From: Micromonospora luteifusca
Lineage (GTDB): Bacteria > Actinomycetota > Actinomycetes > Mycobacteriales > Micromonosporaceae
Assembly (NCBI RefSeq): GCF_016907275.1
Contig: NZ_JAFBBP010000001.1
Coordinates: 5,818,001 to 5,882,000, forward strand
Length of the DNA stretch: 64,000 nucleotides
Direction: 5' to 3'
Every line of letters begins with the position of its first letter. Position 1 is the first letter of the stretch. The notes under the pieces were generated by a model. It had not been told where the DNA came from and did not search any database. It saw only the letters and a list, made by a program, of their open reading frames with translations. This document shows, one piece after another, positions 1 through 64,000 of this stretch. The position numbers and the translations under genes were made by a program.

Positions 1-380
1 CGGCGACATCAGCACCGTTGCGGCGCCGATCCTCCGGCTCTCGAGGACGGGACTTCCGACCTCGGTGCTGTCCCTCATCCGGGTACGGCTTACCGTCACG
101 GAGAAGAGGCGCGTCGGGATCCTCGCGATGCATCCGCAACGCATGATCAAATATCGACAAGTGGGGTCCGAGCAGTCCAGGCTCGGGTGTCACGCTCACC
201 GGCGGACGGAGGACTCGATTCTTTCGATCATGCCCGGATCATGCCAGGCGCTTCACCCGACCAGCAACCCCGCGCCGGATTGGTTGACCTCCCGGCCACG
301 TGCTGGACGCTCCTGCAGAGCGACTGGCCCGGCCGCGGTGCTGTACGTGTCGAAACCGGAAACAGGAGTCGATGCGGGGA
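1..380. other. Left-edge stretch without a supportable gene
   Basis: Nothing recognisable is encoded here. On the minus strand a reading frame runs from an ATG at 76-78 off the left edge (26 codons) and could be the start of a gene cut by the window boundary, but it has no clear ribosome binding site and no family I recognise. The rest (79-380) shows only weak open frames. Confidence 0.3.
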
Positions 381-974
381 TCACGCTTGTGTGTGCTCAG
401 ACAGTCGGTGATCCGGTTGGCTCGGGTCGCCCGTCGGGCGGTAGCCGAACTTGACGATCCGGCGTGCGGAGTCGGTGTAGGCCTCCTGCCCGTCGGGCGC
501 GAAGGCGCCGAGGCCATCGACGTAACGGTTGTACATGCAGAACGCGGCGGCGATCAGGACGCTGTCGTGAATCTCCAGGTCGGTGGCGCCTTCCGCGCGA
601 GCGTTCGCGACCATCTCGGCGGTGACGCTGCGGCCGTCGACCTGTACCGCGCCCGCGATGCGCAGCAGCGCGCGCAGCTTGGCCGGGATTGGGGCGGTAT
701 CGAGGTCGGCGCGCACCTGGTCGACGAGGGTCATACCCTGCTCGAGCTGCACCGCGGCGGAGGCCGAATGCGACGCGCAGCAGAAGGTGCACTCGTTGAG
801 CCCGGAGACGTATGCGGCGATCAGTTCGCGCTCGCCGGCCGGGAGCGAATGCGGGGTGCGCAGCAGTACCTCGGCCAGCTCGCTGAGCGGCTTGGACGTT
901 TCCGGGCGGTACCGCATGAGGCCGGTGATGCCGGGGAACCGGGTCTCGTCGACGCCGAGATCGATGTGTGCCAT
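381..974 (-). CDS. AhpD-family / carboxymuconolactone decarboxylase-like peroxidase
   Basis: A 197-residue cytoplasmic protein of the AhpD/CMD superfamily, probably a peroxidase-related thiol enzyme. The AhpD signature is visible mid-protein: Glu-Cys-x-x-Cys followed three residues later by His (ECTFCCASH), the redox Cys pair and proton-relay His of AhpD. The start is set at 972-974 because GAAAGGCGAG lies just upstream; an upstream in-frame start at 1046 would add an unsupported extension. The gene stands alone, divergent from the FAD oxidase downstream to the right. Related carboxymuconolactone decarboxylases lack the Cys pair, so the peroxidase reading is preferred. The physiological substrate cannot be told from sequence. 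Confidence 0.85.
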   Translation of the reverse strand: MAHIDLGVDETRFPGITGLMRYRPETSKPLSELAEVLLRTPHSLPAGERELIAAYVSGLNECTFCCASHSASAAVQLEQGMTLVDQVRADLDTAPIPAKLRALLRIAGAVQVDGRSVTAEMVANARAEGATDLEIHDSVLIAAAFCMYNRYVDGLGAFAPDGQEAYTDSARRIVKFGYRPTGDPSQPDHRLSEHTQA

Positions 975-1464
975 GGTCTTCTCGCCTTTCAGGCATGGGC
1001 CGCGGCCCAGTCGGACGTTGCCTCTGCCGATCACGCTGGCCAGCACGGGGGCGCGTGACCGATGCTGCGCAGCGTCGCCCGAGCCCCGTTAACACCGGTC
1101 CGGGACACCGTCGTCACGCCGATCACGCTCTCGCCAGGTCCACCGGACGGATCTTTCCTTCGTGCTCTCCGTAGCTCGTGACGGGTCGATCCGGGCCGTC
1201 GATCGATGATCGTAGTGGTCAGGTTGGCCGCCGTCGACCGGGCGCTGATCAGCGCAGTGCGGTCGCTGGTCAGGGCCCGTGGGCCCTGCGCCGGGCTGGA
1301 ACTGGTGGTCACCCCGGACACCGACGAGCCGGGCCGCACGACTGGACCCACGCGGCGACCCGGCGCTCCGGGTCGCGCGCGCCCCTGCCACATCGACGGG
1401 AGTTCAGCTGTCGAGTACGTTACCGGCGAGTCGATCCGGCGATCGTGGACGGCGGGGAGGCCGC
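975..1464. other. Intergenic region between divergent genes
   Basis: About 490 bases that should hold the divergent promoters of the AhpD-like and FAD-oxidase genes. Several overlapping open frames exist on both strands, but they are GC-driven and none resembles a known family. No convincing promoter box or operator was picked out. Confidence 0.4.
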
Positions 1465-3078
1465 GTGGCCGAAAAGCACCGTTCGTGGTGGGGCTGGGGG
1501 GACGTCGAGGACGCGGTGACTGGCGCGGAGGCCATGGCGTTAGTCAACCGGGTGCGTACCCTGCTGCCCGATGCTGACCTGACCGAGCACGTCGCGCCGT
1601 CGGTAGCCGAGCTCGGCCTGCGCCTGCCGCGGGTCGATCCGCCGGCGTCACTCGTGCGGTTGTGCTCGACGGACCCGGCCGACCGGGCGGCGCACACACA
1701 CGGTAAGGCGTTCCGGGACGTCGTTCGCAACCTGCACGGGGACGTTCACGATCCGCCGGACCTGGTGATCCGGCCGGCGACCGAGCAGGATGTCGTTGAC
1801 GTGCTGGACTGGTGCGCGGGCCGGGGCGTCGCAGTGATTCCCTACGGCGGTGGCTCGTCGGTGGTTGGCGGCGTGGAGCCCCGGTTGGACGGCCGGTATC
1901 CCGCGGTGGTCAGTCTCGACTTGGGGTGCCTCGACCGGGTGCTGGAGGTGGACGGGACCAGCCGGGCGGCCCGCATCCAGGCCGGCGTGTTCGGCCCGGC
2001 GCTGGAGGGCCAGCTCCAGCGGCACGACCTCGCGCTGCGGCACTTCCCGCAGTCGTTCGAGTTCTCCACCCTGGGTGGCTGGTTGGCCACTCGCGCCGGC
2101 GGTCACTACGCCACAGTGCTGACTCACATCGACGACCTGGTGGAGTCGTTGCGGGTGATCACCCCGGCGGGCATCAGCCAGTCGCGGCGGCTGCCCGGCT
2201 CCGGCGCCGGACCCGCGCCGGACCGGCTGTTCCTCGGCTCGGAAGGCACGCTCGGCGTCATCAGCGAGGCGTGGATGCGGCTGCAGCAGCGGCCGCGCTG
2301 GCGGGCGGACGCCGCGGTGCACTTCACCGACTACGACACTGCGGTCGCCGCCACCCGGGCCATCGCCCAGGCCGGGCTGTACCCGAGCAACTGCCGGCTG
2401 CTCGACCCGGCGGAGGCGCTGCTCAACGCCGGCGCCGCCACCACTGGCGGCGTTCTCGTCCTGGGGTTCGAGTCCGCCGACCATCCGGTCACACCATGGC
2501 TGGACCGCGCCGTCGAGCTGTGCCGCGACCACGGGGGAGCCCTGCCGGAGCCACCCAGAGGCGACGACTCGTCTGGTCCACGGCAACGGACCGCCGCCGC
2601 CGAGGCCTGGCGGTCGGCGTTCCTACGGATGCCGTACCAACGCGACGCGCTCGCCGCCCGGTCGATGATCGTGGAGACGTTCGAGACCGCGTGCACCTGG
2701 GACCGCTTCTCCGCCCTGCGGGCGGCCGTGCTCGCCGCGGCCGGCGACGCGCTCCGAACGGTCGGCGCGACAGGCGTGGTCACCTGCCGCTTCACCCACG
2801 TCTACCCGGACGGCCCCGCACCCTACTTCGGCGTATACGCCACCGGCCGCTGGGGCGCCACGGTGGACCAGTGGGACCAGATCAAGCACGCCGTGTCCGA
2901 CGCGCTGCTCGCCGCAGGCGGCACCATCACCCACCATCACGCCGTCGGCCGCGACCACCGGCCGTGGTACGACCGGCAGCGTCCCGACCCCGTCGCGCTC
3001 GCGCTGCGCGCCGCCAAGAGCGCGCTCGATCCGTCTTGGATCCTCAACCCTGGCGTCCTCGTCGATCCGGCCAGCTGA
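1465..3078 (+). CDS. FAD-binding oxidase, alkyldihydroxyacetonephosphate synthase-like
   Basis: A 537-residue flavoprotein of the FAD_binding_4 / FAD-oxidase-C architecture. The PP-loop that binds FAD diphosphate is seen as PYGGGSSVVGG, and the C-terminal part has the histidine-rich segment (THHHAVGRDH) typical of AGPS-type enzymes, ending in the NPGVL motif common to the family. In AGPS the fatty acyl chain of acyl-DHAP is exchanged for an alcohol; many bacterial homologues have unknown substrates, so only the family is certain. GTG at 1465 is chosen because GGCGGGGAGG sits directly upstream and the protein then begins with the usual WWGWG segment; a frame extension to 1279 is not supported. 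Cytoplasmic; no operon partner. Confidence 0.88.
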   Translation: MAEKHRSWWGWGDVEDAVTGAEAMALVNRVRTLLPDADLTEHVAPSVAELGLRLPRVDPPASLVRLCSTDPADRAAHTHGKAFRDVVRNLHGDVHDPPDLVIRPATEQDVVDVLDWCAGRGVAVIPYGGGSSVVGGVEPRLDGRYPAVVSLDLGCLDRVLEVDGTSRAARIQAGVFGPALEGQLQRHDLALRHFPQSFEFSTLGGWLATRAGGHYATVLTHIDDLVESLRVITPAGISQSRRLPGSGAGPAPDRLFLGSEGTLGVISEAWMRLQQRPRWRADAAVHFTDYDTAVAATRAIAQAGLYPSNCRLLDPAEALLNAGAATTGGVLVLGFESADHPVTPWLDRAVELCRDHGGALPEPPRGDDSSGPRQRTAAAEAWRSAFLRMPYQRDALAARSMIVETFETACTWDRFSALRAAVLAAAGDALRTVGATGVVTCRFTHVYPDGPAPYFGVYATGRWGATVDQWDQIKHAVSDALLAAGGTITHHHAVGRDHRPWYDRQRPDPVALALRAAKSALDPSWILNPGVLVDPAS

Positions 3079-3177
3079 TGGGGTACCGAGCATTCGTAGC
3101 GCGGGCCGGCTTGTGCGACCATCGCCTCGTCGATGGGGGTGGACCGCACCGACGAGGCGATGGTCAAGGGAAGAGCG

Positions 3178-3476
3178 CTACTTCTTGGCGATCGTGATCG
3201 TCGCCGTGCGGTAGTTGCCGCGCTTGTCGCTCTTCGTCGGGTCGTAGTTCTTCTCGATGTTGCCGGCGCTGTCGACGGAGAACCAACGGAACGTGGTGGT
3301 TTCGGTCACGTGGAACACCTGCCCCGGCTCCCGGAACTCGGTCGGGGCGACTCTAGGGTGGGCCGGCTGCCGTCCGTCGTGCCCGCCGCGGTGTGCAGAG
3401 GGAAGTCGCCCAGCCACTCCGAGTCGTTGTAGATGGCGCTGGTGATCAACGCCTTGACGAAGGCCCGTGACAACCC
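3178..3476 (-). pseudogene. Frameshifted C-terminal remnant of a secreted protein
   Basis: Two adjacent minus-strand frames read as one protein broken by a frameshift. The upstream piece (about 3476-3360) contains the segment ALITSAIYNDSEWLGDFPLH, and the downstream piece (about 3350-3178) ends with TTTFRWFSVDSAGNIEKNYD and a TITIAKK terminus. The latter resembles chitobiase/hexosaminidase C-terminal-like repeats found at the ends of secreted actinobacterial enzymes. No start or catalytic domain remains, so this is a decayed 3' end of a larger gene. Confidence 0.55.
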
Positions 3477-3616
3477 ACGCCAGCAAGCTGCAATGTTTGG
3501 TTGGACGTTGGCGGCCGAGCATGTTGGCGGGTTTTGCGAGGTCTCGCGGCGGGGCACCCTGGATTCGCGGTGCTGCCCGTTCGGGCCACGTCAGGACCAC
3601 ACCCCCGGGAGACGAG

Positions 3617-4009
3617 ATGGGCTGGCTACAGAGGCTGACCGGTCGGGCGGAGTCGGCGCAGCAGGACGTCGCGGAGCTGTTGAGCACCCCCCGCCTGTTC
3701 CGGGTCACCTCCGAGACGGTGTCGCTCGACGATCGGGAGACGGTCCGACGGTGGCTGCGCGAGCTCGACCCGGATCTTCAGCAGCAGGTGCACATCCGCC
3801 GTCCGTGGGGTGCCATCGCAGCGGTCAGCGATCGCCGCGAGCCGGTGGGTGTGGTGATGACCGACAACGAGGGGCGCTCGTGGGGCGCCTACGTGCCGGG
3901 CGCGGACGACAGCGAGCAGTTGACGCCGCAGCAGGTTGAGGACGTCATGCTCGCCGCGCTGACGTCGACGGAACGGCCCGCCGGCCCCGACTGGCGACGG
4001 CTCGCGTGA
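3617..4009 (+). CDS. Conserved small acidic protein of unknown function
   Basis: A 130-residue soluble protein with no signal peptide or membrane segment. ATG at 3617 follows a CGGGAG Shine-Dalgarno about five bases away and is preferred over a start at 3467, whose extra residues overlap the decayed gene to the left. The body is rich in Asp, Glu and Arg and mixes predicted helix and strand. I do not recognise a family. It precedes the PadR gene with about 190 bases between, so is probably transcribed separately. Confidence 0.65.
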   Translation: MGWLQRLTGRAESAQQDVAELLSTPRLFRVTSETVSLDDRETVRRWLRELDPDLQQQVHIRRPWGAIAAVSDRREPVGVVMTDNEGRSWGAYVPGADDSEQLTPQQVEDVMLAALTSTERPAGPDWRRLA

Positions 4010-4174
4010 ACCGCCGGTGGCGCTGGCAGCGACGCCCGACGGGCCGGTCCAAGCCGCGATTGCGCGCGGTCAGGCCCGTTCGGGTCTGCCGGTCGCGGGG
4101 CGTGGCCCGGACTGCAAGCAGGCGATGTAAGCGCCCCGGCCGGCGCGGCACCAGTGCCGTTGCACCATAGTCAG

Positions 4175-4197
4175 ATAATCTTTATATTGGCGATTAT
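4175..4197. promoter_or_regulatory. Likely PadR operator/promoter at the start codon
   Basis: An unusually AT-rich patch carries the dyad ATAATC-N11-GATTAT, the right arm running into the ATG at 4196. A TATATT that could serve as -10 box lies between the arms. PadR-type regulators normally repress their own promoter by binding such dyads; that this is the site is inferred from position. Confidence 0.5.
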
Positions 4198-4534
4198 GTC
4201 GAAGGCCATGCGAGAACCGACGTTCTGGATCCTGACCGCACTGGTCGATCAACCACGGCACGGGTACGGCGTGATCCAGACGGCCGAGGCGCTCTCCGAA
4301 GGCCAGGTCAGGTTGCAGGCCGGCACCCTCTACGCGGCGCTGGACCGGTTAGCCGCCCAAGGACTGGTCGCGATCGACAGAGAGGAGACCGTTGAAGGGC
4401 GTCCTCGGCGCTACTACCGCCTCACCGACGGCGGCGCGGCCGCACTCGCTGAGGAGACAGCGCGATTGGCCCACAACGTTCGCACCGCATCGCGGCGGCT
4501 GAACGCCACGCGGCCTGGCCCGGCCTTCGCATGA
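4196..4534 (+). CDS. PadR-family transcriptional regulator
   Basis: A 112-residue winged-helix repressor. The PadR signature is clear: REPTFWILTALVDQPRHGYG at the N-terminus, then the recognition region LQAGTLYAALDRLAAQGLV and the wing GRPRRYYRLTDGG. PadR proteins bind small ligands through the dimer interface and release an operator in front of their own operon. The start at 4196 sits only a few bases after a -10-like box, so the mRNA may be nearly leaderless; an ATG at 4208 is the alternative. The stop overlaps the start of the next gene by ATGA, so the two are co-translated. Confidence 0.9.
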   Translation: MSKAMREPTFWILTALVDQPRHGYGVIQTAEALSEGQVRLQAGTLYAALDRLAAQGLVAIDREETVEGRPRRYYRLTDGGAAALAEETARLAHNVRTASRRLNATRPGPAFA

Positions 4535-5574
4535 GCCGCCGCCTCGCCACCCCATATCGCCTGCTGCTGCACGTCTACCCGAAGGGCTCACGTCGCGGAG
4601 AACTGGCAGACACGCTGCTCATGGCCGCCGAGGCCGGACACGTCCGGCCCGGCCCTATTGAGACGCTCAACCTGCTTCGGCAAGGCATGCGGGCCCGACT
4701 CGGTCGCCCACTTAGCAGAGGCGTGGTCGTGCTGGCAATCTTCGCCTCAATTTTCTCCGGCTTTCTGAGCGCGTCGCTGGCGAACCGTATTGGTTGGGAG
4801 GCGGCGCCGGCGCTTCCAACCGGCGCAGCGTGGACTCAGCTCGCCCAGATGCTCACCCCAGGCTTATCGGCACAATCGTACGGAAGGTCGGACGACCCCT
4901 TCCGCAACAACGGTGGTGAGACCGATGCGGCGTCGGTCAGCTACCTCACCGATCGAACGCCTGCGACCGAGGACGTCGATGCCTATCTAGCCGGCCTGCA
5001 GCAACGCCTGGAGGCGGCCGGCTGGCGCGTCACCGACACCTACTCGACCAGCCCGACCGACATCGAAACCGGCGCCCGGCAAAACAACTCGCAGGCGTTG
5101 ACCGCACGCAACGGCGCACTCGTGCTGTCTTTCGAGGACTACTTCGACGCAGCGTACGCCGAAGGCGGGCTCAGGGTCTCGATCTACCGGGCGGAACCGC
5201 GGTGGCTCACCGGTTCGACGCTCGCCGTCGGCCTGCTCGGTATGCTGGCCGGCTGGCTGATAGCCGGCTGGGCCAGCCGCCGTCTCGAGCACCGTCCGTG
5301 GGCCGCTCCTCTCGCGGCCACCGCCGCCATTGGCGGTCTCGTCTTGCTGATCCCCGCCTGGCTGCTCGGTAGTCTGCAATTCCTGGGCACACTGTCCGAC
5401 ACGGCCGTGCCTGACTCGCCGTTCTGGCGTGGCCTGGTGCCCACCGACGAGTTTGGCGGCATGGCCTACCCCGCCGGGGCGGCGATAACAGCAGCCATCG
5501 CCGTGGCCGTGCTCTGCCCGCCCCGCCCCGCCCCGGCCCGGCCCGGCCCGCACTCGCCACCGACCCGGGCTTAG
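4531..5574 (+). CDS. Multi-spanning membrane protein co-transcribed with padR
   Basis: A 347-residue membrane protein. A hydrophobic segment near residues 68-88 is followed by a long hydrophilic, probably extracytoplasmic, domain (about 90-225), then two or three further hydrophobic segments. A short N-terminal part (YRLLLHVYPKGSRRGELADT) resembles the cytoplasmic start of permease-like proteins regulated by PadR in actinobacteria. The ATGA overlap with the PadR gene implies that the regulator controls it. The end is a GC-monotonous Pro/Ala/Arg tail encoded by repeated CCCGGCCCGGC units. Function is unknown; a role in envelope stress or efflux is only an inference from the PadR pairing. Confidence 0.75.
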   Translation: MSRRLATPYRLLLHVYPKGSRRGELADTLLMAAEAGHVRPGPIETLNLLRQGMRARLGRPLSRGVVVLAIFASIFSGFLSASLANRIGWEAAPALPTGAAWTQLAQMLTPGLSAQSYGRSDDPFRNNGGETDAASVSYLTDRTPATEDVDAYLAGLQQRLEAAGWRVTDTYSTSPTDIETGARQNNSQALTARNGALVLSFEDYFDAAYAEGGLRVSIYRAEPRWLTGSTLAVGLLGMLAGWLIAGWASRRLEHRPWAAPLAATAAIGGLVLLIPAWLLGSLQFLGTLSDTAVPDSPFWRGLVPTDEFGGMAYPAGAAITAAIAVAVLCPPRPAPARPGPHSPPTRA

Positions 5575-5931
5575 CCAGTAATCTGACCCACGAGGCCAAC
5601 CTCGACCAAGATCAGAAGTAGCCGCCGACCGGGCGCGGCGTCGCGCCGATCACCATCTGCAGCGGCCCCCCTGCCGGTGGGCACATCCGGCTTTGCCGCT
5701 GATCGAGTGTCTCCTGGTCTGGATGGCCTAACGATCGTCTATTTTGCCGGCATCCTCTTCTAGCCGCCGATGGTGCGTGGGGTAGCTACCGGCGGTCCCC
5801 TGAGGCGTCGGCGTTGGCCATGAACGCCTGCCCCAAGGTGGAGGCCAGATGGCGGTAGTCCTCAATGAGCGGCCCCACCAATCGTCCGTCGGGCTCGAAG
5901 GCATCACGCAAGCCCTTCGCCAGGTCTTCTA

Positions 5932-5952
5932 GGGCCTGTATCAAAGTTGGTT
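5932..5952 (+). repeat. Outer left terminal inverted repeat
   Basis: Reads GGGCCTGTATCAAAGTTGGT. It matches the reverse complement of 7634-7654 at 18 of 21 positions and directly abuts the interrupted minus-strand gene. Confidence 0.75.
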
Positions 5953-6144
5953 AGCGCTGGCCCGGGGCTGCCTCCGGCAAGGTCCCTGCCGATTCCGGGC
6001 AGTGGTCATGTTGGCATCAACCGGGCGGAACGGGGGCTCGTCGCTTCCTTCACCGTGTTCTTCGCGGCCCTGGTCGCGGCGGCATCACTTCGTTCCGGCG
6101 GTCGGCGCGGGCCAGGGCCGGTGAGGGCCGGCTAGGGTTGGGGC

Positions 6145-6627
6145 GTGCACCTGCAGCAGTTGACCGCCGCGCATCTGGATGCTGTCCTCGAATTCGAAAC
6201 AGTCAACCGCGAGTACTTCGCGGCGGTGATCCCCGACCGGGGCGACGGCTTCTTCGCCGACTACCCCGCCCGTCACGCTGCGCTGCTGCGGATGCAGGCC
6301 GAGGGCACCGATCTGTTCCACCTCCTGCTGACCGACGATAGGACAGTCGCCGGCCGGGTCAACCTTGTCTGCATCAGCGATGGCGAGGCGGAGATCGGCT
6401 ACCGCGTCGGCCGCGACTTCGCCGGGCGTGGCCTGGCCACCGAAGCCGTCGGGCGCGTCTGTGTGCTGGCAGGCGCCGTCTACGGCCTCAAGCGCCTACG
6501 AGCCGGCACCGCCGTGGATAACCACGCCTCCCGCAAGGTGCTGCTGCGCAACGGTTTCGGACTCCTCGGCGAGACCACGTCGGGCGAGCGCCCCAGCCTG
6601 CGGTTCCTGCTCGAGCTGACCGGCTAG
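6145..6627 (+). CDS. GNAT-family N-acetyltransferase (transposon passenger)
   Basis: A 160-residue acetyltransferase of the RimJ/RimL-like GNAT type. Acetyl-CoA-binding elements are visible: the beta4-alpha3 region EIGYRVGRDFAGRGLATEAV with the Q/R-x-x-G-x-A-like loop (AGRGLA), and the C-terminal NHASRKVLLRNGFGLLG motif that is diagnostic for the RimJ/RimL group. Such enzymes acetylate protein N-termini or small amines, including antibiotics; the substrate is not evident. GTG at 6145 is the start that gives the normal N-terminus. It lies between the outer left end of the transposon and its transposase, so it moves with the element. Confidence 0.85.
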   Translation: MHLQQLTAAHLDAVLEFETVNREYFAAVIPDRGDGFFADYPARHAALLRMQAEGTDLFHLLLTDDRTVAGRVNLVCISDGEAEIGYRVGRDFAGRGLATEAVGRVCVLAGAVYGLKRLRAGTAVDNHASRKVLLRNGFGLLGETTSGERPSLRFLLELTG

Positions 6628-6633
6628 GATCTC

Positions 6634-6648
6634 TATCAGAGTCGGTTA
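6634..6648 (+). repeat. Inner, degenerate IS end
   Basis: TATCAGAGTCGGTTA resembles the outer left end (TATCAAAGTTGGTTA) in the same orientation and overlaps the transposase stop codon at 6646-6648. It is likely the original left end of the basic IS. Confidence 0.6.
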
Positions 6649-7574
6649 CAGCCATTCGTTGATGGCGGCGATGTGGACGGTGGCTTCGTAGCGCACGGCG
6701 AGTTTGTCGAACCGAGTTGCGACGGAGCGGTTACGTTTGAGCCGGTTGATCCCGCACTCCACGGCGTGACGTTGCTTGTACAGCTCGGGGTCGAAGGCCG
6801 GTGGTCGGCCGCCTTTGGAGCCCAGTTTGCGCCGGTTGGCGTCCTGGTCGGCCTTGGACGGGACGCACGCCTTGATCCCGCGTCGGCGTAGGTAGCGGCG
6901 GTTGGCTTTCGACGTGTACGCCTTGTCGGCCAAGACCCGGTCGGGGCGGGTGCGGGGCCGGTCACCACCGGGCCGGGGCACCCGGATACCGTCCAGCACG
7001 GCCGTGAACTGCGGACTGTCCCCACGATGCCCGGCGGTCAGTACAACGGACAGCGGTTTCTGGGCCTGTTCACACCCCAGGTGCAGCTTGGTGGTCAGCC
7101 CGCCACGAGAGCGGCCCAGGGCGTGATCGGCCGGTTCGGTGCGTATCCCGCCGGGCGGCTCCTTCTGCAGGTCCCCCTTTTACGCGCCCCGGCAGCGTGC
7201 TGGTGCACCCGGGCGATCGTAGAGCCCACCGACACATCCCAGGCGATCCGCCCAGCCGCGGCGGCCAGGCCCTGCAACGTGGTCAGGATCCGCGCCCAGG
7301 TCCCATCCCGCTGCCAGCGGCGAAACAACGCCTACGCCGCCGCCCACGAGCCATAACAGTCCGGGATGTCCCGCCACGGTGCGCCGGCCCGCACCCGCCA
7401 CCGGATCCCATCAATGAGCTGCCGCTTCGTCCACGACGGCGGCCGACCCGGCCTGCGCACGGTGGGCAGCAGCGGCTCCAGCACCGCCCACTGTGCGTCG
7501 GTCAGGTCGTGCCGCCTCGTCACCGCTACAGTGGCCACGAGGTCTCCGTGCTGATGATTCGTCTTGGTCGACAA
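6646..7574 (-). pseudogene. IS5/IS427-type transposase, orfA/orfB with nonsense mutation
   Basis: orfA starts at ATG 7574 with the DUF4096-like helix (LTDAQWAVLEPLLPTVRRPG, then IRWRVRAGAPWRDIP). A TAG at 7332-7334 interrupts it where relatives read a coding codon before ALFRRWQRDGTW, and the same frame continues past the stop. A slippery A-AAA-GGG heptamer on the minus strand (7181-7175) fits the -1 ribosomal frameshift used by this IS group to join orfA to orfB. In the -1 frame the catalytic half follows ([47 protein letters not shown]), ending at 6646. The nonsense codon makes the copy inactive unless read through. Confidence 0.85.
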
Positions 7575-7633
7575 ACCATCTACCGGAGACCTCGCCGTCT
7601 ATCGATCAACAACGCGCCGAGACTTCATCACTG

Positions 7634-7654
7634 AGCCGACTTTGATACACGCCC
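7634..7654 (-). repeat. Right terminal inverted repeat
   Basis: The reverse complement reads GGGCGTGTATCAAAGTCGGC; it pairs with 5932-5952. TA follows immediately on the flank. Confidence 0.75.
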
Positions 7655-7814
7655 TAACCGCTGATCCCAGCTCCCGGCGGCCTTCCAGTGCCTACGCTTG
7701 AACGACTGCCAGCGGCGCCAGCCGACCTCGATGACATCGTCGGCGGTATCCGGCATGACAACAGGGGATGGGCTTGACCCGTTTCGACGGACAGGGTCGA
7801 TGTGTTGGTCTTAG

Positions 7815-8440
7815 TCAGGCTGCCTGGACCGTTGGTTGTAGGTGTGAACCGGTGGCTTCGAAGGCGGCGGGGCTGAGGTAGCCCAGGGTCGAGTGTCGGC
7901 GGCGGGTGTTGTACCACCCTTCGATGTACTCGAATATGGCTTGGCGGGCGGCTTGGTGGGTGGGCCATGGCTGGCGGTGTAGCAGTTCTGTCTTGATGGT
8001 GGAGAAGAACGATTCGGCGACCGCGTTGTCCCAGCACTGCCCGCGCCGTCCGACGGACAGGCGGATGCCGTGACGTTGTGCGAGGCGGGCGTGTTGGGCG
8101 CTGGTGTATTGGCAGCCGCGGTCCGAGTGGAAGACCAGCCCGGACGTGGGTCGGCGTCGCGCGAGGGCGTCGGTGAGAGCGGCGTCGATCAGGTCGGTTT
8201 TGAGGTGGTCGGCGATGGTCCAGCCGACGATGCGGCGTGAGGCCAGGTCGATGACGGTGGCCAGGTAGAGCCAGCCCTGCCAGGTGTTGATGTAGGTGAT
8301 GTCCCCGCACCAGCGGGAATCGAGGGCGGCCGGGTTGGTGGTGAAGTCACGCCCGACCAGGTCGGGGCGTCTGCTGGCGTTCGGGTCCGGGATCGTCGTG
8401 GTCCGCCACCGGCGGGGGCTTTTGCGGTGGTGAGCTTGAC
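7815..8440 (-). pseudogene. IS3-family transposase, 5'-truncated (rve integrase core)
   Basis: The intact C-terminal half of an IS3 OrfB. The DDE triad is present: Asp in RWCGDITYINTWQGWLYLAT, Asp in LVFHSDRGCQYTSA and Glu in NAVAESFFSTIKTEL, followed by the usual end EYIEGWYNTRRRHSTLGYLS. Reading back from the stop at 7815-7817, the frame stays open and family-like to about 8440 (KSPRRWRTTTIPDPN), after which similarity stops. OrfA and the N-terminal HTH of OrfB are missing, and no terminal repeats were found, so this is an immobile remnant. Confidence 0.85.
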
Positions 8441-8495
8441 GCCGGTCGCCACCGGGCAGACAGGCAGTTCTCGCGGTGTCGGGTCTGCAGCAGCT

Positions 8496-8675
8496 GCCGG
8501 GGTCGGCCGGCTCCTCGACGAGCAGGGCCCGGTGGCGACAGCGCAGGACATCGCCGGCTGGCTGGGTCGCTGCGAGGTCCGCTGGCAGGAGACCGACAAC
8601 CCGGAGGGTACGAAGGAGGCCCTGGTCCTGGCCCTCAATCCCCGCTTCAACCGGCAGGTGCCGAAGCCGCGCTGA
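8496..8675 (+). pseudogene. Possible C-terminal remnant of a GIY-YIG-like protein
   Basis: About 60 codons, open to a TGA at 8673-8675, containing DIAGWLGRCEVRWQETDNPE and ending LALNPRFNRQVPKPR. The pattern of a charged helix followed by ALNPxFN resembles the end of GIY-YIG nuclease-superfamily proteins of actinobacteria. The catalytic GIY-YIG part is absent, apparently lost at the junction with the IS3 remnant. The assignment is tentative. Confidence 0.3.
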
Positions 8676-8860
8676 TGAAATCCGCGGAGCTGGCAGGCGG
8701 CCGAGGCGGTGCGCTGGCTCGTGCGCCCATCGTCCACCGCGGGTGGACGGGACCTAGATCAAGAGCGGGGCGGGCGGTGGGGTTCAGCGCCAGTCGCGAG
8801 CCCGGTACTAGGATCTCGCCCGGCCGTCGGTACCGCGGCTGGCCGAGACGGGGAGGTGTC

Positions 8861-10216
8861 ATGCGACGTCGTCAACTGCTGGCGTCCGGGGTAACCGCGG
8901 CCATCGGGCTCAGTGCCGGGGAGCTACTGAGAGCAGCGCCGGCCGCCGCCGCGGCGGCCCCGCTGAGGAGCGTCGGCGTCCAGCTGCCGGTGGACGACCT
9001 GCGCGCGATCGAGCTCGACGAGGCGCGCGGCCGCCTCTACCTCGCACAGGGGGTCGGTGGCGGACTGCCGCTGGTGGTGACCGACCTCGACGGCCGGCTG
9101 CTGTCCCGGATCACCGCCGTCGCTGACATCTCCGACCTCGTCCTCAGCGACGACGGACGCATCCTGTACGCGGCCCAGGGCTTCAACCGGATCATCGCGT
9201 TGGACGCCGCCACGCTCACCATCATCGCCAGCTATCCCGCACCCGTCGGCGCCCACCTGTACACGGTCGAACCGACCGGCGAGAAGGTCATCGGCGGGTT
9301 CATCGACGCCGGCATCGGCTCCGGCGGTCTGCTGATCTGGTCCGCGCCCGGAATCCCGCCAGTGGTCTACACCGAAGGCCCCAACTACCACCCGATCATC
9401 GACGCCAGCCCCGGCGCGCCCGGTCTCCTCGTCGCCGGCGACACCGGGTATTCGCCCGTCACCACGTACGTCATCGACGTCTCCGGCGACAGCCCGACGA
9501 TCGTCGCCCGGCGCGACAACACCGGCAGCAACCTCATCGACTACGCCGTGAGCCCGGACGGCACCGAGGTGGTGGAGACGGTCAGCCACCCGTACGAGCA
9601 CCACTCGTACCGGCTGCCGGATCTCGCCGACGCCACCGTCTATCCGAGCGGCGTCTATCCGCAGGACGCCGCCTGGTCCGGGGACGGCTCGACCGTCGCC
9701 ATCGGCCGCGCCTCGACCTCCTCCGGTGACGCCGACGTCTACCTCTACGGCAAGGGCAGCACGGTCCCGACGTACGCCGTCGACTTCCGCAGCGGCGACA
9801 GCCTCTGGGAGGGCACGCTGCTGGTCAACCGGGACGGCACCCGGGCCTGGGCGGTCACCTCGACCGACCCCTACCAGGAAACCCAACTGCTGCACTCCTT
9901 CGGGCCGGCGCACCCGCCGAAGCCGCCGGTCACCGATCTGGCCGTCACCGCCCAGGTCGGGACCGGCAAGGACAAGCAGACCGCGCAGCTCAGCGTGACC
10001 TGGAGCTCCCCCATCGGTGACGACAATTACTGGTGGATCACCGCGTCGACCAACGGCGGGGCGGAGCGGGAGTTCTGGCGCAGCAAGCTGGACGTCAGCG
10101 GCAAATACACCCTCACCTACTCGCTGCCTCGCGGCACCACCACCTTCACGGTCCGGTACCGCGACTACTACGAGTTCTATCCTGACGGCTACGCAACCGC
10201 GACGCTGCAGCGATGA
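8861..10216 (+). CDS. Secreted beta-propeller-like protein
   Basis: A 451-residue exported protein. ATG at 8861 follows a perfect GGGAGG. The N-terminus MRRRQLLASG then a hydrophobic Ala-rich stretch (to about residue 34) is a signal peptide, possibly Tat-type because of the RRRQLL start. The mature part has recurring strands such as AIELDEARGRLYLAQG, LVLSDDGRILYAAQG and YAVSPDGTEVVETV, each a blade of a YncE/WD-like propeller with xxDGxxxY turns. The last 100 residues look like a fibronectin-III-type domain (VTDLAVTAQVG onward). The stop overlaps the next gene by ATGA, so the two are co-translated. Specific function is unknown. Confidence 0.78.
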   Translation: MRRRQLLASGVTAAIGLSAGELLRAAPAAAAAAPLRSVGVQLPVDDLRAIELDEARGRLYLAQGVGGGLPLVVTDLDGRLLSRITAVADISDLVLSDDGRILYAAQGFNRIIALDAATLTIIASYPAPVGAHLYTVEPTGEKVIGGFIDAGIGSGGLLIWSAPGIPPVVYTEGPNYHPIIDASPGAPGLLVAGDTGYSPVTTYVIDVSGDSPTIVARRDNTGSNLIDYAVSPDGTEVVETVSHPYEHHSYRLPDLADATVYPSGVYPQDAAWSGDGSTVAIGRASTSSGDADVYLYGKGSTVPTYAVDFRSGDSLWEGTLLVNRDGTRAWAVTSTDPYQETQLLHSFGPAHPPKPPVTDLAVTAQVGTGKDKQTAQLSVTWSSPIGDDNYWWITASTNGGAEREFWRSKLDVSGKYTLTYSLPRGTTTFTVRYRDYYEFYPDGYATATLQR

Positions 10217-11022
10217 GCGCACCCGTCCGGCGGCGCCGTCCGCTCCTCCGCTACGGCGTACTGGCGCCGCTGCTGCTTGCCACGGGCGCTGCCGGCTGCG
10301 GCGAATCCGGTGCTGCCGGAGCTGCCTGGGCCACCCCGGCGCCCACCGTCGTGGCGACGGCGCCCACCGCGGCGGCGACGACGAGTGCCGCCACGGCGGT
10401 GACCCCCACGCCCAGCAACCTGCCCGCGAGCGCCTCCCCGACGCCCAAGCCGCGCACGTCGGCGACAGCGCGGGCCGGCTCGGCCGCCGCCTCGGCCCCC
10501 GCCGGTAGGGCCACCCCGGCCCCGGAATTCCCCCGCGGCTACACCCTGCTGTCGCAGACCTGCACCCTTCAGGCCGGCAATCAGGTGTACGTCTCGCTCA
10601 GCGGCAAGACGAAGGGAAACTTCCGCTTCTGCACCCAGCGGCTGCGCAAGAACGACACGGGCGCCTACCACCTCAACCCGTACGTCTTCGTCGAGCCCTT
10701 CTTCTACGACGACGGCCGATGGACCCCGGACTCGCGTGAGCCGCTGAGCTTGACCATCACCTGCCGGGTCAGCCACGCCGGCGAACAGGACTACTCCCTT
10801 ACCGCCACCTCACCGAGCGGGAACGGGCCCGGGCACACCGCGTCCTGCGGCCGGCTGGTCCCGCACGCGGTCACCCCGACGACGGGCAGCGACGCTTACA
10901 CGATCCGATTCAGCGGGTACACCTCGGGCGGTTACTACGGGGTGCTCGCCTTCGACACCGAGGTGCACTTCCCGGGCGCCGGCAAGCCGACCCCGGAGCA
11001 GCGGGTGACCGTACCGGACTGA
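10213..11022 (+). CDS. Putative lipoprotein with Ala/Thr/Pro-rich stalk
   Basis: A 269-residue envelope protein. The N-terminus has a positive patch (RRRRPLLRYG), a hydrophobic core and a cysteine in LLATGAAGCGES; the -3 position is Ala rather than Leu, so the lipobox is atypical. Residues about 40-105 are a disordered Ala/Thr/Pro linker, and the rest is a compact domain with five cysteines (CTLQAG, RFCTQRL, TCRVSH, SCGRL among them) that may form disulfides. Translationally coupled to the propeller gene before it, suggesting a surface partner. No family recognised. Confidence 0.7.
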   Translation: MSAPVRRRRPLLRYGVLAPLLLATGAAGCGESGAAGAAWATPAPTVVATAPTAAATTSAATAVTPTPSNLPASASPTPKPRTSATARAGSAAASAPAGRATPAPEFPRGYTLLSQTCTLQAGNQVYVSLSGKTKGNFRFCTQRLRKNDTGAYHLNPYVFVEPFFYDDGRWTPDSREPLSLTITCRVSHAGEQDYSLTATSPSGNGPGHTASCGRLVPHAVTPTTGSDAYTIRFSGYTSGGYYGVLAFDTEVHFPGAGKPTPEQRVTVPD

Positions 11023-11150
11023 CGCGCACGTACCGCCATTACGCCCCTAACTACGCCGACACCGAGTTCTCTACTCGTGCCCGGGAGACCATGGGCCTCG
11101 ACAACGGGCCCGCGGCGGAAGTCCTCAACGAACCCCATCCGCAGCAGTCG

Positions 11151-11450
11151 TCAGCGACGGGCTCCTGCCCTATGCGCGTATAGCTTTTCCTTGTCCGGCC
11201 AGTCCGCGCGGCTGACTGGCCGCCGGAGTTCCTTACCATCGAGGTCGTTGTAGTGGCGCGACACCAGCTCGGATGAGGTGCGAATGCGATAGTTGTCGTC
11301 GATCCACATCAGGCCCTTGTCGAAGAGGTTGTGCACGTCTGCGCGAAGCAGCAAACCGTTGGTCACATCGTTGTTCCTGCCGCTGTACGGCTCGATGTGG
11401 GCGGCTTGCAACGCGTCCTCCGCGTCGCAGCCCTCGGCGCGCCCGAGCAG
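11151..11450 (-). pseudogene. HNH endonuclease C-terminal fragment
   Basis: The minus strand reads LQAAHIEPYSGRNNDVTNGL then LLRADVHNLFDKGLM, the HNH core (AAHI...N-GL-L...H-LFD) of restriction-type HNH nucleases, ending at a stop at 11151. The N-terminal part of the protein is missing: the frame loses similarity near 11450, where the MerR gene ends. A decayed remnant. Confidence 0.6.
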
Positions 11451-11458
11451 CATTCTGG

Positions 11459-11905
11459 TCAACGGTCTTCGGCATCGAGGACTCCTCTGACGGTGATGGT
11501 CGCAAAGGGGATGGGGCAGCACGGCTGCCCGGCGCACGCGACGAGGTCATCGCAGCCAGCGTCCACCGCGGCGCGCAGGGTGCTGGCGATGACCTGCAGG
11601 TCGGCGATTTTCGCCTCGACCTCGGCGAGTTTTGTTTGGGCGCGGACCCGCAGACCGGCGTCGGCGTGGCGGCCGTGACGGTGCTGGCCCGCGTCGAGCA
11701 GGTCGGCGACCTCGTCGAGGGTGAACCCGAGCCCCTGCGCCGCCTTGATCACCCTCAGCACGGTGACCGCTTCGGCCGGATAGAGGCGATGCCCGCCCAA
11801 ACTGCGGTCCGGTTCGGCCAGCAGCCCGCGGCGCTCGTAATAGCGCAGGGTCTGCGGATTCACTCCGGCCGCTGCGGCGACCTGGCTGCTGCGCAGCCCG
11901 CTCAT
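11459..11905 (-). CDS. MerR-family metal-responsive regulator
   Basis: A 148-residue MerR-type activator/repressor. The winged HTH is textbook: VAAAAGVNPQTLRYYERRGL, then GGHRLYPAEAV and the dimerisation helix. The C-terminal end has a Cys cluster (AGCDD, ACAGQPCCPIPF) expected to bind a thiophilic metal such as Hg, as in MerR proper, or another soft metal. The start at 11905 is fixed by a 4-base overlap with the stop of the preceding small gene. A MerR-type promoter with a 19-bp spacer lies in front of the pair, and a broken CDF metal exporter is just upstream, consistent with a former metal-resistance locus. Confidence 0.88.
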   Translation of the reverse strand: MSGLRSSQVAAAAGVNPQTLRYYERRGLLAEPDRSLGGHRLYPAEAVTVLRVIKAAQGLGFTLDEVADLLDAGQHRHGRHADAGLRVRAQTKLAEVEAKIADLQVIASTLRAAVDAGCDDLVACAGQPCCPIPFATITVRGVLDAEDR

Positions 11906-12237
11906 GCCGTCATCCCGGCGGCGGCCCGTTGCGCGAGCGCGTCGAGGACATCGACGTGCGCGGCGGGCACCTGCACGTCGAGACGCAGGGTGCCGGTGTC
12001 GTCGCCGGTGAAGGCGAAGGTGAAGAACGAGCAGCAGGAGCTTTCCCGGCCGGTCAGGTCCCGGGCGGTGGCCTCGGTGCTCGGGTCGAGACGCCACCGC
12101 AGGTGGGTGGGGGACAGCCGTTGCTGCTGTAGCAGGGCAGTGGCGAACAGGTCGTCGAATTCGGCCAGCCGCAGCGGCCGTTGCACGCTCGGCAGGGTGC
12201 ACGCCTCGGGCACCCATGCCTGGTTATCGCTGCTCAT
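11902..12237 (-). CDS. Small conserved protein co-transcribed with merR
   Basis: A 111-residue soluble protein with a conspicuous SSCCSFFTFAF motif about two thirds along; the Cys pair could bind metal. It resembles uncharacterised proteins that recur beside MerR regulators of the same type in actinobacteria. Two ATGs six bases apart (12243 and 12237) are possible starts; both lie only a few bases from the predicted transcription start, so the message may be leaderless. Its stop overlaps the merR start (ATGA). Confidence 0.72.
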   Translation of the reverse strand: MSSDNQAWVPEACTLPSVQRPLRLAEFDDLFATALLQQQRLSPTHLRWRLDPSTEATARDLTGRESSCCSFFTFAFTGDDTGTLRLDVQVPAAHVDVLDALAQRAAAGMTA

Positions 12238-12245
12238 ACCCATGA

Positions 12246-12276
12246 CGGTAAGCCTGTACCTAGGTACCGGATGCAA
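12246..12276 (-). promoter_or_regulatory. MerR-type promoter/operator
   Basis: On the minus strand a -35-like TTGCAT (12276-12271) and a -10-like TTACCG (12251-12246) are separated by 19 bases, the overlong spacer typical of MerR-controlled promoters. The spacer contains a perfect 12-bp palindrome GTACCTAGGTAC (12256-12267). It drives the small gene and merR, so the regulator is likely autoregulated. Confidence 0.65.
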
Positions 12277-12277
12277 G

Positions 12278-12586
12278 TCCAAGCGCGGCGATTCAACGGA
12301 CACGTCCCCGGCGAGGGCGGAGAACGACAGCGCGATGACGCGCAGCGCGGCGCGTTCGGCGTTCGTGGTTCGGTCCGGAGAACTGCAAGGCCACGGCGGC
12401 GGCGGTGGCCACCTCGATGCTGGAGTCGAGCCCGAACCCGATCACCGCGGTCGAGGACGCCATCGTCCCGGCGCTGATGGCGATGACCGTCTCGATCACG
12501 TTGTAGGTGATGGTCGCCCCGACGAACAGACGTACCCGCCGGATCAGGATCGAGCGGCGGGCCGGTGACGGGCCAACCGACACCAC
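12278..12586 (-). pseudogene. Truncated, frameshifted CDF cation-efflux gene
   Basis: The first part from GTG 12586 encodes the N-terminus of a cation diffusion facilitator: RRSILIRRVRLFVGATITYN, then STAVIGFGLDSSIEVATAAA with the metal-site Asp of TM2. A frameshift near 12380 follows. The other frame continues with ERAALRVIALSFSALAGDVS to about 12280, then the gene ends abruptly in the MerR promoter. Four of the usual six membrane helices and the cytoplasmic domain are gone. Confidence 0.7.
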
Positions 12587-12947
12587 CGGCAGGGGCGCGT
12601 CATCTGGTCGTCTTCGCCGCAGCGACGGCCAGGATGACCGCGCCGGGGCCGACCTTTCGGCCGTATGTGTTATCCGCGCCTGCGTCCCTCGACGCCGGCA
12701 GACTTGGAGCGGCGACTGGTAGAAACGGCGGCAGTGCCTTAACCGCTAACCCCAGTCGTCGTGTCGCGCCGGTGGCCGGCTTATGCAGTTGGCGATACGG
12801 GGTTAGCGTGGGGTCGAGGCGGGTCAGTCGCGCGTCGCGCCGAGGGATCTGGGTGGTCGACATCGTGGACACGTTTGCGTTCAAGACTTCAGCCGGCCTG
12901 CTGGAGACACCGGTCGGGGTCGTCGGGTCGTGCCGGGTCGAGGTCCG
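12587..12947. other. Intergenic region
   Basis: No supportable gene. It should contain the promoter of the monooxygenase gene starting at 12948. Open frames on both strands show no recognisable similarity. Confidence 0.4.
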
Positions 12948-14540
12948 GTGAGCGCCGTCGAGGTTTTGGTGGTCGGGGCGGGGCCAACCGGACTGGCTAT
13001 GGCCGGGCAGTTGGCCGCCTTGGGTGTGCGGGTCCGGGTGGTGGATCGATCTCTCGACCGGGTGCAGGAGTCCCGTGCCCTGGCGATTCAGCCCCGCACT
13101 CTGGAGGTCCTCGCCAGTCTCGGGGTGACTGACGAGATGGTGGCCGTTGGGAACCGTGCGGTGCGGCTGTGTCTGCACGCGCGGGGGCGGGCGCGTACCG
13201 TGCCGTTGTTCGATTTGGGTCTGTCGGGCACTGCGTATCCGTATCTGTTGTTCCTGTCGCAGGCGGAGACCGAGCGCATCCTGGGTGAGCACCTCGCGGC
13301 GGTGGGGCTTGACATTGAACGTTGTGTCGAGCTGGTGGGTCTGGACCGTGCCGTCGACGGTGCGGTGGCGACGCTGCGCCACGGAGACGGCCGGGCGGAG
13401 CGGGTGGCTGCCCGGTACGTGGTGGGTTGCGACGGCGCGCACAGCGCCGTGCGGCGCCTCGCCGGAATCGGATTCGAGGGCGCTGCGTATCCGCAGACGT
13501 TCGTCCTGGCGGACCTGGAGGCCGACGGCCTCGACACCGGGACGGCGCACGTGTTCCTGTCCGAGCGGGGAATGCTGTTCTTCTTCCCACTCGGGCACCC
13601 GGCCACCTGGCGGCTGCTGGTCATGCGGCCACCCGCCGAGGTGGCCTCACCAGACGCCCCGGTCACCCTCGACGAGGTGCAGGCACTCGCTGACACCTAC
13701 ACCGATGCGACGGTGCGCCTGCGTGATCCTGTCTGGATGACCAATTTCCGGTTGCACCACCGTGCCGCCACCCGCTACCGGGCCGGGTCCGTGTTCCTGG
13801 CCGGCGACGCCGCGCACATCCACAGCCCCGCCGGCGCGCAGGGAATGAACACCGGCATCCAGGACGCCGTCAACCTCGGCTGGAAACTCGCCCAGGCCCT
13901 GCGGGGCAACGCCACCTCGGCGCTGCTGGATACCTACGAGACGGAACGGGCGCCTGTCGGCCGGATGGTGCTGCGCTTCAGCGACCGGGCGTTCACTGTC
14001 GCGACGTCCACCAATCCGGCCGTCCGGTTCGCTCGGACCCGGATCGCCCCCGCTCTCATCCCAGTCGTGTTCGCGTCGCGGTTGGTGCGAGCCTCCGCCT
14101 TCCGGACGGTGTCGCAGCTGGGCGTCAGGTACCGGAACAGTCCGCTGTCGGTGGAAGGGTCGCGCCCACCGCGGACCGGTCCACGACCCGGAGACCGGTT
14201 GCCCGACGCCCTGCTGCCCGGTACCGGAGACGCCAGCACGCTGCATCGGCTCGCCTCCACGCCCGGATGGCACCTGCTGCTGTGTGGACCATCCGCTGCC
14301 TGGTCTGCCGGCGACACCGTGAGGCTGGCTGGGAAGCAACTCACCGCGCATCGGTTGACCGAGCCCGACGCCGTCGGAGCGGCCCCGACGTCCGCTGCTC
14401 AGGCGTTGCGGCGGTTGGGGTTCGGCCCCGGCGCTAATGGCGTGTTGCTGGTCCGTCCCGATGGGCACATCGGCTACCGGGCTGGTGGCACCGACCTGAC
14501 CGGGCTGTTTGCCTACCTGGACCGCTGGCTCGGCTCCTAA
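12948..14540 (+). CDS. FAD-dependent aromatic monooxygenase (PHBH/MhpA class)
   Basis: A 530-residue class A flavoprotein hydroxylase. The N-terminal Rossmann motif VEVLVVGAGPTGLAMAGQLA binds ADP of FAD; the middle DG motif appears as YVVGCDGAHSAVRRLAG, and the GD motif as GSVFLAGDAAHIHSPAGAQG with the MNTGIQDAVNLGWKLA helix. The C-terminal 150 residues form a thioredoxin-like domain as in MhpA, PgaE and rifampicin monooxygenase. Such enzymes use NAD(P)H and O2 to hydroxylate phenols, polyketides or antibiotics. GTG at 12948 is chosen for its GAGG box; an ATG at 12930 is an alternative. No cluster partners are adjacent, so a stand-alone detoxification role is likely. Confidence 0.9.
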   Translation: MSAVEVLVVGAGPTGLAMAGQLAALGVRVRVVDRSLDRVQESRALAIQPRTLEVLASLGVTDEMVAVGNRAVRLCLHARGRARTVPLFDLGLSGTAYPYLLFLSQAETERILGEHLAAVGLDIERCVELVGLDRAVDGAVATLRHGDGRAERVAARYVVGCDGAHSAVRRLAGIGFEGAAYPQTFVLADLEADGLDTGTAHVFLSERGMLFFFPLGHPATWRLLVMRPPAEVASPDAPVTLDEVQALADTYTDATVRLRDPVWMTNFRLHHRAATRYRAGSVFLAGDAAHIHSPAGAQGMNTGIQDAVNLGWKLAQALRGNATSALLDTYETERAPVGRMVLRFSDRAFTVATSTNPAVRFARTRIAPALIPVVFASRLVRASAFRTVSQLGVRYRNSPLSVEGSRPPRTGPRPGDRLPDALLPGTGDASTLHRLASTPGWHLLLCGPSAAWSAGDTVRLAGKQLTAHRLTEPDAVGAAPTSAAQALRRLGFGPGANGVLLVRPDGHIGYRAGGTDLTGLFAYLDRWLGS

Positions 14541-14760
14541 CCCCGCCCGCTGCTGTCAACGGGCGTACTGGGCTGGAGCAGCGACGGTGCGGCAGCCGAG
14601 GTCAAGGGGCAGCCGGTCGACGAGAGCCGCGCCCCGCCGGCCGATACCCCGTCTGTCAGGGCGGTACTGCCGGAAGCGGTTTCCTGAGGGCGGGGTGCTT
14701 TGGCTTCCCAGTGCTGCTACTCGAGGCCAAGGCGCCGACGGCGGGCAGCGATTCGACGGG

Positions 14761-14973
14761 TCAGGCAGCAGGGATGAGTTCGGCAAGGAGCTTCTCCACG
14801 CGGCTGCGGATCTCGTCGCGGATGGGGCGGACGGACTCGACGCCCTTGCCGGCCGGATCGTCGAGCTTCCAGTCCTTGTAGCGCTTCCCGGGGAAGACCG
14901 GGCAGGCGTTACCGCAGCCCATGGTCACGATGACGTCCGACGATTCGGCGGTGTCGGCGATAACACGGCCGGA
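14761..14973 (-). pseudogene. arsC: Arsenate reductase (ArsC, LMW-PTPase type) 3' fragment
   Basis: The minus strand encodes the C-terminal half of a thioredoxin-coupled arsenate reductase: SDVIVTMGCGNACPVFPGKR, then YKDWKLDDPAGKGVESVRPI and an ending helix, stop at 14761. The active-site Cys loop (CxxNxxRS) of the first half is absent. Similarity ends at about 14973, close to the next gene's stop, so the 5' half was deleted. Confidence 0.8.
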
Positions 14974-15002
14974 CCATACCGCGGCCCGCGCGCACTCGCG
15001 GT

Positions 15003-15695
15003 TTACCGCGTTGCGGCGGCCAGTGCCGCGCGGATGGCGTCCTCGCCGACCGGCTGGCCCTTCTCGTTCGAGTACGGCCCGTACGGGGTCCCCCATACCG
15101 GCGTGCCCGTCGCTTGCCGCCAGCTGGCGGCCAGTGGTCCCGCGTCCAGCACGCTGTACCCGATGGATTCGATGAATTCGGTCACCGCCGCCTTCGCCGG
15201 CGCGGAGTCCCCGACGATCGGCAGGTACGAGCGGTCGGCCGCGCCCGCCGGGCGGGCGAGTGACAGCAGGTGCTTGAAGGAGATGTTGTTGAACGCTTTC
15301 ACGACCATGGCGTCCGGGAGGTACCGCAGCAGCAGCTCGCTTGAGGTGAGCGACTTGCTGTCGAGTTCGGGGATGGGCCCGTCACGCTCGGGGCCGTAGT
15401 TGCACGTGTCGATGACCGTCTTCCTGGCCAGTGGCGCGGCGGGCACGTGGGGGAAGGCCTTGACCGGCACCGTGATCACGACGATGTCACCGGCTGCCGC
15501 GGCGTCCCCGCTGGTCGCCGCGGACGCCCGCGGCCCCAGTTCCGCGACCGTGTCCGCGAGCGTTTCGGGACCGCGTGAGTTGCTGAGCACGACCTGATGC
15601 CCGGCCTCGACGGCGAGCCGGGCGATGGTGCTGCCGATGGCGCCGCTGCCGATGAATCCCACAGTCGTTCTATTCTGAGCCGCCCTCCTCGTCAT
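15003..15695 (-). CDS. NADP/F420-dependent reductase-like protein
   Basis: A 230-residue Rossmann-fold protein of the NADPH:F420 reductase (Npd/Fno) group. The dinucleotide motif TVGFIGSGAIGSTIARLAVE starts at residue 11 and is followed by LSNSRGPET, where Arg/Ser favour NADP. The conserved VVKAFNNISF segment follows mid-protein. Many actinobacterial homologues are annotated as NADP oxidoreductase, coenzyme F420-dependent. It is divergent from the LysR gene at 15857, and such LysR/oxidoreductase pairs are usually regulator and target. The start at 15695 is the only good one before the divergent promoter. Confidence 0.85.
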   Translation of the reverse strand: MTRRAAQNRTTVGFIGSGAIGSTIARLAVEAGHQVVLSNSRGPETLADTVAELGPRASAATSGDAAAAGDIVVITVPVKAFPHVPAAPLARKTVIDTCNYGPERDGPIPELDSKSLTSSELLLRYLPDAMVVKAFNNISFKHLLSLARPAGAADRSYLPIVGDSAPAKAAVTEFIESIGYSVLDAGPLAASWRQATGTPVWGTPYGPYSNEKGQPVGEDAIRAALAAATR

Positions 15696-15728
15696 GTACC
15701 GGACTCGTTGAGACCCGGGTCCTTGCCG

Positions 15729-15836
15729 TCAGCTGGCGGGGAAGTAGTGGCCGTTGCCCAGATCGGCGAGCAGGCGGGGCTGAGCGGGTTCCCAGCCGAG
15801 GGTCCGGCGGGTGACGAGGTTGGACGCCGGGTAGCT
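15729..15836 (-). pseudogene. 3' remnant of an NAD-dependent epimerase/SDR
   Basis: About 35 codons reading SYPASNLVTRRTLGWEPAQP and ending LADLGNGHYFPAS before a stop at 15729. This matches the usual C-terminus of extended SDR/NAD-dependent epimerase proteins (lineage: ASS-LT-LLGW-P-xLL-DL-xGHYF). Everything upstream has been replaced by the LysR gene. Confidence 0.6.
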
Positions 15837-15856
15837 CTGCCGGACCGGGAGGCTCC

Positions 15857-16768
15857 ATGGATCTGGACCTGCGCAAGTTGCGCTACTTCGTCGCCGTCGC
15901 CGACCGGCTGCACTTCGGCCGCGCCGCCGATTACCTGCACATCGCACAGCCGGTGCTCAGCCGACAGATCCGCGCGCTGGAACACGATCTCGGCACCCCG
16001 CTGCTGATCAGGGACAGCCACGGCGTGGAACTGACCGACGCCGGCAGGCAATTGCTGACCGACGCCGGCCCGCTGCTGGCCTCCGCAGATGCGGTCCGCC
16101 GCCGGGTGACCGAAGCCGCGCTTGGCAGCCAGCGGCTGATGGTCGGCTTCCGCGCGGGCATCACGGCCACCGCGGCGGTGCGGGAGTTCGCCATCCGGCA
16201 CCCGGACGTGATCGTGGACGTGCAGCGGATCGAGTCCGACGACCAGGCCGCGATGCTGCTCGACGGCCGCATCGACGTCGGCTATGTGCGGCTGCCCATC
16301 GACGAGACCGGCCTGCGCGTCACCCCGCTGTACACCGAGCCGCGGGTGGCGGTGCTGCCCGCCGGCCACCGATTCGCCGGCAAGGCACAGATCACCGAGG
16401 CCGACCTGGCCGGCGAGCCGCTGCTCTGGCATCCCGACACAAGCACACAGCCCACCAAGCGCCCGCACCCCAACGCCGGATACCTGGTGCGCGGGGTGGA
16501 CGAGACGCTCGAACATGTCGCGGCCGGCCGGGGCATCTCGTTCCTGGCCCGTTCGGCAGCCGTGTTCTACTCGCACCCGGTAGTCAGCTATGTACCCGTC
16601 ACGGATTTGGCGCCCGACCAGGTGTGTCTCGCGGTGGCGGCATCGCGCACCTCGCCGCTGGTCAACGACTTCCTCGCCGCGGCTCACGCGACGGCCGAGA
16701 TCACCGCAGAATGCGGGAACGATGAAATGTGGCAGCTGGCAAGCGGTGCCGCTGCACAGCACGGTTGA
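15857..16768 (+). CDS. LysR-family transcriptional regulator
   Basis: A 303-residue LTTR. The N-terminal HTH is clear (LRKLRYFVAVADRLHFGRAA with YLHIAQPVLSRQIRALEHDL), followed by a linker helix and two effector-binding subdomains. RD-I includes LMVGFRAGITATAAVREFAI. It resembles CatM/BenM-like aromatic-responsive regulators in length and layout. ATG 15857 follows GGGAGG. Divergent from the NADP reductase gene, its probable target; the effector is unknown. Confidence 0.9.
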   Translation: MDLDLRKLRYFVAVADRLHFGRAADYLHIAQPVLSRQIRALEHDLGTPLLIRDSHGVELTDAGRQLLTDAGPLLASADAVRRRVTEAALGSQRLMVGFRAGITATAAVREFAIRHPDVIVDVQRIESDDQAAMLLDGRIDVGYVRLPIDETGLRVTPLYTEPRVAVLPAGHRFAGKAQITEADLAGEPLLWHPDTSTQPTKRPHPNAGYLVRGVDETLEHVAAGRGISFLARSAAVFYSHPVVSYVPVTDLAPDQVCLAVAASRTSPLVNDFLAAAHATAEITAECGNDEMWQLASGAAAQHG

Positions 16769-16795
16769 TCAGTTCGACCGACAACAGCGGTAATC

Positions 16796-16885
16796 GCCCC
16801 ACCTGCCTCCTCGCGGCGGGTCGGCGGGCAGCAGCGGCTGAATGAGGTTCCACTCGGCGTCAGTGAGTTCGAATCGTGAAGGCAT
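16796..16885 (-). pseudogene. IS5-family transposase N-terminal scrap
   Basis: From ATG 16885 the minus strand reads MPSRFELTDAEWNLIQPLLP followed by ADPPRGGRW, the first 29 residues of an IS5-type transposase, then loses similarity. No ends found. Confidence 0.7.
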
Positions 16886-16948
16886 GGCGTCCGAGTAACA
16901 CTTCGGACATCCACAATCATCCGACGCCCATGACCCACAAGAGACTTC

Positions 16949-17177
16949 CTAGGTCGTGTCCGTGGTTCGTCGTGGGCTGCGGAAACCGAGTTCGGCATCC
17001 TCAGCAGCACCCAAGACGAGTCGCAGAGCAGCGCGGCGCGGCGCTGGGCCAGCGATGTTCACCGCGCACCAGCTTGCCGACCCAACGTTGGTCAACGTCG
17101 AGGGTGCCGCGGCTGCGACTCAGGTATAGGTGGTCGAGGGCGGCGTTGACCGCCTCGGCCAGCTCGGACCGAGACAT
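16949..17177 (-). pseudogene. XRE-like regulator fragment with frameshift
   Basis: From ATG 17177 the minus strand reads MSRSELAEAVNAALDHLYLS, then DVDQRWVGKLVRGEHRWPS, an XRE-type HTH variant common at the N-terminus of actinobacterial regulators. A frameshift near 17045 then moves to a frame reading RRAALRLVLGAAEDAELGFR, ending at a stop at 16949. Only the DNA-binding start of the gene remains. Confidence 0.6.
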
Positions 17178-17539
17178 GTGTTGTCCCGGCCACTGCAGCG
17201 AAACCTGACGTCGGCGTGCGCCAACGAGCGCGGAGTTTGGACGTGACTACCGTCTCCGGTCGACTGGGCACTTACGTCTCCTGCGGTTCGCGTTGCCGGA
17301 AACGAACCGTCACCGAGTCGCGTCCGGCCCAGACATCGGCAATTTCGAAGCCAGCCACGTCCGGCATTGAGCCAGGACGTCTGCTGACGTTCGGGCGGGG
17401 CTGCCCGGTGCAGCACAGTCTGTCCCCCGTGCGAGCTACCTGCGAATGTCCACCATGCGGTGACTACTTTGGGCGGGCAAATCCATAGCGTTCGGGGTAA
17501 CCCGCGACGCTCCCGCCGCGGCTTCTCAAAGGAGTCATC
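17178..17539. other. Intergenic region upstream of the CPBP protease operon
   Basis: No gene supported. It presumably holds the promoter of the 17540-20195 operon. No clear operator dyad was seen. Confidence 0.4.
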
Positions 17540-18373
17540 GTGCGTCTGGTATGGCAACTCTTGGCGGTTGCGGCGGTCTGGATCCTCGGCAATCTGGGCA
17601 CGGCAGCGGTGAAGGACACCCCCTGGCTGGCGCTCGTCGCCGGCCTGCTGACGGCCATCGTCGGGGTCCTGGTCTACGGCTGGGTGGTGCGGCGAACCGA
17701 GCACCGCGCCCCCGTCGAGGTCTCGCTGAAGGGAGCAGGTGCCGGAATCGGCTGGGGCACGCTGCTCGGCATCGCGCTGTTCGGGGCAGTGATCGCGAAC
17801 ATCGCCTTCTTCGGTGACTACACGATCAACGGCCTGGGCACGCCGGCGAGCGCCGTCAGCCTGCTCGGGATCATGGCGGGTGCCGCTGTGGCCGAGGAGC
17901 TGGTCTTCCGCGGTGTCCTGTTCCGGAACATCGAGCGCTGGACCGGAACCTGGGTCGCGCTCGCGCTGACCGGCTCGCTGTTCGGCCTGATCCACCTGGC
18001 CAACGCGAACGCCACCCTGTTGGGTGCCGTCGCTATCGCCATCGAGGCAGGCGGGATGCTGACCGCCGCGTACATCGCCACCCGCAAGCTGTGGGTGCCG
18101 ATCGGTCTGCACTTCGGCTGGAACATCGCCGCGAGCGCCATCTTCAGCACCGAGGTGTCCGGCAGCAACACCGCCCAGGGCCTGCTGGACGCAACGATCT
18201 CGGGTCCCGCGCTGGTCACGGGCGGCGACTTCGGACCGGAGGCCAGTGTCTACGCGGTGGCGCTCGGCGTGCTGGCCACCGGCGCGTTCATGTGGCTGGC
18301 CTACCGGCGTGGTCACGTGGTCCCCGTCCGTCGCTCGGCCCGGGCGGACGTGGCCGCTAGGCTCACTCGGTGA
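17540..18373 (+). CDS. CPBP-family intramembrane metalloprotease
   Basis: A 277-residue polytopic membrane protein of the CAAX protease and bacteriocin-processing (Abi/CPBP) family. The conserved motif 1 AAVAEELVFRGVLF (Glu119, Glu120, Arg124) is followed by motif 2 (FGLIHLANAN with His) and motif 3 (IGLHFGWNIAAS with His and Asn), so the catalytic set is intact. Six to seven hydrophobic helices are evident. GTG 17540 follows AAAGGAG. The stop overlaps the GTG of the histidine kinase gene, so protease and two-component system form one operon. Roles in envelope stress signalling, peptide maturation or self-protection are possible; the substrate is unknown. Confidence 0.9.
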   Translation: MRLVWQLLAVAAVWILGNLGTAAVKDTPWLALVAGLLTAIVGVLVYGWVVRRTEHRAPVEVSLKGAGAGIGWGTLLGIALFGAVIANIAFFGDYTINGLGTPASAVSLLGIMAGAAVAEELVFRGVLFRNIERWTGTWVALALTGSLFGLIHLANANATLLGAVAIAIEAGGMLTAAYIATRKLWVPIGLHFGWNIAASAIFSTEVSGSNTAQGLLDATISGPALVTGGDFGPEASVYAVALGVLATGAFMWLAYRRGHVVPVRRSARADVAARLTR

Positions 18374-19539
18374 CCGACCTCCGGCGGATCCTGGACCGGT
18401 GGCGTCAGCTCGACGTCACGGTCCGGGACCTGCCGCTCGCGCTGGTGCCGGCGATCGCATCGTTCGTGCCGGCGTTCCACGGGCGTGGGACAGAGATCGG
18501 CGCGCTGCCGACCCATCCCTTCGACGCGCTGACCGTCGTCGCGATCGTCCTCCAGTGCTTCCCGCTCGCCGTTCGTCGGCGGTGGCCGGCCGCCTGCCTT
18601 GTCCTGGTGTTCCTCGGCTTCGCCCTCGATCAGCTCCGGGGTTACCACACGTTGGCGGGCGCCGGGCTCGCTATCGCGCTGCTGAGCGCGGGTGCCTACC
18701 TGGAACGCCGTCGCCGCACGGTCGCGATCCTCCTCTCGGGTGCCTACGTGGTGCTGGCGGTCGCGCTCGACCTGGTCGGCGGGGCCGAGCGGGCGGACGG
18801 GTACCTGACGTTCTACGTGGCGCTGGTCCTCGTGTGGGCCGTGGGCTCCTGGCTGCGCGCCATCCGGGCGGCCGAGGCCGAACGGCGCCTCCGGGTCGCC
18901 GAGGAGACCCGCACCGCGGAACGCACGCGGATCGCCCGCGAGCTGCACGACGTCGTGACCCACCATGTGACGGCGATGGTCGTGCAGACAGAGGCTGCCA
19001 GGTACCTGACGGGCGCGCCCGACCGTCTCGACGAGACCCTGAACGCGGTCACTGACACGGGCCGCCGGGCGATCGGCGACCTACGTCATCTCCTGGACCT
19101 GCTCGACCCGGGCCACGACACCACTGCCCGGACACCGTCGCTCCGGGAACTGCGCACGCTCGTCGAGCAGACCCGCCGGGCCGGGCAGCCGGTGGAGCTC
19201 ACCGAGGAGGGCACGCCGTCGGAATCGGCCGGGAGCGCCGAGCTGGTCGCCCACCGGGTGGTGCAGGAGGCTCTGACGAACGCCCTCAAGCACGCACACG
19301 GCAGCCCGACTACGGTGCGCGTGCGCTACGACGACCGGGAGATCACCGTGGAGGTCAGTACGGCGGGCGTGAGCCCTGAACCCGCCGGCGCCCGACAGCG
19401 CCCTGCCGGCGGGAGCGGCCGGGGGCTCGTCGGGCTCCGTCAACGGGTGGACGCCCTCGGGGGCGAGTTCAGCGCGGACCGGCGGGCGGACGGCGGGTTC
19501 GTCGTCCGTGCGCGCATCTCTACCGGGAGCCGGGCGTGA
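18370..19539 (+). CDS. NarL-type sensor histidine kinase
   Basis: A 389-residue HisKA_3 kinase. An N-terminal half with about four to five membrane helices (residues 20-165) and very short loops acts as sensor; a coiled region follows. The H-box RIARELHDVVTHHVTAMVVQ contains the phospho-accepting His193, and the HATPase_c domain shows the N-box (VVQEALTNALKHAH) and a G-box (GSGRGLVGLRQRVDALGG). Sensors with only membrane helices often report envelope disturbance or antimicrobial peptides. GTG 18370 overlaps the protease stop and the kinase stop overlaps the regulator start. Confidence 0.92.
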   Translation: MTDLRRILDRWRQLDVTVRDLPLALVPAIASFVPAFHGRGTEIGALPTHPFDALTVVAIVLQCFPLAVRRRWPAACLVLVFLGFALDQLRGYHTLAGAGLAIALLSAGAYLERRRRTVAILLSGAYVVLAVALDLVGGAERADGYLTFYVALVLVWAVGSWLRAIRAAEAERRLRVAEETRTAERTRIARELHDVVTHHVTAMVVQTEAARYLTGAPDRLDETLNAVTDTGRRAIGDLRHLLDLLDPGHDTTARTPSLRELRTLVEQTRRAGQPVELTEEGTPSESAGSAELVAHRVVQEALTNALKHAHGSPTTVRVRYDDREITVEVSTAGVSPEPAGARQRPAGGSGRGLVGLRQRVDALGGEFSADRRADGGFVVRARISTGSRA

Positions 19540-20195
19540 ATGCGCCGCTCCGGGTCCTGGTGTGCGACGACCAGGCGCTGATCCGCACCGGTTTCGCGAC
19601 AATCATCGACGCCCAGCCCGACCTCGAGGTGGTCGGCGAGTGCGCGGACGGGCAGGCCGCCGTCGACCTTGCGGGCCGACTGAACCCGGACGTCGTGGTG
19701 ATGGACGTCCGGATGCCGGTGCTCGACGGCATCCAGGCGACCCGCCTGATCGCCGGCGCCGGGGTGGCGCGCCCCGTCAAGGTGCTCGTGGTGACGACGT
19801 TCAACCTCGACGAGTACGTCTACGAGGCGCTGCGCGCCGGGGCCAGCGGATTCCTGCTCAAGGACGCCCCGACCGCGCAGCTGCTGAACGGCATCCGCAC
19901 CGTCGCGACCGGGTCCGCACTGCTGGCACCCGAGGTGACCAGGCAGCTCGTCGGCCGGTACGCGGCCCGGATCCGGCCCCCAGAGAGCGCGGACCCCGAG
20001 TCCGCGCTGACGCCGCGCGAGCTTGAGGTGCTGCGCCTCATCGCCAACGGCCTGTCGAACGGCGAGATCGCCGCGACGCTGGTGATCAGCCAGGAGACCG
20101 TCAAGACGTACGTGTCACGCATCCTGGCCAAGCTCGGCCTGCGCGACCGCGTGCAGGCAGTCGTCCACGCCTACCGCAGCGGCCTGGTGACCTGA
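19536..20195 (+). CDS. NarL/LuxR-type response regulator
   Basis: A 219-residue regulator: receiver domain (RVLVCDDQALIRTGFATII with acidic pair, phospho-acceptor Asp57 in VVVMDVRMPVLDG, conserved Thr and Lys in VTTF and LLKDAP), linker, then a LuxR HTH (LTPRELEVLRLIANGLSNGE, ISQETVKTYVSRILAKLGL). It is the partner of the adjacent kinase, translationally coupled by a GTGA overlap. An FtsX-type permease remnant lies just beyond, and this type of two-component system often controls such ABC exporters. Confidence 0.93.
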   Translation: MNAPLRVLVCDDQALIRTGFATIIDAQPDLEVVGECADGQAAVDLAGRLNPDVVVMDVRMPVLDGIQATRLIAGAGVARPVKVLVVTTFNLDEYVYEALRAGASGFLLKDAPTAQLLNGIRTVATGSALLAPEVTRQLVGRYAARIRPPESADPESALTPRELEVLRLIANGLSNGEIAATLVISQETVKTYVSRILAKLGLRDRVQAVVHAYRSGLVT

Positions 20196-20204
20196 GGACG
20201 GCGC

Positions 20205-20245
20205 ACGGCGGCGCCCGTGCATAGGCTGTGCACGGGCGCCGCCGT
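20205..20245. terminator. Bidirectional terminator, perfect 17-bp stem
   Basis: Arms 20205-20221 and 20229-20245 are perfect inverted copies (core GGCGGCGCCCGTGCA) around a 7-base loop, between the converging response-regulator gene and the FtsX remnant. No U-tract, as usual in high-GC actinobacteria. Confidence 0.85.
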
Positions 20246-20261
20246 CAGCGGCGGGTGGTCG

Positions 20262-20639
20262 TCATTCGACCCCGAGCGCCGCCACGGGTGAGGTGCGGGC
20301 CGCGGCCCGCACCGGTAGCACCGAGGCGAGGAGCCCGGCGACGAGCGCGATGGCCACGACAGCCCCGACGTCGGTCCACGGAACGGCGTACCGGACGTCG
20401 CCCATGAGGGACAGCGCGGTGGCGGCGCCGGCCCAGCCGAAGATCAGTCCGAGCACGATGCCGAGGGTCGCGCCGACACCGGCGATCAGGACGCCCTCGA
20501 CGGCAAGCATGCCGCGCAGCTGCTCCTTGCTCAGGCCGATGGCCCGCAGGGTCGCCGACTCCCGGGTCCGCTCGATCACCGACAGCGACAGCGTGTTGGT
20601 CACGCCGATCAGGGCGATCTGTGCGGAAGGCGTCGTCAA
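20262..20639 (-). pseudogene. FtsX-type ABC permease, 3' fragment
   Basis: About 120 codons encode the C-terminal end of a MacB/FtsX-like permease: ALIGVTNTLSLSVIERTRES, then GLSKEQLRGMLAVEGVLIAG with the third helix and the last helix before AAARTSPVAALGVE. The first helix, the large periplasmic domain and most of a full-length protein are missing; similarity stops at about 20635. It probably once encoded the exporter controlled by the adjacent two-component system. Confidence 0.8.
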
Positions 20640-20860
20640 CTCCTGTGAGCGATATTGCCGGCATCCGGCTGATGCCGATCAGTATCGATCAAGACTCGGA
20701 GCGAGGCAGAGAGCCACTGTGGACGCCGGACCCAGCTGGCCGGGTGTCGACCCGAGCCGAACGGGCAAGAGCGGGTGCGCGATAGCGACAACTTTTTGGT
20801 AATATCGAGCATGAAACTCCATGCTGGGCAGCCGGCGCCAAACCCTGACGAGGAGTCGCG

Positions 20861-20881
20861 ATGACCGAGCGGGAAACGTGA
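20861..20881 (+). other. Six-codon leader cistron coupled to the kinase start
   Basis: ATG 20861 has an ideal AGGAG five bases upstream and encodes MTERET, with its TGA (20879-20881) overlapping the GTG start of the next gene. It may simply deliver ribosomes to that GTG. It could instead be the remnant of an earlier start followed by a one-base indel. Confidence 0.45.
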
Positions 20882-21831
20882 TTCTCGCTGTTGTGCCGAA
20901 CCCGGCGCTCGACGTGACCTATGGGCTGGGGGAACTGCACCGGGGCCGGGTGCAGCGGGTGCGGACCGTCAGCGAACGCCCCGGTGGCAAGGCCGTCAAC
21001 GTCGGCCGGGTGTTGCACGAGCTGGGGGAGCGGGTCCTCGTCACCGGCATGTGCGGCGGTCCGGGGGGCGTGGCCCTGCAGGCCGCTCTCGACCGGGCCG
21101 GCGTGCCGGCCGACCTGCTTGACGTACTGCCGGACGTCCGGCGCACGCTGGTCGTACAGGAGACCAACGGAGTGACGACGTCGTTGTGGGAGCCTGGCTA
21201 TGCACCGGTGGATCCGCCGGCCGCCGCCGACGCTCTGACGCGGCACGTGAGTGAGCTCCTGGCCGGTGCCGACGCGCTGGTCGTCTCCGGCAGCCTGCCG
21301 CCTGGCGTGGACCCGGGGCTTCCGGCCCGCTTGGTCGACGCGGCGATCGCCGCCGGAGTGCCGGCCGTCGTGGACGTCAGCGGCCCGGCTCTGCAGGCGG
21401 TGGCGGCTGCTGGCGGGGCGGTGCTGATGCCGAACGCGGACGAGTTGGCCGAGTTGGTCGGCCATCGGCCCTCGACGCCGGCCGAGGCCGTGCGGGCGGC
21501 CCGCCGGCTGCTGCCCCCCGCCGGCCAGGTCCCCGCCGTTGTGCTGACCCTGGGCGCCGAGGGGATGGCTGTGGTGCGACCGGATCGGGCCATGTTTGCT
21601 GCGCCGCCGGAGCGGATCCAGGGGAACGCGACCGGCGCCGGGGACGCGGCCTGTGCGGCCGTCGCCCGGCAGCTCGCGGCCGCCGGGTCGCTGGACGCCG
21701 TCGACTGGCGCGGCTTGCTCGTCGACGCGGTGGCGCTGTCGGCGGCAGCGGTGCTCCGTCCGGTCGCCGGTGAGGTAGATGTCCGTGCCTATCGGCGCTG
21801 GCGTGATCGGGTGAAAGTGGAGGAAGCATGA
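20878..21831 (+). CDS. PfkB-family hexose-phosphate kinase (1-phosphofructokinase / tagatose-6-P kinase type)
   Basis: A 317-residue ribokinase-fold enzyme. Family signatures: GGKAVNVGRVLHELGERVLV near the N-terminus and the anion-hole/catalytic loop GNATGAGDAACAAV with the base Asp. LacC/FruK-type relatives phosphorylate tagatose-6-P or fructose-1-P at C1/C6 to the bisphosphate. Co-translation with a class II aldolase (ATGA overlap) and proximity to an AgaS-like isomerase favour tagatose-6-phosphate as substrate. The GTG at 20878 gives the normal VILAVVPNPALDVTY start; an in-frame ATG at 20821 would add residues not seen in the family. Confidence 0.85.
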   Translation: MILAVVPNPALDVTYGLGELHRGRVQRVRTVSERPGGKAVNVGRVLHELGERVLVTGMCGGPGGVALQAALDRAGVPADLLDVLPDVRRTLVVQETNGVTTSLWEPGYAPVDPPAAADALTRHVSELLAGADALVVSGSLPPGVDPGLPARLVDAAIAAGVPAVVDVSGPALQAVAAAGGAVLMPNADELAELVGHRPSTPAEAVRAARRLLPPAGQVPAVVLTLGAEGMAVVRPDRAMFAAPPERIQGNATGAGDAACAAVARQLAAAGSLDAVDWRGLLVDAVALSAAAVLRPVAGEVDVRAYRRWRDRVKVEEA

Positions 21832-22661
21832 CGCTGGCTTCGATGGCGGAACTCGTCATCCCAGCGGCGCGGGACCGCCGGGCTGTCGGGGCGTTCAACG
21901 TCATCCAGCTTGAGCATGCCGAGGGCATCGTGGCCGGCGCCGAACGTGCGGTACGCCCTGTTGTGCTGCAGCTATCGGAGAATACGGCCCGCTACCACGG
22001 CAGCCTGGCGCCGTTGGCGCTGGCCTGCCTCCGGATCGCGGCGGAAGCGTCCGTGCCAGTCTGCGTACATCTGGATCACGCCACCCGGCGTGAGCTCGTC
22101 GAGCAGGCGGTCGAACTCGGCGTGCCCTCGGTGATGGTTGACGCGTCCGGGTACTCGTACGAGAAGAACGTCGCCCTGACCGCGGAACTCGCCGCCTGGT
22201 GTCATTCGCGCGGGGTCTGGGTCGAAGCCGAACTCGGTGAGATCGGCGGCAAGGACGGCGCGCACAAGCCCGGCGTACGGACCGATCCGGACGATGCGGC
22301 CGCCTTCGTCGCCGCCACCGGCGTCGACGCGCTCGCGGTCGCGGTCGGCTCCTCGCACGCGATGCTGGTCCGTGACGCGGTCCTCGACGACGAACTGATC
22401 GCCGCGATCGCGGCGAAGGTGCCGGTGCCGCTGGTCCTGCATGGCTCGTCCGGGGTCTCCGAGGCGGGCCTGCGGTCGGCAGTCGCGCAAGGGATGTCGA
22501 AGATCAACATCGCGACCCATCTCAACGCGACCCTTACGGGTGCGGTCCGGCGTGCGCTCGCTGCCGACGAGGACCTGGTCGACCCGCGCAAGTACTTCGG
22601 TCCGGGCAGGGATGCGGTGGCCAGGCAGGTCGCCCATCTGGTCACCCTGCTCGCCCCGTGA
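21828..22661 (+). CDS. Class II fructose/tagatose-bisphosphate aldolase
   Basis: A 277-residue Zn-dependent aldolase of the FbaA/KbaY/GatY family. Visible elements: VGAFNVIQLEHAEGIVAGAE, the metal-binding HLDHAT with the base Asp, the Glu-rich VEAELGEIGGKDG segment, VGSSHAM with a Zn His, and LHGSSGVSEAGLR with the next Zn His and the phosphate site (NIATHLN). It should cleave tagatose-1,6-bisphosphate to glyceraldehyde-3-P and dihydroxyacetone-P, finishing the galactosamine route. Overlaps the kinase gene by ATGA; converges on the DeoR gene 16 bases on. Confidence 0.9.
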   Translation: MTLASMAELVIPAARDRRAVGAFNVIQLEHAEGIVAGAERAVRPVVLQLSENTARYHGSLAPLALACLRIAAEASVPVCVHLDHATRRELVEQAVELGVPSVMVDASGYSYEKNVALTAELAAWCHSRGVWVEAELGEIGGKDGAHKPGVRTDPDDAAAFVAATGVDALAVAVGSSHAMLVRDAVLDDELIAAIAAKVPVPLVLHGSSGVSEAGLRSAVAQGMSKINIATHLNATLTGAVRRALAADEDLVDPRKYFGPGRDAVARQVAHLVTLLAP

Positions 22662-22677
22662 CGGCGCGGGGTCGGCC

Positions 22678-23502
22678 TCAGGCCAGCAGCACGTTGACCC
22701 CGGCGGCGCGCAGGTCGGCGACGACCTTCGCGTCCGCGCCGTCGTCGGTCACCAGGGTGTCCACCGCGTTGACGTCGCAGATCCGGGCAAAGGAGTGCCG
22801 GCCCAGCTTCTCCGAGCCGGCCACGACGATGACCCGACGGGACCGCCGGACCATCGTCGCGTTGATGCCGGCCTCGCCTTCGTCGTGACAGGACGTGCCG
22901 CCGTCGGGGGAAAACGCGTCGACCCCGAGAATCAGCACGTCGAGCCACAGCTCGTTCAGCACCATCGTGGCCAGCGGCCCGGTCACCTCGTACGACTGGG
23001 GCAGTGCCACACCGCCGAGGATGACGGTACGGACGTGGCGGCGCAGCACCATCTCCGTGGCGATGTTGAGTGCGTTCGTCACCACCGTCACGGCCGGCCG
23101 CTGATCGGCCTGGGCGAGGTCGACCCGCGCGGCGAGTCGTCGGGCCGTCGCGGACGTGGTGGTGCCACCGTTGAACGCGACCACGTCGCCCAGTTCGACG
23201 AGATCGCAGGCGATCGCGGCGATGCGCTCCTTGGCGCCATTGTCGCCCCGGCCCCGGTAGCGGACCGGTAGGTCGTACGAGACGGACGTGGCCACGACGC
23301 CGCCGTGCGTCCGAGCCGCCAACTGTTGCTCCGCCAGGGTGGTGAAGTCCCGGCGGACCGTCGCCTCGGAGACCTGCAGAGCGCTGGCCGCCTCGGCGAC
23401 GGACAGCCGGCCGCGCGCGCCCAGGATGTCGAGCAGCGCCTGCAGGCGCTGGGGGCGGTCGCGGCCGTCGGCCCGGTCGGCGGCGGCCTCGACCGTGCTC
23501 AC
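22678..23502 (-). CDS. DeoR/GlpR-family repressor
   Basis: A 274-residue regulator with an N-terminal HTH (ALLDILGARGRLSVAEAASA, VSEATVRRDFTTLAEQ) and a sugar-phosphate-binding domain (DLVELGDVVAFNGGTTTSAT, TVVTNALNIATEM, LGVDAFSPDGGTSCHDEGEA). AgaR of enteric bacteria belongs to this family and senses amino-sugar phosphates. GTG 23502 overlaps the stop of the permease gene before it, so the repressor is the last gene of the transporter operon and likely controls it together with the divergent isomerase gene. Confidence 0.9.
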   Translation of the reverse strand: MSTVEAAADRADGRDRPQRLQALLDILGARGRLSVAEAASALQVSEATVRRDFTTLAEQQLAARTHGGVVATSVSYDLPVRYRGRGDNGAKERIAAIACDLVELGDVVAFNGGTTTSATARRLAARVDLAQADQRPAVTVVTNALNIATEMVLRRHVRTVILGGVALPQSYEVTGPLATMVLNELWLDVLILGVDAFSPDGGTSCHDEGEAGINATMVRRSRRVIVVAGSEKLGRHSFARICDVNAVDTLVTDDGADAKVVADLRAAGVNVLLA

Positions 23503-24425
23503 TTGATGGCCCCCGCCGTGAGACCTGCCACCAGGCGCTTTTCAACCAATGCGAAGAGAATGATCACGGGCACGATGCCGACGATAGAGACTCCGAAGAC
23601 GTATTGCCACGCCGAATCGTACTGACCGACGAATTTTGTGATGGCTACGGTCAGCGGCTGGTTCTCCGCCGTGGTCAAGATGATGAGGCTGGCCGCGAAC
23701 TCGTTCCAGCACGCGACGAACGTGAAGATGATCGCGGTGACGATGCCCGGCCATACCACCGGCAGGGTTACCCGCCGCAGCGTCTGCAGTTTGCTGGCAC
23801 CGTCGATCATTGCCGCCTCGTCTATCTCCTTGGGCACCCCGGCGAAGAAGCTGTGCATGATCCACACCGCGAAGCTGAGGTTGAACGCGCCGTTGACGAG
23901 GATCATAGCGAGCCAGGTGTCATCGATGCCGATCGCGAGGAACTGCCGGAACAGTCCCGCCGCGAGTACGGTCGGCTGGAGCATCTGGGTCACCAGCACC
24001 AGGAGCAGGAACGCCAGTCGTCCGGGAAAGCGGTGCTTGGCCGTGTAATAGGCGGCGGGCATGGCCACCACCAGGACCAGCAGTGTTCCGCACGCCGAGA
24101 TGATTATGGTGGAGACGAGGTTGTAGGCGAGCGGCGTCTCCGGAGTGGACCACATCGACGCGTAGTTCGACGGCACCCATTCGGTCGGCAGGTATGTGGC
24201 CGGAATGCGCAGGATCTCGGAGTGCCGCTTGAACGAGCCGATCAACATCACCAGGTAGGGTGCCAGGAAGAACAACGCCACCACCGCGCCGGCCAATGAC
24301 ATCAACCATCGGCGGCTGCCGTGGCGCTGCCCGCCACGGCTGCGGGTGCGACCGTTGTCTGTGCTGGCGCGCACCGACTTCTCGGCGCGCTCATCGCCCT
24401 GAGATTTGGTTGCCGTCGTCGCCAA
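23499..24425 (-). CDS. ABC sugar transporter permease (MalG type)
   Basis: A 308-residue inner-membrane permease of the CUT1 carbohydrate class. A charged N-terminal tail of about 40 residues is followed by six helices. The EAA loop that docks the ATPase is EIDEAAMIDGASKLQTLRRV. The usual VEKRLVAGLTAGAIK end is present. No ATPase gene is nearby; CUT1 systems of actinobacteria commonly share an MsiK ATPase encoded elsewhere. Transcribed with the MalF-like and binding-protein genes. Confidence 0.92.
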   Translation of the reverse strand: MATTATKSQGDERAEKSVRASTDNGRTRSRGGQRHGSRRWLMSLAGAVVALFFLAPYLVMLIGSFKRHSEILRIPATYLPTEWVPSNYASMWSTPETPLAYNLVSTIIISACGTLLVLVVAMPAAYYTAKHRFPGRLAFLLLVLVTQMLQPTVLAAGLFRQFLAIGIDDTWLAMILVNGAFNLSFAVWIMHSFFAGVPKEIDEAAMIDGASKLQTLRRVTLPVVWPGIVTAIIFTFVACWNEFAASLIILTTAENQPLTVAITKFVGQYDSAWQYVFGVSIVGIVPVIILFALVEKRLVAGLTAGAIK

Positions 24426-24428
24426 GAC

Positions 24429-25358
24429 TCACTCGTCCCTCATCGGCCGGACAACCCGGAGGTAGATACCGATGACCGCGAGCACGATGACGAAGTTCAC
24501 GACACTTAGTGCGCTCGCCGTCTCGACCTGGCGGTCCTGCTGGATGTATTTGAAGATCAACGTTGTGGTGGTGTCCGCGTCGTAGCCGGGAATGCTGCCG
24601 GTCAGCGTGCGGAGGATGGGCAGCGAGTTGAAGACGTTGATGATGTTGATCAGCACGGCGACGGCGATCGCCGGCCGCAGGACCGGGAAGATCACGCTCC
24701 AGTAGGTCCGCACCGATCCGGCGCCGTCCACCGAGGCGGCTTCCACCACCTCGCGCGGCACCATCTGCAACCCGGCGAGGATCGTGTACGTGGTGAACGG
24801 CAGCGAGACGAACACCGCCACTCCCATGGCCACCAGGAAGGCCGGCACCGGCTGTCGAGTGAAGCCGAACCCAGTATTCAAAATTCCGAAATCGACCAGG
24901 AACTGGTTCATGACGCCATAGAAGGGATCGAGTCCATAGTAGAAGACGGTGGACGTCATCACGACGCTGGCCGCCCACGGGACGATGACCGCGAGTCGCA
25001 CCAATCGGCGTCCAGGAAAGGCCTTGTCAAGGAATTGCGCGAGCGCCATAGAGACGAGCAGCGTCACCACGACGACGCCGACCACCCAGATTGCAGTGTT
25101 GAGCAGCACCCTGCCCAACGCGGGGGAGTCGAACAGCGTCACATAGTTGTCGAACCCGGCCGAGCCGCGGTCCACGCCCACCGGCGACACGTCCCGAGTC
25201 GAGGTCCAGACCAGATAGCCGGCCGGGAACAGGACGATAGTGACAATCAGCGTCAGCGCCGGCAACAGCCATGGGAATGCCGCCACCAGGTCCCGGCGTG
25301 CCTGACGACGCGCCGAGATCGCGGGTGCCGGCACTTGCATGAGTTGGTTGGTCATCAT
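24429..25358 (-). CDS. ABC sugar transporter permease (MalF type)
   Basis: A 309-residue CUT1 permease with about six membrane helices and the EAA motif EVVEAASVDGAGSVRTYWSV. It pairs with the MalG-like protein encoded three bases downstream, forming the membrane channel for a sugar delivered by the binding protein encoded upstream. Two start codons (25358 and 25355) are adjacent; the choice does not matter functionally. Confidence 0.92.
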   Translation of the reverse strand: MMTNQLMQVPAPAISARRQARRDLVAAFPWLLPALTLIVTIVLFPAGYLVWTSTRDVSPVGVDRGSAGFDNYVTLFDSPALGRVLLNTAIWVVGVVVVTLLVSMALAQFLDKAFPGRRLVRLAVIVPWAASVVMTSTVFYYGLDPFYGVMNQFLVDFGILNTGFGFTRQPVPAFLVAMGVAVFVSLPFTTYTILAGLQMVPREVVEAASVDGAGSVRTYWSVIFPVLRPAIAVAVLINIINVFNSLPILRTLTGSIPGYDADTTTTLIFKYIQQDRQVETASALSVVNFVIVLAVIGIYLRVVRPMRDE

Positions 25359-25376
25359 GTGTAAACCGCGCAGGCT

Positions 25377-26609
25377 CTAGCCGTTGGCCTTGGCCTGAAT
25401 TTCATCCAGCACCGCCCCGGGCTCCTTGCCCTGCCCGATCTGTCCCATCAGGCTCTGCATCGCGCCCTGGGTCGTCGCCCATTGCGGGTTCGTGCTGGGG
25501 TAGAACCGGGCGTTCGGCAGGACCTCGAGGAAGCTCGCGATCTCCTTCTTGCCCGCCAGCGCCGCTGCACCGGACTTGGTGGTGGGCAGGAACCCCTCGG
25601 TGTCGACGAACTTCGTGTAGACCGGTGCGCTGAACACGTAGTCCAGGAAGGTCTTGACTGCTTCCTGCTTGTCACCCTTGTTCTTGAACGCCATCAGGTG
25701 GTCGGCGACCCCGAGGGTCATCGGCTGACCGTCCTTGGTGGGGATCGGCGCGCTCGCGTACGTGAGGCTCGGGTTCTTCTCCGCGATCTGCCCGACGGTG
25801 GGCGGGAGCGCCACCACCATGCCAATCTTGCCCTGGATGAACACGTCCAACATGGGGGTCCGGTCGGACGCCCCGGGGTCGGGCTGGGTGGCCTTTTCGT
25901 CGATCATACGTTTCATGAACGTGACGGCTTCGAGGTTCGCAGGGGTGTTGACCGCGATGGTCGAGCCGTTGGTCCACGATCCGCCGTTGCCGAAGGTCCA
26001 GATTGACGTCTCTCCCTGGGCCTCCTCGCTGCCCAGCGGCATGCCGTAGCCGTAGACGCCGTCGCCAAGACCGGCTACCTTCTTCGCCGCGTCGAGCAAC
26101 TGGTCCCACGTCTTCGGCGGTGCCGCGACGCCGGCCCGCTCGAACAGTTCGATGTTGTAGAACATGGTGCGGGCCGAGGCGATCAGTGGCAGGCCGTACA
26201 TGGTGCCGTCGATCGAGGCGTTGTCCGCGAAGGACTGCTGGAAGTCCGCCACGGTGTTCGCCGAGACCATCTCGTCGGCGGAGTACAACAGGTCGTCCGC
26301 CGCGAAACCCGAGAAGGCGTCGATGTTGAGGATGTCCGGTGCCGCGTTCGACTGGACCTTGGTACGGACAACATCGTTGATGTTGTCCCAGGATTGGATC
26401 TCCAGCTCCACGTTGATGTCCGGGTGGGCCGCCTCAAAGTCAGCGATGATGCCCTCCCAGAGCGCCTTGGTGCCGTCGCTGTAGCTGGGCACCAGGAACG
26501 ACAGCGTCCTGCCGCCCCCACTCTGACCGTCGTCGCCGCCGAAGCCGCAACCCGTCAGCGTCAGGCCGGCAACTGCTACGGCTGCCCACGAACGCACGAA
26601 TCTCTTCAT
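25377..26609 (-). CDS. Sugar-binding lipoprotein of ABC importer
   Basis: A 410-residue extracellular solute-binding protein (family 1, CUT1). The lipoprotein signal KRFVRSWAAVAVAGLTLTGC ends in a proper lipobox (LTGC), so it is anchored outside. The mature part starts with a Gly/Asp linker and shows the usual TLSFLVPSYSDGTKALWEGI, fold-typical NIELFERAGVAAPPKTWDQL and the helix-rich C-lobe. GGAGG before ATG 26609 fixes the start over 26621. The ligand is probably an amino sugar or its oligosaccharide, inferred from neighbours. First gene of the minus-strand operon. Confidence 0.9.
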   Translation of the reverse strand: MKRFVRSWAAVAVAGLTLTGCGFGGDDGQSGGGRTLSFLVPSYSDGTKALWEGIIADFEAAHPDINVELEIQSWDNINDVVRTKVQSNAAPDILNIDAFSGFAADDLLYSADEMVSANTVADFQQSFADNASIDGTMYGLPLIASARTMFYNIELFERAGVAAPPKTWDQLLDAAKKVAGLGDGVYGYGMPLGSEEAQGETSIWTFGNGGSWTNGSTIAVNTPANLEAVTFMKRMIDEKATQPDPGASDRTPMLDVFIQGKIGMVVALPPTVGQIAEKNPSLTYASAPIPTKDGQPMTLGVADHLMAFKNKGDKQEAVKTFLDYVFSAPVYTKFVDTEGFLPTTKSGAAALAGKKEIASFLEVLPNARFYPSTNPQWATTQGAMQSLMGQIGQGKEPGAVLDEIQAKANG

Positions 26610-26668
26610 ATCCGCCTCCACCGGCGCAGGGACATCGCCAAAGTCGTGATCGGAATCCTGGCTCGCTG

Positions 26669-26710
26669 TGATCGTTCATGACCAGTTCTGGTCGAAACCG
26701 TGCACGATCA
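26669..26710. promoter_or_regulatory. Candidate DeoR operator region between divergent operons
   Basis: In the divergent intergenic region two dyads overlap: GACCAG-TT-CTGGTC (26680-26693) and the wider TGATCGT...ACGATCA pair (26669-26675 and 26704-26710). Their centres differ by three bases. A repressor here could control both the transporter operon and the SIS-isomerase gene; the DeoR protein at 22678 is the likely one. Confidence 0.45.
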
Positions 26711-26918
26711 TGCCGTTGCTTGGGGGGATTCTGCGGTGCCGCTGCGAGCAACGTCAAGGCCTTTCGCGGTAACCGCTGCTCAGGCCGTACGCGGCCACTC
26801 CCTGCCTCGATGCCTGTTCCTGATCGGTTCTGCGACCTTCTTGACAGATTCGATCAGAGCGCTCCATTCTGGAGGCCCTTCAAACCCGCTCGCATGAACC
26901 ACGAGGACGAGGCACCCG

Positions 26919-27812
26919 ATGAGTGAAGGAACCTTCCTGGCGGCCGAGATCAAGACCCAGCCGGATGACTGGCTCGGCGTCCTGGACGTGCTGCCCTCCG
27001 TGGCGACGGACCTTCCGCAGCCTGGTGAGCGAGTCGCGGTGCTCGGATGTGGAACATCGCTATTTGTCGCCCAGGCCTACGCGGCCCTGCGCGAGAGCGC
27101 CGGCGAGGGCATCACCGACGCGTGGCCGGCCAGTGAACACCAACTCGGCCGTGGCTACGACCGGGTGCTCTGCATCACCCGCTCGGGCACCACGACCGAG
27201 GTGCTCGACGTCCTCAAGCAGCGCCGCGAGGGCGCGCCGACCACCGTCATCACCGCCGACGCATCGTCCCCGGCGGTGAGCCTGGCCTGTCCGGTCGTGC
27301 TGAGCGACGTCGACGAGCGTTCGGTCGTACAGACCCGCTTCGCGACGACCACCCTCGCGCTGTTGCGGGCGTCCCTCGGTCACGACCTCCGTCCGGTCGC
27401 CGAACAGGCACGGCAGATTCTCAACCATGGCGCCGACGCGACGGGCCCGGCCGCGACGGCCGACCAGATCACCTTCCTCGGACGCGGCTGGACCGTCGGG
27501 CTCGCGCACGAGGCGGCCCTGAAGCTACGCGAGACGACTCAACTGTGGACCGAGTCCTACCCCGCCATGGAGTACCGGCACGGTCCGCTCAGCATCACCG
27601 CGCACGGTCGGGTCGTCTGGGCGTTCGGAGAGGTCCCCGTCGGCTTGGCGGACCAGGTCCGGGCCACCGGCGGACACTTCGAGTGGTCCGACGTGGATCC
27701 GCTCGCCGATCTGGTTCGCGTCCAACAGTTGTGCCTGCTGAGAGCCGGGGCAGCAGGGCTCAATCCCGACCAGCCGCGCAACCTGTCCCGGTCGGTCATT
27801 CTCGCCGGCTGA
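26919..27812 (+). CDS. SIS-domain aminosugar-phosphate isomerase (AgaS-like)
   Basis: A 297-residue protein with two SIS domains, like the isomerase half of GlmS and like AgaS. The N-terminal half has VAVLGCGTSLFVAQAYAALR and the Ser-rich phosphate loop CITRSGTTTEVLDVL; the second half has ITFLGRGWTVGLAHEAALKL and TESYPAMEYRHGPLSITAHG, a GlmS-like segment. AgaS turns galactosamine-6-P into tagatose-6-P and ammonia, which would feed the kinase and aldolase encoded at 20.9-22.7 kb. Divergent from the ABC operon. A GlcN-6-P deaminase role is the main alternative. Confidence 0.82.
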   Translation: MSEGTFLAAEIKTQPDDWLGVLDVLPSVATDLPQPGERVAVLGCGTSLFVAQAYAALRESAGEGITDAWPASEHQLGRGYDRVLCITRSGTTTEVLDVLKQRREGAPTTVITADASSPAVSLACPVVLSDVDERSVVQTRFATTTLALLRASLGHDLRPVAEQARQILNHGADATGPAATADQITFLGRGWTVGLAHEAALKLRETTQLWTESYPAMEYRHGPLSITAHGRVVWAFGEVPVGLADQVRATGGHFEWSDVDPLADLVRVQQLCLLRAGAAGLNPDQPRNLSRSVILAG

Positions 27813-27935
27813 CCGCTCGACACCCGGGCCAAGCTGCCGCAGGCAGCCGGGCCCGGTGGGTCTGGCGCTGACTGACCACCGCGCCAGCCAGCATGGTTAA
27901 GCAATTGTGCCAGGATCGTGCGTCAAACGATCACC

Positions 27936-27998
27936 TTCAAGCAGTAGATCTCCGATCGGCCATTGCGCTCGCAAGTGGAGTGACCAATACTGCTTGAA
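27936..27998. promoter_or_regulatory. Spaced 11-bp inverted repeat before GH109 gene
   Basis: TTCAAGCAGTA (27936-27946) and its exact reverse complement (27988-27998) are 41 bases apart in the promoter region of the GH109 gene. It could be a pair of operator half-sites for looping or a leader hairpin. Confidence 0.45.
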
Positions 27999-28005
27999 AT
28001 TTCGC

Positions 28006-28017
28006 GTGACGCGTCAC
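28006..28017. promoter_or_regulatory. Perfect 12-bp palindrome in GH109 leader
   Basis: GTGACGCGTCAC lies 24 bases upstream of the GTG start and just after an AT-rich TGAAATTT patch; a plausible operator. Confidence 0.4.
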
Positions 28018-28041
28018 ATTCCCGCAGAGGAGCTGATCCAC

Positions 28042-29541
28042 GTGAGTCCCAACGAAGCCATCCCGAACGAGCCCACCGCGACGGCCGGGTCCCACCCGTC
28101 GCGTCGTAACGTCCTGAAGGGCGTCGGCGCGCTGGGCGCCGCGGCCGGACTGGGCGGCGCCCTCATTCCAGGCGCGTCGGCCAGCGCGGCACCCGCGGCC
28201 GAACCTGCCCGGATCAAGGGCAAAGAGAAGTCCATGGTCAACGTGCCCTTCGAGGGCTTCGACGACGTGCGCGTCGGCATCATCGGCCTGGGCAACCGCG
28301 GCGGAGACCAGGCCATGCGGTGGGCCGCCGTCTCCACGATCACCGCCGTCTGCGACATCCGGCCCGACCACGTCGCGGAGACCATCAGCCGAGTCATGGC
28401 CCAGGGCTTCCAGGACAAGGAGCCGGTCGGCTACTCCAACGGCGAGGAGGACTTCGAGCGGCTCGTCCGCCGTGACGATATTGACCTGATCTATATCGCC
28501 ACGCCGTGGGAGTGGCACCACCCGATGGCCAAGGCCGCCATGGAGCACGGCAAGCACGTCGCCATCGAGCTGCCGATCGCGCCGCACCTCGACGACATCT
28601 GGGACCTGGTCCGTACCTCCGAGCGCACCGGCAAGCACTGCATGCTGCTGGAAAACGTGAACTACTTCCGCCCCGAGATGCAGATGTTCAACATGGCCAA
28701 GGCGGGGCTCTTCGGCGAGTTGCAGCACGCCTCCGGTGGCTACGTCCACGACCTGCGCTGGCCGTACACCTTCGGAGGTGCCTACTACCCGGAGCACTGG
28801 CGGCGGCGCTGGCAAACCCGGATGAACGCCGCTCACTACCCGATGCACGGACTCGGGCCGGTCTCAGCCTGCCTGGACATCAACCGCGGCGACCGCTTCG
28901 ACGAACTCGTCGCGGTAGCCTCGCGGCCCAAGGCGCTGGCCCTGTTCCGCGAGGAGGACCCGCGGGTCGACGCGGACCACCCGTCCTGGGACGACGATCC
29001 CTACATCTCCGGGGACCGCAAGCAGGTCTTCATCAAGACCGTCAACGACCGGTTCATCCGGGTCGAGCACGACGTGAACTCGCCCCACCCGTACAGCCGA
29101 GAGACCACGCTCACCGGAACCCGGGGTTCGTTGGAACTGGACAATGCCCGGATCTACCTGGAGTCGCTCGGTCACACGAACCACGCGTGGCGCACCGGTA
29201 GTGCCTTCAGCGCGATCATGGACCAGCACGACCACTGGATCTGGCCGGCCCTGCAGAACCTGGCCAGCCAGTACGGTGGGCACGGCGGCGGCGACTTCAT
29301 CTCCATCTTCAGGATGGTCCAGTTGATGCGCCTGGGCATGACCCCGGACATCGACGTCTACGACTCGGCGGCGTGGTGCTCGGTGATCCCGCTCAGCCAC
29401 GAGTCGCTGAAGGGCAAGGGCTTCAAGTCGGTCAAGGTGCCCGACTTCACCCGCGGCCATTGGACGCAGGCACGCCCCACATTCGACCGGCCACGGCCGG
29501 AGGACCCGTGGCTGGACGGCAACGGCCGGCCGCGCCGGTAG
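28042..29541 (+). CDS. Tat-exported GH109-family glycosidase (alpha-N-acetylgalactosaminidase)
   Basis: A 499-residue Gfo/Idh/MocA-fold enzyme of family GH109. A Tat signal is seen (PSRRNVLKGVGALGAAAGLG at residues 19-38, cleavage after the Ala-rich stretch near 49). The NAD-binding motif is VRVGIIGLGNRGGDQ at 76-90, the family's YIATPWEWHHPMA and ENVNYFRPEM segments follow, and HYPMHGLGPV (about 265) holds the catalytic histidines. Known members hydrolyse terminal alpha-GalNAc by a redox mechanism with tightly bound NAD+, explaining Tat export of the folded holoenzyme. GTG 28042 with GAGGAG is the start. Neighbouring AgaS, kinase and aldolase genes fit GalNAc catabolism. Confidence 0.92.
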   Translation: MSPNEAIPNEPTATAGSHPSRRNVLKGVGALGAAAGLGGALIPGASASAAPAAEPARIKGKEKSMVNVPFEGFDDVRVGIIGLGNRGGDQAMRWAAVSTITAVCDIRPDHVAETISRVMAQGFQDKEPVGYSNGEEDFERLVRRDDIDLIYIATPWEWHHPMAKAAMEHGKHVAIELPIAPHLDDIWDLVRTSERTGKHCMLLENVNYFRPEMQMFNMAKAGLFGELQHASGGYVHDLRWPYTFGGAYYPEHWRRRWQTRMNAAHYPMHGLGPVSACLDINRGDRFDELVAVASRPKALALFREEDPRVDADHPSWDDDPYISGDRKQVFIKTVNDRFIRVEHDVNSPHPYSRETTLTGTRGSLELDNARIYLESLGHTNHAWRTGSAFSAIMDQHDHWIWPALQNLASQYGGHGGGDFISIFRMVQLMRLGMTPDIDVYDSAAWCSVIPLSHESLKGKGFKSVKVPDFTRGHWTQARPTFDRPRPEDPWLDGNGRPRR

Positions 29542-29568
29542 GCATAGGCGCGGGCTGAGCTGACACTC

Positions 29569-29610
29569 CCGGGGTCGGGCACGAACGCTATTGTCCGTGC
29601 CCGACCCCGG
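29569..29610. terminator. Terminator after GH109 gene
   Basis: Perfect 15-bp stem (29569-29583 with 29596-29610; CCGGGGTCGGGCACG) and 12-base loop, 28 bases after the stop codon. Confidence 0.85.
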
Positions 29611-29746
29611 TGCCCCGGGTCGCCCGAAGCGCAGTGGACCGCCGCAAGCGTCGTCAGAGCGCACCAACGACCACCGAGTCGGCGAACCTACGGATCCGCC
29701 GGCCGCATGGCCACCACCCAATCGCACCCCCGTTGTCTCACACCAG

Positions 29747-29866
29747 CGGATGGTGGAGGCGTTCGGCGACAAGGTCCACCAGACGGTGATCACCAAGACG
29801 GTCTGTGCGGCCCGTGAACGTGGGTCGGCGCGGATGATGGCCACCATCCGCGCCGACGTTTGTTAG
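29747..29866 (+). pseudogene. Possible ParA C-terminal scrap
   Basis: About 39 codons reading RMVEAFGDKVHQTVITKTVC and ending at a TAG (29864-29866). The VEAFGDxVxxTVIxxTV string resembles the C-terminal region of ParA/Soj ATPases of actinobacteria. No Walker motifs remain, so it is at most a fragment. Confidence 0.35.
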
Positions 29867-30231
29867 GCGCTCAGTGGCCGTCGACCCGATCGGCCGGCTG
29901 CCAACACCCGTCGCGCGAGTGTGATGTGCCGTTGCCCAACCCAGTTTGCTGGATGAGGCGGCGACGACGATGATCCGCTCGCCGCCGATCAGCGGCGCGA
30001 GCCCACCGCTCGAATGGCGCAGGATCTGCCGCGGCGCGCAGACGCCGACGAAGAGGGGGAACCGATGACCGAATTCCTTCGCAGCGACGCCCGGACGGCT
30101 TGGGCCCACCACAGCTAAATGAAGCAGGCGCCCCCGGGGAATCAGCGGCGCCGAGCGCGGCGACGGGACGACGTGAGCGAGCGCAGTGATCGGACCAGCA
30201 GGCTCAGGTGCGAGTGTGGCGAGGGGAAGCG
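29867..30231. other. Intergenic region upstream of ROK gene
   Basis: No gene is supported. It contains the presumed promoter of the ROK kinase gene; no clear palindromic operator was found. Confidence 0.4.
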
Positions 30232-31155
30232 GTGAGCGAAGGCGCGGTGGTCGTCGCGTTGGATCTGGGCGGTACTGGCATCAAGGCCGCACTGGTCCGG
30301 GCGGATGGGACCAGCCATTACACCGAACGGCACGCCACCGGCGCTGATCGGGGTCCGGCGGCGGTCTTGGAGACCGTTCTGTCCGTCGCCGGGGGGCTGG
30401 CCGGCAAGGCCCGCGCCGATGGCTTGACTCCGGTGGCGGTGGGCATCGCGGTGCCCGGGGTGATCGACGAGGTTGCCGGCGTGGCGGTCTGGTCGGCGAA
30501 CGTCGGCTTCCGGGACGTACCGTTGCGGGACCTGGCGGTCGCGCGGCTCGGGCTGCCTGTGGCGCTCGGACACGACGTGCGGGTGGGCGGCCTGGCCGAG
30601 GCCCGCCTCGGCGCCGGGCGGGGTAGCCGGCACGTGCTCTTCGTCGCGATCGGCACCGGCATCGCCGCCGCTCACGTGGTCGGCGGGTCGGCTTACGCGG
30701 GCGCGCACGGCGCCGCTGGCGAACTGGGTCACATCGTGGTACGTCCCGGTGGGCCGCGCTGCGGCTGCGGCCAGCTCGGCTGTCTGGAGGCGGTCGCATC
30801 GGCTGCCGCGGTCGGCCGACGTTACGGGGAACTGTCCCGTACGCCCGCTACCGCGGCCGACGTCGCCGCGCGGGCCGCAGCCGGCGAGGAACTCGCTGGG
30901 CAGGTGTGGCGCGACACGGTCGACGCGCTCGCCGACGGGCTCCTCACCGGACAGACGATCTACGATGCCGAGGTGATGGTAATCGGCGGCGGGCTCGCCG
31001 AGGCTGGAGCCGTTTTGATCGATCCGCTCCGGGCGGCGCTGCGCGCGCGGCTTACGTTTCACCGGGAGCCGCGGCTGGCGCGGGCCGCACTCGGCGACGG
31101 GGCCGGCAGCCTCGGCGCCGCCCTACTCGCGCTCGACTACCTGCAGGCGTCGTGA
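30232..31155 (+). CDS. ROK-family sugar kinase
   Basis: A 307-residue ASKHA-fold kinase. The phosphate-1 motif VVALDLGGTGIKAALVRADG is at the N-terminus. The ROK signature with the zinc site is complete: GELGHIVVRPGGPRCGCGQL and GCLEAVAS carry the His and three Cys ligands. The catalytic region LGHDVRVGGLAEARLGAG has the base Asp. The adenosine motif is VIGGGLAEAG. ROK enzymes phosphorylate glucose, GlcNAc, ManNAc or GalNAc. With GH109 and AgaS nearby, N-acetylhexosamine kinase activity (an AgaK role) is the best inference. GTG 30232 with GAGGGGA is used. Confidence 0.9.
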   Translation: MSEGAVVVALDLGGTGIKAALVRADGTSHYTERHATGADRGPAAVLETVLSVAGGLAGKARADGLTPVAVGIAVPGVIDEVAGVAVWSANVGFRDVPLRDLAVARLGLPVALGHDVRVGGLAEARLGAGRGSRHVLFVAIGTGIAAAHVVGGSAYAGAHGAAGELGHIVVRPGGPRCGCGQLGCLEAVASAAAVGRRYGELSRTPATAADVAARAAAGEELAGQVWRDTVDALADGLLTGQTIYDAEVMVIGGGLAEAGAVLIDPLRAALRARLTFHREPRLARAALGDGAGSLGAALLALDYLQAS

Positions 31156-31159
31156 CCGG

Positions 31160-31480
31160 GCGGATCAGCGGCAAGGTGGTCACCCCGACCCGGGTCATCC
31201 AGCCTGTGTTGCGACAAGTACTGGAACCCACCCTCCGGCGCCGGTCGCCAGTCGTCATCGCGCCACAGGTCACCGCCGGTGACCTGCCAGGCGCCGGTGC
31301 CGTCGAGAATGGCCTGTTGGGACCGGCGACGAGGTAGCCGACGATGAGTGCCCCGGTGGTGTCGTCGATGAAGACAAGGGCGAGGCCGGGTGCGGTGATG
31401 ACGCCACCCGTGAGCGCGGCCATGTTGACCCAGCCTTCGCCGCTGCTGCGCTCGTGAGCGTCGGTCGTCCAATCTCGTTC
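31160..31480 (-). pseudogene. Frameshifted remnant of an unrecognised gene
   Basis: On the minus strand one frame (31480-31315) reads GWVNMAALTGGVITAPGLAL and VFIDDTTGALIVGYLVAGPN, and a second frame picks up with AILDGTGAWQVTGGDLWRDD and WRPAPEGGFQYL to about 31180. Together they look like one soluble protein broken by a frameshift near 31315. The family is not recognised. Confidence 0.45.
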
Positions 31481-31744
31481 AGCCCGCTGCACCGTAAGTG
31501 ACGGTTTGCCGTGTTCGAGGCGGTGGTCTTCTGGTTGTATCTCGGCTCGCCAGCGCACACCGACTCTCGGTCCACAGTCCAGTCGCTGCTTGACGCCGTG
31601 CCGCGCGACGGGCGCAGCTCATCCAGCACCGAGCGGCTCACGCTGGACGGCTCGCGCAACGGCCGATCAACCGCGACACATCCTCGGGCAAGCGGCTGCC
31701 GGCCAAAGTGTTGACACCGCCGATGAGCATGCTCCAGAGTTACT

Positions 31745-31754
31745 GGACTAGTCC
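31745..31754. promoter_or_regulatory. Palindrome GGACTAGTCC upstream of the giant GH gene
   Basis: A perfect 10-bp palindrome in the context CTGGACTAGTCCGG, 37 bases before the ATG at 31792. Its layout recalls GntR-family operators; a target of the island's GntR/HutC protein is possible but the core differs from the site at 40376. Confidence 0.35.
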
Positions 31755-31791
31755 GGTATTCCGTTCGGTAATCCACACGAAGGTGGATCAA

Positions 31792-34700
31792 ATGGCCACG
31801 AGATCGGCAGGAAGAGCGGGGCTGTCGCTGCTAACGGTGGTGACTCTGGCGGCCAGCTTGCTGGCACAGGTATCCGAGGACGTCCAGGCCGCCGGCGTCC
31901 AGGGAGTCGGTGAGCAGACAGCCAGCGAGCAAACGGCTCACGGTCAGCCCGGCTCTCGCGGTGATCTGACCCTGCCCGACGGCTACGTCGATCGAGTGAA
32001 CGGAGCGCTGGAGCAGGGATCCGACCACTGGGGCGAGAAGTTGCTTGGCCTGCCCGACGGCCCGGCCATGACCAACGTCAAGCCGCTGCTGGTGCCGGCC
32101 AACCACGGTGGTACGACGAACGCCGCCTCGCCCTGGTACTACCTGCCCTTCACCTATCCGGCGCCGGACCCCAGCCGGTGGGCCGAGGAGCGGGACTTCT
32201 CGCTGCACGTCGCTGACGGCAGCGAATTGATGTCGCAATGGTCGGACTCGCGGGCGACGCAGCACGTCCGCTTCTTCGTCGGCGCGGGCGGGGCAGAGCG
32301 CTACGGCCAGGCCGAGGCGAGGTCGGGCGAACCCCGCCTGACCGGCGGGTACCTGCCGATCCTCGCCAACTCCTATCGTGACGCCGCCGGGGTCCGCTAC
32401 GAACGCGAGTCGTTCGTCACAGAACTCACCCCGGGTGGCCCGGCGGTCAGCATGCTCCGGTTCGTCATCAACGGGCCGGCGAAGGCGCACCCGCGGCTCC
32501 GGCTCAATGTGAGCCGCGACAAGGTGGCGGACGTCGTCGCCGAGCCGGGGCGGCTGACATTTGATGGAAAGACCGTGGTCGCGTACAGCGGCGCGGCGAC
32601 CTGGTCCGCGCCCGACCTGAGCTTCACGCCCGACCTGAGCCGCGGAAGGGCCGAGCTGTACCTGGTCGTGCCGAACGAGCCGGCCGCGCTGACCGCCGTA
32701 CGTCCGTCGGCCAAGCTGTACGACGCCGCGAAGTCCCGCACCAGCGACTACTGGACGGGGCAAATCAACGCCGGCGCCAAGATCAGGATCCCCGAGAAGT
32801 ACGCCGCGGACGCCATGCGCAGCACGCTGCTGAACAACCTGGTGATGGGCTTCAATCTGACCGTCGGGAACGGCTACGAGTCGCTGGACAAGTCCTTCGC
32901 CTTCGTGCCGGAGATCGCGGCGACGGTCACCTCGCTCGGCGACTTCGGCTACCAGGACAAGGCGCGCGCGAACCTCACCGAGATGCTGCGACGCGGCCAG
33001 GGCAGCTTCTTTCTCTCCTGGGAGCGCGGGATCAAGCTGCAGACGGCGGCGACGTACTACCTGCAGAGCAACGACGGGTCGTTGCTGCAGGAAAACCTGC
33101 CGACGTTCCGCGACTGGCTCGCCGACTTCAAGCGGCAACGCCTCGCGGACCCGAACGGTCTGCTGGCCAAGACTCGCTACGCCTCCGACATCCCGGAGCC
33201 GGTCTACGGCCTGCACCACCAGTCCGAGGTCTGGCGCGGTCTGCGCGACGTCGGTGTCGCGCTGCGGCTCCTGGGCCGTACCGACGAGGCGAAGCCGTTC
33301 CTCGACGAGGCTGCCGGCCTGCGTTCGTCGCTGCTGGGCGCGGTGGAGAAGTCGAAGACGGTGTTGCCGGACGGCTCGGTGTTCGTGCCGATCGCACTGC
33401 TGGACCCTGCGTCGTCGAAGCCGTACGACAAGGTGACCACCGATTTCCTCGGTAGCTACTGGAACCTGATCATGCCGTACGCGCTCGCGACCGGGTTGTT
33501 CGAGCCGGGCAGCGCGACGGCGACCGGACTGCGGGACTACCTCTACAAGCACGGCTCGCTGTTCCTCGGCCTCACCAGGTTCAACCTGTCGACCGCCGAT
33601 CCCGGTGTCTGCCAAAACATCCCGCACAACCAGTGGCCGGCGGTGCCTGGCTACAAGTCCAGCGGCATCGACCAGCAGTACGGCTACTCGTTGATGCGGT
33701 TCCTGGCCGACAACGCCGAGTCCGATCGCCTCGATCTGAGCTTCTACGGGATGCTCGCGCATGACCTCACGCCGCACACCTTCATCGGCGGCGAGGGCGC
33801 CACGATCTCACCGTGCCCGCAGTTCGGTGAGTACTACCGGTCGCAGTACTGGCCGCCGTTGTCGCCGAACAACGCCACCTACCTGGAGGCGCTGCGCGGT
33901 CTGCTGGTCAGTGAGGACCTGGACGCCGACGGCGTGCCGACCAGGCTGCACCTGGCGCCGGCCACGCCGCGGCCCTGGCTCGCGGATGGGGAGCGGATCG
34001 AGGTCGCCGACCTGCCCACCTCCTTCGGCAACGTCGGGTTCGCCTCCTCGTCCGAGCTGGCGGACGGCCGGCTGACCGTGCGGGTGAACCCACCGCGCGC
34101 GGCCGCCGGGCGGGCGCCGCTGACGGACGTGGTGCTGCACCTGCGCGCGCCGAGCGGTCACGAGCTGACCGGGGTCACCGTCGACAACCACCCGGTGGCA
34201 TTCGACGCCACGCGCGAGCTGGTCGACCTTGGCCGGCCGACGACGGCGGTCACGGTCCGGGCGACGTACCGGGCGACAAAGGTGGCCGACGCGCCGAGCG
34301 CGGAGGCCACGAAGGTGACGACTCCGCGTTCGCTGCTGGAGCCGGGTGAGACGTTCGCGCTGGACCTGGAGGTCGAGGCGCTCGGGCTGGGCACGGTCAG
34401 CGGCACCGCCGAGGTCGGCGTTCCGGCCGGGTGGGCGGTCACCGACTCGAAGCTGCCGTTCAGCGTGCGCAGCAACCAGAGACTGGCCTGGTCCGACCTC
34501 GCGACCTCGGTCCGGATTCCCACTGACGCGGCGCCCGGGACCTACCGGATCGACGTGGTCACCCGACCGTCCGGTGGTACGGCGCGGACCGCCTCGCTGT
34601 CGGTCCGGGTCGCCCGGCCGGACCCGGCGGACTACGCCGCGCTGGTGAAGCGGGACGAGCCGGTGGGCTACTGGCGGCTCGGTGACGCCCCGGGCCAGCC

Positions 34701-36096
34701 GGTGGCCGATGCCTCCGGCAACGGAAACACCGGTGCCTACCGTGGCAACGTCGGCCGGTCCCAGCCAGGGGCGATCGCCGACTCTGCCGACACCGCGGTC
34801 CGGTTGGACGACGGCCACGCTGAGATTCCGGACAGCGCCTCGCTCAGCATCACCGGCGCCTACACCCTGGAGTCGTGGATCAAGGACGCCGCGGGTGGAC
34901 CGCAGGGCATTGTCGAAAAGTACGACGGCAGTGACTGTCTGCCGTCGCGCAACGGCTACGCCCTGCGGCTGGTGAACGGCAACAAGCTGCAGGCGCTCAC
35001 GGTCGCCGACCAGGGGCAGGCCAGCGCGCCCAGCCCCCGCAGTGTCCAGCAGGGGCGATGGCATCACGTCGCGGCAGCGTATGACGGAACGACGCTGCGG
35101 ACGTACCTCGACGGGCAACTGCAAGCGTCGACTCCGGTGGCCAAGGCACCGACTGACGGCAGGGGCAGCCTCAAGCTGGGTGCCCGTGGAGACGACGCGT
35201 TGGACCGCTTCGTCGGCAGCTTGGACGAGGTCGCCATCTACGACAAGGCCCTGACCCCGGGCCAGATCGACTCGCACTACATCAAGGGCGTGCTCGGCAA
35301 CCCCGGCCAGTCGCCCAGCGCACCGCAGTTCGGTAGGACCACCGCGCGGAGCACCTCATCGCCGGCTCCGGCGGGCTCGGCACCCAGGCCGACGTCGACG
35401 AGTCAGCCCCCGGCGGTCACCGGCGAGTCCTCCTACCCGGCGCAGGTGCTGGCCGACAAGCCGATCGGCTACTGGCGGCTGGGTGAGCGATCCGGCACGA
35501 GCGCCGAGGACTCCGCCGGCACCGGCAACCGCGGCGCCTACACCGACGCGGTGACCCTGGGCCGCCCAGGCGCGTTGACCGGCGATTCGGACACCGCCGC
35601 CGAGCTGACCGGCGGCCACATCGCCGTACCGGACTCGGCCTCGCTGAGCGTCAGCGGTTCGTTCACCGTCGAGGCATGGGTGAATCTCAAGGATGTCTGC
35701 GCGCAGTACAGCGTGGTCGAGAAGTACGACGCGCCTGCCTACAACGGTTACGCGTTGCGCGTCCTGCCCGGCGGCAGATTGAGCGCCCTCACGTTGGGCG
35801 TAGCCGGACAGTTGGCGTCGGTCGACGGGCGGACGGTGGTCACGCCGGACGAGTGGCACCACGTTGCCGCGGTCTACGACGGCTCGACCGTCTCGGTCTA
35901 CCTCGACGGGCGACTCGACGGCTCGGCCCCCGCAAAGGTGGACCCGACCGACGGAGCCGGCAGCCTCAAGCTGGGGGCCCGTGGTGACGACGCCGGTGCC
36001 AGGCTCGCCGGGTTGCTCGACGAGGTTGCCGTCTACGACCATGCCCTGACCGCCGGCGAAATCGCGCAACACCACTCGGTCGGCACGACGGGCTGA
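31792..36096 (+). CDS. Giant secreted six-hairpin glycosidase-like protein with two LamG domains
   Basis: A 1434-residue exported protein. Signal peptide: residues 1 to about 33 (cleavage near VQA). Then an N-terminal beta-rich domain (about 60-325), a helical (alpha/alpha)6-type region (about 326-740) with repeats such as FAFVPEIAATVTSLGDFGYQ, SFFLSWERGIKLQTAATYYL and YGLHHQSEVWRGLRDVGVAL, a NEW3-like Ig domain (about 840-940), a LamG/concanavalin-like domain (about 947-1167), a Ser/Pro/Thr linker, and a second LamG (about 1213-1434). The LamG pair would bind glycans. Catalytic family is not recognised; GH63/GH95-like six-hairpin glycosidases are nearest in layout. ATG 31792 has AGGTGG and gives a clean signal peptide; upstream ATGs do not. 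Confidence 0.8.
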   Translation: MATRSAGRAGLSLLTVVTLAASLLAQVSEDVQAAGVQGVGEQTASEQTAHGQPGSRGDLTLPDGYVDRVNGALEQGSDHWGEKLLGLPDGPAMTNVKPLLVPANHGGTTNAASPWYYLPFTYPAPDPSRWAEERDFSLHVADGSELMSQWSDSRATQHVRFFVGAGGAERYGQAEARSGEPRLTGGYLPILANSYRDAAGVRYERESFVTELTPGGPAVSMLRFVINGPAKAHPRLRLNVSRDKVADVVAEPGRLTFDGKTVVAYSGAATWSAPDLSFTPDLSRGRAELYLVVPNEPAALTAVRPSAKLYDAAKSRTSDYWTGQINAGAKIRIPEKYAADAMRSTLLNNLVMGFNLTVGNGYESLDKSFAFVPEIAATVTSLGDFGYQDKARANLTEMLRRGQGSFFLSWERGIKLQTAATYYLQSNDGSLLQENLPTFRDWLADFKRQRLADPNGLLAKTRYASDIPEPVYGLHHQSEVWRGLRDVGVALRLLGRTDEAKPFLDEAAGLRSSLLGAVEKSKTVLPDGSVFVPIALLDPASSKPYDKVTTDFLGSYWNLIMPYALATGLFEPGSATATGLRDYLYKHGSLFLGLTRFNLSTADPGVCQNIPHNQWPAVPGYKSSGIDQQYGYSLMRFLADNAESDRLDLSFYGMLAHDLTPHTFIGGEGATISPCPQFGEYYRSQYWPPLSPNNATYLEALRGLLVSEDLDADGVPTRLHLAPATPRPWLADGERIEVADLPTSFGNVGFASSSELADGRLTVRVNPPRAAAGRAPLTDVVLHLRAPSGHELTGVTVDNHPVAFDATRELVDLGRPTTAVTVRATYRATKVADAPSAEATKVTTPRSLLEPGETFALDLEVEALGLGTVSGTAEVGVPAGWAVTDSKLPFSVRSNQRLAWSDLATSVRIPTDAAPGTYRIDVVTRPSGGTARTASLSVRVARPDPADYAALVKRDEPVGYWRLGDAPGQPVADASGNGNTGAYRGNVGRSQPGAIADSADTAVRLDDGHAEIPDSASLSITGAYTLESWIKDAAGGPQGIVEKYDGSDCLPSRNGYALRLVNGNKLQALTVADQGQASAPSPRSVQQGRWHHVAAAYDGTTLRTYLDGQLQASTPVAKAPTDGRGSLKLGARGDDALDRFVGSLDEVAIYDKALTPGQIDSHYIKGVLGNPGQSPSAPQFGRTTARSTSSPAPAGSAPRPTSTSQPPAVTGESSYPAQVLADKPIGYWRLGERSGTSAEDSAGTGNRGAYTDAVTLGRPGALTGDSDTAAELTGGHIAVPDSASLSVSGSFTVEAWVNLKDVCAQYSVVEKYDAPAYNGYALRVLPGGRLSALTLGVAGQLASVDGRTVVTPDEWHHVAAVYDGSTVSVYLDGRLDGSAPAKVDPTDGAGSLKLGARGDDAGARLAGLLDEVAVYDHALTAGEIAQHHSVGTTG

Positions 36097-36172
36097 CCCT
36101 CGACGTCACCTGGCTCCGGCGCCGGGCGGATATCGAGCCACGGTTGGCCCAAACAAAATGACTGGAGGTTTG

Positions 36173-39100
36173 ATGTTTTCGTGGCGCTCGTTTCGTGGAT
36201 ATCGCCGCACCGGCGTATTGGCCGGATCGGTCGCGCTCGCGATTAGCCTGGTGAACGCTTCGCCGGCGCGGGGCGAGGCCCAGGCTCCTGATCAAGCGGG
36301 TGTGGCGCGCATTCTCCCAGCGCCGCAGCGGGTAGAGCCGCGCCCGGAATCTGTTGTCCTGTCCGCCACCGTCGACGTCGTCGCGGGTGCGGCCGTGGAT
36401 TCGGCGGCCCGGGACTCGCTCGTGGACGTGCTCCACGCGCGTGGAGTCACCGCCCGGGTCGTCGGCAGCGCGGAAATGTCGACGACGCGTCCGTTGATCA
36501 TCCTCGGCGGTCCGAACGAGACGTCGGCAAGCGGCACCGCACTGAGTGCTCTCGACGTACAAGGGCCGGCGGGGTTGCCCGGTGAGGGGTACGTGCTGGC
36601 GGCCGGGCACGATCGGCTTGGGCGACCGCGGATCGTCCTCGCGGGTGTGGACGGCGCTGGCACCTTCTACGCCGTTCAGTCATTGCGTCAGTTGCTCGTG
36701 TCGAAGGGCTCCCGGGTGGCCGTCAACGGTGTGGCGGTGCGCGACTGGCCGGGTTACCAGGTTCGTGGGGGGATGGAGTCCTTCTACGGACCGGTGTGGT
36801 CGCAGGAGGATCGGCGCTCGCAGATCGAGTTCCTGGCCCGGCACAAGATGAACCAGTTCTTCTACGGACCGGCGGACGACCTGCGTACCGGATCGCTCTG
36901 GGACTCCCGGTACGACGAGGCGGAGCTGGGCCGGCTGAAGGAGATCGTCGACCTGGCGGCGTCCCGTCATGTCGACTTTGTGTACCGGATCTCGCCGGAG
37001 GCGCCCATGGCACCTGGCCAAGGGATCTGCCACGTACGCGACGCCGACCGGGCCAAGCTGCTGGCCCGCCTGACGCAGTTGTGGGAGATCGGGGTCCGCA
37101 ACTACGTCATCGCCTGGGATGACGTCTCCGGCAACTTCGCGTGCCAGGAGGACCGGGACGCCTACCAGGGCGATCCGTCGCCACTCGCGGCCGCCCAGGC
37201 CGGGGTCACCAACCTGGTCCAGCGCGAGTTCATCAAGAAGCGGCCCGGCGCCAGCCGCCTGGTGGTCGTGCCGACGGAGTACTGGGGCATGACGCCCTCG
37301 CCGTACAAGAGCCGGTTCGACGAGTTGGTGAGCACCGAGGTCGACCTCTACTGGACGGGCCCGGAGGTGGTCTCGCCGAGCATCACCGAGGACGACCTCC
37401 GGGCCGCTCAGAAGGCCTGGCCGCGGCACCGGATCATGATCTGGGACAACTACCCGGTCAACGACTACAGCCCCAACCGGCTGCTGTTGGGTCCACTGGT
37501 GAACCGTGACGCCGGCATGGCGGCCAACGTTGTCGGCATCTCGTTCAACGAACTCGTCCAGCATCAGGAAGCCTCGCAGATCCCACTCGGCACCCAGGCC
37601 GACTACGCCTGGAACCCCGTGGCCTACGACGCGGAACGCTCGTGGACGCGGACCCTTCAGATCGTCGGCGGCGACGCGTACGAGGAACTGCGGCTCTTCG
37701 CGGAGAACAACAAGGCCAGCGCCCTGGACAACATCGCACGGCCGCAGTTCGCCGCTCTCATCGAACGGCTCATCGCCGACTACTCGGCGGGCCGAGCGGT
37801 GGAAGCCCAACTTGACCAGCTCGACCGCGAGCTGCGCCGTCTGGAGGCGCTCCCGACCACACTTCGGGCGCGGCTCGACAACCCGCTGCTGCTCCAGCAG
37901 ATCGGGCCCTGGCTGGACCGGGTGGGCGCCACCGGCCAGGCAGGTCGGGCTGCCCTGGGCATCCTGCGGGAGCAGGACCGGGGGAACGGCGAAGCTGCCT
38001 GGCGGGCCCGGCGGGAGCAGGCGCGTAACCGCGACATCCTCGACCGGACGTGGCACCAGATCAGTCCTGGCCCGGTCGACGATCTCCTCAACTTCGCGGC
38101 CGCGCAGAGCGACGGCTACCTCGGTGACCGCTGGTACGGTGACCTCGGAACCCCCACGGGCCTACCGGCTGCCGTCGAGGGGGCCGCGCTGGGCAACGTG
38201 ACCGACCGGCGCGACGACACGGCCTACGTCGCGGCTGGCAAGCCGCAGGATGGCGATGCGATCACGGTACCGATCACCAAACCGCACCGGCTGTCGGCGG
38301 TGACCGTGGTGCAGGACGCGACCGCCCCCGCCGACGGAGTGATCCAGGCACTGGTCGACGGCGCCTGGGTGGATCTCGGACCGCTCGCTGAGGGCTTCAC
38401 GAAGGTGCCGGCGGCGGACCTGGCGGCCAGCGCGGTCCGGATCCGGTGGGCGTCGGGCAGCGTGGTCCCGCGCATCTACGAGATCGTCCCGCGCTACTCC
38501 GACGTGTTCAGCGGTACCGTCTCGGTCGATCCGCCGGGGTCGCTCATCGCGCCCGGCAAGACGAAGCGGTTCCAGGTCGCCTTCGAGGTGTTCGCGGATC
38601 ACCAGATCCGTGGACAGGTGACCGGAACCGGCCCAGACGGCTGGAACATCGACCCGGCGACGCAGGTGTTCCGGGCCCAGCCGGGTGGCCGGACCATCGT
38701 CGCGAGCGTGCCGGTGGAGGTGACCGTCCCGGCTGGCGCGAAGCCAGGGCGCTACCAGGTCACGGTGGCCTTCAACGAGGACGGCGCGCCACCGGTGAAC
38801 GTGTCGCTGCCCATCCTGGTCGGGGAGCAGAGCTACCCGAATCTCGTGACCGGCGCGGACCCGGCCGGCTACTGGAGGCTCGGCGACCCGGCCGGCTCCA
38901 GTACCGCCGTGGACAGCTCCGCCAGCGGGCAAGACGGGACCTACCTGGCCGGCGCCCATCCGGGCATCGAGGGTGCGATCACCGGTGACCGGGCAGCAAG
39001 CCTCTCCGCCGGCTACATCGAGGCGCCACGAACCCCGCGGACCGACCTCAAGGGTGCTTTCACGCTGGAGGCCTGGGTGAAGCTCGGCACGCTCGCCCCC

Positions 39101-39496
39101 GCGCCGGGGCAGGCGGTCATCGAGAGTTACGCCGGGCCGGCGGTCAACGGGTACGCCCTGCGGGTGACCGACGGCGTCCTGCAGGCGTGGTCGCTCGGCG
39201 CGGCCGGGCAGGGGTACGGCCTCGTGACCGGCCGTACCCGGCTGACGGCGAAGGAGTGGCACCACGTCGCCGCCGTCTTCGACGGCTCGCGACTGACCGT
39301 GTACCTCGACGGTGTCGCGGACAACAGCGTCGCGACGTCGGTGTCGCCAGGCACCGGTACGGCGAGCGTCAAGCTCGGTGGCCGCGGGGACGACACCTCC
39401 CAGCGGCTGCAGGGTGACCTGGACGAGGCTGCGATCTACGACCGTGCCCTGACCTCGGCCGAACTCGAAACGCACTACCTCGCCGGTCTCGGCTGA
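36173..39496 (+). CDS. Secreted GH84-type beta-N-acetylglucosaminidase with LamG domain
   Basis: A 1107-residue exported enzyme. Domains: signal peptide (1 to about 40), GH20b-like N-domain (about 45-175), GH84 catalytic barrel (about 185-470) with VRGGMESFYGPVWSQEDRRS at its start and the catalytic Asp-Asp pair at 316-317 (YVIAWDDVSGN), helical post-catalytic domain, a discoidin-like CBM (about 650-770), a NEW3-like Ig domain and a C-terminal LamG (about 890-1107). GH84 enzymes (NagJ, hyaluronidase/O-GlcNAcase) remove beta-GlcNAc by substrate-assisted catalysis. The start at 36173 has GGAGG at good spacing; 36158 is the alternative. Same strand as the giant GH, 76 bases after it, so probably co-transcribed. 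Confidence 0.92.
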   Translation: MFSWRSFRGYRRTGVLAGSVALAISLVNASPARGEAQAPDQAGVARILPAPQRVEPRPESVVLSATVDVVAGAAVDSAARDSLVDVLHARGVTARVVGSAEMSTTRPLIILGGPNETSASGTALSALDVQGPAGLPGEGYVLAAGHDRLGRPRIVLAGVDGAGTFYAVQSLRQLLVSKGSRVAVNGVAVRDWPGYQVRGGMESFYGPVWSQEDRRSQIEFLARHKMNQFFYGPADDLRTGSLWDSRYDEAELGRLKEIVDLAASRHVDFVYRISPEAPMAPGQGICHVRDADRAKLLARLTQLWEIGVRNYVIAWDDVSGNFACQEDRDAYQGDPSPLAAAQAGVTNLVQREFIKKRPGASRLVVVPTEYWGMTPSPYKSRFDELVSTEVDLYWTGPEVVSPSITEDDLRAAQKAWPRHRIMIWDNYPVNDYSPNRLLLGPLVNRDAGMAANVVGISFNELVQHQEASQIPLGTQADYAWNPVAYDAERSWTRTLQIVGGDAYEELRLFAENNKASALDNIARPQFAALIERLIADYSAGRAVEAQLDQLDRELRRLEALPTTLRARLDNPLLLQQIGPWLDRVGATGQAGRAALGILREQDRGNGEAAWRARREQARNRDILDRTWHQISPGPVDDLLNFAAAQSDGYLGDRWYGDLGTPTGLPAAVEGAALGNVTDRRDDTAYVAAGKPQDGDAITVPITKPHRLSAVTVVQDATAPADGVIQALVDGAWVDLGPLAEGFTKVPAADLAASAVRIRWASGSVVPRIYEIVPRYSDVFSGTVSVDPPGSLIAPGKTKRFQVAFEVFADHQIRGQVTGTGPDGWNIDPATQVFRAQPGGRTIVASVPVEVTVPAGAKPGRYQVTVAFNEDGAPPVNVSLPILVGEQSYPNLVTGADPAGYWRLGDPAGSSTAVDSSASGQDGTYLAGAHPGIEGAITGDRAASLSAGYIEAPRTPRTDLKGAFTLEAWVKLGTLAPAPGQAVIESYAGPAVNGYALRVTDGVLQAWSLGAAGQGYGLVTGRTRLTAKEWHHVAAVFDGSRLTVYLDGVADNSVATSVSPGTGTASVKLGGRGDDTSQRLQGDLDEAAIYDRALTSAELETHYLAGLG

Positions 39497-39514
39497 CCGG
39501 CCGCCGGATGCGCG

Positions 39515-40306
39515 TCAGCCTTCCTGAGACGGGGGGCTGACGTGCATCCGGATGGCGTAGCGGTCGCCGCGGTAGAGCGACCGGCCGTACTCCACGACCT
39601 TTCCCATGTTGTCAACCGAGATGCGCTCGATCAGGAACGCCGCGGCGTCCCCGGCGACGTCGAGCCGTTTTGCCTCGGTGTCGGTCAGCCGGGCGATGGT
39701 GACGGTCTGCCGCGCCGATTCCAGCCGCACCCCGAAGACGCGGCTCAGAACCTCGTACAGCGAGTCGTCGCGCTCCATCACCTTCAGCAGGCTGGGGAAC
39801 CGTGCCGCGGAGAGGTTCGTCCGCTCCAGCGCCATTGGGATGCCGTCCGCCGTACGGATCCGCTCGATGTAGTGGGTTGGGTCGCCCGGGGTGATGTCGA
39901 GGTTGGCGGCGACCAGGCGGCTGGCCGGGCGGGTGCGGGCGTGGTACGACCTGGCACCCGGTGTCATGCCGCGCATCCGCATGTCCTCGCTGAACGAGCG
40001 GAAGATCTCCGAGTGGGTCAGCGTGGGATGCTGCACGAAGGTCCCACGCCCGGGCACCCGCCGCACCATTCCCTTTGACTCCAGCGCGTCGATGGAGCCC
40101 CGGACGGTCATCCGGGCGACTCCGAACCGTTCGGCGAGGACCCGTTCCGATGGGAGCAGCGCACCGTCCCGCGAGTTCAGGACCATGGCGGTGAGGACGT
40201 CCCTGATGTGCTCGCCCTTGCTGCCGCTGTGCTCCGCCGGCAGAAACTCAAGCGCCCCGTCGCTCGGCTCGTGTCGCGTCCTTGGCACGGACCGTTCCCC
40301 TTCCAA
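39515..40306 (-). CDS. GntR/HutC-family regulator
   Basis: A 263-residue regulator with a GntR winged helix (GALLPSERVLAERFGVARMT, VRGSIDALESKGMVRRVPGR with the wing GTFVQHP) and a UTRA ligand domain. UTRA members NagR and DasR bind GlcN-6-P or GlcNAc-6-P, which fits this locus. It converges on the GH84 gene (18 bases) and is divergent from the second ABC importer. A HutC-type operator lies between it and the importer. Confidence 0.9.
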   Translation of the reverse strand: MEGERSVPRTRHEPSDGALEFLPAEHSGSKGEHIRDVLTAMVLNSRDGALLPSERVLAERFGVARMTVRGSIDALESKGMVRRVPGRGTFVQHPTLTHSEIFRSFSEDMRMRGMTPGARSYHARTRPASRLVAANLDITPGDPTHYIERIRTADGIPMALERTNLSAARFPSLLKVMERDDSLYEVLSRVFGVRLESARQTVTIARLTDTEAKRLDVAGDAAAFLIERISVDNMGKVVEYGRSLYRGDRYAIRMHVSPPSQEG

Positions 40307-40375
40307 CGAGGTTTGAAGTCATCGTACGGGCAACTCCCCGGACGACTGGTGAGGTCGGCGTAACCGTTGACCTCC

Positions 40376-40385
40376 GGTCTATACC
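40376..40385. promoter_or_regulatory. HutC/DasR-like operator
   Basis: CCGGTCTATACCAGT holds the core GTCTATAC, matching the GT-N-TA-N-AC pattern recognised by HutC-subfamily GntR proteins and close to the DasR box (TGGTCTAGACCA). It sits 63 bases before the binding-protein start and 70 bases before the regulator start, so one site can serve both. Confidence 0.65.
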
Positions 40386-40447
40386 AGTATTAACCTCGGC
40401 TGGTCTGCCACGTCCAGCGGGTGGCGGCCACGACGATCGGAGATGCG

Positions 40448-41716
40448 ATGCCCAGAAGACGCGGTGTGTTGGGGGCGGCCGCGCTGCTCGCCTTCGCCCT
40501 TACTGCGTGCGCGCCAGGCGGCGGGGGCGGCAGCGACGCCGTCAACCTTAAGGTCTGGGGCTGGCGGCAGGAGGATGTCGCGGCGTACAAGAAGATCTTC
40601 CAGATCTACGAGAAGGCCCACCCGGGCGTCAAGGTGGAGTACCTCCCCTACAAGAACACCGAGTACGACACCATCCTCAAGACCGGCCTCACCGACTCCA
40701 GCGGCCCTGACGTCGCCCAGTTGCGCTCCTACGGGCTGCTCCAGCCGCTGGTCGGCGCCGGTAGCCTGGTGCCCCTCGACGGTCCGGTCGACAAGCTCAG
40801 CGGCTTTCCGAAGCAAATCCTCGACGGCGCGAGGGGCGAAAAGGACGGACACGTCTACGGCGTTCCGTTCGCGCTCCAGACGCTGCACGTCATCTACAAC
40901 AAGAAGATCTTCGCCGACAACGGCATCGCCGCCCCCACCAGCTGGGCGGATATGATCGCGGGTTTCGACAAGCTCAGCAAGGCCGGCGTCACCCCGCTGG
41001 CGAACACCGTCACCGACGGGTGGATGCTGCCGATCGAGCAGGAAATCTTCGGCGCCACGACGTACGGCGGTCCCGACTACCTCACCAAGATGCTCAACGG
41101 CTCGGCGAAGTTCACCGACGCGCCCTGGACGAAGTCCCTCGAGACCTGGAAGAGCATTCAGAAGTACTGGCCGGCGCAGGCGTCCGGGGTGAGCTACACG
41201 GACGCGCAGGCCCTCTTCACCTCCGGCCGGGCCGCCGCGTTCCCCGGTGGGGTGTGGGAGATCGCCGGATTCCAGAAGGCCAACCCGCAGCTGGACCTGG
41301 GCATCTTCAACGCGCCTCCCGCGCCCGGCGCGGCGGTCGACAAGACGCTGGTTCCCGGTTACGTCGACGGGTCGTTCGGCGTCTCGGCGAAGTCGCCCCA
41401 CAAGGACGCGGCCCTGGACCTCGTGCGGTGGATGGCGACCGAGGAGTTCGGCCGGGTCCTGTCCACCGAGCTCCGCCAGATCTCCCCGGTACCGGGCGTC
41501 GAGCCGCAGGACGAACTCCTGGCCCAGGCGCTCAAGGACTACCAGGCGAACCCGAGCCCGTATGTCACCTACGCGTACTTCTCCGGCGGCACACCCACCG
41601 CCTGGGACCTCGCCTCCGAGGCGTTCTCCGACTACGTCCTCGGTCGACGCAACCCTGCTGACGCGGCCGCACACATCCAACGAGGGGTCGATCAGTGGTT
41701 CCGGCCCAAGAACTGA
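40448..41716 (+). CDS. Sugar-binding lipoprotein of second ABC importer
   Basis: A 422-residue solute-binding lipoprotein: PRRRGVLGAAALLAFALTAC ends in the lipobox LTAC, followed by a Gly linker and a CUT1-type binding protein (NLKVWGWRQEDVAAYKKIFQ; YNKKIFADNGIAAPTSWADM). ATG 40448 is preceded by GGAG. Its probable ligand is an N-acetylhexosamine (oligo)saccharide released by the GH84 and giant GH. First gene of a seven-gene operon reaching 46457. Confidence 0.92.
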   Translation: MPRRRGVLGAAALLAFALTACAPGGGGGSDAVNLKVWGWRQEDVAAYKKIFQIYEKAHPGVKVEYLPYKNTEYDTILKTGLTDSSGPDVAQLRSYGLLQPLVGAGSLVPLDGPVDKLSGFPKQILDGARGEKDGHVYGVPFALQTLHVIYNKKIFADNGIAAPTSWADMIAGFDKLSKAGVTPLANTVTDGWMLPIEQEIFGATTYGGPDYLTKMLNGSAKFTDAPWTKSLETWKSIQKYWPAQASGVSYTDAQALFTSGRAAAFPGGVWEIAGFQKANPQLDLGIFNAPPAPGAAVDKTLVPGYVDGSFGVSAKSPHKDAALDLVRWMATEEFGRVLSTELRQISPVPGVEPQDELLAQALKDYQANPSPYVTYAYFSGGTPTAWDLASEAFSDYVLGRRNPADAAAHIQRGVDQWFRPKN

Positions 41717-42645
41717 CGGTCCGTCCTGCCCGGCGGTCACGCCGCCGGGTAGGACGGGTCTCGGCAGGATGGATCACCGCCTTCTGCGTGCCGGCCTTCG
41801 CGCTCTACGGCCTCTTCCTCGTGGTACCGCTCGTCACCGCCTTCTACTACGGGCTGTTCCAGTGGGACGGCACTCGTCAGGCGGGGTTCGTCGGAATCGG
41901 CAACTACCAGGAGATTTTCACCCGCTATCCGTTACGCGACGAGATCCCGGCCGCGCTCGGGCACAACGTCCTCTTCTTCGTCGGCACCATGGCGATCCAA
42001 AACACCATCGGACTGGGCCTGGCGCTGCTCCTGCACCGCAATCCCCGGGGCAAGCGGCTGTTCCAGACGCTCTTCTCGCTTCCCTACCTGATCAGCCCGC
42101 TGATCGTCGGGTACATCTGGTCGCTCCTGCTGAGTCCCACCTTCGGCCCAATCAACTTCGCGCTCCGAGCGGTCGGTCTGGACGCGTGGGCGCGACCCTG
42201 GCTCGGTGAGCCCGACCTCGCGCTGCCCGTACTGATCCTGGTCAACGCCTGGCAGTGGATCGGCGGACCGATGCTCATCTTCGGCGCCGCCCTGGGCGGC
42301 ATCCCGCAGGAGTTGGAGGAGGCGGCCGCAATGGACGGCGCCTCAGCGACCCGGGCGTTCTGGAGCATCCGGTTCCCGCTCCTGATGCCGGCGGTCGGCG
42401 TGATCACCGTGCTGACGTTCATCGGCTGCTTCAACATCTTCGACCTCGTCTACGCGCTGGGCGGTTCCGACGGAGGCCCCGGCGGCGCCATGGACGTGCT
42501 GGGACTGCTCTACTACCGGACCGCCTTCCAGGGCGGCAGCAACGCGATCGGAGAGTCGTCGGCGTTGGCCATGCTGATCTTCGTGCTCATCTTCGGGGTC
42601 TCCCTGGCCCTGGAGCGGGCGCTGCGCCGTCGGGAGGTCCACTAG
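41695..42645 (+). CDS. ABC sugar permease (MalF type), second importer
   Basis: A 316-residue CUT1 permease with six helices and the EAA motif ELEEAAAMDGASATRAFWSI. GTG 41695 lies inside the end of the binding-protein gene (22-base overlap) and follows GAGGGG, implying coupled translation. Pairs with the MalG-type protein directly downstream. Confidence 0.92.
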   Translation: MVPAQELTVRPARRSRRRVGRVSAGWITAFCVPAFALYGLFLVVPLVTAFYYGLFQWDGTRQAGFVGIGNYQEIFTRYPLRDEIPAALGHNVLFFVGTMAIQNTIGLGLALLLHRNPRGKRLFQTLFSLPYLISPLIVGYIWSLLLSPTFGPINFALRAVGLDAWARPWLGEPDLALPVLILVNAWQWIGGPMLIFGAALGGIPQELEEAAAMDGASATRAFWSIRFPLLMPAVGVITVLTFIGCFNIFDLVYALGGSDGGPGGAMDVLGLLYYRTAFQGGSNAIGESSALAMLIFVLIFGVSLALERALRRREVH

Positions 42646-43542
42646 ATGGACACCCTGCGCGCCGCCCCCCGCACGGCATCGAAAGCCAGGGCCGAGTCCC
42701 CACCTCCGCGCGGCACCCGGCAGCGTTCGCTGCTCCGCACCGCCGGCGGCCAGCTCATCCTGTGGGCCTACGCCGCGGTCGCCTTCGGCCCGCTGCTGCT
42801 GGTGCTGATCGGATCGCTGCGGCCCAACGCGGAGATCCTCCGGGCACCGGTCGGGATGCCCAGCTCGTTCGACCTGAGCAACTACACCCGCGCGTGGCAG
42901 ACCGCGTCGATCTCGACGTACTTCGTCAACTCGCTGGTCGTCACCTGCGCCTCGGTGGCACTGTGCGTCAGCGTGTCGGCGATGGCCGCCTACGCCCTGT
43001 CCAGGTGGAAGTTCCGGGGCCGCGCACTGCTGGCGGCGTTCTTCCTGTCCGGGTTGATGATCCCCGCGAAGCTCGGCCTGCTGCCGGTGTTCTACATGTT
43101 TCAGTCGATGGGACTGATCGACAGCCGGATCGGGTTGGTACTGCTCTACGCGGCGAGCGGCATCCCGTTCTCGGTCTTCGTGATCATGGGCTTCATGCGG
43201 GGACTGCCCGGCGAACTGGAGGAGGCCGCGCGGATCGACGGGGCACACGAGGGCCGGCTGTTCGTGTCGATCGTCCTGCCCCTGATGCGGCCGGCGCTCG
43301 CGGTGGCCACGGTCTTCCAGTTCGCGCCGACCTGGAACGACTTCTTCTATCCGTTGGTGCTGCTCCGCAGCGGGGACAAGTACACCATCCCGGTCGGGCT
43401 GACCCGGTTCTTCGGTGAGTTCGCCGCCGACCGCGGCACCCTGTTCGCCGGGCTCGTGATCGCCCTGGTGCCGCTGGCCGTGGTGTTCGCACTCGCGACC
43501 AAGCAGATCGTCGCGGGCCTGACGGCAGGGATGTCGCGTTGA
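42646..43542 (+). CDS. ABC sugar permease (MalG type), second importer
   Basis: A 298-residue CUT1 permease. The EAA loop reads ELEEAARIDGAHEGRLFVSI. ATG 42646 follows the previous stop with no gap. No ATPase gene is in the operon, so a shared MsiK-type ATPase is presumed. Its stop overlaps the TTG of the next gene. Confidence 0.93.
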   Translation: MDTLRAAPRTASKARAESPPPRGTRQRSLLRTAGGQLILWAYAAVAFGPLLLVLIGSLRPNAEILRAPVGMPSSFDLSNYTRAWQTASISTYFVNSLVVTCASVALCVSVSAMAAYALSRWKFRGRALLAAFFLSGLMIPAKLGLLPVFYMFQSMGLIDSRIGLVLLYAASGIPFSVFVIMGFMRGLPGELEEAARIDGAHEGRLFVSIVLPLMRPALAVATVFQFAPTWNDFFYPLVLLRSGDKYTIPVGLTRFFGEFAADRGTLFAGLVIALVPLAVVFALATKQIVAGLTAGMSR

Positions 43543-44474
43543 CGACGATGATCACCATCGACGGTGGCAAGTCCGAGCTTCGGCTTCTGCTCCGTACCCC
43601 AACGGGCCGCCACCTCGGTGTCGGCCCAGGCTTCTCCTACCGGCCCGAGGAGGACGGCGTCGGCCGGATCCTGGCCGCAGTTCGTGGCGCCGCGGCGACG
43701 ATCTCCCTTCCCGCCCGGGTGGCGGGTGTGGTGGCCGGCCTGACCGGCGTACCGGGGGAGCACGCTGAGCGCCGACGTCTCGCCGTCGCCCTCGAGCGGC
43801 AGTTCGGCGGCCCGGCCGTGGTGGTGGAGGACAGCATCCTCGCGCACGCCGGCGCTCTCGGCGGTCCCGGCGTGCTGCTGTGTGTCGGGACCGGGACGAC
43901 CGTGCTCGCGGTGGACGCCGACGGTGACCATGCCCGGCTTGACGGCTGGGGTCCCCACCTCGGTGACCGCGGCAGCGCGTACGCCCTCGGGCTGGCCGGA
44001 ATGCGCGCCGCGACCGCGTCGTACGACCAGGTCGGGCCGGCGACCGTACTGGTCGAACGCCTCGTCGCGGCGCTCGGCGGCGTCGACCTGGCCTCGCTGC
44101 AGCGGTACTACCGGGACCCGGCGATGATCCCGCGTACGGCCGCCTTCGCCCGCGCGGTGATCGACGCGGCCGCCCAGGCCGACCCGGTGGCGGGCCGGAT
44201 CTGCGTCGAGGCCGCGACCGCTCTCGCCGACGCGGTGCGCGCGGCAACCGATCGGCTCGGTCTCAGCGGCGCAGCCCGCCGGGTGTCCTTCAGCGGACGG
44301 CTGCTGACCCCGGGAAACGCCCTCCACCATGCACTGTCGGCCGAACTCGGGGCCAGCGGGCTGCCCCTGGTCACGCCCAGAGCGGAGCCGCTCGATGGCG
44401 GTCCGGTGCTGCTCAGCGGCGCCGCCCCCTATGCACGCCTACTGGCGAGCCAGGAATCCGGTGGCGACGCATGA
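43539..44474 (+). CDS. BadF/BadG-family N-acetylhexosamine kinase
   Basis: A 311-residue ASKHA ATPase of the BadF/BadG/BcrA/BcrD type, as in mammalian and bacterial GlcNAc kinase. The phosphate-binding start is ITIDGGKSELRLLLRT, the second phosphate loop VLLCVGTGTTVLAVDADG, and the DRGSAYALGLAG segment (HLGDRGSAY) is characteristic of GlcNAc-kinase-like members. It likely phosphorylates the imported sugar at O6 or O1. The start is either TTG 43539, overlapping the permease stop, or ATG 43548. Translationally coupled to neighbours on both sides. Confidence 0.85.
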   Translation: MTTMITIDGGKSELRLLLRTPTGRHLGVGPGFSYRPEEDGVGRILAAVRGAAATISLPARVAGVVAGLTGVPGEHAERRRLAVALERQFGGPAVVVEDSILAHAGALGGPGVLLCVGTGTTVLAVDADGDHARLDGWGPHLGDRGSAYALGLAGMRAATASYDQVGPATVLVERLVAALGGVDLASLQRYYRDPAMIPRTAAFARAVIDAAAQADPVAGRICVEAATALADAVRAATDRLGLSGAARRVSFSGRLLTPGNALHHALSAELGASGLPLVTPRAEPLDGGPVLLSGAAPYARLLASQESGGDA

Positions 44475-45715
44475 GGGCCGGACACGGGGTGGCACGTCTC
44501 GAGGTCGTGCCCGGAGAACCCATGGGTGGGTACGCCGACCGCGCCGACGGCGTCCAGAACGTGCTCGACCCGCTGGAGGTCCATGTCGTGACCTTCGCCG
44601 ACGAGGACCACCGGTTCGCGCTGGTGGTCGCGGACCTGATCTGCGTCAACGTCGACGTCGTCGACCGGATTCGGACCGCCATGCGCAACGTCGGCGTGCA
44701 GTCCTGCTGGGTCGCCGCCACACATACCCACGCGAGCCCCGAGGCGGGCTGCAGCCCCGGCGGCGAGGCCACCCCACGGCACGTCGCCGACCGGCTCGAA
44801 GCCGCAACGCTCGTGGCCGTGCGATCCGCCATGGCGTCCGAGCGTGCCGCCCGACTCGACTCCGCCCGCACGCTGGTACCCAAGCTGGCGGGTCACCGCA
44901 ACATCGCTGACCCGGGTCCCCTGGACATTCCCGTCGACACCATCGTGGTCACCGCAGGTACCAACGTGGTGGGCTTGGTAGTGGTCTCACCGGTCCACCC
45001 GACCATCCTTCCCGCCGACAACAACCAGGTGAGCGCCGACCTCAACGGCGGCATCCGCCGGGCACTGTCCACACCTGACAGGTGGGTGGTCGTCGCCACC
45101 GGCGCGGCCGGCGACATCAGTACCAGGCACACCCGTCAGGGACGGGGACTCGACGAGGTGGACCGGCTCGGCGCCTGGCTGGCCGACCGGGTCGAACCGG
45201 TGTCGCCACGAGTCAGCAGAGGCACCCCGACGCCGGTACGCCCGCCGGTCTCGCGAACAGTGGCGCTTGCGCCGAAACAGCGAGCTGAGCTTCAAGCCGC
45301 TGTGCGCCAGGTCCCGCCGCCAAAGAACCAAGACGAACGCATCCACCGGGTTCTGCAACAGGGACTGCGAATCGCGGAGGAACAGGCCGCCCGCCAGCGC
45401 ACGGAACCGTATGTAATCGACGTAGAGGCGGTGGACCTCGACGGGATCACGATGGTGGCGGTTCCCGGCGAGCTGTTCCTGGAGCTGGGCGAAACGATCC
45501 GTTCCGCAGCGGCGGACCAGGCTAGGAAGACTGTGGTACTCGGCTACACGAACGGCTACCTCGGCTACCTGCCCACCCGCGACACGCAACCCTGCTACGA
45601 AACCTATGCCAGTCCCGTCACCTCGGGCAGCGGCGAGATCATCGTCGAAGCCGCCGTCGAGACGGCCGTAGAGGCCGTCCGCAACCGTGAACAACCCAGG
45701 AGGATCAGTGCCTGA
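44471..45715 (+). CDS. Leaderless neutral-ceramidase-like zinc amidase
   Basis: A 414-residue protein similar to the N-terminal catalytic domain of neutral/alkaline ceramidase but without a signal peptide or the C-terminal Ig domain. Ceramidase active-site motifs are all present: AATHTHAS (His85, His87), VSPVHPT (His176), AAGDIST (Ser217, where ceramidases have GDVS), MVAVPGELF (Glu334) and GYLGYLPT (Tyr366). It should therefore be a Zn-dependent N-acyl hydrolase acting in the cytoplasm. Its operon has a kinase before it and a SIS isomerase after it but no NagA-type deacetylase, so N-acetylhexosamine(-phosphate) deacetylation is a plausible role. That role is inference. Confidence 0.8.
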   Translation: MRAGHGVARLEVVPGEPMGGYADRADGVQNVLDPLEVHVVTFADEDHRFALVVADLICVNVDVVDRIRTAMRNVGVQSCWVAATHTHASPEAGCSPGGEATPRHVADRLEAATLVAVRSAMASERAARLDSARTLVPKLAGHRNIADPGPLDIPVDTIVVTAGTNVVGLVVVSPVHPTILPADNNQVSADLNGGIRRALSTPDRWVVVATGAAGDISTRHTRQGRGLDEVDRLGAWLADRVEPVSPRVSRGTPTPVRPPVSRTVALAPKQRAELQAAVRQVPPPKNQDERIHRVLQQGLRIAEEQAARQRTEPYVIDVEAVDLDGITMVAVPGELFLELGETIRSAAADQARKTVVLGYTNGYLGYLPTRDTQPCYETYASPVTSGSGEIIVEAAVETAVEAVRNREQPRRISA

Positions 45716-46457
45716 GCCCGCCTACGCCAACATCGCCCGGACCGCACTCGACCAAGTCCTGGCAACACAACTCGACGCCATCGAGGCAGCAGCCGGGCTC
45801 GTCGCCGACGCCATCACCGCCGGAGGTGTACTACAGGCGTTCGGGACCGGCCACTCGCGAATCGTCGCCCTCGAGCTCGCGGCGCGCGCCGGCGGGCTCG
45901 CCGCCGTCAGCATGCTCGCGGTCAAGGATCTCGTGATGTTCGGTGGCGACGAACCGGGGCCGATCCTTGATCCGACGTACGAGCGCGAGTCCGGCCTGGC
46001 CGAGCGGATCTACCACCTCGCCGCGCCCTCCCAGCACGACGCCTTCCTGATCGTTTCCAACTCCGGCATCAACGCCGCCGTCATCGAGATGGCGACGCTG
46101 GCCCGCAAGCACGCGCATCCGATCGTGGCGGTCACCTCACTGGCGCACACTCGCTCGGCCGGTGCCCGTTCGACACAGGGACCGCATCTCGCTGACCTGG
46201 CGGATGTGGTCATCGACAACCAAGCCCCGGCGGGGGATGCGGCATTGGAGATCAACCCAGGAGTTCGGATAGGGGCGGTTTCGTCGCTCACCGGAGTCCT
46301 CATCGCGCAGCTGCTCACGGAACTGATATGCGGTCAGTTGCTGCGCCGCGGCATCGATCCGCCCGTCCACGTGTCCGCGAATCTCGCTCAGGGCGACGCG
46401 CACAATCGCGTCCTCTATGAGCGATACCGCGATCAGGTCCGCCCGATTGAACCCTGA
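45708..46457 (+). CDS. SIS-domain phosphosugar isomerase/etherase-like protein
   Basis: A 249-residue single-SIS-domain protein: GVLQAFGTGHSRIVALELAA is the phosphosugar loop and DAFLIVSNSGINAAVIEMAT the second Ser-rich loop, like GmhA/MurQ-related proteins often annotated as sugar isomerase domain proteins. GTG 45708 with AGGAGG four bases before it is preferred over ATG 45687. It overlaps the ceramidase-like gene by eight bases and is the last gene of the importer operon. It may isomerise or deaminate the hexosamine-phosphate product. Confidence 0.82.
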   Translation: MPEPAYANIARTALDQVLATQLDAIEAAAGLVADAITAGGVLQAFGTGHSRIVALELAARAGGLAAVSMLAVKDLVMFGGDEPGPILDPTYERESGLAERIYHLAAPSQHDAFLIVSNSGINAAVIEMATLARKHAHPIVAVTSLAHTRSAGARSTQGPHLADLADVVIDNQAPAGDAALEINPGVRIGAVSSLTGVLIAQLLTELICGQLLRRGIDPPVHVSANLAQGDAHNRVLYERYRDQVRPIEP

Positions 46458-46688
46458 CCCGCCACGGATGAAGGCCTCCAGGCGTCGGGGGAGAAGGTGA
46501 GACCCTCGGTCGAGATGGCCGAGTCGACGTGTGCTGCCAGAGAACACCAAAATAGCCAAGCCGCCAGCGACCCAAAAGGTTGTCTGAGCTGCAACTCCGC
46601 TCGCCGGTTCTGTTCGAGGTCGAGTTGGCCTTTCAGCATGTCGTTGACCGACCCGGTCAGCTACCGAATGTTTTGAGTAGGTGCTTGT

Positions 46689-46743
46689 CCGGGCGTGCGG
46701 TGCGTTTGCTACGACCGTCGTAGCAAACGCACCCCACGCCCGG
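46689..46743. terminator. 26-bp stem hairpin downstream of the amino-sugar operon
   Basis: Arms 46689-46714 and 46718-46743 pair over 26 bases with one mismatch and a 3-base loop (ccg). It lies 230 bases after the last operon stop. Likely a strong terminator, though its length is unusual and the right arm abuts the HNH fragment. Confidence 0.6.
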
Positions 46744-46985
46744 CTGGCTGTCGAGTCCGCCCCGGCTTCGCCAACGACCTCACCCGCCCACAGTTGATCG
46801 CGGTGACGGACAACGTCAACCAGTCCAAGGGCGACCAGGACCCCTCCACCTGGCAGCCGTCCCTGTCGTCGTACCGGTGCACCTACAGCAAGATGTGGAT
46901 CACCGTGAAGTACAGCTGGGGCCTCACCCTGCAGTCCTCGGAAAAGTCGGCCCTGCAGAGCATGCTCAACACCTGTAGCTCCTGA
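46740..46985 (+). pseudogene. HNH (DUF1524-type) nuclease C-terminal fragment
   Basis: The frame reads RPGFANDLTRPQLIAVTDNV, NQSKGDQDPSTWQPSLSSYR and CTYSKMWITVKYSW..., ending MLNTCSS at 46985. The N-Q-S-K-G-D-xDP-xW string is diagnostic for secreted HNH nucleases of the DUF1524/GmrSD-C type. The signal peptide and the HxxP half of the active site are gone; similarity starts at about 46740, at the hairpin edge. Confidence 0.75.
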
Positions 46986-47047
46986 CCGCGATCCGGCTTG
47001 CGGTCCGCCGGCCCTCGGGTTCGCGGACTTCGAGCCGGGCGCTACGC

Positions 47048-47308
47048 CTACTGTGGCGGCTGGCGGTCGCCGGACTGCTGGCGCCACTGGCCGCCCGCGT
47101 CGGCGGCGAGCAGGCGCTTGACCATGGCGTGGGCCTCGTCCTCGGTGTCGAACTCCCACCGAAGAACCCGGCCGGTTTCGCTGTCGCCGACGCGGGCGGT
47201 GACCTTCCACCGGACCTCCTGGGTGAGCCACACATCTCGGCGGCCCATTCGCCCCCAGATCCCGTTCCACCAATGCCCCGCCACGTCCTCCACCAGTCGA
47301 TCGTACAA
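47048..47308 (-). CDS. Small conserved actinobacterial protein, possibly LexA-controlled
   Basis: An 86-residue soluble protein (starts MYDRLVEDVAGHWWNGIWGR; later WEFDTEDEAHAMVKRLLAAD). It resembles small uncharacterised proteins of Micromonosporaceae. The start is TTG at 47308, embedded in a LexA-type box. No domain of known function is recognised; the TEDEAxAMVxRLL helix suggests a small alpha/beta fold. Confidence 0.7.
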   Translation of the reverse strand: MYDRLVEDVAGHWWNGIWGRMGRRDVWLTQEVRWKVTARVGDSETGRVLRWEFDTEDEAHAMVKRLLAADAGGQWRQQSGDRQPPQ

Positions 47309-47316
47309 ATGTTCGA
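47301..47316 (-). promoter_or_regulatory. LexA (SOS) box-like site over the start codon
   Basis: The minus strand reads TCGAACATTTGTACGA, matching the actinobacterial SOS consensus TCGAAC-N4-GTTCGA with one mismatch in the right half. It overlaps the TTG start of the 86-residue gene. Confidence 0.5.
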
Positions 47317-47418
47317 TTCATGGTTGGCGCGGGGTGGCGGGTTGACTGGGGCTGTGCCGACCGTGCTGTGGTTCGACAACGGCCGCACGCTTCGGCCTGC
47401 CGACCACCCGTTCCGATG

Positions 47419-47652
47419 TCACTGGGCGTGGGGGAGCGGCCCGTCGTACTGGAAGGTTGGCGGGTCGTCCTCGCCGTCGCAACGCCGATAGCGGTACTGC
47501 ACGGGTGGGCTGGGCTGATCGCGGACGCCGAGATAGGCGCCGGTCTGCGGCAGGATGAGAACCTGCGGAAGGGACCCGTCCTCGTCGACGTCGATCGGGG
47601 TGATGCGGCCGTCGGCGGGTCCGCCGAGCAGCCATGCCTCGACCGCGGGCAT
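47419..47652 (-). CDS. Small conserved protein (GGPADG type)
   Basis: A 77-residue protein beginning MPAVEAWLLGGPADGRITPI with a conserved pattern of Asp/Pro and a C-terminal YRYRRCDGEDDP. Such proteins recur in actinobacteria and phages, where GGPxDG starts are common in uncharacterised small proteins. The ATG at 47650-47652 overlaps the stop of the 52-codon gene before it (TGATG), so the pair is co-translated. Function unknown. Confidence 0.65.
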   Translation of the reverse strand: MPAVEAWLLGGPADGRITPIDVDEDGSLPQVLILPQTGAYLGVRDQPSPPVQYRYRRCDGEDDPPTFQYDGPLPHAQ

Positions 47653-47810
47653 CAGCGATTCACCAGCAGCGTGGCGGCGGCCGTGAGCAGCCCCGCGACG
47701 GCCGCGATGAGAGCCGCCACCGCGCCGACGAGACCGGTAACACCGGCGAGGTGGTCCGGTGCGGTCTGTGTGTGCGTGCGTCGTGATCGGCCGCGTCCAC
47801 CCCAAGTCAT
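47652..47810 (-). CDS. 52-residue single-helix membrane protein
   Basis: A short gene with good AGGGAGAG binding site before ATG 47808-47810. It has a basic N-terminus (GRGRSRRTHT) and one long hydrophobic helix (GLVGAVAALIAAVAGLLTAA), like small holin-like or toxin-like membrane peptides. Translationally coupled to the 77-residue gene by TGATG. Function unknown. Confidence 0.6.
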   Translation of the reverse strand: MTWGGRGRSRRTHTQTAPDHLAGVTGLVGAVAALIAAVAGLLTAAATLLVNR

Positions 47811-47930
47811 AGCTGCTCTCCCTCATCAGTCGACGGGACGTCGCGTCGTCCCTGCGGAGGTACTTCAGCAGGCACAGTTCAGCCGCTCAACCCGCAACGG
47901 CGCCCATGTTGATAATCCAGCGCCTGTGGA

Positions 47931-48240
47931 TCACAAAATGATCATCACGGGGTGACCGTCGGCCCCTTGGACCGCGGGTCCGTCGTCGCCATGGAGGCGA
48001 CCCTGCTCGTCAAGCGTGAGCAGGATGGGACGTTCGCTCATCAGGGCGATGTCGGGGAAAGGCCACCAGGGCCCACTGGTAAGCACGACGTCCCGGCATC
48101 CCTGCCACGCAGGATCGGCTCCGGCACCAAGGCTGTTGCGGTAGGTATCGATCGCGGCCAGGAGGCTCGGCCATAGATCGCGAAATGCATGTACTCGCGG
48201 CGGGCGAGCAGTACCGCCGCAGCGTGCTCGATGCGAGGTA
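47931..48240 (-). pseudogene. DUF6745-like protein, broken 3' part
   Basis: The minus strand ends with SERPILLTLDEQGRLHGDDG and PAVQGADGHPVMIIL, and earlier has WPSLLAAIDTYRNSLGAGAD and SGPWWPFPDIALM. This W-W-PF...SERP...RLH-DxGPA pattern is that of DUF6745 proteins. The upstream part is in another frame (IEHAAAVLLARREYM) and there is no start, and the protein stops before the usual end, so it is a remnant. Confidence 0.55.
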
Positions 48241-48314
48241 AGCCGGTGGTCGCCGAAATCGCCTTCATCGAGTATGGCAGGCGCCCGTCGCCGCACGGCG
48301 TGTCAACAGGCACC

Positions 48315-48340
48315 GTGAACGTTCGTGGTCATGGCACTAG
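48315..48340 (+). repeat. Solo copy of an IS605-like end repeat
   Basis: GTGAACGTTCGTGGTCATGG plus CACTAG is identical at 23 of 26 positions to 62975-63000, which lies downstream of a TnpB fragment. No transposase gene lies here. Its last bases supply the stop codon of the membrane-protein gene at 48337. Confidence 0.6.
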
Positions 48341-49275
48341 CTGGCGTTGTACGGCATCGTCGGAAACCAGCCGTGGCCGAACATGGCGGGCAGCCGGACG
48401 TCCCAGTAGACGACCATAAACACGCCGAGCGCGATCAGCATGGCGCCGGTTACGGCCGCGGTGTGCTTCGGACGACCGGCGATCCAGTGAACGAACCGGC
48501 CCCGAGTGAGGACGATGAGCAAGGCGAACAGCGCAGTCACGAGGACGATGTTGCCCAACGATTGAAGTACGAACGCCCCTGCCCCGTAGAGAGGATTGCC
48601 GGTGTCGACTGCCCATTGAAAAAGCTTGTTGAACAGCGGGTACGGCCGTCCGATGAGGAACCCGCCCACCAACGCGCCGAGGGCCACGACCCGGACAGCT
48701 GGCCGGCTCGCGAACGGATCCGGCAATATGCCGAGAGAGGCCAGTCCGAGGTAAACGAAGGCCAGCCCGATCAGGCCGAAGACGACACTCGCCTGGATCA
48801 GGCGCACGGGCACGCCGCCGACCACGTCGGTGGACAACTGCGGGAGCCGCTCGCCGAGCAGCACGCCGACGAAGCCGTAGGCCGCGGAGACCACCACCAT
48901 CCCGACGGTGAGCCAGCCGACCGGCCGGAGCAGGGGACGCAGACCCGATGGGGCGTCCTCGCGACCACTGGTCTGGCTCATCGGACCGACAGCGGCCGCC
49001 ATAGCGATGTTGCAGGCCGTGAAGGTGCCCGCGAGCCCAGAGACGAACGCGAAGGCCAAGCCCGCGAGGGTCCCGCCGATCGAGGTCGCCTTCGCATCGT
49101 GACCGAGCAGTGCGTTGGCGACGTTGTCGCCGATCACGTGGTCTACGAATTCGTAGGACCACAGCACCGCTAGCAGGACTCCTGCCGCGACACTACCGAG
49201 GGCGATCGATGCGTGAGCCCGGGGCTGAGTGTGTGGACGGATCCGGACGGGAAGCTTCTCCGGGGCGACAGCCAT
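48337..49275 (-). CDS. Polytopic membrane protein of unknown function
   Basis: A 312-residue protein with about seven to eight hydrophobic helices (e.g. ALGSVAAGVLLAVLWSYEFV, GTLAGLAFAFVSGLAGTFTA, VLQSLGNIVLVTALFALLIV). It resembles conserved actinobacterial membrane proteins sometimes compared to cytochrome c biogenesis/CcdA-like transporters, but the paired cysteines of CcdA are not seen (only one Cys, in TACNIAM). The stop codon falls inside an IS605-like end repeat, so the native C-terminus may be slightly altered. Confidence 0.75.
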   Translation of the reverse strand: MAVAPEKLPVRIRPHTQPRAHASIALGSVAAGVLLAVLWSYEFVDHVIGDNVANALLGHDAKATSIGGTLAGLAFAFVSGLAGTFTACNIAMAAAVGPMSQTSGREDAPSGLRPLLRPVGWLTVGMVVVSAAYGFVGVLLGERLPQLSTDVVGGVPVRLIQASVVFGLIGLAFVYLGLASLGILPDPFASRPAVRVVALGALVGGFLIGRPYPLFNKLFQWAVDTGNPLYGAGAFVLQSLGNIVLVTALFALLIVLTRGRFVHWIAGRPKHTAAVTGAMLIALGVFMVVYWDVRLPAMFGHGWFPTMPYNAS

Positions 49276-49393
49276 GGCTGATCCTGTGCTGACCGGGTGG
49301 GTCGGGAAGGCTCAATAGTGCGCAGCACGGCCTCGCTAGGTCTTCCTACGGTGGCGGCCACGATAGCCACCTACCAGTCGCGAGTGGGGACCC

Positions 49394-50608
49394 ATGACGA
49401 TGCTCGGAACTCCAGCAGCCACCATCGACGACCCCACGGTCGACACCTCTGCGCACGTCGTCGATGAGATGCTCGCGGCCGTCGTGCCGGTGCTACGCAA
49501 TTGCACCGCTGACGGCGAGGCTCAGCGGCGTCTGCCCGACTACGCCGCAGCCGCCCTCGTCGAGGCGGGGGCGTTCCAGGTTCAAGTGCCCAAGTCCCTG
49601 GGCGGACTTGAGCTCAACCCTCTCCAGGCGACCCGGCTCGTGGAGGAAATCTCGAAGGTCGACCCCAGCGCCGGCTTCCTGGTAGGCAACATGAACAGCC
49701 AGGCGTTCGCGATGATGGCCCTGTCGGCTGACGGCGTCGAAGAGGTGTTCGCCGATTCTAAGGCGGTCATCTGCGGCGGCGCTTTCCCGCCGGCGCGGGC
49801 GGTCGAGGTGCCCGGCGGCTACCTCGTCTCCGGGCGCGCTCCCTTCGCGTCTGGCGCGCACATCGCTACCTGGGTCACCGCCTACGCGATGCTCTTCGAG
49901 GGCGACCAGCCGAAGATGACCCCGCACGGCCCAGTCATGCTGCTCGCCGCAATGGCCCGCGAGGACTGCGAATTGGTCGACAACTGGAACGTGTTGGGTC
50001 TGAGGGGAACCGGTAGCCACGACTACGCCTACCACGAGGTCTTCGTCCCGCATACCCGGGTAGCGCCGCTGACTCTGGGGGAGCCCAACCGCTACTTCTC
50101 GGGCCCGCTCTACAGATCGCGTCTGTGGTCAGGACACCCGGCGTTCGCGGCCACCGCGCTGGGGGTGGCGCGAGCCAGCCTCGACGAAGCCACGTCGCTG
50201 GTGCGAACCAAGAAGGGCAACTTCATGATGGAGGTGCTCGGCGACAGCCCCTCGATCCAGCGCCAGCTCGGCAAGGCCGAGGCGCGCTACCGGGCGTCTC
50301 GGGCCTACCTCTACGACACAGTCGACCAGCTCTGGCAGCACCAACTCACCGGGGAGTTCGTCAACACCGAACACGGCATCTCGATGCAGCTCGCTGCCTG
50401 CTACGTGATCGAAACCGCCCGCGAGATCAGCGAGATCGTCCACGAGATCGCCGGGTCGACAGGGTTCCAGGAGTCCAGCCCGTTGGAGAAGTACTTCCGC
50501 GACGCTCACACGATCAGCCAGCATGCCTTCGCCTCACAGACCCGCTACGAGTCCGCAGCCAAGGCCATGCTCGGCAAGCAGAATGACTGGCTGTTCTTCC
50601 AGCTCTGA
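49394..50608 (+). CDS. Acyl-CoA dehydrogenase-fold flavin monooxygenase (HpaB-like, group D)
   Basis: A 404-residue soluble flavoprotein. N-terminal helical domain (LPDYAAAALVEAGAFQVQVP), middle beta domain (AVICGGAFPPARAVEVPGGY, LRGTGSHDYAYHEVFVPHTR) and C-terminal helical domain (LEKYFRDAHTISQHAFASQT) match group D monooxygenases such as HpaB C2/HsaA and related N-oxygenases rather than true acyl-CoA dehydrogenases, whose catalytic Glu is not evident. These need reduced flavin from a separate reductase. It is followed by an ABC exporter and a VOC protein, suggesting processing or detoxification of an aromatic or antibiotic molecule. Confidence 0.82.
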   Translation: MTMLGTPAATIDDPTVDTSAHVVDEMLAAVVPVLRNCTADGEAQRRLPDYAAAALVEAGAFQVQVPKSLGGLELNPLQATRLVEEISKVDPSAGFLVGNMNSQAFAMMALSADGVEEVFADSKAVICGGAFPPARAVEVPGGYLVSGRAPFASGAHIATWVTAYAMLFEGDQPKMTPHGPVMLLAAMAREDCELVDNWNVLGLRGTGSHDYAYHEVFVPHTRVAPLTLGEPNRYFSGPLYRSRLWSGHPAFAATALGVARASLDEATSLVRTKKGNFMMEVLGDSPSIQRQLGKAEARYRASRAYLYDTVDQLWQHQLTGEFVNTEHGISMQLAACYVIETAREISEIVHEIAGSTGFQESSPLEKYFRDAHTISQHAFASQTRYESAAKAMLGKQNDWLFFQL

Positions 50609-50661
50609 TCACCCGACCGACCGACCAGCCAGCCAGGGCTCCCCTCGACAGCGAGGACGAT

Positions 50662-51627
50662 ATGACGATTCCGGCCATTCTTGCCGAGAACCTGGGACGT
50701 ACCTTCGGCGACAAGGTCGCCATCAATAACGTCAACCTCAAGATCCCCTCCGGAGAGGTGTACGGACTTCTGGGGCCCAACGGTGCCGGAAAGTCGACCA
50801 TCGTCCGCATCCTGTGCACACTGCTCATGCCTACCCAGGGGCGGGCGCGCGTCGCCGGCTACGACGTCGCCACCGACCCGATGGCCGTGCGCCTGCGCAT
50901 CGGCGCCGCACTGCAGTCGACCGCCATCGACGGGTTGCAGACTGGCCGGGAGATGTTGGCGCTGCAGGCACAGCTGTACGGCATCTCGTCGGTGGTCGCC
51001 CAGAAGCGGATCGCGGAGCTCGAGGCGCTCGTGGATCTGGGCAAGGACTTCGACAAGAGGGTCTCGACCTACTCGGGCGGTATGAAGCGTCGACTCGACA
51101 TTGCCATCGCCATGCTGCACCGCCCGCCGATGCTGTTCCTCGACGAGCCGACGACAGGCCTGGACCCGCGCAGCCGCCAGCAGATGTGGGACGAAGTGCG
51201 ACGACTCAACAAGGAGTTGGGCGTCACCATCCTGCTGACGACCCAGTATCTCGAGGAGGCGGACTCTCTGGCCCACCGCATCGGGATCATCAACAACGGT
51301 GGTGTGGTCTCCGAAGGCAGCCCGCGGGAGCTGAAACGCCTGGTCCGCGACGACATCGTCGTAGCGAACGTTCAGGGCGACGCCGTCTCCGTGGAATCCC
51401 GCTTGGCTGACATCCGAGGTGTCAAGTCTCTGACGGTCACCGGCGATCGCATAGAGGCCCGCGTCTCCGACGGCGCCCAGGCCATCGGCTCGGTAGCGAT
51501 CGGGATCCAGCAGGCCGGCTTGACCCTCAACGACATCACGCTGCGCACGCCCACCCTGGACGATGTGTTCATGGAGCTCACGGGCGCCCACATGAACAAG
51601 GAGGTTGGGCATGAGCCTGTCCGCTGA
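50662..51627 (+). CDS. ABC exporter ATPase (DrrA-like)
   Basis: A 321-residue ATPase: Walker A GPNGAGKST, Q-loop, signature YSGGMKRRLDIAIAM, Walker B PPMLFLDEPTTGLDPRSRQQ, and the C-terminal DrrA/CcmA-type domain (TPTLDDVFMELTGAHM). DrrA-type ATPases energise export of daunorubicin-like compounds. It overlaps the permease gene by 17 bases. The 53-base gap from the monooxygenase suggests a common transcript. Confidence 0.94.
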   Translation: MTIPAILAENLGRTFGDKVAINNVNLKIPSGEVYGLLGPNGAGKSTIVRILCTLLMPTQGRARVAGYDVATDPMAVRLRIGAALQSTAIDGLQTGREMLALQAQLYGISSVVAQKRIAELEALVDLGKDFDKRVSTYSGGMKRRLDIAIAMLHRPPMLFLDEPTTGLDPRSRQQMWDEVRRLNKELGVTILLTTQYLEEADSLAHRIGIINNGGVVSEGSPRELKRLVRDDIVVANVQGDAVSVESRLADIRGVKSLTVTGDRIEARVSDGAQAIGSVAIGIQQAGLTLNDITLRTPTLDDVFMELTGAHMNKEVGHEPVR

Positions 51628-52459
51628 CGCGTCGCCCGGCGTCGCGAGCAACGTGGACGCCGAGCAGTTCGGCGTGGACCCGGAGTTGCGGCCGCGCGAC
51701 CAGTCGTTCATCCGAGACGTCCTGATCATTGCCCGTCGCTCGATCCGACAGTTGCCCCGCGAACCCGAGGCCGTGTTTCCGGCGCTGCTGATTCCAGTCT
51801 TCTTCATGGCGGTGAACATCGGTTCCCTGGAAAAGCTGACCGAGTCGGCTCTCGCCATCGACTACAAAGCGTTCCAGTTGCCCGTCGGCATTGTTTTCGC
51901 GGTGACCGGCATCAGTCGCGGCGCTTCGTTGGTCGCTGACCTGAACTCCGGGTACTTCGACCGATTGCTCATGACACCGGTTTCGCGCCTGGCGCTGCTG
52001 ATCGGCACCATGGCCGCCGACTTCGTCCTCGTCGCCCTAATGACGCTACCCGTTCTCTGCCTCGGCTTCATCGTCGGCGTCGGGTTCCACAACGGTGTGC
52101 TCGGCTTCCTGGTCTTCGTCGGCATCTCCGCACTGTGGGGCATGGTGTTCCCCGGATTCACCTACGCCATCGCCTTCAAGACCGCGAGCCCGGCCGCGGT
52201 CGCCTCGGCCACCATCCTGTTCTTCCCCTTCGCCTTCCTCACCACCACCTTTCTTCCGAAGGATCAACTCAACGGCACCTTGGACGCAGTGGCCACGGTC
52301 AACCCCGTGACCTATATTTTGGAGGCCCTGCGCAGCCTGCTCACCGAGGACTGGAACATGTCCGCAATCGGTCCGGCCTTGCTGGCGATCGGCGTCGTCG
52401 GGATACTGAGCATCGGTCTGGCCCTCACCGCTCTCAAGGGCAGAGTCAGCCGCAACTGA
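51611..52459 (+). CDS. ABC-2 type exporter permease (DrrB-like)
   Basis: A 282-residue membrane protein with six helices and the ABC-2 family pattern (a cytoplasmic N-tail with FIRDVLIIARRSIRQLPREP, then FPALLIPVFFMAVNIGSL). The NPVTYILEALRSLLTEDWNM near the end is typical of DrrB. ATG 51611 follows AAGGAGG. Pairs with the ATPase to form a drug-type efflux pump. Confidence 0.92.
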   Translation: MSLSADASPGVASNVDAEQFGVDPELRPRDQSFIRDVLIIARRSIRQLPREPEAVFPALLIPVFFMAVNIGSLEKLTESALAIDYKAFQLPVGIVFAVTGISRGASLVADLNSGYFDRLLMTPVSRLALLIGTMAADFVLVALMTLPVLCLGFIVGVGFHNGVLGFLVFVGISALWGMVFPGFTYAIAFKTASPAAVASATILFFPFAFLTTTFLPKDQLNGTLDAVATVNPVTYILEALRSLLTEDWNMSAIGPALLAIGVVGILSIGLALTALKGRVSRN

Positions 52460-52511
52460 GCCCGGGGCGGGGGTTCAGGCAGGCAATGCACGCAGCACCA
52501 AAGGAGACGTC

Positions 52512-52919
52512 GTGAATTATATTCAGACATTCATCGCGGTGGCGGAGGACTGCAAAGTCGATCACGCGAAGGTGCCCGCATCCCGCGGGTCGTCCAAGAC
52601 GGTGGCCGAGATCCAGTACGAGATGCTGTCGGAGCACCCGTTCACGTACACCCAAGAGGACGTGCTGTTCGAGTCCTGGTTCGCCCGCCAAGGGTTGGAC
52701 GTCAGTGAGGAGGAGAAGGCTGACCTGCGCGCGCAGTTCTTCTCCAAAGAGCAGCCCTGTCTGCGAACCTCACCGCTGACACGAACGCACGGGTGGGGGA
52801 TGGTGTTCGACGAGGATGGGCGCGTCGCCCTCTGTGCGATGGACTCGCCTGAGTACACCGACTATCTCAAGGCCGACGACCGCAAGGTGATCAGAGCCCT
52901 CCGTACCAAGCGCGCTTGA
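52512..52919 (+). CDS. DUF6157-family protein
   Basis: A 135-residue soluble protein: NYIQTFIAVAEDCKVDHAKV, SKTVAEIQYEMLSEHPFTYT, ARTHGWGMVFDEDG-like end region (HGWGMVFDEDGRVALCAMDS). These are hallmarks of DUF6157, whose function is unknown. GTG 52512 follows AAGGAG. Lies in the same direction as the exporter, 52 bases away, and 61 bases before the VOC gene. Confidence 0.82.
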   Translation: MNYIQTFIAVAEDCKVDHAKVPASRGSSKTVAEIQYEMLSEHPFTYTQEDVLFESWFARQGLDVSEEEKADLRAQFFSKEQPCLRTSPLTRTHGWGMVFDEDGRVALCAMDSPEYTDYLKADDRKVIRALRTKRA

Positions 52920-52980
52920 TCTCCGAGCGCATCCTGCTCTCGGCTCCCTTCAACAACCGACCTCAGGAGGTCACCGCTTC

Positions 52981-53346
52981 ATGATCGCCACGTACACCGG
53001 CACCACGCTGGACTGCGCCGACCACACTGCTCTGGCGGGCTTTTACGGTCAGGTTCTGGGCTGGGACATTGTTCACAGTGATGAGGGCTCGACCTACCTG
53101 GCGAGCAGCACAGGCGCAAGGCTGGGCTTCCAGAAGGTGGAGAACTTCGTCGCGCCCGCGTGGCCGGACGGCAAGGTTCCCCAGCAGAGCCACCTCGATC
53201 TGGAGGTAACCGACCTCGACGAGGCGGAGAAGAAGTTGGTCGAGCTGGGCGCCACCAAGGCCGAGCACCAGCCAGGTGGCGACTACTGGCGGGTGTTCCT
53301 CGACCCGGCGGGTCACCCGTTCTGCATCGCCCTGCCGATGGGCTGA
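52981..53346 (+). CDS. VOC/glyoxalase-fold protein
   Basis: A 121-residue protein of the vicinal oxygen chelate fold with two beta-alpha-beta-beta-beta modules (TTLDCADHTALAGFYGQVLG; SHLDLEVTDLDEAEKKLVEL; WRVFLDPAGHPFCIALPMG). Relatives include bleomycin/fosfomycin resistance proteins and glyoxalase-like enzymes. ATG 52981 has CAGGAGG about ten bases before. Context with an exporter and monooxygenase suggests drug binding or detoxification. Confidence 0.85.
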   Translation: MIATYTGTTLDCADHTALAGFYGQVLGWDIVHSDEGSTYLASSTGARLGFQKVENFVAPAWPDGKVPQQSHLDLEVTDLDEAEKKLVELGATKAEHQPGGDYWRVFLDPAGHPFCIALPMG

Positions 53347-53368
53347 CACGCCCCAACGTCAGCCTTCG

Positions 53369-53404
53369 CGACGACCCCCCGACCTTGTGGTCGGGGGGTC
53401 GTCG
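53369..53404. terminator. Terminator with 16-bp stem
   Basis: CGACGACCCCCCGACC and its exact complement surround a TTGT loop, 22 bases after the VOC stop; ends the monooxygenase-exporter operon. Confidence 0.9.
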
Positions 53405-53509
53405 CATGTGCTCACGCTCTTGAACCGTGAATAGATGAGCGGCGTCAGCACCATGACGGGGCCTCGTCCAGACCGCCTCTCGACGGCAGGGCCGAGTTCG
53501 AGGCCTCGT

Positions 53510-53694
53510 AGGGAGGCCGACGCGCCGGGCTGGCCCTCTACCAGCAGCGGCACGCTGTCGCGTGCGGCATCAACCAGCTCAAACAGCACCGCGCCATGGC
53601 CACCTGGCACGACAAACTCGCCGTCCGCTACGAAACTACCCTCACCAACGCCGCCATCAACCAATGGCTGCGCGCCTTACGAAACACGGCCTAG
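53510..53694 (+). pseudogene. IS5-family transposase C-terminal scrap
   Basis: The plus strand reads [40 protein letters not shown] and [13 protein letters not shown] before TAG 53692-53694, the end of an IS5/IS427-type transposase. The rest, and the terminal repeats, are absent. Confidence 0.75.
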
Positions 53695-54161
53695 CTGACG
53701 GGCCCGATATGAACTGTCGAGCCTGACCGGCCCTACCTCCGGTTCGTGCGGCTGCCTCTCGCCCGCCAGGGCGGATGTTGGCTCACGGCCACTACGGCAG
53801 TCCGCCGCGTCGCGCGCTGACGCCTCATGAAACGCGGGAACCCGCGGTCGGACGCATGCTCGATGAAGGACTCGGCCACCCAAGTCCCGCAGATGTCGGC
53901 CGGCGTCGCTTCCCGAGCGGTTCCCGCGCCTCGGCGCGCTCACTGGATCCTGAGCCCACACGCCGGGAACCATGCGGATTCACCCGATCTTTCACGATGC
54001 CGGTCGTGTTCGCATCCTATGGCTGGATGTTCCATGCCCACTGCCCGCATCCTCGCCCGGAAAGTCTCCGTTTGATACGTGCGGTCTCGTGTTGCCTGCG
54101 GCCGCGCGGCTGGCTCGTGCCCGACCGCGCCCGACTCACCTACAGATACTCAAGGAAAGCC
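53695..54161. other. Intergenic region
   Basis: No gene is supported in this stretch. Frames open upstream of 54162 do not resemble proteins. The promoter of the SRPBCC gene is expected near its right end. Confidence 0.4.
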
Positions 54162-54617
54162 ATGGCTCACCGAACGTTCGTCGATCACATCGAGGTTCTA
54201 ACCACGCCCAGCACCATCTTCCACGTCTACTCTCAGGTGGAAAAATGGCGGGAGTGGGATCACAGCATCCAATACTCGCACGTCGGCACATTTAAGTCCG
54301 GTGGTCGCGGCGTCCTCAAATCGAAAAATGGCCCGAAATCCAAAATGGAGCTGCTTGAGGTCACCGACGGCGCGTCCTTCACGACGAAGTTCGGACTGCC
54401 GATGTGTGAGATGCGGCTGAAGTACGAGCTCCAGCCCGTCGGCGAGCGCAGGACCGAGGTCACCCACAGCGTCACGTTCGACGGCAAGCTAGCTGCTGTA
54501 TTCGCGCTGCTGTTCGGCCGTGAAGTCCGCAAAGGGCTGCCGGCAGGGCTGCGTCGGCTGAAGTCGATCTCGGAGGGCGAATTCGACAGACAGTCGTCCC
54601 GCGGTGCGTCAACATGA
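54162..54617 (+). CDS. SRPBCC (START-like) family protein
   Basis: A 151-residue polyketide-cyclase/dehydrase-like lipid-pocket protein: FVDHIEVLTTPSTIFHVYSQ, VEKWREWDHSIQYSHVGTFK, then alternating strands and the long C-terminal helix (VRKGLPAGLRRLKSISEGEF). ATG 54162 with AAGGAAA is chosen; an extension upstream is spurious. SRPBCC proteins bind hydrophobic ligands or catalyse cyclisation. No pathway partner is adjacent. Confidence 0.82.
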   Translation: MAHRTFVDHIEVLTTPSTIFHVYSQVEKWREWDHSIQYSHVGTFKSGGRGVLKSKNGPKSKMELLEVTDGASFTTKFGLPMCEMRLKYELQPVGERRTEVTHSVTFDGKLAAVFALLFGREVRKGLPAGLRRLKSISEGEFDRQSSRGAST

Positions 54618-55019
54618 CGGGGGAGCGGTGCGGAAGCCCGTTCGTTGACGGAACCGCGCATGTCTTGATCACGGTCCCGGATAGCCGGCGGTAGCGCCAA
54701 CCATTCCCTTTGACATGCCGACCGGGCTCGATGATCGAGGCCCCGAGCGCCGCGTGACCATCAGGAATGTGTCGTCGAGCGACGCAAGCGGCCCTGGGGC
54801 ATGCCGCCAGCAGCCCGCGGGACCGGGCTGCACCTGTCGACTCCCTGCCTGTCGCCTACCGCCGGAACGGCCCTCTCGCCCCTCCTCGTCCGCCGCTCAC
54901 GAGCCGCCGAAAAGCCAGGCGCATCGGCATAACGGTCTCGGCTACCGATGCCAGCGGTGGGTCCTCGTCGTGGCCTCCGATGGATACCGTGAAGCCTCGT
55001 CGCGTTGCCGGGGGTGTTC
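54618..55019. other. Intergenic region before copC
   Basis: No gene supported; long open frames are GC artefacts. The promoter for the copper island would lie here. No clear CsoR- or CopY-like dyad was spotted. Confidence 0.4.
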
Positions 55020-55610
55020 ATGAAGCGTCAGCTCGGGGTCCTCGCTTCGATGCGCGCTGCAGGTCTAGGCGTGATCGTCGCGGCCCTAGTGGTCCTTCAG
55101 GCCGCGAGCCCAGCGCAGGCGCACAACGAGCTGAAGGAGAGCAGCCCCGCGAAGGGCTCCCGTCTGATATCCGCGCCCCCGCAGGTCGAGTTGGTCTTCG
55201 CCGAACGGCTCGATGCTCGATATACGTCGGTGCGGGTAACCGACGCCAAGGCGAAGGCGGTGGTCAGCGGGGCACCGGTCATCACCGGAACGCGTGCCAA
55301 GCAGGCCCTCCGGGCCGGGTTGGGTGCGGGCACGTACACGGTGGCCTATCGGGTGGTGTCCGTCGACGGGCATCCGGTGGCAGGTTCCTTCACGTTCGCC
55401 GTCATCGGCTCGTCTCCTGCCAAATCCGAATCCGTGACGCCCGGCCCTACTGCCAGCGCCACCGACGCCACGACGGCACCGACCGCTACCCATCAGCCCA
55501 AGCCTGCGGGCGCTCTGGACGGTGCCGGTGGGGTCGGGCTGGCGCTGTTGGCACTGATCGCCGCTGGCGGCGGGCTTCTCTGGCGAGCGAAGCGGACGCG
55601 CAGGAAGTAG
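55020..55610 (+). CDS. copC: CopC-domain copper-binding protein, membrane-anchored
   Basis: A 196-residue exported protein: signal peptide (1-34) cleaved after AQA so the mature protein begins with His35 (HNELKESSPAKG), the N-terminal Cu(II) ligand of CopC. The fold motifs PPQVELVFAERLDARYTSVR and YRVVSVDGHPVAGSFTFAVI (second His ligand) are present. A Thr/Ala/Pro linker and a C-terminal helix (GVGLALLALIAAGGGLLW) with basic stop-transfer anchor it. It hands copper to CopD or buffers it outside. First gene of an island that includes CopD/CopC genes at 60.3-61.8 kb. Confidence 0.92.
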   Translation: MKRQLGVLASMRAAGLGVIVAALVVLQAASPAQAHNELKESSPAKGSRLISAPPQVELVFAERLDARYTSVRVTDAKAKAVVSGAPVITGTRAKQALRAGLGAGTYTVAYRVVSVDGHPVAGSFTFAVIGSSPAKSESVTPGPTASATDATTAPTATHQPKPAGALDGAGGVGLALLALIAAGGGLLWRAKRTRRK

Positions 55611-55805
55611 CTCGTCCGGTTTCCACCGGAAACTTCGACATCAGCGGGCGGGTGTTCAGGCAATGCCAGCCGGCACACCTGCGGCGAGCCGCACGGGGCA
55701 AACGCGATCATGGCCTGCTCAACGTTGAGCACGGTGTTGAGCCGGACCCGCATACCGTCGACGACGGGCAGACGGCCCGTACCGCGCCGGCAGACGGGAG
55801 CTGGA

Positions 55806-57332
55806 ATGGACTCGCCACGCTCGACGTTGGTGCATCACCTGCTCGACGAGCGAGCCTCGCTCACCCCCGATGCCATCGCCGTCGTGCACGGTCCGGAGAG
55901 CTGGACGTATGCGCACGTGAGGCAGGCCAGCACCGTCTACGCGCACTGGTTGAAGTCGCGCGGAGTCACGCGCGGCGACCGGGTCGTCATCGCAGCATCA
56001 CGGGCCTCGAATACGGTGGCGCTCATCTACGCGATCTCGCGACTCGGCGCGCTGTACGTCATCGTCGACGAGAAGCTCGGATCGTTCGTCCTGCGCCAGA
56101 TAGCCGACGACTGCGAACCCCGACTCGTCGTCGTCAACGGAACACCCCCACCCGGCGTACGGGATGCGTTCGGCGAATGCGTCGAGATACCGGAGTGGCG
56201 GACGCTGACGGACAGTGGGCCGCTTCCCGCTGGACCATGCCTGTCCGTCGATCCGGTAAGCCTCATCTACACCTCCGGCAGCACCGCTGCGCCGAAGGCG
56301 GTTGTCTGCGCCCATCGCGAGGTCATCTTCTCGGTGCGGGCCATCCAGGGCCGCCTCGGATACCGCAACGACGACACAGTCTTCTGCTGCCTGCCTCTGT
56401 CCTTCGACTACGGCCTGTACCAGGCTTATCTCGCATGCGTCTCGGGGTCTGCGCTGGTGCTCGGCGACGCGGGCGCCGCAGGTCCGCCACTGTTGACAGC
56501 GCTGCTGCACCACCGGGCGACGATCCTGCCTGCCCTTCCCACCCTGGCCACCATTCTGGTCATGCTGCTGGGTCGCTCGGGCAAGTCCGCTCCGAACCTG
56601 CGGATGGTGACCAACACCGGAGCGGCACTGTCGCCGGCTCTGACTCAACAGCTGCGCACCCTTTTACCGCAGGCGACGGTAGTGCCGATGTTCGGCCTCA
56701 CCGAGTGCAAGCGGGTCACGATCGCACCGGTCGACGACGCCGAGGTGCCGGTGGGGTCCGCCGGAACCGCCCTGCCCGACACAGAGATCTTCGTCGTCGA
56801 CGAGAATGACCACAGGCTACCGCCAGGGGAAGTCGGGCAGCTCGTGGTTCGCGGGCCCAATGTCATGTCGGGATACTGGCGGGCGCCGGCTGAGACAGCG
56901 CGCCGGTTCCGCGTCGACGAGTTCGGTGTGCGATCGCTGTACACCGGCGACCAGTGCCGCATCGACGCCAAGGGCCATCTCTACTTCGTCGGCCGCCAGG
57001 ACGAGGTGTACAAGCAGCAGGGCATTCGAATAAGCGCCGCGCAGGTGGAGGCGGCCGCTCTGGACATCACGGGAATCAACGGCGCTGCCCTGCTGCCACC
57101 CCACGGCGACCGAGGCGCCCTGCTCGTGGTCACCGGCAAGCTCAACGCAGAGACGGTCCTGACCGAACTGCGAGAGCGACTGGGGCGTGCCCGCCTGCCC
57201 CAGGATTGCCGGGTGCTTGACACGCTGCCCGTACGTGCCAACGGGAAGATCGACAAGAGGGCCCTGCTCGAGACGTTCGACGCTCTCATCCCTGTTGGCG
57301 CCACGACCCATAACGGCCAACGCCATGACTGA
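55806..57332 (+). CDS. AMP-forming acyl/aminoacyl-ACP ligase
   Basis: A 508-residue ANL-superfamily adenylation enzyme. Core motifs: A3 LIYTSGSTAAPKAVVCAHRE, A5 VPMFGLTECKRVT, A7 LYTGDQCRIDAKGHLYFVGR, A8 RQDEVYKQQGIRISAAQVE and catalytic Lys in A10 (RANGKIDKRALL). It lacks a carrier or condensation domain. The close coupling (8-base overlap) to a PLP decarboxylase and a free carrier protein matches trios where an amino acid is loaded on an ACP and decarboxylated there (BtrJ/K/I, VinN/O/L) and the exosortase-associated ligase/decarboxylase pairs. ATG 55806 has GGGAG. Confidence 0.88.
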   Translation: MDSPRSTLVHHLLDERASLTPDAIAVVHGPESWTYAHVRQASTVYAHWLKSRGVTRGDRVVIAASRASNTVALIYAISRLGALYVIVDEKLGSFVLRQIADDCEPRLVVVNGTPPPGVRDAFGECVEIPEWRTLTDSGPLPAGPCLSVDPVSLIYTSGSTAAPKAVVCAHREVIFSVRAIQGRLGYRNDDTVFCCLPLSFDYGLYQAYLACVSGSALVLGDAGAAGPPLLTALLHHRATILPALPTLATILVMLLGRSGKSAPNLRMVTNTGAALSPALTQQLRTLLPQATVVPMFGLTECKRVTIAPVDDAEVPVGSAGTALPDTEIFVVDENDHRLPPGEVGQLVVRGPNVMSGYWRAPAETARRFRVDEFGVRSLYTGDQCRIDAKGHLYFVGRQDEVYKQQGIRISAAQVEAAALDITGINGAALLPPHGDRGALLVVTGKLNAETVLTELRERLGRARLPQDCRVLDTLPVRANGKIDKRALLETFDALIPVGATTHNGQRHD

Positions 57333-58533
57333 CGCCACGCTGGCCGCTCGCTTCGGCACACCCCTGTACGTGTACGACCAGGCGGAGATCCGGGCAGCCC
57401 ACGCCGCCTTGACCGCGGCGCTACCGACGCCAAGCCGCCTCTACTACTCGCTGAAAGCCAATCCTCACCCGCACGTCGCCGCCACGCTCGCGGCACTCGG
57501 CTGCCATGCGGAGGTCAGCTCCAGCGGGGAGCTCACCGCCGCACTGGAAGCCCACTTCGAGCCGGAACGAATCATGGTCACCGGGCCCGGCAAGGCAGAC
57601 GGCACCCTCGACATCGCCATGCGCCACGGCGTCCACCGCTTCTCCGCCGAGTCACCGACCGATCTGCAACGGATCGGCCTCGCGGCCACGCGGGCAGGAG
57701 TGGTGGCGCAGTGTCTTCTACGCGTCAACGCCGACCGCGTGGTCACCGGGATGGGTCTGTCGATGACGGGTCGCGCCTCGCAGTTCGGCGTCGACGCGTC
57801 GTGGGTCGCGGCGAAACCTGCGGAGTTTCGGGCACCGGGAACCCAGGTGACCGGACTTCACCTCTACATGGGAACGAACATCCCCCACACCGACCGCCTG
57901 ATCGAACAATTCCGTACGAGCGTCACCCTGGCCGCGGACCTCAAAGGCGCGCTGGACGTGTCGGAGATCGACCTGGGCGGCGGTTTCGCCGCTCCCTACG
58001 CGCACCGGGGCGCCCGGCCGGACTATCCCGATCTCGCCGATCGGCTGACTGACCTTCTCGACGATCACCTGTCAGGCTGGCGGTCGTCGGCACCACTGGT
58101 GTCGTTCGAAGCCGGCCGCTTTCTGGTCGCCACGAGCGGCACCCTTTTCTGTACCGTCCTCGACGTCAAGCCTTCCAAGGGCCGAACGTTCGTCGTGTTG
58201 GACTCCGGCGTTCACCACCTCGGTGGGATGTCCGGGCTACGCCGCCTGCCCCGGGTGATACCCGACCTCCTGACCACTGACATCCGTGGCGTCGAGCGCG
58301 ACTGCGTACTCGTCGGGCCGCTGTGCACGCCGTTGGATACCTGGAGCGACGGTGTCGCACTCCCAGCGGTGCGCCGAGGCGACCTCGTCGCGGTACCCAA
58401 CGTCGGCGCCTACGGACTGACAGCCAGCCTGGTTGCCTTTCTCGGTCATCCGGCCGCCACGGAGGTTGTGGTCGATGGCGACCGGCTGATCTCGGCGAGC
58501 CGGCTCACCCTGCAGCGCATCGCGGTCGCGTAG
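57325..58533 (+). CDS. Type III PLP decarboxylase (LysA/ornithine decarboxylase-like)
   Basis: A 402-residue fold-III enzyme. The PLP lysine is in LYYSLKANPHPHVAATLAAL, the phosphate-binding glycine loop is EIDLGGGFAAPYAHRG, and HLYMGTNI follows the barrel strand. The active-site Cys and Asp of the dimer partner are in VGPLCTPLDTW. The end region NVGAYGLTASLVAFLGHP is typical. Homologues BtrK and VinO decarboxylate an amino-acyl group bound to an ACP. Start ATG 57325 lies inside the ligase gene's end. Free diaminopimelate is less likely since the usual lysA context is absent. Confidence 0.9.
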   Translation: MTDATLAARFGTPLYVYDQAEIRAAHAALTAALPTPSRLYYSLKANPHPHVAATLAALGCHAEVSSSGELTAALEAHFEPERIMVTGPGKADGTLDIAMRHGVHRFSAESPTDLQRIGLAATRAGVVAQCLLRVNADRVVTGMGLSMTGRASQFGVDASWVAAKPAEFRAPGTQVTGLHLYMGTNIPHTDRLIEQFRTSVTLAADLKGALDVSEIDLGGGFAAPYAHRGARPDYPDLADRLTDLLDDHLSGWRSSAPLVSFEAGRFLVATSGTLFCTVLDVKPSKGRTFVVLDSGVHHLGGMSGLRRLPRVIPDLLTTDIRGVERDCVLVGPLCTPLDTWSDGVALPAVRRGDLVAVPNVGAYGLTASLVAFLGHPAATEVVVDGDRLISASRLTLQRIAVA

Positions 58534-58570
58534 ACCGGTAGACCGATGCATTCACGGAGAGGGTAGGACA

Positions 58571-58825
58571 CTGAACGAGAGCTTCGTCGCCGTCCTCCGG
58601 CGGCACTTGACACTTGTGGGCTCCGGCCAGGAACTGACCCCTGACACCGTCCTCGCGGACATGGGTCTGGACTCCCTGGGGGCTGTCGCGCTGATCTTCG
58701 ACCTGGAGGATGAGCTGGGGGTCACCTTGCCGGACAGTGCCTTCAGTGCCGGCACCTTCGACACGGTGGCGACACTGTGGGCGGCCGTGGACGGCGAGTC
58801 AAACCGGCAGCCCAGCGCTTCCTGA
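58571..58825 (+). CDS. Stand-alone acyl carrier protein
   Basis: An 84-residue ACP. The phosphopantetheine attachment site is Ser35 in LADMGLDSLGAVALIFDLED, and helices II-III follow (LPDSAFSAGTFDTVATLWAA). No ATG, GTG or TTG gives a full-length ACP: the frame opens at CTG 58571 with GAGAGGGTAGG before it, giving NESFVAVLRRHLTLVG as helix I. TTG 58607 would remove helix I. A CTG start is therefore proposed. It is 37 bases after the decarboxylase and completes the ligase-decarboxylase-ACP trio. Confidence 0.8.
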   Translation: MNESFVAVLRRHLTLVGSGQELTPDTVLADMGLDSLGAVALIFDLEDELGVTLPDSAFSAGTFDTVATLWAAVDGESNRQPSAS

Positions 58826-58986
58826 CCGATCCGTACGGCGCTACAGACGTTGCGTCCATGCCAGAACACCCCTCCGCAGGGGAGGTCGGATGCGTAGGCC
58901 TGCAACCGCACCATGGTCCACCAGTCCCTGGCCGCGATCAGCGTGGGCAACCGGGCGACGGGCTCGCCTAGACTCGCCGGGCGATC

Positions 58987-59415
58987 GTGCGGAGGGCCAG
59001 CGTGGCAGACGTGGCGGTGCTCGCGGAATTGCGCGGCATCGACGAGGAAAGGCTCAAGCCGTGCGCCGACTGGGTGGCCGCCCACGCGGACACACACCTG
59101 CCGATCGTCGCCGAGATGGACGGGCACGTGGTCGGCGCCGCCTGGCTCCTCGGCGTACAACGGGTGCCCAGTAACGAGTCGCTGGACCGGTGGTACGGCG
59201 ACATCCAGTCAGCCCAGGTCCGCTCGGAGTATCGCAACCGCGGTATCGTCGGTGCGCTGATGGCCGCGATTCTGATCGAGGCCCGTACGCGGGGGCTGCT
59301 GCACGTAACCGTTCACTCCGGCCGCCGCGCGGTCGACTTCTACCTGTGCAACGGCTTCAGCCACCACCGCCAGATTCTGCTCTTGGAGGCGGCTGCTTCT
59401 CCGCGGCCAGCGTGA
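58987..59415 (+). CDS. GNAT-family acetyltransferase
   Basis: A 142-residue GNAT protein: VRRASVADVAVLAELR start, VVGAAWLLGVQ strand, acetyl-CoA loop VRSEYRNRGIVGALMAAILI (R-x-x-G-I/A), and HVTVHSGRRAVDFYLCNGFS ending. It follows the ACP gene by 160 bases in the same direction and might modify the ACP-bound or released amine. Its last 59 bases overlap the convergent hydrolase gene. GTG 58987 is chosen for the normal N-terminus. Confidence 0.82.
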   Translation: MRRASVADVAVLAELRGIDEERLKPCADWVAAHADTHLPIVAEMDGHVVGAAWLLGVQRVPSNESLDRWYGDIQSAQVRSEYRNRGIVGALMAAILIEARTRGLLHVTVHSGRRAVDFYLCNGFSHHRQILLLEAAASPRPA

Positions 59416-60235
59416 ATCCCTCGACGAGGCCAGCGACCCGCTCAGCTTGGTCCACGAGCGCGAAGTGGCCCACGGCGGGCAGAACGACGTGCGCCGCGCC
59501 TGGAAAGGTCCCCGCCGCCGCCCGGGTGGCCTCCGCCGAGACGATCTCATCGCGCTCACCCGAGACGAACAGGACCGGCACCTCCGCCGTCGCCTCCGAC
59601 GTGAAGTCCTCGGCCCAGAACTCCAGATGCTGCTGAGCGTAGGCGACTAGGGCGTCCGCGGAACCGAACGCCCGTCGTACCGCGTTGTCCTGCACAATCG
59701 CGTTGGCGCCAGAGGCGGTGACCGTCCCAGGCTGAAACACCTCCCGCAGTCGGTTGGCGTTCTCCGGCCGGCGGTTCACCGCCCGACACAACACTTCCAG
59801 GTTCTGCTCGTAGGCGGTGTCGCGCTCGGGCGCTCGACCAGTGTGCTTGAACGAAGCGTTGAGGAACACCATCGAACGCACCATCCCCGGATACCGCTGG
59901 CTGAAACGCAATGCGGTCCTGGGCCCGGTACACCAGGCGACCAGATGGCAGGACGTGACGTCCTCGGCCTGCAGGACCCGCGCGAGATCGTCCACGTGAC
60001 CTGCGAAGGGACGACGAGCGGCCGGTGGCACAAGACCTCGCAGCTCCCAGGTGATCACCCTGCGGGGCAGCAGCGTGGCGACGAACCGTTGCCACGGCAG
60101 CAGGTCCTGACCCAGCGCGTTCACCAGCACCAGCGGACAGCCCTGCTCGCCGCCGCGGTAGTAGGTGAGGCCATCCGAGCCGGTCCCGATCCGCATCGTG
60201 TCCAATCCCTGTGCCTGGCCGACAGCCAGCGGCAT
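59357..60235 (-). CDS. Alpha/beta hydrolase with cysteine in the nucleophile elbow
   Basis: A 292-residue alpha/beta hydrolase. The oxyanion strand is CPLVLVNALGQDLLPWQRFV, the elbow HLVAWCTGPRTAL places Cys102 where Ser normally sits (A-W-C-T-G), the acid is in VLFVSGERDEIVS and the base in LPAVGHFALVD. Cys nucleophiles occur in dienelactone hydrolase and some thioesterases, so release from the nearby ACP is possible. ATG 60235 with GAGGAGA is the start. It converges on and overlaps the GNAT gene and precedes copD on its own strand. Confidence 0.82.
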   Translation of the reverse strand: MPLAVGQAQGLDTMRIGTGSDGLTYYRGGEQGCPLVLVNALGQDLLPWQRFVATLLPRRVITWELRGLVPPAARRPFAGHVDDLARVLQAEDVTSCHLVAWCTGPRTALRFSQRYPGMVRSMVFLNASFKHTGRAPERDTAYEQNLEVLCRAVNRRPENANRLREVFQPGTVTASGANAIVQDNAVRRAFGSADALVAYAQQHLEFWAEDFTSEATAEVPVLFVSGERDEIVSAEATRAAAGTFPGAAHVVLPAVGHFALVDQAERVAGLVEGFTLAAEKQPPPRAESGGGG

Positions 60236-60270
60236 GCTTTTCTCCTCGCTATCCAACGGCTTTCGGGGCA

Positions 60271-61299
60271 CTACACCGGCGTGCGGGACAGCGCTACCGC
60301 GGTGCCCAGCGCCAGGCTCATGATCAGCAGCTCGGTCGATGCGAGGCGGACAAACGGTCGACGCCATCGGTGGGGGTCGGCGTTGTTGAGAGCCAGTTGG
60401 GGCAAGGTCACGTGCCGATGGCGCCAGCCGCACAGGACCAGGGTGGTGAACGCCACGGCCTTGGCGCCGAGCAGAAGGCCATAACCGGAGGAGGTGAGCC
60501 CGGCCCACCCGGCGTGCAGTAGACCGGCGATCACGCCGCTGGCACCGAGCAGGACGGCGCAGCCTAGAGCCATGCTGCTGAACCGGGTGGCCGCCGACGC
60601 GAGCTGGTCTGGGGCTCGTCGGGCAAGCCAGACCAACGCTGCCAGGCCGCCGACCCAGACGGCGGCCCCGAGTACGTGTGCCATCAGCAGCATCGCCGCG
60701 GTCGTGTGGTTGCGGGTGGAGGCGGAGTGACCAACGAGCGCCGGAAGGCTCACCAGGACCAGTGATGTGATCAGGGCCGGCCATTCGCCGGCGCCGTCGC
60801 GTCGATTCGCCGCCGCCGCCAGGCTCATGGCAAGACCGATGGCGATGACCAGCTGAGCCGCCAGTGCCCACCCTTGGGTGAGAGTCGTCAGGAAGCGCAC
60901 CACGTCGGCGGAGTTGAGCCCACTGATCGGTCGCCCGGCGACGTCGCTGGCGCACAGGATGATCTGCGCGGCAACCGCGACCGCCGCGACGGCGGCTGTC
61001 GTGCTCGCTGTCTTCAGAGCCGCGCTCCATGTGCCTGTGGCACGCGAGCTACGGTCGAGAAACAAAGCTGGCAGCAGCAGCAATCCGGTCGTCGCCACCG
61101 CGGCGGCGTCGAAGACCAGTCGCGCGACTGGTAAACCCCATCCGGTCACCGGGCCGGGGTCGGGGAGCCCGGGTGGACTCGGGGTGGGCGCGCCACCACC
61201 CAGGAAGAGCGCCATCGCCAGCGACGCCAGCGCCACCAGCGGCAACACGGCACGCAACCTCGGCCGCCAGCCCGGCCGTAGCCGAGAGGCGGTCGTCAC
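60271..61299 (-). CDS. copD: CopD-family copper transport protein
   Basis: A 342-residue polytopic membrane protein with about eight helices. The CopD core is visible: VGHSASTRNHTTAAMLLMAH, VLGAAVWVGGLAALVWLARR, FSSMALGCAVLLGASGVIAG and YGLLLGAKAVAFTTLVLCGW with conserved His and Gly. CopD is thought to import copper delivered by CopC. GTG 61299 overlaps the stop of the copC-like gene before it (GTGA), so the two are coupled. Confidence 0.9.
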   Translation of the reverse strand: MTTASRLRPGWRPRLRAVLPLVALASLAMALFLGGGAPTPSPPGLPDPGPVTGWGLPVARLVFDAAAVATTGLLLLPALFLDRSSRATGTWSAALKTASTTAAVAAVAVAAQIILCASDVAGRPISGLNSADVVRFLTTLTQGWALAAQLVIAIGLAMSLAAAANRRDGAGEWPALITSLVLVSLPALVGHSASTRNHTTAAMLLMAHVLGAAVWVGGLAALVWLARRAPDQLASAATRFSSMALGCAVLLGASGVIAGLLHAGWAGLTSSGYGLLLGAKAVAFTTLVLCGWRHRHVTLPQLALNNADPHRWRRPFVRLASTELLIMSLALGTAVALSRTPV

Positions 61300-61808
61300 G
61301 AGGTGGGCCTGCGGTACATACGAATCCAGTAGATGACAAATGTCAGCATGATCGCGCCACCGAGCAGGTGCAGCGCGTGGGCGACCATGAATCCCTTCAG
61401 CCCGCCTTCGATCACAGTGAAAACGAACCGGCCCGTCAGGGTCTGGCCGGCCACCGACGTGACCTTCCACTCCACGGCGTTGTCACCGCTTGAGTCGGCA
61501 GGCATGGAGACATCGAGCACGGCACTGGCGCCACCGATGTCCCGCAGTGGTGTGCGATCGCCGGTCGGTCCGATCAGGGTGACGCTAGCGCTGTCGGTCC
61601 GCACTGCTTCCCGGAATCGCAGCTCGACCCGCCGCGGTGGAGCTGTCAGCACCGCGTCGGCGCTCGGGCTGCTGGACAGCAGACCACCGTCCACGGTCGT
61701 CGCTCGCGCCGAGGACGACGCGGGTGCGCCCAGAGTAGCGATCATCAGTACGGCGATGGTCAGCGCAACCCGGACGATCACGCAGTGGCTCCGCCTACCC
61801 CGTGGCAT
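61296..61808 (-). CDS. CopC-domain protein with C-terminal helix
   Basis: A 170-residue exported protein: signal peptide (1 to about 30), CopC-like domain (SSSPSADAVLTAPPRRVELR, VEWKVTSVAGQTLTGRFVFT) and a C-terminal helix (AHALHLLGGAIMLTFVIYWI). The mature N-terminus is Ala/Thr (after SARA) and lacks the His1 ligand, and the second site reads SVAGQTL rather than SVDGHPV, so it may not bind Cu(II) in the usual manner. ATG 61808 with GAGGAGG is used. Coupled to copD. Confidence 0.85.
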   Translation of the reverse strand: MPRGRRSHCVIVRVALTIAVLMIATLGAPASSSARATTVDGGLLSSSPSADAVLTAPPRRVELRFREAVRTDSASVTLIGPTGDRTPLRDIGGASAVLDVSMPADSSGDNAVEWKVTSVAGQTLTGRFVFTVIEGGLKGFMVAHALHLLGGAIMLTFVIYWIRMYRRPTS

Positions 61809-61946
61809 CTGCACCTCCTCGGCTCATATACCGGTGTAGTCCTCGAGCTGCCCGATCGGGGGTCAATTTTGAGCAGCAGCAGACGCCAGGGCGGCAGATG
61901 CTCCCATCACCAAATGGAGTCTCGTGACCGAAGATGGGAACGAAAA

Positions 61947-62438
61947 ATGGTAGCTTCAAGTTGGCTGAAGCGACTTCTCGCCTGGGTCATCGACATGCAC
62001 ATCAGCATGGTCTTCCTGGTCCTCGCCTACGTCGGCAGCAATGCCGCCTACGACGCGTTCAGCTCGACCGCCGCGCTGTTGACCAGTATCGCTCTCTACG
62101 TGATCTGGTACGCGGTCGGCTTTTACAACCGCTGCATCCTGATGGGACGGCGTGGCAACTCATTCGGTCGACGGTTGATCAACGCCAACTTGGTGTTCGA
62201 AAAGACCGGCAAGCCGATCGGAGTGTTCAACGCCTTCGTGCGGGAGAACAGCCACTTCATCGACTGGTTCAGCCTGGGGATCGGCTTCCTGATGCCGCTG
62301 TGGGACCGTAAGAGGCAGACCGTCGCGGACAAGGTGATGCGCACCATCACCGTGGAAGGTCCAGTGCCGAACGAGCCGGTCGTTCTCGCGGCGACTCCCG
62401 AGAGCGCCCGAGAGAGGTTCGGACTTTCCACCGCCTGA
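61947..62438 (+). CDS. RDD-family membrane protein
   Basis: A 163-residue protein with an RDD domain: LKRLLAWVIDMHISMVFLVL (Arg and Asp of helix 1), a second helix (LLTSIALYVIWYAVGFYNRC), FGRRLINANLVFEKTGKPIG, and the conserved end DRKRQTVADKVMRTITVEG. RDD proteins are small membrane proteins implicated in ion exchange or secretion. Start at 61947 is preferred; an in-frame ATG at 61914 is possible. Divergent from the CopC/CopD pair. Confidence 0.8.
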   Translation: MVASSWLKRLLAWVIDMHISMVFLVLAYVGSNAAYDAFSSTAALLTSIALYVIWYAVGFYNRCILMGRRGNSFGRRLINANLVFEKTGKPIGVFNAFVRENSHFIDWFSLGIGFLMPLWDRKRQTVADKVMRTITVEGPVPNEPVVLAATPESARERFGLSTA

Positions 62439-62461
62439 GGAGCTGGCGAGCGCTGCCGGTA

Positions 62462-62499
62462 TCTGCGGGCAGCTCCGAGCCGTCGGAGCTGCCCGCAGA
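62462..62499. terminator. Terminator with perfect 17-bp stem
   Basis: TCTGCGGGCAGCTCCGA and its complement around a 4-base GCCG loop, 23 bases after the RDD stop. Confidence 0.9.
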
Positions 62500-62504
62500 C
62501 ACAT

Positions 62505-62640
62505 GTGTGGGTGCCGCGGCGTGGGACGAGGCGATGGCGGCGGACGAGTGGCCCGGACCGCCGGTATGGCTGCACGGTGATCTCCTGGAAGGCAACCTGC
62601 TGGTCGACCGGGGCAGGCTCACCGGGTGTCGTCGACCTGC
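62505..62640 (+). pseudogene. Aminoglycoside phosphotransferase (APH) fragment
   Basis: One frame reads WDEAMAADEWPGPPVWLHGD, then LLEGNLLVDRGRLTG, the HGDxxxxNLL catalytic loop of APH/choline-kinase-like enzymes. A frame change follows within GVVDLPG and the gene then runs into a TnpB fragment. N- and C-terminal lobes are missing. Confidence 0.7.
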
Positions 62641-62903
62641 CCGGTGTGCTGGCGCAGAGTGGTCAAGCCCTGCGGGCGGACCATGATGTGCAGGAGTTGC
62701 GGGTTCGTCGGGCATCGTGATGTTGCCGCGGCGTTCACCATCGCCACCCGGACCCCGGGCGGCGTCACCACCACCGCACCCGACATGGGTGCGGTCATCA
62801 CGCACCGTCGAGCAGGCCGACACCTTCCCGGTGCCGGGCTGTCCCGGCGTGACCCACGCCGCCCACCAGCGGTGTCAGGGTCGGTTGGCCGGCTGAGGCC
62901 CGC
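62626..62903 (+). pseudogene. tnpB: TnpB (IS200/IS605) C-terminal fragment
   Basis: The zinc-finger and last RuvC part of TnpB: SSTCPVCWRRVVKPCGRTMM, CRSCGFVGHRDVAAAFTIAT with four zinc Cys and the third RuvC Asp in HRD. The typical tail THRRAGRHLPGAGLSRRDPR follows. The first two RuvC motifs and the N-terminal RNA-binding part are gone, so it cannot act as a nuclease. A candidate right-end repeat lies at 62975-63000. Confidence 0.8.
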
Positions 62904-62974
62904 CCCACTACCGGTGGGGAGTCGCTCGCTCCGACAACGTCTGGGCGAGGAACCACAACACCACCGACAACCCG

Positions 62975-63000
62975 GTGAACGTTAGTGGTCACAGCACTAG
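62975..63000 (+). repeat. Candidate IS605-like right end
   Basis: GTGAACGTTAGTGGTCACAG plus CACTAG, matching the solo copy at 48315-48340 at 23 of 26 positions. Its position after the TnpB fragment suits the right end of the element, where the guide RNA 3' end would lie. Confidence 0.55.
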
Positions 63001-63126
63001 TAGGGGAGCAGACGTCTGCTGAGAGCCAGGTAACGGCCGTCCAGCCTTCCAGCACTGCCGTTCGGTCCGCCACTACTGTCGGTGGTTGCCGATCAAGGTA
63101 TGACCGGTGGAAGGAAACGAGGCCGA

Positions 63127-63813
63127 ATGAGTACGTCCATCGTCGTTGGAGGCAGTAATGGGCTCGGGCGGGTCATCGCTCAGCATCTTGCGGATCGCGG
63201 GGACACGGTCGTCATCACCAGCCGGGACAAGGCACGGGCAGAGGACGTAGCCGCGGAAATCGGCGGCGCCACCCGAGGGCTGGCTGTCGACCTGTCCCAG
63301 CCGAACACCATCGCCTCCGCGTTCGGCGAGGTCACGGAGGTCGACCACCTCGTCATCACCGCCACGAGCCAGACGCCCAACAGTCTGGGAGACTTCGACG
63401 TGGACGCCGCGGTCACCGCGCTGACCATCAAGCTGGTCGGCTATGCCGAGACGGTACGGGTGCTGCGCGACCGCTTCCGCCCTGGCGCGTCGGCGGTGCT
63501 CTTCGGCGGGTTGGCAAAGGAGCGTCCTTACCCCGGATCCACCATGGTGACAACGCACAACGCGGGTCTCACCGGCCTGGTGAAGACCCTGGCCATCGAG
63601 ATCGCTCCGCACCGGGTCAACGTCCTGCATCCCGGCGTCGTCGGCGACAGCCCGAAATGGCGTGCCATGCCCGACCACCCGCACGTCGCCCGGACCCCGA
63701 TCGGGCGGCTGGTGACGATGGCCGAGGTCGTCGACGCGACCGACTTCCTCCTGCGCAACAGCGGCATCAACGCCCAAGAACTGCTCATCGAGGGCGGGCT
63801 CCTGGCCAACTGA
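63127..63813 (+). CDS. Short-chain dehydrogenase/reductase
   Basis: A 228-residue SDR: cofactor loop STSIVVGGSNGLGRVIAQHL (a GGxNGxG variant of TGxxxGxG), SRDK after beta2 suggesting NADP, LVITATSQT in place of NNAG, and the end region RVNVLHPGVVGDSPKW. The usual Tyr-x-x-x-Lys is not obvious; the corresponding region reads STMVTTHNAGLTGLVKTLAI, with no Tyr. Activity is thus uncertain and it may be a divergent member. ATG 63127 follows GAGG; the 15-residue upstream extension is unlikely. Confidence 0.82.
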   Translation: MSTSIVVGGSNGLGRVIAQHLADRGDTVVITSRDKARAEDVAAEIGGATRGLAVDLSQPNTIASAFGEVTEVDHLVITATSQTPNSLGDFDVDAAVTALTIKLVGYAETVRVLRDRFRPGASAVLFGGLAKERPYPGSTMVTTHNAGLTGLVKTLAIEIAPHRVNVLHPGVVGDSPKWRAMPDHPHVARTPIGRLVTMAEVVDATDFLLRNSGINAQELLIEGGLLAN

Positions 63814-64000
63814 CGCGGCGTCCCAGACGTCGTCCTCGCGGGATGCGCTCAGAACACGTCGCTGACCTCACGCGACCCATGCCGAATGTTCTGCCCGCAT
63901 CAACTGCGGCTGCTGCCCCTGCGCGACACGGTCGCCGTGGACCGGATCAGCAGGCTGTGGATGGGTCCAGCAGCCTAATACTCCAGCCGGGGATTGTGAT

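Follow-up and report, generated by a model that had tools for sequence, protein, structure and literature searches.

A cytoplasmic branch of the neutral-ceramidase fold, linked to a NagS/MurQ-type SIS protein, is a candidate for amino-sugar catabolism

In neutral ceramidases, a zinc-bound water attacks an N-acyl amide. What could such a fold be doing in the cytoplasm, encoded between a sugar kinase gene and an SIS gene? The question is raised by a gene, here called CER, in a stretch of 64,000 nucleotides of the Micromonospora luteifusca genome (the window; contig NZ_JAFBBP010000001.1, positions 5,818,001 to 5,882,000). A previous reading from the letters of this DNA alone, hereafter the sequence-only reading, had proposed that the ceramidase fold was recruited in the cytoplasm and that CER is the 'missing' N-acetylhexosamine deacetylase. 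In our judgement, a known fold has here acquired a new functional branch, one that serves amino-sugar catabolism and is firmly linked to a partner of the NagS/MurQ type. In the literature searched, no description of a ceramidase-like sugar amidase was found, and likewise nothing for UPF0309.

CER is a distant and leaderless relative of neutral ceramidases

The CER gene (44471..45715, + strand, ATG start) encodes 414 amino acids and is predicted from homology to specify a leaderless ceramidase-like Zn amidase. The translation carries His85, His87, His176, Ser217, Glu334 and Tyr366, as well as Arg143 and Tyr376, and all eight match in three PF04734 members (L191, L193 and L195; 477-621 bits). 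These references come from five matched places, of which L194 is partial and was left out and L192 yielded no sequence by pattern. The residue roles (His, His, Glu and Tyr as zinc ligands; Ser, Arg and Tyr as catalytic residues) and, His97/His99 apart, the Pseudomonas aeruginosa numbering follow the accepted assignment. The active-site residues are the same in all 32 sequences of an alignment that contains the window protein. In 89 aligned relatives, some only about 21% identical, the His, Arg, Glu and Tyr residues are kept almost universally, while Ser217 is frequently replaced by Asn or another residue.

Single-sequence matches to ceramidases are weak, which makes CER a distant branch: Pfam PF04734 scores 32.0 bits (E 7.2e-8) and narrowly misses the curated cut-off of 32.1, and a single-sequence PDB search reached a ceramidase only at E 0.48, ranked below a chance PduT-like match. 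A profile built from the 32 sequences settled this, with P. aeruginosa neutral ceramidase at E 7.2e-11 and the human enzyme at E 2.2e-6. The PF04734 label is also present on many close homologues of CER, and no NCBIfam model, the NagA model TIGR00221 included, matched it. The CER profile found one copy in the window genome; a genome search with PF04734 returned nothing, not even the CER gene itself, so its silence carries no evidential weight.

No leader was detected by hydropathy (the best 19-residue value is 0.92 among windows starting in the first 42 residues), and Pfam reported PF04734 only, with no second domain. The start is common to most homologues, 28 of the 32 rows beginning within the first three alignment columns. 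The residues in place, the alignment, the PF04734 members and the hydropathy together confirm the leaderless ceramidase-like reading frame with a full motif set from which the sequence-only reading had started.

The operon and its amino-sugar setting

The operon begins with three genes recognised by domain matches, for an ABC sugar-binding protein (40421..41716, +) and the sugar permeases A (41695..42645, +) and B (42646..43542, +). They are followed by a BadF-type sugar kinase (43539..44474, +), whose best PDB relative is the MurNAc/GlcNAc kinase 8zo3 (62.9 bits), then by CER and by an SIS_2 protein of the NagS/UPF0309 family (45708..46457, +, GTG start; NF002805, 254 bits). The BadF stop overlaps the CER ATG at 44471, and the CER stop overlaps the SIS GTG at 45708, which is preceded by AGGAGG. 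These overlaps on both sides of CER confirm the coupling of the three genes that had been claimed.

On the opposite strand, before the binding-protein gene, lies a GntR/UTRA regulator gene (39515..40306). The best PDB relatives of its product are DasR (132.9 bits) and YvoA/NagR (115.1 bits), which sense GlcN-6P and GlcNAc-6P. Like these proteins, it combines HTH and UTRA domains with a dre-type operator-like site, to which binding is predicted; operator-like sites were called with the dre consensus. This putative operator, GGTCTATACCAGTAT (40376..40390, +), lies upstream of the binding-protein gene, and of the 39 loci scanned (L002-L040), 16 have a dre-like site at the equivalent place. Within the window alone, the motif occurs no more often than expected by chance. 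The whole genome holds one exact site and six with two mismatches, fewer than the 12 matches of a reversed-pattern control, so that no wider dre regulon can be claimed.

Nearby lies a gene for a secreted GH84 beta-N-acetylglucosaminidase with a LamG domain (36158..39496, +; NAGidase 277 bits), a possible supplier of the imported sugar. GH84 has the same neighbourhood in six other loci (L002-L004 and, encoded on the opposite strand, L018-L020), and dre-like sites stand before or beside it in all six; before the window's own GH84, no operator-like site with at most two mismatches was found. Further upstream is a gene for a large secreted LamG protein (31708..36096, +; 1462 aa), with no catalytic Pfam domain recognised in a stretch of about 800 N-terminal residues. 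It contains a dre-like palindrome at 31742-31757 with 3 mismatches of 14, and its membership of the regulon is doubtful. A strong ROK-family reading frame is found at 30190-31152, upstream of the secreted enzymes. Taken together, GH84, the DasR/NagR-like regulator with its operator-like site and the aga-type PTS of other lineages (see below) strongly support an amino-sugar context for CER, as had been proposed.

CER and SIS genes are linked across genomes

We examined 102 loci, comprising the best 80 of 103 encoding stretches from a genome-contig scan and 22 further regions. Twenty of the latter were chosen from the 43 places matched in a set of 301 genomes (36 of them with a match) from the phylum of a Ktedonobacter-type genome (G025). 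From eight other places in Actinomycetota, the two with SIS beside CER (L138 and L139) were taken at length; the remaining six (L085-L090) showed no SIS in their short flanks and stand outside the 102. Absences of neighbour genes apply to the sequence of each contig, some contigs being short, and neighbour-gene labels were verified with curated models for a sample of loci.

An SIS gene lies within 3 kb of CER in 48 of the 102 loci (48/108 when L085-L090 are counted), always on the same strand (48/48), and the two proteins are fused in five Nonomuraea protein clusters. The co-occurrence with SIS genes that the sequence-only reading had named as a check is seen in these loci. BadF genes are found near CER in 36 of the 102 loci, 33 of them also with SIS, and sorbose/aga-family PTS genes are present in 7 of the 15 loci that have SIS but no BadF. 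Within 346 Actinomycetota genomes, 9 have CER-type genes, with SIS alongside in 3 of these 9, and 44 have the SIS family; the 36 genomes with CER-type genes among the 301 of the G025 phylum include many of the SIS-less kind. On a quick SIS tree, the linkage with CER (50 linked, 35 not) changes at least 7 times, which indicates that the pairing was gained or lost repeatedly. This tree and the CER tree (105 rows kept, those under 300 aa left out) contain many weak forks.

Several CER relatives deserve mention in their own right. One genome of the G025-phylum set carries three tandem CER-like genes (L187, 5341-9931), the homologues P0065 and P0068 are labelled with HPr (PF00381) and PF09843 domains, and HAD/Cof-type phosphatase genes lie near CER in L042, L044 and L063.

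The SIS partner resembles NagS without belonging to it

A characterised relative of the partner is SCO4393 (NagS), a GlcNAc-6P dehydratase that converts GlcNAc-6P to 6P-chromogen I, a product deacetylated by NagA in Streptomyces (PLoS Biol 2025, PMC12680351). In that study, NagS binds GlcNAc-6P and not GlcN-6P, its alanine mutants at H53, R64, E94 and D179 are inactive, and the phosphate is held by three serines, including Ser119 and Ser121. The same study relates NagS to MurQ and defines it by at least 58.7% identity within a Streptomycetaceae clade; of the distant relatives assayed (25.7-35.7% identity), one had negligible and two had no GlcNAc-6P dehydratase activity.

Over aligned parts, the window SIS shares 34% identity with SCO4393 and 35% with BH3325. 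It thus falls outside the NagS definition (34% vs at least 58.7%) and stands apart from NagS on the tree. It retains H53, S54, R64, E94, S119, S121, D179 and N228 of NagS. All 44 CER-linked SIS rows, one of which is a second copy of the window gene, also have the four residues essential in NagS; matches under about 500 bases and identical ones were left out of this set. The position of NagS Ser91 is Pro in the window protein and in 35 of the 44 rows. Given that the three distant relatives are nearly or fully inactive on GlcNAc-6P in PMC12680351, the substrate of the CER-linked branch may differ. By its sequence, the partner classes as a single-domain protein of the NagS/MurQ type and not as a known deaminase, which would make the SIS product the likelier substrate of CER.

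The window genome has two more NagS-family SIS genes without CER (G000:C1:1743721-1744452 and 1071017-1071754), the second accompanied by ABC genes, an RpiR regulator and a divergent BadF. Ten neighbours of SIS paralogues were checked for a MurNAc role, and only a MurB-like gene was found. In another genome, an SIS gene recorded as L092/L123 (G120:C1:87168-87899) is 51% identical to NagS, has all nine NagS residues and adjoins a nagA-like gene. Its host, an actinobacterium, belongs to a different family from the one in which our sample has its clear NagS orthologues, and NagS activity outside Streptomycetaceae is accordingly a possible prediction from this sequence.

An arginine signature points to a probably shared phosphate

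CER carries the signature S217-T-R219-x-x-R222 plus R290, present in 40 of 43 SIS-linked loci vs 6 of 45 others; the three arginines are not present in the three true ceramidases (L191, L193, L195). Residues S119/S121 of SIS and R219/R222 of CER covary: with some loci contributing two SIS genes, 45 pairs are SS/RR, 5 are NY/G[AP], none is mixed and 2 are unreadable. In the loci of the second type (L036, L084, L174, L175 and L178), SIS is without Ser119 and Ser121, and CER has Gly at 219 and Ala or Pro at 222. No BadF or PTS genes were seen near these five loci, other kinase families being possible, and L036 contains a phosphofructokinase-type gene. In L174 and L175, the operon consists of genes for a sodium symporter, a GlcNAc 2-epimerase, a NagB-like protein, SIS, a NagA-like protein and CER, which perhaps carry out the same chemistry on unphosphorylated sugars.

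The joint variation suggests that CER and SIS probably share a phosphorylated substrate, and Arg219 and Arg222 may contact its phosphate; the sugar-phosphate substrate of the sequence-only reading is to this extent supported as probable. The type-1 signature comes close to forming a single clade (a branch with support 89, 48 of whose 51 rows carry it), type-2 SIS forms one, and type-2 CER requires three label changes (one possible), so that few independent events lie behind the covariation.

A Bacillales branch of CER (L048, L054, L058, L061, L062, L064, L067, L068 and L071-L074) has Asn-Ala and neither Arg222 nor Arg290. No SIS gene was found near it, and it is probably a different function of the same fold.

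A proposed route in which SIS acts before CER

From these elements, CER may reasonably be expected to remove an N-acyl group from a phosphorylated intermediate of amino-sugar breakdown, whether before or after SIS acts. In the complete route that we favour, the ABC transporter would import an N-acetylhexosamine, probably GlcNAc, perhaps freed by GH84, and BadF would phosphorylate it, most likely at O6. SIS would then act on the phosphosugar, probably by abstraction of H2 and elimination of the C3 substituent; the 2,3-unsaturated enamide so formed would resemble 6P-chromogen I. CER, as a cytoplasmic Zn-dependent amidase, would hydrolyse the N-acetyl amide of this product, its phosphate being held by Arg219 and Arg222 and perhaps by Arg290. 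The enamine left by CER would lose ammonia spontaneously. By analogy, the ceramidase mechanism suits such a removal of acetyl.

This complete route is put forward tentatively, with rather less than even confidence. It draws support from the kept catalytic residues, the frequent and strand-consistent linkage with SIS, the fused clusters, the essential NagS residues in all CER-linked rows, the arginine signature and its covariation with SIS, the repeated changes of linkage, the regulator with its operator-like site, and the replacement of ABC transporter and BadF by a PTS in other loci. That CER acts on the SIS product is more likely than that it acts on GlcNAc-6P. The order of SIS first and CER second is favoured because NagS does not bind GlcN-6P, and SIS followed by a deacylase has a precedent, as NagA is able to deacetylate the NagS product (both in PMC12680351). 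The route is weakened by the near or full inactivity of NagS relatives at 25.7-35.7% identity in the same study, the window SIS standing at 34% with Pro at Ser91, and by the near-single clades behind the covariation, which may reflect one or few events. It is also weakened by SIS lying beside CER in only 3 of the 9 CER-bearing Actinomycetota genomes, by nagA-like genes near CER in other lineages (five loci also with nagB-like genes), and by an operon without an enzyme for 3-deoxy-hexosulose phosphate.

A more far-reaching claim is doubtful: that these genes make up an undescribed third N-acetylhexosamine route, from kinase or PTS through SIS dehydration to a 6P-chromogen I-like enamide and ceramidase-fold deacylation, yielding acetate, ammonia and 3-deoxy-hexosulose-6-phosphate, by-passing NagA and NagB and making a nutrient path out of what is a toxic side reaction in Streptomyces. 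If the proposal is true, the neutral-ceramidase fold has a cytoplasmic branch acting on sugar phosphates, a protein group mostly named 'hypothetical' gains a function, and the distant NagS relatives that are inactive on GlcNAc-6P in PMC12680351 gain a partner enzyme and a pathway.

NagA genes and the alternative readings

The statement that the window has no NagA/AgaA-type deacetylase holds: no nagA-like reading frame was found in it. The absence of nagA alongside CER more generally was not borne out. The window genome has one nagA match (268 bits) 3 Mb from CER, adjoined by a ROK gene; no matching dre-like operator was found near it, so that a strong nagA in the same regulon, named in the sequence-only reading as counting against it, is not what we see. 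Among 46 genomes that carry CER or a relative of it, this one included, 40 have nagA over the cut-off. In the remaining six, G017, G018, G019 and G026 score 203-221 bits vs 225.65, G044 has the gene in two pieces, and G037, a MAG that may be incomplete, has CER-SIS and nagB and no real nagA match. Lachnospiraceae were sampled for nagA absence, and CER occurs there in 4 of 299 genomes, too few for the test. For nagB, 6 of 43 genomes are over the cut-off and 25 have a match at 1e-20, a level at which the window genome has none.

Of the 15 SIS-linked loci that lack BadF, 9 have a nagA-like gene no more than 8 kb from CER, and five of the 15 also have a nagB-like gene; the 36 BadF loci have 0 nagA-like genes. 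The nagA-like genes score above the cut-off in L026, L032, L036, L039 (opposite strand) and L065, below it in L174 and L175, and were recognised by a custom profile only in L176 and L178. CER is thus not a simple replacement of NagA, and NagA loss does not explain it, though no nagA-like gene was found in BadF loci. Of the sequence-only reading, the cytoplasmic recruitment of the fold is supported, and the role of 'missing' deacetylase is left weak by the genomic nagA match and the counts above.

These counts bear on the alternative that CER deacetylates N-acetylhexosamine-6-phosphate itself, as a non-homologous NagA, SIS then isomerising or deaminating the product, so that BadF, CER and SIS form a complete kinase-deacetylase-deaminase path. 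The three-enzyme operon is indeed self-contained, BadF loci have no nagA-like gene, the window genome has no nagB match, and G037, possibly incomplete, fits as well. In L141, which has no CER, SIS is paired with NagA, BadF and GntR are divergent, and NagA occupies the CER slot. We nevertheless consider it unlikely, given nagA over the cut-off in most genomes, the nagA-like and nagB-like genes in SIS-linked loci without BadF, an SIS of the single-domain NagS/MurQ kind, and the failure of NagS to bind GlcN-6P (PMC12680351).

The clusters that unite CER, SIS, nagA-like and nagB-like genes (L032, L036, L174, L175 and L178) are best accounted for by another alternative. CER would cleave an amide-linked substituent upstream of GlcNAc-6P, such as a muropeptide's peptide or the asparagine in GlcNAc-Asn, SIS would remove the C3 substituent or open the ring as MurQ does, and the pair would feed GlcNAc-6P to NagA and NagB. 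The kinship of NagS with MurQ (PMC12680351) and of BadF with a MurNAc/GlcNAc kinase agree with it. So do a Peptidase_M14-like (carboxypeptidase-like) gene adjoining CER in a Desulfurococcales locus (L039, 632-1831), a gene of the same cluster in a second such locus (L043, 281-1573), and, next to SIS-CER in L139, an ABC ATPase whose C-terminus is of the oligopeptide-transporter kind. The L039 gene and the L139 ATPase raised our estimate of this alternative and lowered those of the favoured route and of the general claim of N-deacylation in either order with SIS. It remains improbable: the importer is of the sugar type in the window and in other BadF loci, GH84 and the DasR-like regulator indicate GlcNAc, and outside L039 and L139 a sample of the neighbouring genes revealed neither a peptidase nor a peptidoglycan hydrolase.

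Finally, an ordinary ceramidase or lipid amidase placed by chance in a sugar operon would account for the PF04734 homology and the complete active site, but is scarcely credible for a leaderless protein with no second domain reported by Pfam, a conserved operon, an SIS fusion and three arginines in place of other residues of ceramidases.

Comparison with known systems

The favoured SIS-then-CER route can be set against four known systems. With MurNAc catabolism through the MurNAc-6P etherase MurQ, the locus shares an SIS family related to MurQ (PMC12680351) and a BadF resembling MurNAc/GlcNAc kinase; it differs by a sugar-type importer and by the lack of peptidoglycan hydrolases in the loci sampled. 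With NagA, a GlcNAc-6P deacetylase of the amidohydrolase family, CER would share the deacetylation of a phosphorylated amino sugar, whereas no sequence match relates the two and NagA is often encoded near CER outside BadF loci. NagS and the window SIS have in common the eight residues listed above, but the latter is 34% identical, has Pro for Ser91 and is partnered by CER, while in Streptomyces the NagS product goes to NagA. The fourth system is neutral ceramidase (PF04734; structures 2zws from P. aeruginosa and 4wgk from human), whose zinc ligands and catalytic residues CER has in the same order. Neutral ceramidases have a secretion signal and a C-terminal domain; CER, judged by hydropathy and Pfam, has neither, just misses the family threshold (32.0 vs 32.1 bits), belongs to a sugar operon, and carries S-T-R-x-x-R in place of the S-P-N of ceramidases.
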